DNA of 39,354 nucleotides from an uncultured Clostridia bacterium (GTDB lineage Bacteria > Bacillota > Clostridia > Christensenellales > UBA1242). Position 1 is the stretch's first letter. The number at the start of each line of letters is the position of its first letter. Where the stretch lies: NCBI GenBank assembly GCA_947168085.1, contig CAMVKM010000004.1, positions 1 through 39,354 on the forward strand, in the 5' to 3' direction. The notes beneath the pieces are model-generated. The model saw only the letters and a program-made list of their open reading frames with translations. It had not been told where the DNA came from and searched no databases. Position numbers and translations under genes: made by a program. Shown piece by piece: positions 1 through 39,354 of this stretch.

Positions 1-10
1 AATAACAAAA

Positions 11-220
11 ATTTATGTTAAACACAAAATTGAATTTTTACGCAAAATTAATTTGTTTTAAGTAAAAATTTGGGGTCTTTTAAGTAAATTTATTTTATCC
101 AAAAATCAAAGTTTTTAAAGTAAATTTGTTTTATGTAAAAACTTAAATTTACTAAGCCATTTTGTTTTCACAACCAATCATGTTTTTAAGTGAAAAATGT
201 TTGAATTTTATGCTAAAAAT
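11..220. repeat. AT-rich ~36-bp-spaced degenerate repeats upstream of dnaA; candidate oriC component
   Basis: Related units ATTTGTTTTAAGTAAAAA (51), ATTTATTTTATCCAAAAA (88), ATTTGTTTTATGTAAAAA (124), ATTTTGTTTTCACAA (159) and weaker units near 11 and 204; TTATCCAAA and TTAAACACA are each 8/9 to the DnaA box TTATNCACA. Confidence 0.4.
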
Positions 221-380
221 TAAGTTGATTTCTTGAAAAACTTTTGCGCACATATTTATTTTTATTTTTTACTTAATTAATAATTAAATAAATAACTTTA
301 AAAAGTTATTTTATAACAAAAAATCTAAAGTTTAGAGCTGCGGCTTTTAAAAAAATTTTGAAAAATTTTGTCATGAACAT

Positions 381-410
381 TTGACTTTTACGTTTGTTTT
401 GTGGTATAGT
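381..410 (+). promoter_or_regulatory. sigmaA-like promoter of dnaA
   Basis: TTGACT (381-386), 18 bp, TATAGT (405-410) with extended -10 TGG. Confidence 0.6.
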
Positions 411-483
411 TAAATCACACTGTCTTTTTTGCTTTTTTGTGGCAGGCAAAAAAGGCTTGTTTTTCACAAAGGAGGTGGTTTTT

Positions 484-1869
484 TTGCAGAACTTTTTAGA
501 CAAACAATGGGCACAGGCACTTGGTGACCTTGAACAAACAATTAGCGCAATTGGTTTTGATATGTGGATTAAAACCATGCGGCCAATCAACATTGAAGAT
601 GACAATTTGGTTTTTGTTTGTGGAAACGAAATGGCAATGAATGTTGTTCTTCGCAGTTTTAGTAAGCAGATTTTGGAAGCAATAAAAACACACTTTAAAT
701 TAGACAAGTTTAAAGTTATTTTAGAAAGCGAAAAAGATGAATATATTGAAAAACACCACCTTGTTGAAAAAAGTGAAAAAAACAAAGAAGAGTTGCCAAA
801 GGCAGTTACAAACGAAGAAGAGTTAACAAACCCATTAAATCCAAAATACACTTTTGATAATTTTGTTGTTGGAACAACAAACTCTTTAATTTATGCTGCC
901 ACCAGAAGCGTTGCTGAAAACCCAGGCAAGCGTTTTAATCCACTTTTTATTTATGGTGGAGTTGGTCTTGGAAAAACACACCTTTTGCACGCAATTGGAA
1001 ACTACATTTGGGACACAAAACGTGGAAAAGTTAAAATTGTTTACTCAACATCAGAAAACTTTACAAACGAGTTTTTGGAAATCTTGAAAAACAACAAAGA
1101 AAAAAGCACAATTGAATTTAGAAAAAAATATCGTCATGCAGACGTTCTTTTGATTGATGATGTTCAGTTTTTTGCAGACAAGAAAAAAGTTCAGGAAGAA
1201 TTTTTTAACACCTTTAATGACCTTTTTGCAGCAAACAAACAAATTATCATAGCATCAGACAGACCACCAAAAGAAATTTTTGGAATTGAAGAAAGGCTTT
1301 CTTCAAGGTTTTCTCAAGGGCTTGTTCAAGACATTCAAAAGCCAGATTTTGAAACAAGAGTTATGATTATTAAGAAAAAAATTGAACTTAATGGCTACAA
1401 ATTTGATGAAAACATCATTCCAACACTTGCGGAGCGTTTTGAAAAGTTTAACATTCGTGAAATTGAAGGTGCTTTAAACAAACTTTATGTTATTGCAAAC
1501 TTGTCTGGAAAATATGAAGTTGATGCTGAAATTTTAAACGAAGCTTTTGCTCATTCTCATGAGTTTGAAGCAAAGGTTGGCAGAGTGGCAACTCAAGAAA
1601 AAATTATTGAAGCAATTTGCATTAAGTTTAACTTAAAACGAGATGAACTTTTTGGAAAAAGAAGAACAAAAGAAATTGCCGAAGCAAGACAATACTGCAT
1701 TTACTTAATGTGGCGAAAACTAGACATTCCACTAACTTCAATTGCAAAACTTTTTAATCGTGACCACGCAACAGCAATTCATGCAAGAGACAAAGTTATG
1801 GAACTAATAAAAACCGACCCAACAATCAAAAAACTTGTTGAAGAACTTGAAGACCTTGTTGTTCACTAA
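484..1869 (+). CDS. dnaA: Chromosomal replication initiator protein DnaA
   Basis: Walker A GGVGLGKTHLLHAIGN, LLIDDVQFF, C-terminal FNRDHATAIHARDKV; TTG start preceded by AAAGGAGGTGG (468-478), more likely than the ORF-track ATG at 394. Confidence 0.97.
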   Translation: MQNFLDKQWAQALGDLEQTISAIGFDMWIKTMRPINIEDDNLVFVCGNEMAMNVVLRSFSKQILEAIKTHFKLDKFKVILESEKDEYIEKHHLVEKSEKNKEELPKAVTNEEELTNPLNPKYTFDNFVVGTTNSLIYAATRSVAENPGKRFNPLFIYGGVGLGKTHLLHAIGNYIWDTKRGKVKIVYSTSENFTNEFLEILKNNKEKSTIEFRKKYRHADVLLIDDVQFFADKKKVQEEFFNTFNDLFAANKQIIIASDRPPKEIFGIEERLSSRFSQGLVQDIQKPDFETRVMIIKKKIELNGYKFDENIIPTLAERFEKFNIREIEGALNKLYVIANLSGKYEVDAEILNEAFAHSHEFEAKVGRVATQEKIIEAICIKFNLKRDELFGKRRTKEIAEARQYCIYLMWRKLDIPLTSIAKLFNRDHATAIHARDKVMELIKTDPTIKKLVEELEDLVVH

Positions 1870-1900
1870 AAAAACACACCCAAAGTGGTGTGTTTTTTTG
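1870..1900 (+). terminator. Rho-independent terminator after dnaA
   Basis: AAAACACACC-CAAAGT-GGTGTGTTTTTTT. Confidence 0.8.
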
Positions 1901-2040
1901 TTTTTTGGTTTTTAAAAGGTTTAGGGTTAGATTTAAAGATAGTCAAAAGTGGGGGTAAATTTTGCGAAATTTGAGTTTTTTTGATTTTTTGGGGTAATTT
2001 ATCGAGTTTTAAAATTTTTGAAAAATTTACGCAAATTTGC

Positions 2041-2069
2041 TTGTTCTTTTGATTTGTTTGTGATATAAT
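2041..2069 (+). promoter_or_regulatory. Promoter upstream of recF
   Basis: TTGTTC-17 bp-TATAAT. Confidence 0.5.
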
Positions 2070-2193
2070 ACTTGCAAAAAGGGGTTTATAAATAATAAAT
2101 TATTTATAAGAAAGCATTTGGGTGCCTAAAAACTTTTTGTTTTAAATTTAAGCATTTAAACAACACACAAAACACTTAAAAGGAGCAAAGCGT

Positions 2194-3264
2194 ATGAACA
2201 TCGAAAGACTTTTTATTGACAACTTTAGAAATCTAAAAACTCAAACCATCGATTTTTCAAATGGTCTTAATGTTTTGTGTGGAAAAAATGCGCAAGGCAA
2301 AACAAACACCCTTGAAGCAATTTATCTTGCAACAATAGGCCGTTCTCCCCGCACCCGAAAAGATAGTGAAATGATTGCATTTTTTAACCCAGCACTAACA
2401 CTTGAATCAAAACTTGAATTTTGCCATCAAGATGTAAAACATTCAATTTCATTTAAGATAAAGGGCTCACAAAAACAAATTTTTGTTGATGATTTTAAGT
2501 TGGACAAACTTAGTGATGTTATTGGAAATTTTGGTTCTGTTTACTTTGATCCAAACACAATCGAACTCATTCATGGTGGCCCATCAAACAGACGAAAATT
2601 TATGGACATCATAAATTGCCAGATTTCAAAAAATTATTTAAAAGCCCTTCAAAACTTTCAACATATTTTGGAGCAAAGAAATGCGCTTTTAAAAACCGAC
2701 GGCGACACAAAAAACCAAATGCAAATTTGGGATGACCAGGTTGCAAAATATGGCACATATATTTACGAAGCACGAAAAACATTTTGCTCAAAACTTTTGC
2801 CTGTTGCAAAACGCATTCACAAAAGCCTTTCACAAGGTGAAGAGTTTGAACTTGACTACATCAGTTTTTTGGAAAATGAAAACACAGAAGATTGCTACAA
2901 AAAAAGTTTAAAAGAAACCTATGACAAAGACAAACTTTTGGGCTACACAAGTTTTGGAATTCAAAATGATGACTTTGTTGTAAAGATTAACGGAAAAGAT
3001 GCTAGACGAACAGGAAGTTATGGACAAATTAGAACGGTTGCACTTTCACTAAAACTTGCTGAACATGAACTTTTAAAAGATGAGTATGGTGATTTTCCTG
3101 TACTTTTGGTTGATGACATTTTAAGTTCATTAGACGAAGACAGAAGACAAAAACTTGTTGAGTACATAAGCCAATTTCAATGCATTCTTACATGCAATGA
3201 ATTTTTGGAAGACATTCCTTGCCAAAAGTTTTTGGTGGAAGATGGTGTGATTGAAAAACTTTGA
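2194..3264 (+). CDS. recF: DNA replication/repair protein RecF
   Basis: MNIERLFIDNFRNLKTQTIDFSNGLNVLCGKNAQGKTNTLEAIYL Walker A; C-terminal LLVDDILSSLDEDRRQKL. Confidence 0.95.
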   Translation: MNIERLFIDNFRNLKTQTIDFSNGLNVLCGKNAQGKTNTLEAIYLATIGRSPRTRKDSEMIAFFNPALTLESKLEFCHQDVKHSISFKIKGSQKQIFVDDFKLDKLSDVIGNFGSVYFDPNTIELIHGGPSNRRKFMDIINCQISKNYLKALQNFQHILEQRNALLKTDGDTKNQMQIWDDQVAKYGTYIYEARKTFCSKLLPVAKRIHKSLSQGEEFELDYISFLENENTEDCYKKSLKETYDKDKLLGYTSFGIQNDDFVVKINGKDARRTGSYGQIRTVALSLKLAEHELLKDEYGDFPVLLVDDILSSLDEDRRQKLVEYISQFQCILTCNEFLEDIPCQKFLVEDGVIEKL

Positions 3265-3282
3265 CATTAAAAGGAGGCAAAA

Positions 3283-4467
3283 ATGACAGACGCAGACAAA
3301 AAAGTAAAAATTGAAAAAGAAACATTTTTTGTTCATGGCGGTTTTGGAAAAAGAGTTCCAAAAACAGACCAAAATCCAAATGGTTGGGAAGAGTGTTTTT
3401 TTGACCTAGACAAAATTAACAGAAACAAAAAAACAATTCTTTACTTTGGTGGAAATGGAACCGTTGAGGCTGGACATGCGAATTTTGGCTGTAAACTTGT
3501 TGAGAGTTTGGTTGGACGAGCAGAAGAAAATGGTTTTGACCTTTTTGGGTTTTACTATTCTCATGAAAAAACAACAAAAAAATATATTGACACAAAAACA
3601 GGTAAACCAATTTTGGATGAAACAACAGGGCTTTTAATGGAAACAGAATCGGCAGACAATGCTTGTTTTGACGAAAAACAATTATCTCAAATTTACAACG
3701 CCTTTTTGTTTCCGCTTTTGGTTGATGAAAATGGAAATGTTTTTAAAGAAAATGAAATTAAAAAAAATTTGGGCAATTTAAGAATTTTTGCATATTGCAA
3801 AGGCAGTGAAGAAACAAACAAACTTTTGGATTGTGCAAATGAGTTTTTAACAAAAAATTTTGGTGAGCAAAAATCAAAAGAACTTTTAAGCAATGTGTTT
3901 GTTGTTCATTTTGCACCCTTTAAGGAGCCCAAATGGGGAACTAATGTTGAATTTAAAAGTTTGCGTGATTACTTAACATCTTTTCCAAACATTGCAAACA
4001 AACAAGGTTGGGGATTTAGTGTGGATGAACCGTTTTTGGGGGTTGCGCAAACAGACTTTAACAAAAACAAAAATGGAATTGAAGTGTTTTCCAATTCTTT
4101 TGTGTCTGTTGAAGATGTTTTAAGTGAAAATCATGCGGATGCACATTCAATTTCAAATTTTTTAAAAATTGATGGCGTAATTGATCGTCTTGCTTTGCCG
4201 GGAATTGATGATTTTAGTAAAGAAGAAAAGCAAGAATTGTATGAATTAAAAAAACAAGGGAAAACAGGAAAAAGACCTCAAGGTTACAGCAGGCAACAAG
4301 CCATATCGGACCTTATGAGTTCAGCGCTAAGTTATGGTCTTGTGCACGATAAACCAAACTTAGATGAAATTAAAATGATTTTGGACGCTCAACTAAAATT
4401 TGAAAATCAAATTCAACCAGAAAAACAGCAAAAAAAACTTTTTGAAGAAGGAATGAAAAAATCTTAA
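3283..4467 (+). CDS. Uncharacterized protein, tandem paralog A1
   Basis: RBS AAAGGAGG then ATG; shares KTIL.F.G...VE...ANF..K.VESLVGRAEENGFDL and YSRQQAISD with 4510..5865. Confidence 0.85.
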   Translation: MTDADKKVKIEKETFFVHGGFGKRVPKTDQNPNGWEECFFDLDKINRNKKTILYFGGNGTVEAGHANFGCKLVESLVGRAEENGFDLFGFYYSHEKTTKKYIDTKTGKPILDETTGLLMETESADNACFDEKQLSQIYNAFLFPLLVDENGNVFKENEIKKNLGNLRIFAYCKGSEETNKLLDCANEFLTKNFGEQKSKELLSNVFVVHFAPFKEPKWGTNVEFKSLRDYLTSFPNIANKQGWGFSVDEPFLGVAQTDFNKNKNGIEVFSNSFVSVEDVLSENHADAHSISNFLKIDGVIDRLALPGIDDFSKEEKQELYELKKQGKTGKRPQGYSRQQAISDLMSSALSYGLVHDKPNLDEIKMILDAQLKFENQIQPEKQQKKLFEEGMKKS

Positions 4468-4509
4468 AATTTTTTAGGATACAAAATTTAAATTAAAAGG
4501 AGAAAAGCC

Positions 4510-5865
4510 ATGGACGAGTTAACCCCAGAAGAAATGATAAGAAAAAAACGTCAAGCTCAACAAGAACACCAAAAGAAGCGAGAAGAACAAATTAGGCAAG
4601 AAAAGCAAGACAAACTAAACAGCAATCCAGGAGGGGTTGGAAGGCGCATTAAACCATTGCCACCAAACGAGCTTGAAAGAATTTTGAAAACTGGCACAGA
4701 AGAAGAAAAAAGCAAGGCGTTTTTTGAAAATGGAAGGCCACGAAATTGGGAAGAATTAAGTTATGACAAAACAAAAATAAACAAAGACAAAAAAACGATT
4801 TTGGTTTTTCCTGGTGATGCTAGTGTTGAGCCATTTGATGCAAATTTTTATGCAAAATTTGTTGAAAGTTTGGTTGGACGAGCTGAAGAAAATGGTTTTG
4901 ATCTTTACTCGTTTTATCATGACAAATTTGAAAAGAACAAACGACGTGGAACTTTTTCGGATAAACATCTTGAAAAGATTTACAAAAGTTTTGTTGAGCC
5001 ACTAATTAAAGATGAAAATGGAAAGTTTTTTAAAGAAAAAGAAATTGCAAAAAATTTTGGGAATTTAAGATTTGTGACTCACTGTTTTGGTGATTTGGAA
5101 GTGGACAAACTTTTGGTTAAAACATCAGAAGTTTTGGCAGAAAAGTTTGATGAAGAAAAAACGCAGCAGTTGCTTTCAAATGTGTTTGTTGTGGGTTATG
5201 CTCCATGGATACCTTTTCACAAGTTTGGAACACATGTGCAGTTTCACAGCAAGCAAGACAAAAACTTGATGTTTCCAGACAAAAAGTTGGAAGCATTAAA
5301 AGATTTTGAAGGTTTTGCAAAAATTTTTGAAGAACCTCTTAAAAATTCAATAACAGTGATTTCAGACACTTTTGCCGATTTTTCAAAAAGTTTAGATGAA
5401 CACCAAATTGCACTTTTGCTAAAAGAAGGTGGAGTGATTGACCGTTTGCAATTTGCCGATGCTCAAAAGCTTTCAAAACAAAAGCAAGAAGAACTTAAAA
5501 GCCAAAAGAAAAATTATGCCAACAATGTTTTGCCAAGAACGGCTGATTACAGTAGGCAACAAGCCATTTCAGACATGTTTGCAAGTGTTCTTGCTTACAG
5601 CATTGTTACAGACAACTTAAGTTTGGAAGATGTGAAAATGATTTTACAAGCCCAAATAAACATGGAAAACAAAATTTGGCCAGAACAAAAAAGGATGAAA
5701 AAAGAAACCGAGAAAAAAAGGCAAAAAGATTTAGATGTGAATGTTAATAAAAACAGCATTGAAGAAGAATTAAAAAATCACACAGCATTAAATCCAAAAC
5801 AATTTTTTGCTTCGGCAAATGCCTATAAAAAATCTAAACCAAAAAACTTTGGAGACAAAGATTAA
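4510..5865 (+). CDS. Uncharacterized protein, tandem paralog A2
   Basis: RBS AAAAGGAG then ATG; homologous to 3283..4467 over much of its length. Confidence 0.85.
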   Translation: MDELTPEEMIRKKRQAQQEHQKKREEQIRQEKQDKLNSNPGGVGRRIKPLPPNELERILKTGTEEEKSKAFFENGRPRNWEELSYDKTKINKDKKTILVFPGDASVEPFDANFYAKFVESLVGRAEENGFDLYSFYHDKFEKNKRRGTFSDKHLEKIYKSFVEPLIKDENGKFFKEKEIAKNFGNLRFVTHCFGDLEVDKLLVKTSEVLAEKFDEEKTQQLLSNVFVVGYAPWIPFHKFGTHVQFHSKQDKNLMFPDKKLEALKDFEGFAKIFEEPLKNSITVISDTFADFSKSLDEHQIALLLKEGGVIDRLQFADAQKLSKQKQEELKSQKKNYANNVLPRTADYSRQQAISDMFASVLAYSIVTDNLSLEDVKMILQAQINMENKIWPEQKRMKKETEKKRQKDLDVNVNKNSIEEELKNHTALNPKQFFASANAYKKSKPKNFGDKD

Positions 5866-5872
5866 AATATAA

Positions 5873-7804
<1,932 letters not shown>

Positions 7805-7806
7805 TT

Positions 7807-7935
7807 ATGAAACAAAAATACACACCAACACTAAAAAAAGCAAAAGTAAAGCAAATTGTTGAAAGCCTAAAGACAAAACAAAAAATTGAAATTGCAGCAA
7901 AAATTGCAAACAAATTAAATGAGCAAACAAAGTAA
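7807..7935 (+). CDS. Possible 42-aa protein MKQKYTPTLKKAKVKQIVESLKTKQKIEIAAKIANKLNEQTK
   Basis: ATG 2 nt after the gyrB stop, possibly translationally coupled; fills the gap to the next gene; below the ORF-track cutoff. Confidence 0.4.
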   Translation: MKQKYTPTLKKAKVKQIVESLKTKQKIEIAAKIANKLNEQTK

Positions 7936-7953
7936 CAAAAGGAGCAAACTTTT

Positions 7954-9504
7954 ATGAACACCAAACAAAGACAGCACAAAATGCTTGACGAAATTTTTGC
8001 AAGCAAAGATTTTGAAAGAAATGTAACTTTTTTTAAAGATGAGTTTAAACAAATTGCAAAAGACTTTGTTGACGTCTTTGATTTGACTGATGAAAGCATT
8101 TTGATGTTAAAAAGTTTGTATGTAAAACCTTTTGGCTTTTTTGACAAACAGCAAGGTCAGTTTTATGGATTTTACAACTACTATCCATTAAAATTTGATG
8201 GCCAATTTGTTGGCAATTCAAAAATATCATTAAATCCAACAGGGTTTTTGGAAGATGATGATGAAGAACAAATTTTTGATTTGAGTTTGCTTGAAAAAAA
8301 TTTGCTTGATGAAGAAATTAAAAACGATGATTTGCTGCATGTTGATATTTGCCAGGCACTAACACATGAAATGAGCCACTTTTTTAGCAGAAAAGAAATG
8401 GAAATTTTGGATGAAAACCAAAATGAGTTAACGCAAAAAGACATTGGCACAGAAAAAGCAAAAAATGGAAATGTTTTGCTTTTTAATGGTGGAGTTGCGC
8501 ATGGCTTGATGCATTTGGATGAAAGTGGAAATTTGGTTTTGTTTGATGATGCAAATTTTAGTTTACAGCAAATTGTTGACGAGGAAATGCAAGAACAAGA
8601 TTTTGAAGAAAACAGCATCACACAAGACACTTTTCAAGATGATTATTTGGAAAACCAGTTTAATGAACAAACAGTTTTGATAGACAGGTTAGACGACACG
8701 GTTTTTGGAAAATATGCAACAAACTTTCATGAAGGCATGACTGAATTTTTTGCCCAAAAACTCATAAAAAACAGCACGGCAAAAGCATTAAAAAAACTAA
8801 GAGAAGATGAAAAATTATTTAATAATTTAAAAACCTACAACACAGAAGCTTCTTATGTTGCGATGATGCACGCACTTAACGGACAAGCGTTGGAAAAAGT
8901 TCATTTTCAAGGCCAAAAGTTTTGGAACATTCCTGTTTTGCAGCAAGAATTTGTTGATGATTTTCGCTTGATTTTTGAAAGTTTTGAAAAGGTGCAAGAA
9001 ATTTTGAATGAAAATGAAATGATTTGTGATGAACTTGATTTTTTGGATGAAATTGAAGAAACCACAAAACTTTCGAAAGAAGAGTTGCAACAACAACAAA
9101 AATTTGAACAACAGCTAAAAGAAAACAACGAAAAAATTGTAAGCGGTTTTGAAGAGTTTTGTGTTGAAACAAAATCAATTTTAAAGCGACAGCAAAAAAA
9201 TGTGAAAAAAGCACTTGATGATGGACAAATAAATTTGAATCAACTAAAAGATTACTTTGTTGCACGCAATGGGTTGGTGTCTGCAAAAAGTTGGTTTGAA
9301 GAATTTTTGTTTAATGAAGATGTTGAGTTTGAAAAAATTGAAGAGTTAACAAACAAACATTTTAAAGAATTTGAAGTTAGTTTTCAAGACAACAAAAATG
9401 AGTCGAACGAAATTGTGAAAAATGTTAAAATAAAACAAAAGCTAAAACAAGCACACCAAAACGCATTAAAACTAAAAAATGTTTTAGAGCAAAGAAAACT
9501 TTAA
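7954..9504 (+). CDS. Putative zinc metallopeptidase-like protein, paralog B1 (HExxH)
   Basis: RBS AAAGGAG; HEMSH (8365-8379) and HEGMTE (8728-8745). Confidence 0.75.
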   Translation: MNTKQRQHKMLDEIFASKDFERNVTFFKDEFKQIAKDFVDVFDLTDESILMLKSLYVKPFGFFDKQQGQFYGFYNYYPLKFDGQFVGNSKISLNPTGFLEDDDEEQIFDLSLLEKNLLDEEIKNDDLLHVDICQALTHEMSHFFSRKEMEILDENQNELTQKDIGTEKAKNGNVLLFNGGVAHGLMHLDESGNLVLFDDANFSLQQIVDEEMQEQDFEENSITQDTFQDDYLENQFNEQTVLIDRLDDTVFGKYATNFHEGMTEFFAQKLIKNSTAKALKKLREDEKLFNNLKTYNTEASYVAMMHALNGQALEKVHFQGQKFWNIPVLQQEFVDDFRLIFESFEKVQEILNENEMICDELDFLDEIEETTKLSKEELQQQQKFEQQLKENNEKIVSGFEEFCVETKSILKRQQKNVKKALDDGQINLNQLKDYFVARNGLVSAKSWFEEFLFNEDVEFEKIEELTNKHFKEFEVSFQDNKNESNEIVKNVKIKQKLKQAHQNALKLKNVLEQRKL

Positions 9505-9518
9505 AAGGAGAAAAAGAC

Positions 9519-11420
9519 ATGGCAAAACTAAGTGAACAAGAACAAGAAAACTTAAAGCAAGAAATTGACAAAATTGCAAGCAACAAAAAGTTTAACAAAA
9601 ATTGGCGAATAACAATGCATGGCAAGCAAAATCCAGAAACCAAAGAGTTTGAATTCGTATCTTTTTTTCCAGAAATTGTTAAAATGGTGGCGGAAGAATT
9701 TGGTGTTAAAAATTCTGCCGAAGTTTTAAAACACATAAAAGTAAAACCATTTGGTCGTTCGCAGATTAAACATCGAACGCAAAAAGTGATTACAAAAAAA
9801 CAAACAGAAAATGGCATTGAAGAAAAAAAACTTTATATGGCAAACGCAAGAGGCTTGGAGTATAAAGCAACAAGCATAAACAAAAACAGCACGAATCAAA
9901 GCATAAAATTAAATCAATTTGTTTTTGGTGGTCATACATTAAGAGATTTTGATCTTGATGAATTTCATTTGGATTTAGAAAACTTTAATTGTGCACACAA
10001 TGATGCAATGCAAGCTTGGAGACAAGAAGAAATTACACAAGGAAACAAAAAAGCAGAAAAGGCAATTTTTTTGAGTAACGATGAAAAACAAAATGTTGAA
10101 TATTTGCTAAAACACAACAAAGAAGTTGAACAAGCGGAACAATTGGCGGAAGAAGAATTTTTTGCTCAACTTGTGAAAGAAAAAAAGGAAAAAATGAAAA
10201 ACGACCCAAAAGGGTTTGCTGATTGGCTTGAAAACAAAGCAGCACAAGATGATTTTGTTTTGAAATCACTTGATGAATTTAGACAGCGACACAAAAAACA
10301 AGAGCAAGCAAAAAAACAGAAAAAAACAAAAAAATTAAAAGAATCAATTGTAACATCACCAAAAATTAAAGATGAACTTGTTGCCGAAGGATTTAGGGCC
10401 GTGTTTAATGATGAAGAACAAGAAAAGTTTGAACAAGCATTAAAAGAACTTAAAAAAAGAAATTTAAATCCCGGCGCAAAAATGGCAAAAAAGGCAAAGC
10501 TTCAGGAAAACTTTGCAAAAAAAGTTTTGTTTTCACCTTTTGTCAGTGATGTTGGCATAAATAGCGTTCAGGCAGCAATGAGAAAAACCACAACTCATGA
10601 ATGGCTACATGCTGTTGTAAAACAAGAAAAAAATGCGGGTGCAAAAGTTTGGGGTGGCGTAGATTTGGATCAGCAAAATCTTTTGCATGAGGGCATGACC
10701 GAGTGGCTTACGCAGCAAGTTTTAAAAAATCACCCAACATTTTACTTGACAAATGAGCAAATTAAAAACAACGAAAAACCAAATATGATTGCTTATGAGC
10801 CATATGTTGCTTATGTAGACATTATGGAAACATTGTTTCCGGGAAGTGTTGAAGATGTGTTTTTTAATGGCACACAAGCAAAAACAAATCACACTTGCCA
10901 AAGTGTTCAAGTAAAAACAGGTTTTGCTTTGGACAATGGTGAAACCAAAATAAAAGAACAACCATTTTCGTTTGAAATGTTGCAGCAAAAATTTCAACCC
11001 TTGGAAGAACTAGACAATCTAACAAATCAACAAGGTGAATTAGATTACAAAAAAATTAAGGAAAATTTGCTACAAATTTCAACAGATTTTGCTTTTATAA
11101 AAAAACAAGCACAAAAAATGCGAGATTTGGGCATTGTTGATGATGATGCGCTGATTAGAGTTTCGCAAGACACGGACACTTGTTGGGAAAAAATAGGCGC
11201 AAAACAACTTTGGAAAGTTGTTGAAGAGCAAGAAAGCAAAAACCAAAATTTGCCACAGTCGAAAGAAGAAGCCTTAAAACAGGCGGGTTTTGAGCAAGAG
11301 GAAAAACCAGAAAATTACAAAGAAGAAAATTTAAAGTTTGTGCCCGAAAAACTAAACAAATTTGACAGAGAAGAAAGAACAATAATCACAAAACCAGACG
11401 ATGAACTTGGTTTTTATTAA
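9519..11420 (+). CDS. Putative zinc metallopeptidase-like protein, paralog B2 (HExxH)
   Basis: RBS AAAAGGAG; HEWLH (10596-10610) and HEGMTE (10686-10703); shared VKPFG and YVA.. segments with B1. Confidence 0.8.
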   Translation: MAKLSEQEQENLKQEIDKIASNKKFNKNWRITMHGKQNPETKEFEFVSFFPEIVKMVAEEFGVKNSAEVLKHIKVKPFGRSQIKHRTQKVITKKQTENGIEEKKLYMANARGLEYKATSINKNSTNQSIKLNQFVFGGHTLRDFDLDEFHLDLENFNCAHNDAMQAWRQEEITQGNKKAEKAIFLSNDEKQNVEYLLKHNKEVEQAEQLAEEEFFAQLVKEKKEKMKNDPKGFADWLENKAAQDDFVLKSLDEFRQRHKKQEQAKKQKKTKKLKESIVTSPKIKDELVAEGFRAVFNDEEQEKFEQALKELKKRNLNPGAKMAKKAKLQENFAKKVLFSPFVSDVGINSVQAAMRKTTTHEWLHAVVKQEKNAGAKVWGGVDLDQQNLLHEGMTEWLTQQVLKNHPTFYLTNEQIKNNEKPNMIAYEPYVAYVDIMETLFPGSVEDVFFNGTQAKTNHTCQSVQVKTGFALDNGETKIKEQPFSFEMLQQKFQPLEELDNLTNQQGELDYKKIKENLLQISTDFAFIKKQAQKMRDLGIVDDDALIRVSQDTDTCWEKIGAKQLWKVVEEQESKNQNLPQSKEEALKQAGFEQEEKPENYKEENLKFVPEKLNKFDREERTIITKPDDELGFY

Positions 11421-11444
11421 AAATATTAAAATGGAGAAAAAATT

Positions 11445-14081
11445 ATGGAAGACGGAATTGAAACCATTATGGACAAAGACAGCCAGATGATCAAAGTGCC
11501 GGTTGTTGATGAAATGAAAAAAAGTTTTATTGCCTATGCAATGGCAGTAAATGTTTCGCGTGCAATCCCAGATGTGCGTGATGGACTTAAACCAGTTCAT
11601 CGAAGAATACTTTATTCAATGGGAGAACTTAACTTGTTTTCAGACAAGCCCTATCGTAAATGTGCCCGCATTGTTGGTGACGTTTTGGGTAAATATCACC
11701 CACATGGCGACAGTGCTGTTTATGAAGCATTGGTTAGGTTTGCTCAAGATTTTACTCTTAGAGCGCCACTTGTTGACGGACATGGAAACTTTGGTTCGGT
11801 TGATGGCGACCCAGCAGCAGCCATGCGTTACACCGAAGCACGTTTAAGTAAAATTGCTGCTGAAATGCTAAGAGATTTGGACAAAGACAGTGTTGACTTT
11901 GCTCCAAACTTTGACGACACACTCATGCAGCCAGTTGTGCTTCCTGCGCGTTTTCCAAACCTTTTGGTTAATGGTGCTGACGGAATTGCGGTTGGAATGG
12001 CAACAGCAATTCCAACACACAACTTGGGCGAAGTTATTGACGGAGTTGTGGCTCTTATTAACAATCCAGACATCACCATTGATCAGCTTATGGACTACAT
12101 AAAAGCGCCAGATTATCCAACTGGTGGAATCATTATGGGGCGCATGGGAATAAGGCAAGCCTACAAAACCGGACACGGAAAAGTTGTTGTTCGCGGAAGG
12201 TGCGAAATTGAAGAGGACGACAAAGAGCGTTTTCACATTGTAATTACAGAAATTCCACACCAAGTTAACAAGGCTCTGCTCATTCAACAAATGGCAAATC
12301 TTGTTAAAGACAAAAAGATTGAAGGAATTTCAGACATTCACGAAGAAAGTGACCGTGAAGGAATGCGCGTTGTTGTGGACATTAAAAAAGATGCAAACCC
12401 ACAAGTTGTGTTAAACCTTTTGTACAAGCACACACAACTGCAAACAAGTGCAGGAATCACATTTTTGGCATTAGTTGGAAAAGAACCAAAAATTTTGAAC
12501 TTAAAAGAAATGCTTTTCTACTACCTTGAACACCAAAAAGAAGTTATTGTTAGAAGAACAAAATTTGATTTAGCAAAAGCACAAGAGCGAGAACACATTG
12601 TTGAAGGTCTTGTAAAAGCGCTTCAAAACATTGACGAAGTTGTTAAAATCATAAAATCTTCAAAAGAGCGTTCTGATGCACTAAATGCCCTTATGACTAA
12701 ACTAGATTTAACAGAAAAACAAGCAAATGCAATTTTGGAAATGAGACTTGTGCGCCTTACTGCACTTGAAATTTCAAAACTTGAAAATGAACTTTTGGAA
12801 CTTCAAAAATTCTGCGCCGAAATGCAAAGTATTTTGGATAGCCCAACCAAAGTTTTAACAATTATTGCAAAAGAACTTTTGGAAATCAAGGCAAAATATG
12901 CAACTCCAAGAAAAAGTGAAATTAGCCATGATGTTGGTTCAATTGAAATTGAAGACCTTATTGCACGTGAAGACATGGTTGTTTCAATGACCAAACAGGG
13001 TTATGTTAAACGTATGGCAGTTAGTGAGTATCACACACAAAACCGTGGTGGAGTTGGAAACACCTTCCACAAAACAAAAGACAACGACTTTGTGGACAAC
13101 ATGTTTGTTGCAAACACTCATGACCAACTTATGTTCTTTACAAACAAAGGAAAAGTTTACTGCCTAAAAACCTATGAAGTGCCAGAAAGCACAAAAGGAA
13201 GCAAGGGCAGGGCAATTGTAAACCTACTTCAAGTTGACCAAGACGAAAAAGTTAATGCAATGATTTGCCGTAAAAAAGAAATGGATGGAGAAAAACTTTT
13301 CCTTGTTATGGCAACAAAAAAAGGCTTTATTAAAAAGACAAAACTTTCTGAGTTTGATTCAATTCGCCAAGTTGGTAAAAAAGCAATTGTTTTAGATGAA
13401 GATGATGAACTTATTTCTGTTCAAATTTCTGATGGCAGCCAAGACATTTTGGTTGCATCAAGCGCAGGACGATGCATGAGATTTTCGGAAAATGATGTTA
13501 GACAAAGTGGAAGATCAAGCCAAGGTGTTAAGGCAATGAAACTTCAAGAAGGCGCAACTCTTGTTGATATGGTTGTGGTTTTTGAGGGCAGCGAAATGCT
13601 TACTGTTACCGAAAACGGCTTTGGAAAACGTGTTAAGGTTGAAGATTACAGAAGGCAAGCAAGACGAGGAATGGGTGTTAGTGCCGGAAAACTTAACGAC
13701 AAAACTGGCATGGTTGTGGCACTAAAACAAATTACACCAGGTGACGACATTTTGCTTATTACAGACGCAGGTGTTGCAATTAGAATTAATTCTGAAAGCA
13801 TAAGGCTTTTGTCTAGAACAGCAATGGGCGTTAAGATGATGAGACTAAAAGGAAACAGCAAAGTGGCATCAGTTGCAGTTATGGCGCCAGACGACACTCA
13901 AACCCCAGTTGATGTTGAACAAGTGGCAAAAGAAATTCAAGAAGTTGAAGAACAAGTTGAAGGTGTTGTGGTTGCAACCCCAGACACTTCAAACCTTGAA
14001 ATGGACTATGAAATTCCAACCATGGATTTTGAAGACGAAGATGCCGACAAAGAAGAAAGCGAAGAAGACATTGAAGAATGA
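11445..14081 (+). CDS. gyrA: DNA gyrase subunit A
   Basis: [50 protein letters not shown]-type CTD repeats; acidic C-terminal tail. Confidence 0.97.
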
Positions 14082-14139
14082 TTTTGCAAAAAAATAAAGC
14101 AAAAAACACTCAAAAAACTTAAAATTTTTGATAAAAAAC

Positions 14140-14170
14140 AAAAAAGTATGGAAAAATCCATACTTTTTTT
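14140..14170. terminator. Bidirectional terminator between gyrA and the HAD-like gene
   Basis: AAAAAGTATGGA-AAAA-TCCATACTTTTT. Confidence 0.75.
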
Positions 14171-16049
14171 AATTCCAAAAAAGTTTCTTTTTGCTAAAAT
14201 ATGCGGCATATCTAAACTTGAAATTAAGGTCACGAATGCGATAATTTAGTTTTCTAAAAAACTTTCCAAAACCTTTGTAGGTGTAGCCAACATAACCAAA
14301 TGAATCAACGTAAGTGTTTTGAACTGCATCATACCAATTTCGAGAGTTGTTGTTTGCTTCAATAATTGTTCTGTAAAACATGTTGGCAACAACTGATTCA
14401 AGATTTGAATAAACGCTTTCATCAACTTTCATGATTTGTTTGAATTTGTCCACAACTTTTTCTTGAAAGCCCTTTACCAAATTGTTGTAACACAAAGTTT
14501 CGGCAGTTTTTTGTGTGTCTAGAATTGGAGTGTTTGTTTTTGGATCATAGCCCTTGCATGTGTTTTCTGGACTTCTTAACACACTTTCATAATTAAGCAT
14601 GCGATAGGACAAAACTTTGTTATTTTTTCCAAGTTTGTGTTTTTTTGAAAACAACAATCCAAACAAATTTTGTTTTTGTGCGTTTTTTGTGTCCAGTCCA
14701 ACATAGCAACCAGAAAGGTTTGTGCCATCACCTAAAAACCACCCCAAAAATTGTTGCATTGAACCATGCCAGCCACTATCTACAACAAAAACATTTTTTG
14801 TGTTCTTTTTTATTCCACATTTTTTTGCATAAGTCCAAAGAGCTTCGTTTTGTGATTGATTGTATGGCACATATGCATTTTTAAAAGCGTTGGAATTGAT
14901 AAGAGTTTTGTAGGCGTTTGTTTTTCCAAAACAAAAGTGGAAAAAGTGCTCTTGAAGTTTTAAGTTTTTGCAGATACTTTTTATTTTTTGTTTTGGGATG
15001 TTAAGGGTTAACATAAAATTGTGTGGCGAGATAAAGGCACGGTGAGAAAGTTGTTTGAAACGTGTGTCATAAGGAGTTAAAACAGCATTTAAAAGACTGC
15101 TTCTAGAGCCCACAAAATAGTGTAATTTCATGTTCACACCTTTTGCTTTAATGTATTCTTCAAAAAGTGTTTTTAAAAATTTGCCCTCACGTGCCAAAAA
15201 CCAAATTTCATTGATGTTGTGTCGTTTTGTGTGGTCAAAAAGACGTTTGGTAAAAAGATAGAGTGGAAAAGCATAGTTTGTGTAAATGTTTTCTTTTTTT
15301 CCATCTTCAAAAATTTTGTTATATTCCTCAGGAATTTCAAGCTTTGTTTTTGTTTTTTGCAAATTGTTTGAAGGAAGTTTTATGTAAGGTGCTGCTGATT
15401 TTGTTTTTATACCAACTTTTGATGGCATTATTTTGTCAGACCAAATGTTGTCCCCAAACATCAAAACATTTTTTGGTTTTAAATGAAGTTTTTTCAAAAG
15501 GCAAGGATACAAACTGCCCGCTTTTTTTGAAAGTTTGAAATCACAAGAAACAAAAATGTCATCAAAAAAGTTTTTAACCCCAAGATTTTCAAGCCAACGA
15601 TTTAAAATTTCTTTTGTTGTGTAAAAATCGGAAACCATAAAAATTTTTTTGCCTAATTTTTTTTGTTTTTCCAAAAATTTAAAGTTTTTTGTTTTTAGGT
15701 AGTGGCTTTCATCTTCAGCTTTAAAATAGTTTTCACTTGCAATTTTTAAAAATTTTTGTTTGTCAAAATTTTTTTGCATTTTATATTTTAAAATTGTGTC
15801 TGCAATTTTAGAAAAAATGCAGTCAATGTTCATCAAAAATTCACAATTTTCAATTTCTAAAACATCAATATGTTCAAGTTCTTTCCAACAACTTTTAAAC
15901 AGTTTGAAAAATTTGTCACTTGAAATGCTGTTATATGTTTTGCTCATTTGTTTTGACCAATCAAAAATCACGTCGTCGGGGTGTTTTGTTCTCCCAATGA
16001 TTGTGTTAAAACAATCCACAAAAATTGTTGTAGTTTTTTTGTTTTGCAT
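14169..16049 (-). CDS. HAD-like hydrolase (COG5610-like)
   Basis: TTTIFVDCFNTIIGR near N-terminus, KIFMVSDFYTTKEIL, NVLMFGDNIWSDKIMP. Confidence 0.65.
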   Translation of the reverse strand: MQNKKTTTIFVDCFNTIIGRTKHPDDVIFDWSKQMSKTYNSISSDKFFKLFKSCWKELEHIDVLEIENCEFLMNIDCIFSKIADTILKYKMQKNFDKQKFLKIASENYFKAEDESHYLKTKNFKFLEKQKKLGKKIFMVSDFYTTKEILNRWLENLGVKNFFDDIFVSCDFKLSKKAGSLYPCLLKKLHLKPKNVLMFGDNIWSDKIMPSKVGIKTKSAAPYIKLPSNNLQKTKTKLEIPEEYNKIFEDGKKENIYTNYAFPLYLFTKRLFDHTKRHNINEIWFLAREGKFLKTLFEEYIKAKGVNMKLHYFVGSRSSLLNAVLTPYDTRFKQLSHRAFISPHNFMLTLNIPKQKIKSICKNLKLQEHFFHFCFGKTNAYKTLINSNAFKNAYVPYNQSQNEALWTYAKKCGIKKNTKNVFVVDSGWHGSMQQFLGWFLGDGTNLSGCYVGLDTKNAQKQNLFGLLFSKKHKLGKNNKVLSYRMLNYESVLRSPENTCKGYDPKTNTPILDTQKTAETLCYNNLVKGFQEKVVDKFKQIMKVDESVYSNLESVVANMFYRTIIEANNNSRNWYDAVQNTYVDSFGYVGYTYKGFGKFFRKLNYRIRDLNFKFRYAAYFSKKKLFWN

Positions 16050-16149
16050 AAAAATTCCTCTAATTAGTAAATATATTATATAACAAAGTTATACAATTGT
16101 CAACTTTTGTGAATGTTTTGTAAAAACATACAAAAAAATCATAAAAAAA

Positions 16150-16178
16150 CAAAAAGAGTGATGTTTCACTCTTTTATT
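16150..16178 (-). terminator. Terminator of ferredoxin gene
   Basis: AAAGAGTGA-tgt-TTCACTCTTT followed on the minus strand by a T-rich tract. Confidence 0.6.
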
Positions 16179-16345
16179 TCAATTGCTGCAACTGGGCAAG
16201 ATGCTGCAGCGTCTTTTGCTTGGCTATCATTTTTGTTTGGCAAAGCTTTTGCTTTTCCGTCATCATCCAAAACAAAAACTTGTGGGCAAATGCTGGTGCA
16301 AAGGCCACAACCAATGCAAATGTCTTTGTTTACTTTTGCTTCCAT
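16166..16345 (-). CDS. Ferredoxin, single [4Fe-4S] type
   Basis: MEAKVNKDICIGCGLCTSICPQVF...AAASCPVAAIEIKE; start at 16345 preceded by AAAAGGAG on minus strand. Confidence 0.92.
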   Translation of the reverse strand: MEAKVNKDICIGCGLCTSICPQVFVLDDDGKAKALPNKNDSQAKDAAASCPVAAIEIKE

Positions 16346-16519
16346 GTGTTTTCTCCTTTTGTTTTTTATTTTAACACATTTTATGAAAAAAGCAAAGCAA
16401 AAATGCAAAGTTTTTGTTTTTTTAAAAAGCAATTTGGCATTAAAAACAGTTTTTTGTGATACTTTAAAAAATGTTTTTTAAAATTTTAAGCATTTTTTAA
16501 TTTTTTTTGGTTAAAATTA

Positions 16520-16548
16520 TTGACAGACTTGTTTTTTTTTGTTACAAT
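16520..16548 (+). promoter_or_regulatory. tRNA-Asn promoter
   Basis: TTGACA-17 bp-TACAAT. Confidence 0.7.
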
Positions 16549-16582
16549 ATACGAGTAATCTTAAAAAAAAGACTACCAGTAT

Positions 16583-16658
16583 TCCTCAATAGCTCAGCTG
16601 GTAGAGCACTCGGCTGTTAACCGATAGGTCGCAGGTTCAAGTCCTGCTTGAGGAGCCA
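16583..16658 (+). tRNA. tRNA-Asn (GTT), CCA encoded
   Basis: TCCTCAA/TTGAGGA acceptor stem; AGCTCAGCTGGTAGAGC D-arm; anticodon GTT at 16616-16618; GCAGGTTCAAGTCCTGC T-arm. Confidence 0.97.
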
Positions 16659-16663
16659 AGCAG

Positions 16664-16694
16664 TCCACAATTCTTGCGAATTGTGGATTTTTTG
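16664..16694 (+). terminator. tRNA-Asn terminator
   Basis: TCCACAATTC-TTGC-GAATTGTGGATTTTTTT. Confidence 0.8.
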
Positions 16695-16707
16695 TTTCAC
16701 AAAAAAT

Positions 16708-16844
16708 GACTTGAATCTGCGCCGAAGTTTGTCTTGCAGTGCAAGCCAATCAATTTCACAAAACTCATAAAAACAAACAAGCTTGTTTTTACTGATTTTT
16801 GTTCATTGGACGCAGGTTAAGGCGTTGAAGAAGCTTGAGGATCA
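16708..16844. repeat. Degenerate tRNA-Asn T-arm/3'-end copies, one inverted and one direct
   Basis: 16708-16723 GACTTGAATCTGCGCC approximates the reverse complement of the tRNA GGTCGCAGGTTCAAGTC; 16805-16842 ATTGGACGCAGGTTAAG...GCTTGAGGA resembles tRNA ATAGGTCGCAGGTTCAAG..GCTTGAGGA. Confidence 0.5.
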
Positions 16845-16890
16845 AAAAAAGTCTAATTCTAAATTTCAAAGTTTTGAGTTAGACTTTTTC
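16844..16890 (+). terminator. Terminator-like hairpin
   Basis: AAAAAAGTCTAATTC...GAGTTAGACTTTTT. Confidence 0.5.
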
Positions 16891-17024
16891 ATTTTAAAGT
16901 AAATTATTAAATTTTTTTAAAAAGTTGACATTAAAAATTCAAAAACACTTGACACAGTGTGTTATAATATAATTAGAAAATACTTTCTAAAATTCTTGAC
17001 AAACTAAAAAGGGAGATTTATAAT

Positions 17025-17666
17025 ATGAACATCTTAAAAGGTTATGAAGAACAATTAAGTGGAATTTTTAGTGATTGGATTAAAGTTCAAGACTTTAAAA
17101 ATCCACTCACACTAGACAATTTTTCTAAAAATGGTGTTCCCGCAGAAATGGTTAAACCACACTGTGCGGTTTGTACAACAGTAAACCAATGCTGGTTTAA
17201 AAATGAAGAAAACAAAAAACCAAAAGAAATGGACTATGACAGTTATTCCAAATTTAACAGAAAACAAAAAGGGCTTTATCACCCTTATTGCCACTGCCAA
17301 AAAAGGGGACTTAATCCACCAAAAGAAGAAGATATTAAAATTGTTCTAGACAAAAACAAAGAAAATTATTTTTTTAATTCAAAAGGAAATTGGTTTTATT
17401 CTTGGGGATATAAAGATAAAGACAAAAATGATTTTATAAAAACACTAAAAGAAAAAATCATAAAGGCCTATGTTAGAGGAAATTATATAAATGGAAAATA
17501 TGATTTTGAAGAACAAAAGAAATATGGTTTTAGAATAAATATTTTTGTTACCATTGATGGAGTAAATGAAAACAAAGGACATTTTTATGATATGAAATCT
17601 GGTTTTATTGTTTATCCAAATGGAAGATTAAAAAACACAACGCCACTTATAAGGAGGGAAAAATGA
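17025..17666 (+). CDS. Putative toxin with MuF-like Cys/His segment and polymorphic-toxin-type C-terminal tail
   Basis: HCAVCTTVNQCWF...LYHPYCHCQ; C-terminus YGFRINI...MKSGFIVYPNGRLKNTTPLI; RBS AAAGGGAG; stop overlaps the downstream ATG (ATGA). Confidence 0.55.
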   Translation: MNILKGYEEQLSGIFSDWIKVQDFKNPLTLDNFSKNGVPAEMVKPHCAVCTTVNQCWFKNEENKKPKEMDYDSYSKFNRKQKGLYHPYCHCQKRGLNPPKEEDIKIVLDKNKENYFFNSKGNWFYSWGYKDKDKNDFIKTLKEKIIKAYVRGNYINGKYDFEEQKKYGFRINIFVTIDGVNENKGHFYDMKSGFIVYPNGRLKNTTPLIRREK

Positions 17667-18013
17667 GAATAAAATATTTAGATAAAGTGAGAGTTTTAAA
17701 AGACAATGAGAATTATAAAAAATCTAATGTTTTTGCCGGAGATGTTGGAGTTGTTTGGCTTCCTGAAATTCGAGATAACACATTTTATGTTATGTTTGAA
17801 AATGGAGAACAAGATTTTGACAAATTGGATTGTGTTGAAACTTGCATAAAGATTGAAGATTTGGAATTGGTTGAAGACTATGGTTTAACAAACGAACAAA
17901 TTGCCGAATCTTTGCCTTCTGATGAGCTTTGGTGGTGCGTTGTTGAAGACGGGTTCATCAAAAATATTAAGGGCGAAAAAAAGAACAAAATCCCTTTTGA
18001 CTATGATTCTTAA
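17663..18013 (+). CDS. Putative immunity protein, DUF4926-like
   Basis: YLDKVRVLKDNENYKKSNVFAGDVGVVW; paralog of 26003..26341 (WWC.VEDGFIKN.KGEKKNKIP.DYDS). Confidence 0.65.
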   Translation: MRIKYLDKVRVLKDNENYKKSNVFAGDVGVVWLPEIRDNTFYVMFENGEQDFDKLDCVETCIKIEDLELVEDYGLTNEQIAESLPSDELWWCVVEDGFIKNIKGEKKNKIPFDYDS

Positions 18014-18036
18014 GTGTTTCAATTTAGAATTCTTGT

Positions 18037-18143
18037 GGTGAGCCAACAAAAGCACCCTTTGTGTGTTTTTTTGTTCCTCGCAGGACTGCACGCATTGAGC
18101 GTGCTGTTTTGCTTTTGCAAAACGAACCTGCTAAGGCAACATC
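18037..18143 (+). ncRNA. Repeated structured element, copy 1 (predicted three-way junction)
   Basis: Outer stem GCAGG (18080-18084)/CCTGC (18127-18131), hairpin GCACGC-ATTGA-GCGTGC, hairpin GTTTTGC-TTTT-GCAAAAC, then TAAGGCAACATC; similar copy at 19109-19208. RNA versus DNA-site role unknown. Confidence 0.5.
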
Positions 18144-18170
18144 TCAAATTATGAGTTAAGAAAATTAGAT

Positions 18171-18299
18171 ATGCACGGGCAAAGAGTTAACATTAAAATT
18201 ATTTTAAAAAACAACAATAGAGAATATGAAATTATCTCAGGTTGGATGGTAAAACCTAATGGTAAATTATTGTTGCTAACTCCTCTTGCAGATGATTAA
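18171..18299 (+). pseudogene. Orphan toxin C-terminal fragment (42 aa)
   Basis: MHGQRVNIKIILKNNNREYEIISGWMVKPNGKLLLLTPLADD aligns with the C-terminus of the 17025 ORF. Confidence 0.55.
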
Positions 18300-18313
18300 A
18301 AGGAGAAAATTAT

Positions 18314-18574
18314 ATGAAAGAATATGACTTAGTGGAATTAATTAGAATGAGACCAGAATATGAAAAAGAAGGCTTAAAGCTTGGTGATTTTGGCGCAGTT
18401 ATGTGTGAAAAGCCAATCAATGGTGAATGGCTTATAATATTTTCAGAATTTTATACTGGAAAAGACATTGCTGATATTTCAGTAAAAGAAGAAGACCTAA
18501 AAGTTTGGGATAAAGTGCCCGAAGAAAAATTGCCACCACGAAAAATAAAAATAAATAAACCGAAGGAGAAATAG
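18314..18574 (+). CDS. Putative immunity protein, DUF4926-like
   Basis: MKEYDLVELIRMRPEYEKEGLKLGDFGAVM; RBS AAAAGGAG. Confidence 0.65.
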   Translation: MKEYDLVELIRMRPEYEKEGLKLGDFGAVMCEKPINGEWLIIFSEFYTGKDIADISVKEEDLKVWDKVPEEKLPPRKIKINKPKEK

Positions 18575-18609
18575 TAAACACAACGCCATTTGGAGGATGG
18601 ATACAATGA
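18574..18609 (+). pseudogene. Vestigial toxin C-terminal tail (VNTTPFGGWIQ*)
   Basis: Open frame TEGEIVNTTPFGGWIQ-TGA ending in an ATGA overlap with the ATG at 18606. Confidence 0.45.
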
Positions 18610-19073
18610 AAAAATTTGATTTAGTGGTTTTAAACAATGAAAAACCTTACATAAAACTTAATATTAAAGAAAAAACTTTGGGAATAGTTCTTGACTCTAA
18701 TCAAAACACGGCTCAAGTTTTGTTTTTTAATCCAAAAAACTTGGGTGAATATTTGATCGCAGAGATTTACCAAAAAGATTTGAATATACAACAAGAAGAA
18801 ATCTCAAAAGAAATCAAACAAGACATTGAAAAAAAATTAGATGAACTTATCAAAAAAGCAAAGCCGTTTTTTGATGTTCCAAAATTCAAATTATATGACA
18901 AAGTGAAACTTATTGTTGAAGATGAGAAATATACTAAATTTGGAATTCATAAAGGCGAAATTGGTGTTGTTGTTGATGATAATGCCGTGCAAAATTATGT
19001 TGAAGTTGATTTTGTGAATTTCAACGACTCAATTTCAGTTGATTTTAATGATTTAGAAATTATAAATAATTAA
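18606..19073 (+). CDS. Putative immunity protein with two DUF4926-like domains
   Basis: KKFDLVVLNNEKPYIKLNIKEKTLGIVL and FKLYDKVKLIVEDEKYTKFGIHKGEIGVVVD; start at 18606 fits the GGAGG spacing better than 18597. Confidence 0.65.
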   Translation: MKKFDLVVLNNEKPYIKLNIKEKTLGIVLDSNQNTAQVLFFNPKNLGEYLIAEIYQKDLNIQQEEISKEIKQDIEKKLDELIKKAKPFFDVPKFKLYDKVKLIVEDEKYTKFGIHKGEIGVVVDDNAVQNYVEVDFVNFNDSISVDFNDLEIINN

Positions 19074-19103
19074 AAAAGCCTTGCGTTCTGCAAGGTTTTT
19101 TTA
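19073..19103 (+). terminator. Terminator after third immunity gene
   Basis: AAGCCTTGC-GTTCT-GCAAGGTTTTTTT. Confidence 0.7.
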
Positions 19104-19108
19104 ATTTT

Positions 19109-19208
19109 GGTGAGCCACAAAAAGCCCATTTGGGCTTTTTTTGTTACTTGCAGGACTGCACCATGTGCTGTTTTGCATAAGCAAAACGAACCTTGCTAAG
19201 GCAACATC
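19109..19208 (+). ncRNA. Repeated structured element, copy 2 (predicted three-way junction)
   Basis: GCAGG (19150-19154)/CTTGC, GCAC-CAT-GTGC, GTTTTGC-ATAA-GCAAAAC, TAAGGCAACATC; preceded by terminator-like AAAGCCCATTTGGGCTTTTTT. Confidence 0.5.
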
Positions 19209-19433
19209 GTCAGTTGGTTAAAAGTGTTTAAGCACCTTATTGGACCATTAAAAAGGAATTATTGTTTTATCATCTATCTTATTTGTTTTTTGTGAACGCA
19301 TATTTTATTGCCAAGCGTTAGGTTAGTCACTTGTGTAAAAAGCACATGCTTAAATGTAAATTGAATTTTTTAAGTCATAACAAGACAAAATAAAAATTTT
19401 GTGATATAATAAAAGAAAATTCGTGAGGTGATT

Positions 19434-20099
19434 ATGAAAGTTTTACTTGCAGAAGATGACAAACAAATTTCAAGTGCTGTTAAACAGATTTTAGAGATGT
19501 CTGGGTTTGAGGTAATACCAGTTTTTGATGGAGAAAGTGCCTTTGAATTAGTTTCAAAAACAAATTTTGATGCTGTAATTTTGGATGTTATGATGCCAAA
19601 GATGAATGGCTTTGATGTCCTTAAAAGCATAAGAGAAAATGAAAACGAGGTGCCAATTCTAATGCTTACAGCACTTTCGCAAATTGATGACAAAGTACAT
19701 GGTCTTGATTTAGGGGCTGATGATTATCTTCCAAAACCTTTTGAAGCGAAAGAACTTGTAGCAAGAGTAAAAGCACTCACAAGACGACAAAAACAAGAAA
19801 CAAAAGTTTTAAATTTTGAAAATTTGAGTTTAAATCCAAATACTTTTGAAATCAGTGCTAGCAAAACTTTGCAACTCACAAACAAAGAATTTAAAATTCT
19901 AATGCTTCTTTTAAATTCTCAAAACATGCTTATGTCCACAGAAAGTCTTATGGAAAAAGTGTGGGGATATGAAAGTGAAAGTGAATTAAATGTAGTTTGG
20001 GTGTTTATTTCTGGACTTAGAAAAAAACTTGAAAAAATTGGGGCAAACTGCACAATTAAAGCAGTTCGCGGAGTTGGATATAAATTGGAGAAATTATGA
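19434..20099 (+). CDS. OmpR/PhoB-family response regulator
   Basis: LLAEDDKQISSAVKQIL, VILDVMMPKMNGFDVL, GADDYLPKPF, winged-helix C-terminus VRGVGYKLEKL. Confidence 0.95.
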   Translation: MKVLLAEDDKQISSAVKQILEMSGFEVIPVFDGESAFELVSKTNFDAVILDVMMPKMNGFDVLKSIRENENEVPILMLTALSQIDDKVHGLDLGADDYLPKPFEAKELVARVKALTRRQKQETKVLNFENLSLNPNTFEISASKTLQLTNKEFKILMLLLNSQNMLMSTESLMEKVWGYESESELNVVWVFISGLRKKLEKIGANCTIKAVRGVGYKLEKL

Positions 20100-21280
20100 T
20101 AAAAAAATTAAGGATAAGATTTGTTTGTGTTGCGATGGCTGCTGTGGTTTTGGTTTTGGGGCTGATGCTTTTTGTTATTAATATTACAAATTTTCAAAAT
20201 GTTATTAAAAATGCGGACAATGCTCTTTTAAGAATATCAGAAATGAATGCAGAAACTTTTGTTGTAAACGAAAATCCAGCGCCTCAACATGAACCAATGA
20301 GAGAAAGATTTTTTGTTGCCAGCATTGATGCAGATGGGAATTTGAGTGTAGATTTAACGCACTTAGAGTGGATTACAGAAGATGAAGCAAAGCAGATTGC
20401 TCAACAAGCATTTACGCTAAATCAAGAAAATGGTACAGTTAACGATTTTAGATTTTTAGTGTCTTCTGACAAAAAAACTGCGTGGCTTTTGGATTTGAAA
20501 AATGAATTTGAAAATTCAAACAACTTTTTGAAAAACAGTTTGATTGTTGGGGCGGTTGGAATAGTTTTTGTTTTTGTTTTGGTTGTTGTTTTTTCAAGAT
20601 TTGTTTTAAAGCCTGTTGAACAAAGTTATAAAAAACAAAAAGAGTTTATCACAAACGCTGCTCACGAACTCAAAACTCCGCTTACAGTAATTTCTCTTAA
20701 TAATGAACTCTGCGAGATGAAATTTGGAAAAAATGAAAACGCAGAAATTATTTCAATGCAAATAAAAAAACTCAAAGTTATGGTTCAAAATCTTTTAACA
20801 CTTTCACGAATTGACGAACAAGTTTTACAGCCAAAGAAAGAAAAACTTGATTTTTCAAATCTGTGTGAAAACTCTTTAAAAGAATTTGAAGAAGTTTTAA
20901 AAGCTGATGGTAAAACTTTTGAAAAGAAGATTGAAAAAGAATGTTTTATTCTGGGTGACGAAACATTTTTAAAACAACTTTTGTCTATATTTTTGGAAAA
21001 CGCATGCAAATATGCAGAAAACAAAACAGTTTTTGAGGTATTTAAAGAAAACAAGAAAATTATTTTAAGGATTTTGAATGATACAAAAATGGAAGATGGT
21101 AACATGGAAAAATGTTTTGACAGATTTTACAGAAGTGAAGATGCAAGGGCTTCAAATATTGAAGGAAGTGGAATTGGGCTTTCTGTGGCAAAAGAACTTT
21201 CCATTTTAGTTGGTGTAAAATTAAATGCGTTTGTTAAAGATAAAATGTTTGTGATTGAACTTGAGTTAAAACAGGCCTAA
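20096..21280 (+). CDS. Sensor histidine kinase
   Basis: N-terminal TM; KEFITNAAHELKTPLTVI H-box; ENACKYAEN N-box; GSGIGLSVAKEL G-box; 4-nt overlap with the regulator. Confidence 0.95.
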   Translation: MIKKLRIRFVCVAMAAVVLVLGLMLFVINITNFQNVIKNADNALLRISEMNAETFVVNENPAPQHEPMRERFFVASIDADGNLSVDLTHLEWITEDEAKQIAQQAFTLNQENGTVNDFRFLVSSDKKTAWLLDLKNEFENSNNFLKNSLIVGAVGIVFVFVLVVVFSRFVLKPVEQSYKKQKEFITNAAHELKTPLTVISLNNELCEMKFGKNENAEIISMQIKKLKVMVQNLLTLSRIDEQVLQPKKEKLDFSNLCENSLKEFEEVLKADGKTFEKKIEKECFILGDETFLKQLLSIFLENACKYAENKTVFEVFKENKKIILRILNDTKMEDGNMEKCFDRFYRSEDARASNIEGSGIGLSVAKELSILVGVKLNAFVKDKMFVIELELKQA

Positions 21281-21290
21281 ATGGTTATAT

Positions 21291-21318
21291 AAAAGGGATG
21301 TGATATCCCTTTTTTTGA
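21291..21318 (+). terminator. Terminator after two-component system
   Basis: AAAAGGGAT-GTG-ATATCCCTTTTTTT. Confidence 0.6.
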
Positions 21319-21364
21319 AAAAAAATAAAAGAATTTAAAAAAATAATTGAAAAAACTTAAAATT

Positions 21365-21402
21365 TTAAGTTAATTTAAGTTAATCTTTAAGTAAAATTAA
21401 GG
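21365..21402 (+). promoter_or_regulatory. Direct-repeat operator, candidate response-regulator site
   Basis: TTAAG(T/G) at 21365, 21375, 21387 and 21397 (10-12 bp periodicity) just upstream of TAAAAT (21412). Confidence 0.5.
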
Positions 21403-21472
21403 TTTCTCCTTTAAAATGTGGTTGTCTTAATCAAAAAGGCATAACAAAATCGCATTTTAGGAGGAATTAAAA

Positions 21473-22192
21473 ATGTCTAATACATTTGAAAGAAAAGAAA
21501 TTAAATATGTTTTAAGTAAAAAACAATATGAAGAAATTTTGAATGAGGTGGAAAAACACTGTACAAAAGATAATTTGTCTTTGTCTACAATACAAAGTAT
21601 TTACTATGACACACCAAACTATGAAATAATCAGAAAGTCCATTGAAAAGCCTGATTACAAAGAAAAATTAAGGTCTCGAAGCTATGGACTTGCAAATGAC
21701 AAAAGCGAAATATTTTTTGAATTAAAGAAAAAATATGACGGAATCGTTTACAAAAGAAGAATAAAAACAAATCAAACCAAAATAGACCAAATCCTAAAAT
21801 ATCCCTATTCTTTTGAAAATGCTGACCAAATAACAAGAGAAATTGCAAATTTTGCAACAAACTATGAAAATTTAGCACCCAAGTATTTGATTATTTATGA
21901 CAGGATTGCTTTAAAAGGTGAAAATGATTTAAGAATTACTTTTGACCAAAATCCAAGATATAGAACAACAGATTTAAATTTAACAACCAGTTTAGATGGA
22001 GCCCCTCTTTTGGGTGAGGGCGAAGTTATAATGGAAGTTAAAACAAGCACGGCTATGCCACTTTGGCTTGCTCATCTTTTGAGCGAGAAAAAGGCATACA
22101 AGCAAAGCTTTTCAAAGGTCGGCCAAGCCTATAAACTTGACATGTTAAGCAAACTTTCACTCAAACAGTCAAGAATGTTTGCTTGTGCTTAA
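21473..22192 (+). CDS. VTC domain-containing protein (polyphosphate polymerase-like)
   Basis: ERKEIKYVLSKKQYEEIL...SIYYDTPNYEIIRKSIEKPDYKEKLRSRSYG...VYKRRIKT...GEGEVIMEVKT. Confidence 0.85.
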   Translation: MSNTFERKEIKYVLSKKQYEEILNEVEKHCTKDNLSLSTIQSIYYDTPNYEIIRKSIEKPDYKEKLRSRSYGLANDKSEIFFELKKKYDGIVYKRRIKTNQTKIDQILKYPYSFENADQITREIANFATNYENLAPKYLIIYDRIALKGENDLRITFDQNPRYRTTDLNLTTSLDGAPLLGEGEVIMEVKTSTAMPLWLAHLLSEKKAYKQSFSKVGQAYKLDMLSKLSLKQSRMFACA

Positions 22193-22218
22193 AGATTAAA
22201 ATAAAAGGAGAAAATATT

Positions 22219-22896
22219 ATGGATATTTTTGCATCAATTTTTGATGGTGGGCTAACTGCTCTTACATTTTTAGAAATGTTTTTAGCTGCCATTGTAATGG
22301 GAGTTGCAATTGCTTTTATGAGCAAATATAAATCCAACTCCTCAAAAGGATTTTTTATAACACTTTCAATATTGCCGATATGTGTTGCTATGGTGATTTG
22401 CCTTGTAAGTGGAAATATTGGGGCTGGAATTGCTGTTGCTGGAGCGTTTGCTTTAATAAAATTTAGATCTGTTCAAGGAAAAGCGCAAGAAATCGTTTCA
22501 ATCTTTATTGCAATGGCGACAGGGCTTGCGTTTGGACTTGGTTATATTGCTTATGGTGTTATTTTTGGACTGATTGCTGGATTTTTTATGATGACACTTA
22601 CCAAACTACATGTTTTTGATAAAAAAACTGAATCTAATGATAAACTTATCAAAATAACAGTTCCAGAAGATATTGATTATGCAACAGCTTTTGAAGATGT
22701 TTTTCAAAAATACACTTTAAGTCATGAACTTTTAAAAGCAAAACTCACAAATCTTGGATCTATGTATAAGGCACATTTTAAAATTAAATTAAAAGATAAA
22801 AATGACCAAAAGAAATTTTTGGATGAAATAAGGGTTATAAATAAAAATTTAGAAATAAAAATAGAAAGCCCTGAACTAGACAGGCTTTCGCTTTAA
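22219..22896 (+). CDS. DUF4956-like membrane protein
   Basis: Multiple TM; AGAFALIKFRSVQGKAQEIVSIFIAMATGLAFGLGYI; start at 22219 after AAAAGGAG. Confidence 0.85.
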   Translation: MDIFASIFDGGLTALTFLEMFLAAIVMGVAIAFMSKYKSNSSKGFFITLSILPICVAMVICLVSGNIGAGIAVAGAFALIKFRSVQGKAQEIVSIFIAMATGLAFGLGYIAYGVIFGLIAGFFMMTLTKLHVFDKKTESNDKLIKITVPEDIDYATAFEDVFQKYTLSHELLKAKLTNLGSMYKAHFKIKLKDKNDQKKFLDEIRVINKNLEIKIESPELDRLSL

Positions 22897-22906
22897 AGGA
22901 GATATT

Positions 22907-25747
22907 ATGATAAATTTAAAATCAAGAAAAAGTTTTTTAATAAGTTTTTTGGCGCTTCTTTTATTTGTGCCACTGATTTTTTGCGCGTGCAATTCCGAGA
23001 ACACAAAAACCGAAAAAGAAACACCTACTCTTGAAATTGCAGACATTTCAAAAACATATGACGGGACAGCGGCTGCTATAAGTTATGAAACCAATTCAAA
23101 CGGAGAAGTTACAATTGTCTATAAAGGATATGACGCTGATGATAGTACTTATACAGATACTGCCCCAACAAATGCTGGAACTTATGTGGTGAAAGTGTCT
23201 GTTGCTGAATCTGACACCTACAAAGCAATTTCAGGCATAAAATCATTTACAATTTCAAAAGCAACGCCAACATACACAACACCAGAAACTGTTGCATTAC
23301 TTTCTGGAGAAACACTTGACACAATAGACCTTTCCTCTTTTGGACTTGAATGGCAAACTCCAAAAGTTGTTGTAACAGAAGCTGGAATATATTATGCAAG
23401 TTTTACACCGACAGACACCTCAAACTTTGAAACAGTTCAAAATATAGCTATAAATGTTGAAATTGTACAAACACAGGTTGAAATTCCAACCGTTACAAAC
23501 ACTAGCTTTGAGTTTAATGGCTCTTTGCATGGCCCAAATATAAGTTATGATAGCACTCAAGTAGCTGTTTCTGGAACATTAACTGAAACAAATGTTGGAA
23601 CCTATTGCATTCAATTTTCAAGGCTTGAAGAAAATACTGCTTGGAGTGATGGGACTACTGGAGATAAAACTTTTTATTGGTCAATTGAAGCCATTTCTGT
23701 TGATTGCCCAACTTTAAGCGAAACAAGTTTTGATTATGACGAAACACAAAAAACAGTCAGCCTCTCAGGATTTGATTCAGACACCATGCAAATTGTATCA
23801 AGCACGCTAAGTGCTACAGAGCCTGGAACATATAGTGTGGTTGTTGCACTGCTTGATAATGTTAACTATTGTTGGAGTGATGGAACAACTTCAAACAAAA
23901 TTTTAACTTGGACAATTGTTGATACATCTTATGATTTTGAAATAACATGTTCTGAAGGAACACAAAATGCATACACCATAACTCAAGACGAAACAACCGG
24001 TGAATATATTGTTCAGTTTACAAATGTTTCTTCCGATAGTGTTTATTCAATATCTGGAAATTTAAATGGACACATTGAAATAGACACTGGTGATGATTAT
24101 AAATTTGAACTTGAATTAAATGGTGTTACAATCGCCAGTAACACAACTGCCCCAATTCAAATTCTTTCAGGAGATAAAGTTCAAATCACAGCAAAGAAAA
24201 ACACTACAAACACCATTTTAGATAGTCGTGAAAATATAAGCGAAGATGAGTCACAGTATTCTTCAGCAATCTATGCAACCGTTGATCTTGTTCTTGGAGG
24301 AAAAGGAACACTTAATGTTACAAGCGAAAATAATAACGGAATTCACACAAAAGATGATTTAGAAGTGAAAAATTTGACACTTAATGTAAGTTGTATCGAT
24401 AATGCTTTAAAAGGAAATGACAGCGTAACCATTACAAGCGGAACTTTAACTTTAATTGCAAGACAAGGCGATGGAATTAAAACAACAAATAGTGATATTT
24501 CATCAAAAGGAAATCAAAGAGGAACAATTGCTCTTGATGGCGGAACTATAACAATTTATGCTGCTTGTGATGGAATTGATGCTGCCTATGATGTTACAAT
24601 TGCCTCTGACGTTACACTAAATGTTTACACAGACAAATATTCAAGTTATTCTGAAGAAGTAACAGCTGTTACAGATGGAACATATTACATTCGCTCAACT
24701 TCTTCAAGTTATAAGTATTCATTAAAATACACAACCTCAAATGGAACTGTTTGGGCAAATGCAAGTTACTATACTTCTGTTCGAAGTGGTGGCCCAGGTG
24801 ATGGGAAAACTTATTATTACTACAAAGTTAACAAACCATCAAATGCAACAAGTTTTGTTGTCTATGCTTACACATCTTCTCAATCACAAGGACAATCAAG
24901 CTCTTATAGTGCAGTTTCTTCAACTAAGGCATTAAATTCAAGTTATGACACAATCGCAGTCACAGTTAGTTCATCCAGTATTTCAACGAGTTGGACAAAC
25001 TACACAACACAGCAAGGTCCTGGCGGAATAAATCAGGGTAATTCAAATAAAGGTGATTACTCAACAAAAGGTATAAAAGCAAACAATCAAATCACCATTT
25101 CTGGTGGAACAATTTTTATAAAATCTTATGATGACGCAATTCATGCAAACAATGATGAAAGCCTTGAAAATGGAAGTACACCTGTTGGAAACGTAACAAT
25201 TTCTGGTGGAACGATTACACTTTATTCAAATGACGACGCAATTCATGCCGATGGAACACTTTTAATTTCTGGCGGAACTACTATAATTACAACCGCCTAG
25301 GAAGGGATCGAAGGAAACATCATAACCATCACAGACGGTAGTATTACGGTTAAAGCAAGCGATGATGGAGTAAATGCCCAAAGCCAAATCAATGTTTCTG
25401 GAGGAAGGCTTGATGTATCAGTTAGTGCAAACGGAGATACTGATGGCATTGATTCAAATGGTGGCATAACAATCACTGGCGGAATTGTTATCACTCGTGG
25501 ACCAAACAGCGAAATGGCATCACCTATTGATGCTGATGGGACTATTAGAATTAGTGGTGGAACTCTTGTGGTAGTGGGGTATTGCCCAAATATTTCCTCA
25601 AACCTTACAAAAACGCAAAGTTCGAATGGACTAACATCAGGAAATCACACCATAAGTGTTGGAGGACAAACAATAAGTTATTCAAATGCAAGTTCTTATA
25701 GTGGAAAAACAACCGTGTTTGGTTCAAGTTCGGCCACAATAAACTAA
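22907..25747 (+). pseudogene. Lipoprotein with MBG/Ig-like repeats and DUF4353-like beta-helix; in-frame TAG at 25298-25300
   Basis: Lipobox LIFCAC; ISGGTI/NDDAIHAD repeats; the ORF ends at TAG but the same frame stays open and homologous-looking to the TAA at 25745-25747. Confidence 0.75.
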
Positions 25748-25749
25748 CA

Positions 25750-25786
25750 TAAAAGCATTACACAAAATGTAATGCTTTTTGTTTTA
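25750..25786 (+). terminator. Terminator
   Basis: AAAAGCATTAC-ACAAAAT-GTAATGCTTTTT. Confidence 0.8.
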
Positions 25787-25791
25787 AAAAT

Positions 25792-25820
25792 AAGACAAAT
25801 AAAAAATTTTATGTTATACT
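25792..25820 (+). promoter_or_regulatory. Possible promoter upstream of the distal immunity cassette
   Basis: AAGACA-17 bp-TATACT. Confidence 0.35.
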
Positions 25821-25943
25821 CTTAAATAGAGGTAAAACAGAAATGGAAACTATACAAAATTCTATTTTAAAAAAATAAAAGACTAGCAAATTGAGGAGAA
25901 TTTTTGGTCTTTTTTATATGCAAAAAGTATGCAATAAAAATAG

Positions 25944-26003
25944 CAAAATATTTTACACTATGGAAAACTAAAAAATAATACATTATTAGGAGGATGGACA
26001 TAA
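25944..26003 (+). pseudogene. Vestigial toxin C-terminal tail (QNILHYGKLKNNTLLGGWT*)
   Basis: In-frame between TAG (25941) and TAA (26001-26003), which overlaps the immunity ATG; GKLKNNT matches GRLKNTT of the 17025 toxin tail. Confidence 0.45.
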
Positions 26004-26341
26004 TGATAATTTATGATAAAGTAAAGGTTATCAATGATAGACCAGAATATTTAGAATGGGGAGTAAAAAAGGGAATGATTGGAAGAATTTGCACAGCAGA
26101 AATTAGAGATAATGATTTTGAAGTTTGTTTTATAGATGAAAACATGATTAAAGATGATATAATCATTCCAATAAAAATAAAAGATTTAGAATTTGTTGAG
26201 CGTGGTTTTGGGACAATGGAAACTGTTTGGGATGAGCTTCCAAGCAAAGACCCAAGATGGTGGTGCCAGGTTGAAGATGGGTTTATAAAAAACTTTAAAG
26301 GAGAAAAGAAAAACAAGATTCCTTATGACTATGATTCTTAA
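26003..26341 (+). CDS. Orphan putative immunity protein, DUF4926-like
   Basis: MIIYDKVKVINDRPEYLEWGVKKGMIGRI; C-terminus near-identical to 17663..18013; start at 26003 fits the AGGAGG spacing. Confidence 0.7.
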   Translation: MIIYDKVKVINDRPEYLEWGVKKGMIGRICTAEIRDNDFEVCFIDENMIKDDIIIPIKIKDLEFVERGFGTMETVWDELPSKDPRWWCQVEDGFIKNFKGEKKNKIPYDYDS

Positions 26342-26351
26342 ATGTTTCGAT

Positions 26352-27440
26352 TTAGAATTCTTGTGGGTAGTCAACAAAAGCACCCTTTGGGTGTTTTTTT
26401 TGTTTTGATTTTTTTGTTCTTTTTTTGGCTAGAAAAACAAAAAACATAAACACAAAGCCAAAAAACCCCAAAATTGGATAGACAACTTGAATAAACAAAT
26501 TAAAACCAATGCCGCTAAAAACAAGTGCCACAAGGCTTGCAAGGGTGGTCATTAAAATTGGGCTGCCAAAATAGGTTTTTAGCCAGTTTGAAATGGTGTA
26601 GAGCATTGCAAACGAAGTTGTGAGCAGCCCCAGCCAAATAACGCAAAGCGAAAAAATTCCAAGCATCAAATTTTGGCTTAGGGCAATGTCCACAACCGGC
26701 ATGTTTGAAGCAAAAGATGTTGGGTTTAAAAAAAGTAGCATCAAAAGAAACACAAGTGCCAAAAACAGCAAAATGGAGCCAATAAGACTTCCCAAAACAA
26801 TTTCTTTTTTTTCATATTCTTTGCCTATTCTTGAAAAAACAAAGCCAGCAAAAAACATGTTGCTGCCCAAAAACAAAAGTGAAAACAAAATGCTGTTTGA
26901 AAATTGTTTTGGGTTTGTTGCTTCAATTTGAAAAGAAGTGCCACTTTTGGCTTCAAACACAAAAACCAAAACAATCATTAAGATTAAAAGTGGAACAACA
27001 AAAGCATTTGTTTTTGTTAGCCCCCTAAAGCCAAAACAAACAACCAAAATGCAAACAAATGCGCTTAAAACTCCAGCAAGGCGATAAGGAAAGTTTGGCA
27101 CAACAATTTCAAACAAACTGTCTGCTCCGGCAAACATTGATGAAAGCATTGCAAGGTTTGAAAGCACTAAAAAAATTTCCATAACACTAGACAATTTGCC
27201 AAAAGAGATAAAAGTTGCTTCTTGCACACTTTTTATTTGAAATGTTTTGCCAAAAGAAAAAAACAAAAGGCACGAAAAGAAAAACAAAACACAAACCAAA
27301 ATTGCTGAAAAAATTGATGCTGAGCCAAACCTTGCAAAGTAAAACCAAATTTCTTTTCCGGAAGCAAAACCAGCGCCAACAAGTGTTCCAAAAATTGTGA
27401 TTCCAACAAACATTGCGTTACAAAAATTTTGTTTGGTCAT
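26352..27440 (-). CDS. YkvI-like membrane transporter family protein
   Basis: GTLVGAGFASGKEIWFYFARFG, about 10 TM segments. Confidence 0.75.
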   Translation of the reverse strand: MTKQNFCNAMFVGITIFGTLVGAGFASGKEIWFYFARFGSASIFSAILVCVLFFFSCLLFFSFGKTFQIKSVQEATFISFGKLSSVMEIFLVLSNLAMLSSMFAGADSLFEIVVPNFPYRLAGVLSAFVCILVVCFGFRGLTKTNAFVVPLLILMIVLVFVFEAKSGTSFQIEATNPKQFSNSILFSLLFLGSNMFFAGFVFSRIGKEYEKKEIVLGSLIGSILLFLALVFLLMLLFLNPTSFASNMPVVDIALSQNLMLGIFSLCVIWLGLLTTSFAMLYTISNWLKTYFGSPILMTTLASLVALVFSGIGFNLFIQVVYPILGFFGFVFMFFVFLAKKRTKKSKQKKHPKGAFVDYPQEF

Positions 27441-29020
27441 AATTTTTCCACCTGCTTTTGTGATAGTAACATATCTTTTAAAAATTTTTCATCAGTTTTA
27501 AAAAATTGGCAAGCAACAAAAAAAACTTTTGGCCACGGAAAAAGCAAAAAACAAGCAGCTGTTGATGAATTTTGTGGCACCAAAAACTGGTTGTTTTTGT
27601 TTTGTTTGGCTCTTTGCATAATTTGTTTTAAAAGTCCCATTTCAGGGAAAAAACACTCGCAAAAACTGATTGCTTTAGCGGCAGCTTTTTTAAGTTTTCC
27701 AAGGGATTGAAGTTCTTTTTGTGTTAAACAAAAACTTGAAACATGGTTGTTTGAAACCAAAAATATGTTGCAAAAATTTTCAGACAAAAGTGCGTTTTTG
27801 CAAATTGCAAATTTTTGTTTTGCTGGCATTTTTTGTATCAAAAGTTTTTGCATCAAAGTTTTTGTGTCTGCATTTTTAACACCACAAATTGCGCGTGATG
27901 CAACATTTGAAACATCAAAATTTTGAAGCGAAAAACACCATTCTGTGTCCAGCAAAAGTGTGTGCGATTTTTTTAAATGTTCAACAAAATTTCCAGAAAA
28001 AAACACTTCCATCAAGTTTTCAAGTTTTTGTTTTTCAATGTCTTTTGGCAATTTTTTTAGCATTTCAAAATCTTGCCGGTTTGATTTAAAAAGTTCTAAA
28101 AAAAACTCATAAATCGGGTTTTCAAAATCAAGCCATCTTGCGTTTTGAAGATGAAAAATTGCGTTTTGGCTGTCTTTTAAATTTTGGCAAACAAGGGCGC
28201 AAAAAAGATGTGATTTTGGGTTAAATTCATCAATTTTTTGCCATTTTTCAAAACAAGTTTTTGCAAAACTAAAATCTTTTTGTTTTGCAAAAAACACTCC
28301 AATTTTTTCTAGGTCTTTTGGTTTTTGTGTTTGAAGTTGTTTTAGTTTTTCGCAAATTTTTTGTTTTGAAATTGGGTTTTCATAGGCCGAAAACAAAACA
28401 AGGTTTGCTTCCACACTGCTGGGGTTTTGTTCAAGTGCTTTTTTTGCAAATTTTTTTGCGCTAAAAATGTCTTTTTCTTTTAGTGAACACACACTTAAAA
28501 GCACACATGTTCTTTCATCTTGCAAAAGTCCAAAAAGAATTGTTTTTGCTTCGTTTAGTTTGTTTTGCAAAATCAAAAGCTCGGCTTGTTTTTGCAAACT
28601 TTGTGTTTCAAATTTTGGATTGTCCATTTGCTTTTTTATGTGCTGGGTCCACGCAAGCACAGCACTTGAAAAAAGATTAAAAACATCAAAATCAAGTGTT
28701 TTTTCAAAATAGTCTAAAGCAAGTGAAAAATCTTTTTGCTCTGCCAAATTTTTTCCAATACCAAAAAATGCTGCGGCTTTCAGGCTTGGACATTTTAGTG
28801 TTTTAAAAAAGTAAAACAAACTTTGCTCATATTGTTTCATTGCAAAAAAAGTTTCTGCCAAAATCAAATTTAGTTCCATGCGTCCATTTTTTGTTTTTGC
28901 GTGAGCCATTGCCGCTTTTGCTGTTTCCAAAACACCCCAAAGGTCGTTTGCTTGTTTGCGCTTTTCCAAAAGTGTTAAGTAATATTTTAGGTTATGTTTA
29001 AACTTTAAAATTTTTGCCAT
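27437..29020 (-). CDS. TPR-repeat protein
   Basis: Helical repeats (AMKQYEQSLFYFFKTLK, AEQKDFSLALDYFEKTL); ATGA overlap with the YkvI-like gene. Confidence 0.7.
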   Translation of the reverse strand: MAKILKFKHNLKYYLTLLEKRKQANDLWGVLETAKAAMAHAKTKNGRMELNLILAETFFAMKQYEQSLFYFFKTLKCPSLKAAAFFGIGKNLAEQKDFSLALDYFEKTLDFDVFNLFSSAVLAWTQHIKKQMDNPKFETQSLQKQAELLILQNKLNEAKTILFGLLQDERTCVLLSVCSLKEKDIFSAKKFAKKALEQNPSSVEANLVLFSAYENPISKQKICEKLKQLQTQKPKDLEKIGVFFAKQKDFSFAKTCFEKWQKIDEFNPKSHLFCALVCQNLKDSQNAIFHLQNARWLDFENPIYEFFLELFKSNRQDFEMLKKLPKDIEKQKLENLMEVFFSGNFVEHLKKSHTLLLDTEWCFSLQNFDVSNVASRAICGVKNADTKTLMQKLLIQKMPAKQKFAICKNALLSENFCNIFLVSNNHVSSFCLTQKELQSLGKLKKAAAKAISFCECFFPEMGLLKQIMQRAKQNKNNQFLVPQNSSTAACFLLFPWPKVFFVACQFFKTDEKFLKDMLLSQKQVEKL

Positions 29021-29275
29021 AACAAGATTGTATGTTTTAACTTTTTTAAAAAGAATTTTAAAACAAAAAAAGCCTAGTTTTCTACTGTTTAAAACTAACA
29101 GAATATGGGCAAAAAAAGCACATTAATTAAAATTTAATTTGTTCTTTCCATTTTTAGTTTTTTGTTATGAAACAAAATATAAAAAATTTATGAACAAATA
29201 AAACATTTTTTGTTTTGCTTGCTAAAACATTAACTTTATGCTATAATGATGGTACAGTTTTTTGGAGGAAGTAAA

Positions 29276-30136
29276 ATGAAAAACGATTTACACATAAGAA
29301 CTAACATTTCTGCAAGCTCAAACAAAGAAATGAATTGGGAAAAAGTTTTGTTAAAAGCACAAGAAAATGGGCTTGAACGCATTTCTATCACCGATTTTGA
29401 CACGTGTCTTTTTTCTGTTATAAAAAAAATTGTTTCACCAACCAAGTTTTTTAAAGGTGAAATTATTGACGGAATGGAATGTGATGTTTGTTACAATGGA
29501 ATCACTTTTGAACTTCTTGCCTACAACTTTGATGTGGACAAAACTTTTGAGTGGTCAAAAAAAACATATGGAACTTTGGAGACTAGACAAACAAAACTCA
29601 AAGATCTTTTGCTGGCAAAACTAAACAAAACAAATCTTACACAAAACAAAGTAATAAGCTTTGATCCCAAACAAGAATTTGCACATAATTATGTTTATAA
29701 TCTTATTAATAACAAAAATAATGCAAAGTTTTTCGCTGAGTATGAAATTAAAACAAGTTCTGACTTTTATCGTCAAAGCACGACAAATCAAAAATTTCCA
29801 CTTTATATAAATACAGGAGCAATTTGGCCAGAACCAAGTAAAGTTATTAAATTTATTCATTCGGTTGGTGGAATTATTGTGCTTGCACATCCTTTTAAAT
29901 ATAAAAATAAAATTAAAGTTACAGATCTTTTGAATTTTGCAAAAGAAAATAAAATAGATGGAATTGAATGTTATCACCCAGACCACACTAAAGAAGAAAT
30001 TCAGCAACTTTTGAAATTTGCAAAGAACAACAAAATGCTTGTTACTGGCGGTAGTAATTTTAATGGTACAGAAAACTATAACACCATGGGCATAAAAAAC
30101 ATTGATGCTAAACAAAAAGAAATTTTTAAAAAATAA
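29276..30136 (+). CDS. PHP-fold protein with degenerate metal-site motifs
   Basis: DLHIRTNIS, ITDFDTC, LAHPFKYK, GIECYHPDHT, GSNFNGT; start at 29276 after TTTGGAGGAAG. Confidence 0.75.
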   Translation: MKNDLHIRTNISASSNKEMNWEKVLLKAQENGLERISITDFDTCLFSVIKKIVSPTKFFKGEIIDGMECDVCYNGITFELLAYNFDVDKTFEWSKKTYGTLETRQTKLKDLLLAKLNKTNLTQNKVISFDPKQEFAHNYVYNLINNKNNAKFFAEYEIKTSSDFYRQSTTNQKFPLYINTGAIWPEPSKVIKFIHSVGGIIVLAHPFKYKNKIKVTDLLNFAKENKIDGIECYHPDHTKEEIQQLLKFAKNNKMLVTGGSNFNGTENYNTMGIKNIDAKQKEIFKK

Positions 30137-30157
30137 AATAGTAAATCTTATATAAAA

Positions 30158-30200
30158 AAAGAACCTAGCTAATTTTTGTTAGTTAGATTCTTTTTTATTT
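30158..30200. terminator. Bidirectional terminator
   Basis: AAAGAACCTAGCTAA-TTTTTG-TTAGTTAGATTCTTTTTT. Confidence 0.6.
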
Positions 30201-30243
30201 TGCTAGTTTCAAAATGGTTAACTCTTTTTAGACTTTTTGTTTT

Positions 30244-31344
30244 TTACTCTTGTGGCTTTTGTGGAAGTGGTGGAAGTGGTTTTCCGTGTTCGTCAATTCT
30301 TAGTTGAACAACTTTTCCGTTTGGAAGACGTTGTGTGATAAGACGATATTTTACTCCGTCTGGGCCAACTTGAAGTGGAGGAAGGTTTGGTCTTGGTGCT
30401 GCTTGTGGTTGTGCTGGCTGTGGGGCAGCTTGTGGCTGTGAAGCAGGTTGTGGCTGAGCTTCTGGTGCTGGAGCAGGTTGAGCGGCTGGTGTAGGTTGTG
30501 GTTGTGGTTGTGGTTGTGCGGCAGGCTCAGGAGCAGGGGCTGCTTTTGCTTGAGCTTTTGCATCCTTTTCTGCTTGTTTTGCTGCCATTGCTGCTTCTTT
30601 TTCAGCAAGTTTTGCTTGTTTTGCTTGTTCTTTTGCAAGTTTTTTGTCGCCTTTTTCTTTTGCAAATCTGCTTGGATCACCGCCAAATTCAAGTGGGTCA
30701 CGCTTCATCAAAACAAGCATCCAAACTCCGGCAATAACTCCGTAAAGACCATAGAAACATGTTGGGAAGTAATAGTAGTAGTTTGCTTCAAAAGCACTGC
30801 CAAATCCAAAGTATCTGTAGATTGCGTCAAAAATCACAACAACCATGAAGTAGATTGCGGTGAAAATGTGGAATGAGTTTGCACGATATGGTTGCGTTTT
30901 TCCTTCACCCTTAAACAAAAAGATAAATCCCAAAACAACAAACACAACACCAACAATTCCAATGATTAGTTCAATAATTTGTTTTATGCTGCTGTTAAGG
31001 CTGTCTAGTGGAATGTAGCGAACAAGAAGTGCAACCAAAAAACACATTATTGCAGATTTCATAAACACAGAACTTTTTGCTCTGCCAATAAAAAATGATG
31101 CACTAGTTGCAAGAATCAAAACAACCGGAAGAAGAGTGTTGATAAATTGATAGGAAACAAATTGAAGCATGTCTCCAGTGATGCCAATCGAGTTCCAATC
31201 CCAAGGGGCGTTCATGTTAAGACAGTATTTTAAAAGTCCTGGAATAAAAAGTCCAAGAGCAATAATACCAAACAAAAATGCAAAAATTCCGCCAGCAATA
31301 TAGGTTGGACGAAATTTGCTTTTTGGTATTTCTGGATAAATCAT
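30244..31344 (-). CDS. Multi-pass membrane protein with Ala/Lys coiled segment and Pro/Ala/Gln-rich C-terminus
   Basis: Hydrophobic N-terminal half, KQAKLAEKEAAMAAKQAEKDAKAQAKA, PAAQPQPQPQPTPAAQPAP. Confidence 0.8.
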   Translation of the reverse strand: MIYPEIPKSKFRPTYIAGGIFAFLFGIIALGLFIPGLLKYCLNMNAPWDWNSIGITGDMLQFVSYQFINTLLPVVLILATSASFFIGRAKSSVFMKSAIMCFLVALLVRYIPLDSLNSSIKQIIELIIGIVGVVFVVLGFIFLFKGEGKTQPYRANSFHIFTAIYFMVVVIFDAIYRYFGFGSAFEANYYYYFPTCFYGLYGVIAGVWMLVLMKRDPLEFGGDPSRFAKEKGDKKLAKEQAKQAKLAEKEAAMAAKQAEKDAKAQAKAAPAPEPAAQPQPQPQPTPAAQPAPAPEAQPQPASQPQAAPQPAQPQAAPRPNLPPLQVGPDGVKYRLITQRLPNGKVVQLRIDEHGKPLPPLPQKPQE

Positions 31345-31578
31345 AAAAAATCCTCCTAAATTTTTAATCTTTATGCATATATTTTAACAAAACAAAAAAA
31401 TTTTAGCAACTAAAAATAGGCATGTTTTTAGAAAATTTTGTTAATTTTTAATTTATTTTGCCTTAATCAGTTTAGTTTTTGCATCAAAGAAATATCTTTT
31501 TTTGTAAACAAATGGGTTTTGGTTGATTTTTTTGCTGGTTTGTTTTATAATAAAAAAGACAGACAAAAGGAGGCTTTC

Positions 31579-32958
31579 ATGGAAAATTTTGAACTTGCAA
31601 TTATTGGTGGTGGAATTGTTGGATGTGCTTTGTTTTCTTGTGCTGTGCGTGAAGGCATAAGCACTGTTCTTTTGGAAAAAGGTGATGATGTTGCAAGTTA
31701 TGCAAGCAAGGCAAACAGTGGAATTGTTCATTCTGGCTATGATCCAATTCCAAATTCCAAAATGGCAAAATACAACGTTTTGGGAAATGCTTTGTATGAA
31801 TCCATGTGCAGGCGTCTTGGAGAAAAGATGATTAAGTGTGGCACTCTTACGGTTGGCAGAGAAAAAGATAGACTAAAGCTTGAAAAGCTTCTTGCTCGCG
31901 GAAAACAAAATGGAGTTAAAGGGCTTAGGATAATTGAAAAGAAAGAACTTTTTGAAATGGAGCCAAATTTAAATCCAGAAATTGAGTGTGCTCTTTTTGC
32001 GCCAACTGGCGCTGTGGTTAGCCCATTTGGAGTTTGCATTGGGCTTGTTGAAGAAGGCATTATAAACGGCGGAACAATTCTAACTAATTTTGATGTTGTT
32101 GATGCAAGCAAATGTGATGGGGGTTACCAAATTAAATCACAATACAAAAGAGAAGTTAACGCAAAGTTTGTTGTGAACTGCGCTGGTCCAAACGCAAGTT
32201 TTGTAAACGAACTTTTTGGGGACAAAGTTTTTGATTTGAGTTTTGTAAAAGGTGAATACATTTTGCTAGACAAATCTTCACAAGGTTTTGTTCATCACCC
32301 AATTTTTCCACTTCCAGACGAAAAGGGAAAAGGTGTGCTTGCAAACATAACAGTTTACGGAAACATTTTGCTTGGTCCAACCGCTGTTCCTTGCGAGCAA
32401 TCAGACACAAAAGTTGAAATTAAGGGCGTTGAAAAAATTCAATCAAGTGTTTTAAAAAGCATAAGGTCCCCAAACTTTAAACAAACCATAAAATTGTTTG
32501 CGGGGGTTAGAGTGAAAGCTGGAGACGATTTTGTTGTTGAGCGTTCGTCTAAAAACAAAAATTATTACTACGCTGTTGGAATTTGTTCGCCAGGGCTTAC
32601 CGCAGCTCCTGCAATTGCAGAAGAGTTTTTGGCATGGCTTAAACAAGATGGAATTAAAACAAACAAAATTGAAATAAAAAAAAGAAAGCCGTATGTTTGC
32701 ACAAGAGATTTAAACACACAAGAACTAAAAAAACTTGTAAAACAAAATCCAAGTTATGGAAAGGTTGTTTGCCGCTGTGAAAGTGTTAGTGAAGGTGAAA
32801 TTTTAGATGCACTTTCATCACCCCTTCCACCAACATCAATTGCGGCAATCAAAAGAAGAGTTAGCCCAACCATGGGGCGTTGCCAAGGAAGGGCATGCAT
32901 TCCAAAAATCATAAAAATTTGGGCAGAGTTTAGACGAAAACAAAAAAACAAAAATTAG
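31579..32958 (+). CDS. FAD-dependent oxidoreductase, GlpA-like with C-terminal Fer2_BFD-type domain
   Basis: LAIIGGGIVGCALFSCAVREG; VVNCAGPNA; VVCRCESVSEGEI...RVSPTMGRCQGRACIP; RBS AAAGGAGG before 31579. Confidence 0.88.
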   Translation: MENFELAIIGGGIVGCALFSCAVREGISTVLLEKGDDVASYASKANSGIVHSGYDPIPNSKMAKYNVLGNALYESMCRRLGEKMIKCGTLTVGREKDRLKLEKLLARGKQNGVKGLRIIEKKELFEMEPNLNPEIECALFAPTGAVVSPFGVCIGLVEEGIINGGTILTNFDVVDASKCDGGYQIKSQYKREVNAKFVVNCAGPNASFVNELFGDKVFDLSFVKGEYILLDKSSQGFVHHPIFPLPDEKGKGVLANITVYGNILLGPTAVPCEQSDTKVEIKGVEKIQSSVLKSIRSPNFKQTIKLFAGVRVKAGDDFVVERSSKNKNYYYAVGICSPGLTAAPAIAEEFLAWLKQDGIKTNKIEIKKRKPYVCTRDLNTQELKKLVKQNPSYGKVVCRCESVSEGEILDALSSPLPPTSIAAIKRRVSPTMGRCQGRACIPKIIKIWAEFRRKQKNKN

Positions 32959-33002
32959 CATAACTTAGTAAAAAACATATAGCAAGAAAAAAGGAAGAAT
33001 CA

Positions 33003-33149
33003 ATGAAACAAGAAAAACAGTTTCAAAAAAAATGTGGCAAAACAAGAAATGCAAAAAAATATAAAAACGATAAAATTGTAAAAGAAAAAATTGATTGGAG
33101 AAAAATTAATGCAACAAACAAAGGAAAAAGTTTTGGAGATAAAGATTGA
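33003..33149 (+). CDS. Possible 48-aa Lys-rich protein ending GKSFGDKD
   Basis: AAAAGGAAGAATCA then ATG; C-terminus resembles PKNFGDKD of 4510..5865. Confidence 0.4.
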   Translation: MKQEKQFQKKCGKTRNAKKYKNDKIVKEKIDWRKINATNKGKSFGDKD

Positions 33150-33240
33150 TTTGCAAAAATTCGTTTAAAAAATAACAAAAAAACATTAAAAAACATGAAA
33201 AATTTTAAGTTTTTTAAAATTTTTAAGGAGAAAAAGTTCT

Positions 33241-33699
33241 ATGAGAAAATTTTTTGAAGTAAAAAAAGAAGCAATGGAGTATGGAAAACAAAGTGCCACA
33301 TTGCCAAAAAGAGCAACACAGCACTCTGCTGGCTATGATTTTTTTGTGCCACAGCAAATTGAGTTAAAGCCACATCAAAGCACTCTTGTTTGGACAAACA
33401 TTAAGGCAAAATTTTTAGAAGATGAGTTTTTGATGCTTTGTGTAACCAGTGGCATGGGCAAGCGTGGCATTATGCTTGCAAACAACATTGGCATCATTGA
33501 TTGTGATTATTTTGAAAATCCGCAAAATGACGGCAACATTGGGTTTAGACTTTTTAATTTTTCTGATGAGCCCTACATTTTAAAAGAAGGCGAAAAAATG
33601 GGACAAGGCATTTTTTTAAAATATCTAAAAGTTGATGATGAAGAAATTGTCACTCAAACAAGACAAGGCGGTTTTGGTTCCACAGACAAAAAAGAGTGA
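33241..33699 (+). CDS. dut: dUTP diphosphatase-like protein
   Basis: LPKRATQHSAGYDFF, NNIGIIDCDYF, GQGIFLKY, RQGGFGSTDK. Confidence 0.88.
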   Translation: MRKFFEVKKEAMEYGKQSATLPKRATQHSAGYDFFVPQQIELKPHQSTLVWTNIKAKFLEDEFLMLCVTSGMGKRGIMLANNIGIIDCDYFENPQNDGNIGFRLFNFSDEPYILKEGEKMGQGIFLKYLKVDDEEIVTQTRQGGFGSTDKKE

Positions 33700-33718
33700 A
33701 AAATTCGCTCTTTTTTGT
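33688..33718 (+). terminator. Terminator after dut
   Basis: AAAAAGAGTGAA-AAA-TTCGCTCTTTTTT. Confidence 0.7.
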
Positions 33719-33738
33719 TTTTCAAAAATTTGGGGGTA

Positions 33739-33767
33739 TTGACTTTTTTGGTCGTTTGTGTTAAAAT
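33739..33767 (+). promoter_or_regulatory. Promoter of the 33818/34380 pair
   Basis: TTGACT-17 bp-TAAAAT. Confidence 0.5.
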
Positions 33768-33817
33768 TATAGTCAGAAAATTGGGGTAGGGTTAAAAACA
33801 AAAAGGTGGAAAAAGTT

Positions 33818-34354
33818 ATGGCAAACGAAAACGCAAACAAAAAAAGTTTAAAAGAGCAAAAACAAGAGCTTTATGAAGTGAAATCTGATGTTGAAAGCGA
33901 CATCAAAGAACAATATCAAATTATTGCAAAGTTAAGAGCAAGAAAAAGAGAACTACAAAACAAATTAGAAAACAAAATTTTTGATTTTTGGTGGCAAACA
34001 GGCACAATTCTTAGTGCTGGCATTGGCGCAACTGCTGGAATGATTCCAGGTTCTTTAGACAGAGTTGGTGGTGAAATAACTCAAAACATGGCACTTGGTG
34101 GAATTGCTGGAGCACTTGTTGGTGGGGCCGTTCCAATTTTGATTCATTTTTATCAAAAAAGAAGCATTAGAAAACAAATTGAAAATTTAGACAACCAAAT
34201 TAAAGCTGAAAAACAAGATTTGAAAGACTACGGCGAAAAAAAGAGGGATTTTGATGAGAGTCTTCAAAAACTTGAATCAGCAAAAACAACAAAACAAGCT
34301 CGTAAACAAGCACGTAAACAATTTAGGGTTGAAGTAGGGTTAGAACGCAGATAA
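33818..34354 (+). CDS. Coiled-coil/glycine-rich TM protein, paralog C1
   Basis: Coiled-coil, GIGATAGMIPG, GGIAGALVGGAVPILIHFYQKRSIRKQIENLDNQ; RBS AAAGGTGG. Confidence 0.7.
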   Translation: MANENANKKSLKEQKQELYEVKSDVESDIKEQYQIIAKLRARKRELQNKLENKIFDFWWQTGTILSAGIGATAGMIPGSLDRVGGEITQNMALGGIAGALVGGAVPILIHFYQKRSIRKQIENLDNQIKAEKQDLKDYGEKKRDFDESLQKLESAKTTKQARKQARKQFRVEVGLERR

Positions 34355-34379
34355 AAGACCAAATCAAAAGGAGTTTGTG

Positions 34380-35015
34380 ATGACAGAGCAAAAAACAGAA
34401 CTTGAACTTCAACAAGAAATTGTTGAAAACATGACTAAAAGGTTTTGGAAACTAAAAGAGAAACAGACACAAAAGACAGAAAAACTAACAGACGAATGGT
34501 CTTTGGCAAATGACCCAAGAATGCCAGTTTTAGGTGTGGGTGTTGGTTTGAGTGCAGGTGTTTTGTTGGGCTATTTAAAATATCTTAACAATTGTGGTGG
34601 TAATTTCAACAAGGTTGCTAATGTTAAGGAATATTTTTTGAACAATCCAGATGCCTTTGAACAAGCAAAAGAAGCTTTGCATTCAACTGACCTTAACTAC
34701 ATTTCTGGCTATGTGATGGGAGAAGATGGGTTGGCAACAGCACTTTGGCAATCAACTGGCCTTTATGATTTTTTTAGAAGTGCTGGTATAGATGCTTTTC
34801 AAACTGGTCTTGTTTCTGGGGCTGTAATTGGCTCGCTTCCTGTTGTTGCTTACTTTTTAAGAAAGAAAATTTTGAAAGCGCAATTAAAATCTTTGAAAAA
34901 TCAACAAGTTAAACTTGTTAAAGACATAAGAGAAGAAAAAGCAAAATTAAACGAAATGAAAACAAAACAAGAACAAAAAGTGTTAAACAAAAATGAAAAC
35001 GAATTTACAAGATAA
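34380..35015 (+). CDS. Coiled-coil/glycine-rich TM protein, paralog C2
   Basis: GVGVGLSAGVLLGYL, GLVSGAVIGSLPVVAYFLRKKILKAQLKSLKNQ; same layout as C1. Confidence 0.7.
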   Translation: MTEQKTELELQQEIVENMTKRFWKLKEKQTQKTEKLTDEWSLANDPRMPVLGVGVGLSAGVLLGYLKYLNNCGGNFNKVANVKEYFLNNPDAFEQAKEALHSTDLNYISGYVMGEDGLATALWQSTGLYDFFRSAGIDAFQTGLVSGAVIGSLPVVAYFLRKKILKAQLKSLKNQQVKLVKDIREEKAKLNEMKTKQEQKVLNKNENEFTR

Positions 35016-35055
35016 GACTTTTCAACTTTTCCACATTAAAAAAATTTGAATTAAA

Positions 35056-35086
35056 AAAAGATATGGGCACTCCCATATCTTTTTTG

Positions 35087-35088
<2 letters not shown>
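35056..35088. terminator. Bidirectional terminator between paralog C2 and groEL
   Basis: AAAAAAGATATGGG-CACT-CCCATATCTTTTTT. Confidence 0.8.
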
Positions 35089-37002
<1,914 letters not shown>

Positions 37003-37148
37003 TTTTTCACCTCTAAAAAATATTTTGGCTTTTGCCTCACAAAAAATTATAACACACTTTTTTAAAATTGCAAGCATGTGATGTCAACTTTTTAAAAAAT
37101 TCTACAAAAAAAGTGAAAATTTGCAAGGTTTTTAGCATAATTTTTTTT

Positions 37149-37862
37149 ATGCAAAATTTTTCAAAACCGTTTGTCATAAAACACAAATTTAGCAAAAAAG
37201 CAAAAATTTTTATGATTTTTTTAAGTTTTGTTTTTGTTTTTGCTTTACTTTGTTGGTTTTTGTTTCCAATTTTTAAAATTTTTAAAAATCAAAACACTTT
37301 GCAAGCAAATTTTTTTGTTGTTTTAAAACAAACGGGCCAAACACAAAAAAGTGAAGCAGAACAAGAAGCGCAAAGCCTAAAAACAAGGGGTGGTGCTGGC
37401 GTTTTGTTTTTTAAAAACACTTTTTTTGTGGCAATTTCGGTTTATGAAAACGAAAAAGATGCAATTTCTGTTGTAAACAAACTAAAAAGTGAAGGCCAAG
37501 AATTTGTTGTTAAAAAATTTGTGTTTAAAGCAAACATTGATGACCAAAATTTTTTTAATTTTTTAACAAGTGTTTTAAAAAATTTGTATGAACTGTCAAT
37601 CTTGCTTGAAAGCGGACAAATTTCTCCAGTTGCGGCAAATTTAAAACTTAGAAATCTTTTAACACAAACAACATTAACATATGAAAAAGCAAACAATTGT
37701 GATAACAAAATTTTTGCTGAAATTTTTTTAAACACAAAAAGCATTTTAGAGTATGCAACAAGTTTTCAGCTTTTGGACACAAGTTTGCTACCATACGCAA
37801 GTGTTGTTAGGGCAGCAGAAATTGAAATTTTGTCTGTTGCAGCAGAAAATGAGTTTTTTTAA
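37149..37862 (+). CDS. Single-TM protein with SPOR-like region
   Basis: N-terminal TM IFMIFLSFVFVFALLCWFLFPIF; FFVAISVYENEKDAISVVNKLKSEGQEFVVKKF. Confidence 0.55.
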   Translation: MQNFSKPFVIKHKFSKKAKIFMIFLSFVFVFALLCWFLFPIFKIFKNQNTLQANFFVVLKQTGQTQKSEAEQEAQSLKTRGGAGVLFFKNTFFVAISVYENEKDAISVVNKLKSEGQEFVVKKFVFKANIDDQNFFNFLTSVLKNLYELSILLESGQISPVAANLKLRNLLTQTTLTYEKANNCDNKIFAEIFLNTKSILEYATSFQLLDTSLLPYASVVRAAEIEILSVAAENEFF

Positions 37863-37891
37863 ATCAAAGTTTTTAAATCGCATAAAAATTG

Positions 37892-37920
37892 TTGACATAT
37901 GTCGAATTTTTTTGTATAAT
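37892..37920 (+). promoter_or_regulatory. Promoter of zinc-ribbon gene 1
   Basis: TTGACA-17 bp-TATAAT. Confidence 0.7.
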
Positions 37921-37951
37921 TTTGAGTATACTTTTAAAGGGGGAGTTTAAA

Positions 37952-38290
37952 ATGGCATTTTGTAAAAACTGCGGAAACGAAATTGAAGACAACGCTCAAT
38001 TTTGTGGAAAGTGCGGAGCAGCACAAAACTCAAATGCACCTGTAAACGGAGCAAAAAAAGAAAGCAGTGCTTTGGGAATAGTTGCAATTGTGTTTGCTTG
38101 TTTGGGTGGACTTGTTGGACTTGTTCTTTCAATTGTTTCGCTTTGTGTTTACAAACAAGGTTCACCAAACCGCAAACTTGGATGGATTGCGTTTGGAATT
38201 TGCATGGCTTGGATTGCGATAGCTGTTGTTGTTTCTATTGTCTATGCGGCATTAGGTATTGACATTTCTCGCTTTTACGGTGGGATGTAA
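37952..38290 (+). CDS. Zinc-ribbon membrane protein (DUF4190-like)
   Basis: FCKNCGNEIEDNAQFCGKCGAA plus two TM segments. Confidence 0.85.
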   Translation: MAFCKNCGNEIEDNAQFCGKCGAAQNSNAPVNGAKKESSALGIVAIVFACLGGLVGLVLSIVSLCVYKQGSPNRKLGWIAFGICMAWIAIAVVVSIVYAALGIDISRFYGGM

Positions 38291-38316
38291 AAAAACGGAA
38301 AATTCCGTTTTTTTTA
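38289..38316 (+). terminator. Terminator
   Basis: AAAAAACGGA-AAA-TTCCGTTTTTTTT. Confidence 0.7.
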
Positions 38317-38346
38317 TTGACAAAATGTTGTTGTTTTTTGTATAAT
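38317..38346 (+). promoter_or_regulatory. Promoter of zinc-ribbon gene 2
   Basis: TTGACA-18 bp-TATAAT. Confidence 0.7.
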
Positions 38347-38372
38347 AAACTTATCAAAAGGAGAAAAAATTT

Positions 38373-38723
38373 ATGTTTTGCAAAAATTGTGGAAATCAAA
38401 TTGGGGATAGTGATGCATTTTGCTCAAAATGTGGAGCGGCAAACAATGCTCAAACACTAAGCAATCAACAAAATGAACAAAAACAAGAAAACCCTGTTTG
38501 GGGAATTTTGGCAATAGTTTTTGGTGCGCTTGGTGGCAGCACTTTGGGCCTTGTTTTTTCGATTGTTGGCCTTTGCATCTACAAGACACCAGAAAACAAA
38601 CAAAAAGCATGGATTGGTTTGGGGCTTACTATTGCATGGATGGTAATTGCAACAGTTTTGTTAATAATTTGGTTCCCGGCAATTGTGGAATGGATTAATC
38701 AACACATTCCAGCTGAGGTTTAA
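38373..38723 (+). CDS. Zinc-ribbon membrane protein, paralog of 37952..38290
   Basis: MFCKNCGNQIGDSDAFCSKCGAA plus two TM segments. Confidence 0.85.
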   Translation: MFCKNCGNQIGDSDAFCSKCGAANNAQTLSNQQNEQKQENPVWGILAIVFGALGGSTLGLVFSIVGLCIYKTPENKQKAWIGLGLTIAWMVIATVLLIIWFPAIVEWINQHIPAEV

Positions 38724-38726
38724 AAA

Positions 38727-38756
38727 CAAAAAGCGAAATTTTCGCTTTTTTGTTTT
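38727..38756 (+). terminator. Terminator
   Basis: AAAAAGCGAAATTTTCGCTTTTTTG. Confidence 0.65.
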
Positions 38757-38821
38757 TTTAGTTGCTTTTATTGTAACTTTTTGTTAAAATAAAAAGAAAA
38801 ACAAAAGGAGAACAAAACAAA

Positions 38822-39354
38822 ATGAACATGATTTTGGCACATGTGTTTTTTTGCTTTGCTGTTTTAACTTATATCACAGCAATGCTTCAAAAAAACAGAA
38901 AAACATTTTTGATTGTTGTGATTGTGTGCGATTTGTTTTGGGTTCTTTACTATTTGTTTTTAGATCGCTACACGCCAACAATTTTAAATGCTGCCGAAGC
39001 GCTTTTAAATGTGGGGCTTTTCTTTTTTGAAAAATATAACAAAAGTCGAAAATGGGTACTTAGTGCTGTGGGCATAACATGGGCTGTTTACATAACTGCA
39101 ACAATTTTAACATGGACTGGGCCACTACAACTGCTGTCTTTCTTTGCTTCAAGCATGTTTTTGCTTGGGCTTGCTGTGGACAGATTGGTGTTTACAAAAA
39201 TCTTTGACATTTGTTCTGTTACTGCTGCCACAATTTACTGGTTTTGTGTTGCGTCAATCTTCACTGGTTGTGTGGGGATTTGTATGGGTATCGGGGCAAT
39301 TGTTGGTTTTGTTAGGTCACTTTTGTTTGAACTTAACAAAAGAAAACTTAGGGC
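38822..39354 (+). CDS. YgjV-like inner membrane protein, truncated by window end
   Basis: MNMILAHVFFCFAVLTYITAMLQKNRKTFLIVVIVCDLFW..., open to the window edge; RBS AAAAGGAG. Confidence 0.6.
   Translation, partial: MNMILAHVFFCFAVLTYITAMLQKNRKTFLIVVIVCDLFWVLYYLFLDRYTPTILNAAEALLNVGLFFFEKYNKSRKWVLSAVGITWAVYITATILTWTGPLQLLSFFASSMFLLGLAVDRLVFTKIFDICSVTAATIYWFCVASIFTGCVGICMGIGAIVGFVRSLLFELNKRKLR

Follow-up and report, generated by a model that had tools for sequence, protein, structure and literature searches.

A repeated, probably tRNA-derived element with a split inverted T-arm in an uncultured Clostridia bacterium

Two copies of a repeated element lie in the window, by which we mean the whole 39,354-nucleotide stretch of DNA analysed here, at positions 18037-18143 (copy 1) and 19109-19208 (copy 2) of the + strand, and this element very probably derives from a tRNA. 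Judged from its sequence, it appears to be a displaced copy of the sequence that trails tRNA-Asn in this genus, and to belong to a tRNA-linked class of units where the loop of an inverted arm, either the T-arm or the anticodon arm, is opened by two hairpins. Such gene-less structured units, made from inverted arms of the host tRNA, are seemingly undescribed, neither Rfam nor the literature searched (open-licence full texts) having yielded a description of the class. tRNA genes are where mobile DNA of bacteria classically docks, and the class may mark insertion points of small mobile DNA at these genes. The best joint explanation, to which we give only slightly less than even chances, is that of a tRNA-derived element which would be the footprint of small DNA insertions at tRNA loops. 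Insertion footprints would explain the shuffling of tRNA trailers and orphan immunity genes in small reduced genomes, template-switch products would constitute a clear natural record of template switching at tRNA loops, and under either mechanism the class can be tested by long reads and comparative genomics.

Sequence and fold of the repeated element

The two copies are 83% identical by BLAST, with a mean column identity of 89% in the alignment, and have in common GGTGAGCCA..AAAAGC, a terminator hairpin, the series GCAGG-hairpin-hairpin-CCTGC and a tail, TAAGGCAACATC, in agreement with what an earlier note on this DNA had read from the letters. The sequence likewise bears out its account of the hairpins: the stem of hairpin 1 shortens from GCACGC/GCGTGC in copy 1 to GCAC/GTGC in copy 2, and hairpin 2 keeps its GTTTTGC/GCAAAAC stem in both copies, its loop changing from TTTT to ATAA. 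Where the note had the pairing of the outer stem preserved through G-T, the closing stem of copy 2 is instead GCAGG/CC(T)TGC with the T bulged; the inverted tRNA arm described below and a third, partial copy had been missed. In copy 1, a terminator-like hairpin with its T-run (18049-18075, +, from sequence and fold) is followed by a predicted three-way junction (18080-18131, +), containing hairpins at 18088-18104 and 18106-18123 (+) that are present in both the DNA and RNA folds, and by the tail (18132-18143, +), to which AAAGGCAACTTC in the organism's own tRNA-Met trailer is similar. The corresponding parts of copy 2, also on the + strand, are the terminator (19119-19143), a degenerate junction with a bulged T in its closing stem (19150-19196) and the tail (19197-19208). 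Directly 3' of copy 2, the sequence GTCAGTTGGTTAAAAGTG (19209-19226) resembles a tRNA D-arm. The partial copy (26360-26402, +) comprises a tRNA-end remnant, CTTGTGGGTAGTCAACA, and a terminator without the junction, and follows a paralogue of the gene at 17663. BLAST of the 1.13 Mb of the same genome retrieved no further full copies.

RNA folding of the whole element is better than expected by chance in the two copies (z = -2.4 and -2.9). The junction of copy 1 modelled as DNA yields z = -5.6, with 0 of 200 shuffles equalling it, and it is also the minimum-energy RNA fold, as is the case in most of the tRNA-linked copies. For copy 2, a rival long hairpin of the + strand RNA reaches -15.3 kcal/mol versus -12.9 kcal/mol for the junction, the pair probability in the RNA closing stem is 0.06 for the two inner pairs and around 0.4 for the outer three, and the minimum-energy fold as DNA is devoid of the closing stem. 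These predictions suggest that copy 2 is degenerate, a three-way junction being barely supported there.

Inverted arms at tRNA-Asn and at other tRNA genes

Read from 5' to 3', the element is composed of a remnant of the tRNA-Asn 3' end, a terminator, and an antisense T-arm whose T-loop is split by the two hairpins. The gene whose 3' part it copies, tRNA-Asn(GTT), is located at 16583-16658 on the + strand (ARAGORN, Rfam), and the copies sit 1.4 and 2.5 kb past it, not right behind it. In copy 1 the junction corresponds to an inverted T-arm, GCAGGACT ... CGAACCTGC, which matches the split antisense T-arm of tRNA-Asn in 16 of 17 bases, the best match among 119 distinct tRNAs, with a score reached by only 1 of 20,000 shuffles; for copy 2 the match is 14/17. 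Each displaced copy has on its 5' side a tRNA-end remnant and a terminator, the remnant being CTTGTGGTGAGCCAACA in copy 1 (18032-18048, +, from the alignment with the trailer of congener G004; the tRNA itself reads CTTGAGGAGCCA) and a weaker TTTTGGTGAGCCACA in copy 2 (19105-19119, +), which alone is not significant. The 5' arm of the shared GGTGAGCCA motif would then be a remnant of the acceptor/CCA end.

The same order is found behind the tRNA-Asn gene of congener G004, where the 3' end GGAGCCAACA precedes a terminator, GCAGGACTT, two successive hairpins and GAACCTGC. The part from GCAGGACTT to GAACCTGC corresponds to the T-arm of tRNA-Asn in reverse complement (17/17), with two hairpins inside the T-loop, and the element in the window runs in parallel from CTTGTGGTGAGCCAACA through the terminator and GCAGGACT to the two hairpins and CGAACCTGC. 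Indeed, the 5' part of copy 1 aligns with the G004 trailer from GAGCCAACA via the terminator to GCAGGACT, an outcome matched by 1 in 2000 shuffles. Since the order in copy 1 matches the inverted T-arm layout of G004, the closing stem of the junction corresponds to the inverted T-stem. The unit presently trailing tRNA-Asn in the window (16659-16843, +) is 87% identical to that of congener G002, conserved to about 16808, and comprises a terminator (16662-16693, +), a decayed antisense T-arm, TGACTTGAATCTGCGCC (16707-16723, +), and a decayed direct repeat of the T-arm/acceptor (16812-16843, +).

We have carried out a survey of the tRNAs of this genome (29 matches), of 8 congeners and of a sample from 22 other genera, yielding 191 distinct terminal trailers. 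With a score of at least 15, a split inverted T-arm of the same tRNA was found in 7 trailers versus 0.25 expected from mis-assigned arms, and a split inverted anticodon arm in 9 versus 0.5, these 16 trailers including a few chance matches without hairpins. The clear cases for the T-arm are tRNA-Asn of G004 and G001 and the organism's own tRNA-Ile and tRNA-Met; those for the anticodon arm are tRNA-Ile(GAU) of G041 (17/17), G028, G033, G015 and G005, which represent five genera and are all opened at one loop position, just 3' of the anticodon. In the clear cases the inverted arm begins ∼40-48 nt past the CCA, and it always comes from the adjacent tRNA. The presence of a unit at the same tRNA differs among congeners. 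The window copies share with this class the split antisense arm and the two tight hairpins, but not the position directly after a tRNA gene.

Exactly two tight hairpins are present in 9/9 tRNA-linked inserts and in both window copies, compared with 39 of 4000 random stretches (∼1%), the count referring to a hand-set list of eleven cases that were chosen by arm match first and scored for hairpins later. The hairpin sequences are mostly unrelated between clear cases, and their pairing is kept. It is these inserts at tRNA genes, rather than the two copies of the window, that are the evidence of a maintained structure; the conservation of structure under changing sequence that the earlier note had read is backed by the nine inserts, the two window copies alone being insufficient to show it. 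Symmetric stem changes can also arise from template switching without selection (PMC8794818). The units L096 (behind tRNA-Asn, - strand), L112 (tRNA-Ile) and L124 (tRNA-Met) share a TGCAAGC...GCTTGC pairing; together with a hairpin, the stem of which varies in sequence from copy to copy, this pairing could make a pseudoknot.

Other features recur in the trailers. In 20 of 187 trailers, versus about 1 expected, the 3' end of the tRNA recurs as a direct repeat, at a distance of 56-282 nt downstream and mostly 120-205 nt. Tandem units occur at G003 tRNA-Tyr (L104) and at the organism's own tRNA-Leu(caa), and near-identical terminators are present twice per unit in the own tRNA-Met (L124) and tRNA-Leu(caa) (L132), in G001 tRNA-Asn (L095) and in G042 tRNA-Leu (L286). 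Furthermore, Lys, Asn and Thr units of different species (L140, L164, L151, L095 and L111) have in common a conserved core, GCTTTGGCTAA-hairpin-TTAACGCGTC, which occurs in both orientations; a close variant is present in L281, in the T-loop of a tRNA-Ile copy. In the Thr and Lys copies the core lies in the D-loop, between AGTTGG and AGAGC, together with a second hairpin. This core has no Rfam match among the loci scanned and was not found in viral contigs, and BLAST of a tRNA-Thr unit containing it against plasmids and phages returned short matches only, mostly to the tRNA-like part. The trailer of G003 tRNA-Ile (L098) consists of ∼66-bp units in tandem, each of which includes a CCA-like end in addition to a terminator and a piece of the anticodon arm (TAAGCGG).

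At the level of primary sequence, the element has no relatives in the collections searched. With Rfam (release 15) at the gathering score, the whole window and the trailers match tRNA alone; a permissive search of the element region gave weak terminator-type matches, none near the gathering score. BLAST of the element against the genus, 197 family genomes and 396 order genomes, BLAST against phages and plasmids, and exact-pattern searches of genome and viral collections all returned terminator or chance matches only, and no close sequence homologue was found in 309 family genomes. The surroundings of the lone genome pattern match, in Flavobacterium, bear no likeness to those of the element. 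A covariance model built from the two copies, a check suggested in the note, gave only weak matches over the 309 family genomes, those inspected being mostly coding-like or unrelated sequence. Further homologues with compensatory changes, on which the note had made its reading depend, are lacking by primary sequence but are found at the level of architecture. Patterns for inverted arms matched many viral sequences, few of them with two hairpins, and none was class-like among the matches listed.

Possible origins of the units

According to the explanation that we favour, the units would be the ends of small DNA elements with site-specific insertion at tRNA loops, or the footprints left by such elements, the insertion duplicating the tRNA 3' end and the junction working as a folded DNA (recombination) site and not as a transcribed RNA, as suggested by its position beyond the terminator. 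The window would then contain a tandem array of insertions (about 16659-18048, 18049-19119 and 19120-26376) headed by tRNA-Asn, in which copies 1 and 2 would be the joints on either side of an orphan toxin/immunity cassette, and the far end of which would be the partial copy at 26360. Of the two possibilities raised in the earlier note, a structured RNA or a folded recombination site, the latter, as a cassette boundary, is the best reading, since the copies flank 18144-19108 as direct repeats and contain remnants of the tRNA 3' end, and the RNA is less likely; among several mechanisms this choice is uncertain.

As a mechanism for the class, insertion is put forward tentatively, with rather less than an even chance. 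The repeated tRNA 3' ends, the tandem units, the variation among congeners and the breaks in the anticodon loop and T-loop speak in its favour: tyrosine integrases of islands and prophages cross over in these two loops (PMC2647930, PMC3146451), and Dehalococcoides islands have an ssrA direct repeat with a T-loop break (PMC3146451). On the other hand, no recombinase is linked to the class or seen, among the ORFs examined, between tRNA-Asn and 26400, the paired terminators are often near-identical, as local duplication would give, and in copy 2 the junction is decayed and the tRNA-end remnant weak. Ordinary integration leaves direct repeats, so that the inverted arm of the class also counts against insertion.

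Among known systems, the units may be compared with attR remnants, the direct repeats that islands and prophages leave when tyrosine recombinases integrate them at tRNA genes. Like these and the tandem ssrA islands of Dehalococcoides, they have tRNA or tmRNA targets, a break in the T-loop or anticodon loop and a repeated 3' piece (PMC2647930, PMC3146451); unlike them, the class units measure ∼150-220 bp, are mostly gene-less and have an inverted arm with two loop hairpins and no linked integrase. As to the direct repeat itself, the tRNA-end remnant is good in copy 1, weak in copy 2 and partial at 26360, and is clear in the 20 of 187 trailers given above. With MITEs and other small repeats (RUP, NEMIS/Correia, ERIC, rickettsial palindromic elements) the units have in common a size of ∼100-200 bp, an intergenic location and a high degree of pairing (PMC2229807), but conserved terminal inverted repeats and TA target duplication are missing, the hairpin sequences vary and the paired arm matches the adjacent tRNA; in the window, the flanks of the copies are without TA duplication and the ends pair weakly. 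The element resembles integron attC sites in that it may lie at a gene-cassette boundary and act as a folded single strand. An attC identity was rejected, as no RYYYAAC/GTTRRRY core sites 40-160 nt apart are present on either strand of 17900-19400, and no integron integrase was seen among the window ORFs scanned. REP and hammerhead identities were discarded, their signatures being absent, and a reading as a bridge-RNA-like guide was set aside by reasoning, the sense of the two guide halves being unfitting. An integron-analogous scheme, in which small elements of this reduced-genome family would carry an inverted arm of the target tRNA opened by two hairpins, a tRNA-tethered folded DNA site, insert behind tRNA genes and be able to carry toxin/immunity cassettes, is rather improbable.

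A somewhat unlikely alternative, and the strongest one, is that replication stalls at the tRNA and terminator palindrome and that the nascent strand switches to the other strand and back, which would leave the tRNA 3' end and its terminator on both sides of an inverted arm; fold-back copying would generate the hairpins, and ordinary recombination would later have carried copies 1 and 2 along with their neighbouring genes. The invariable origin of the inverted arm from the adjacent tRNA and the frequent presence of the same terminator twice per unit fit such template switching, which is known to leave inverted copies and hairpins beside palindromes and can create and maintain hairpins (PMC8794818). 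Nevertheless, template switching alone predicts neither two similar-sized tight hairpins in every insert, nor the break at an identical anticodon-loop position behind tRNA-Ile in five genera, nor a core sequence common to units of different tRNAs. Template-switch (quasipalindrome) mutations are not known to place a constant insert of two hairpins in tRNA loops.

It is quite unlikely that the units encode a structured non-coding RNA (for example tRNA-like or tRNA-pairing), transcribed from one strand and having the junction as its functional fold. Such an RNA would be in line with the minimum-energy folds of copy 1 and most tRNA-linked copies, and with hairpin sequences that vary while pairing stays. 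However, on the + strand the junction always lies 3' of the terminator T-run, from which we infer that the structured RNA is the less likely reading, and on the - strand the terminator A-run is missing in several copies; moreover, presence is variable between close species, Rfam gives no match, and in copy 2 the rival fold wins.

Neighbouring genes

The major genes of 17025-26341 are all on the + strand. The first of them (17025-17666) encodes a candidate orphan toxin-like domain, which has no match in Pfam and NCBIfam and whose C-terminus resembles DUF6883 proteins by eye; a CxxC/HPYCHC motif is present in this product. It is followed by a DUF4926-like candidate immunity protein (17663-18013, +), for which 5 of 14 aligned homologues match DUF4926 (best E 1.9e-6). 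Directly after copy 1 come a C-terminal fragment (18171-18299, +; best Pfam model DUF6883, E 0.078, below the cut-off) and two further DUF4926-like candidate immunity proteins (18314-18574, +, E 0.03, and 18597-19073, +, E 0.016), the latter preceding copy 2. The genes between the copies thus have the appearance of C-terminal pieces of orphan toxins accompanied by DUF4926-like partners, and the label of immunity is plausible for the latter; in gut bacteria orphan immunity genes are known (PMC12247911). In L043, L046, L053 and L068, loci of related genomes with homologues of the 17663-18013 gene, several DUF4926-like copies stand in tandem.

The placement after immunity genes, on which the earlier note had based its cassette-boundary proposal, is valid locally in the window. 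Homologues of the 17663-18013 gene are present in 25 of 197 family genomes, and in the 230 bases downstream of them, where readable, the element is absent, whereas units of the class are present behind tRNA genes; the element is thus very probably tRNA-derived and not specific to immunity genes. There is very little chance that it is a structured 3' untranslated region of the ordinary kind, duplicated together with paralogous immunity genes and tRNA-like by coincidence: the gene at 17663 does share its 3' end, untranslated region and terminator with the paralogue at 25994 at 85%, but the paralogue has no junction, the genes preceding copies 1 and 2 have no 3' end in common, elsewhere homologous genes are without the element, and the T-arm match is far beyond chance, this reading being already disfavoured.

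A Pfam scan of most ORFs of 16113-26341, the small ORF 25514-25747 left out, revealed no recombinase. Around tRNA-Asn the order of the genes varies from species to species, and its comparison gave neither an empty site nor an excision product. None of the 8 congeners has the response regulator gene of 19428 (E 1e-30), for which reason 19428-25747 looks like an accessory block. Encoded there in a row are a two-component system, a VTC domain protein, a DUF4956 protein and a Cthe_2159 carbohydrate-binding protein.
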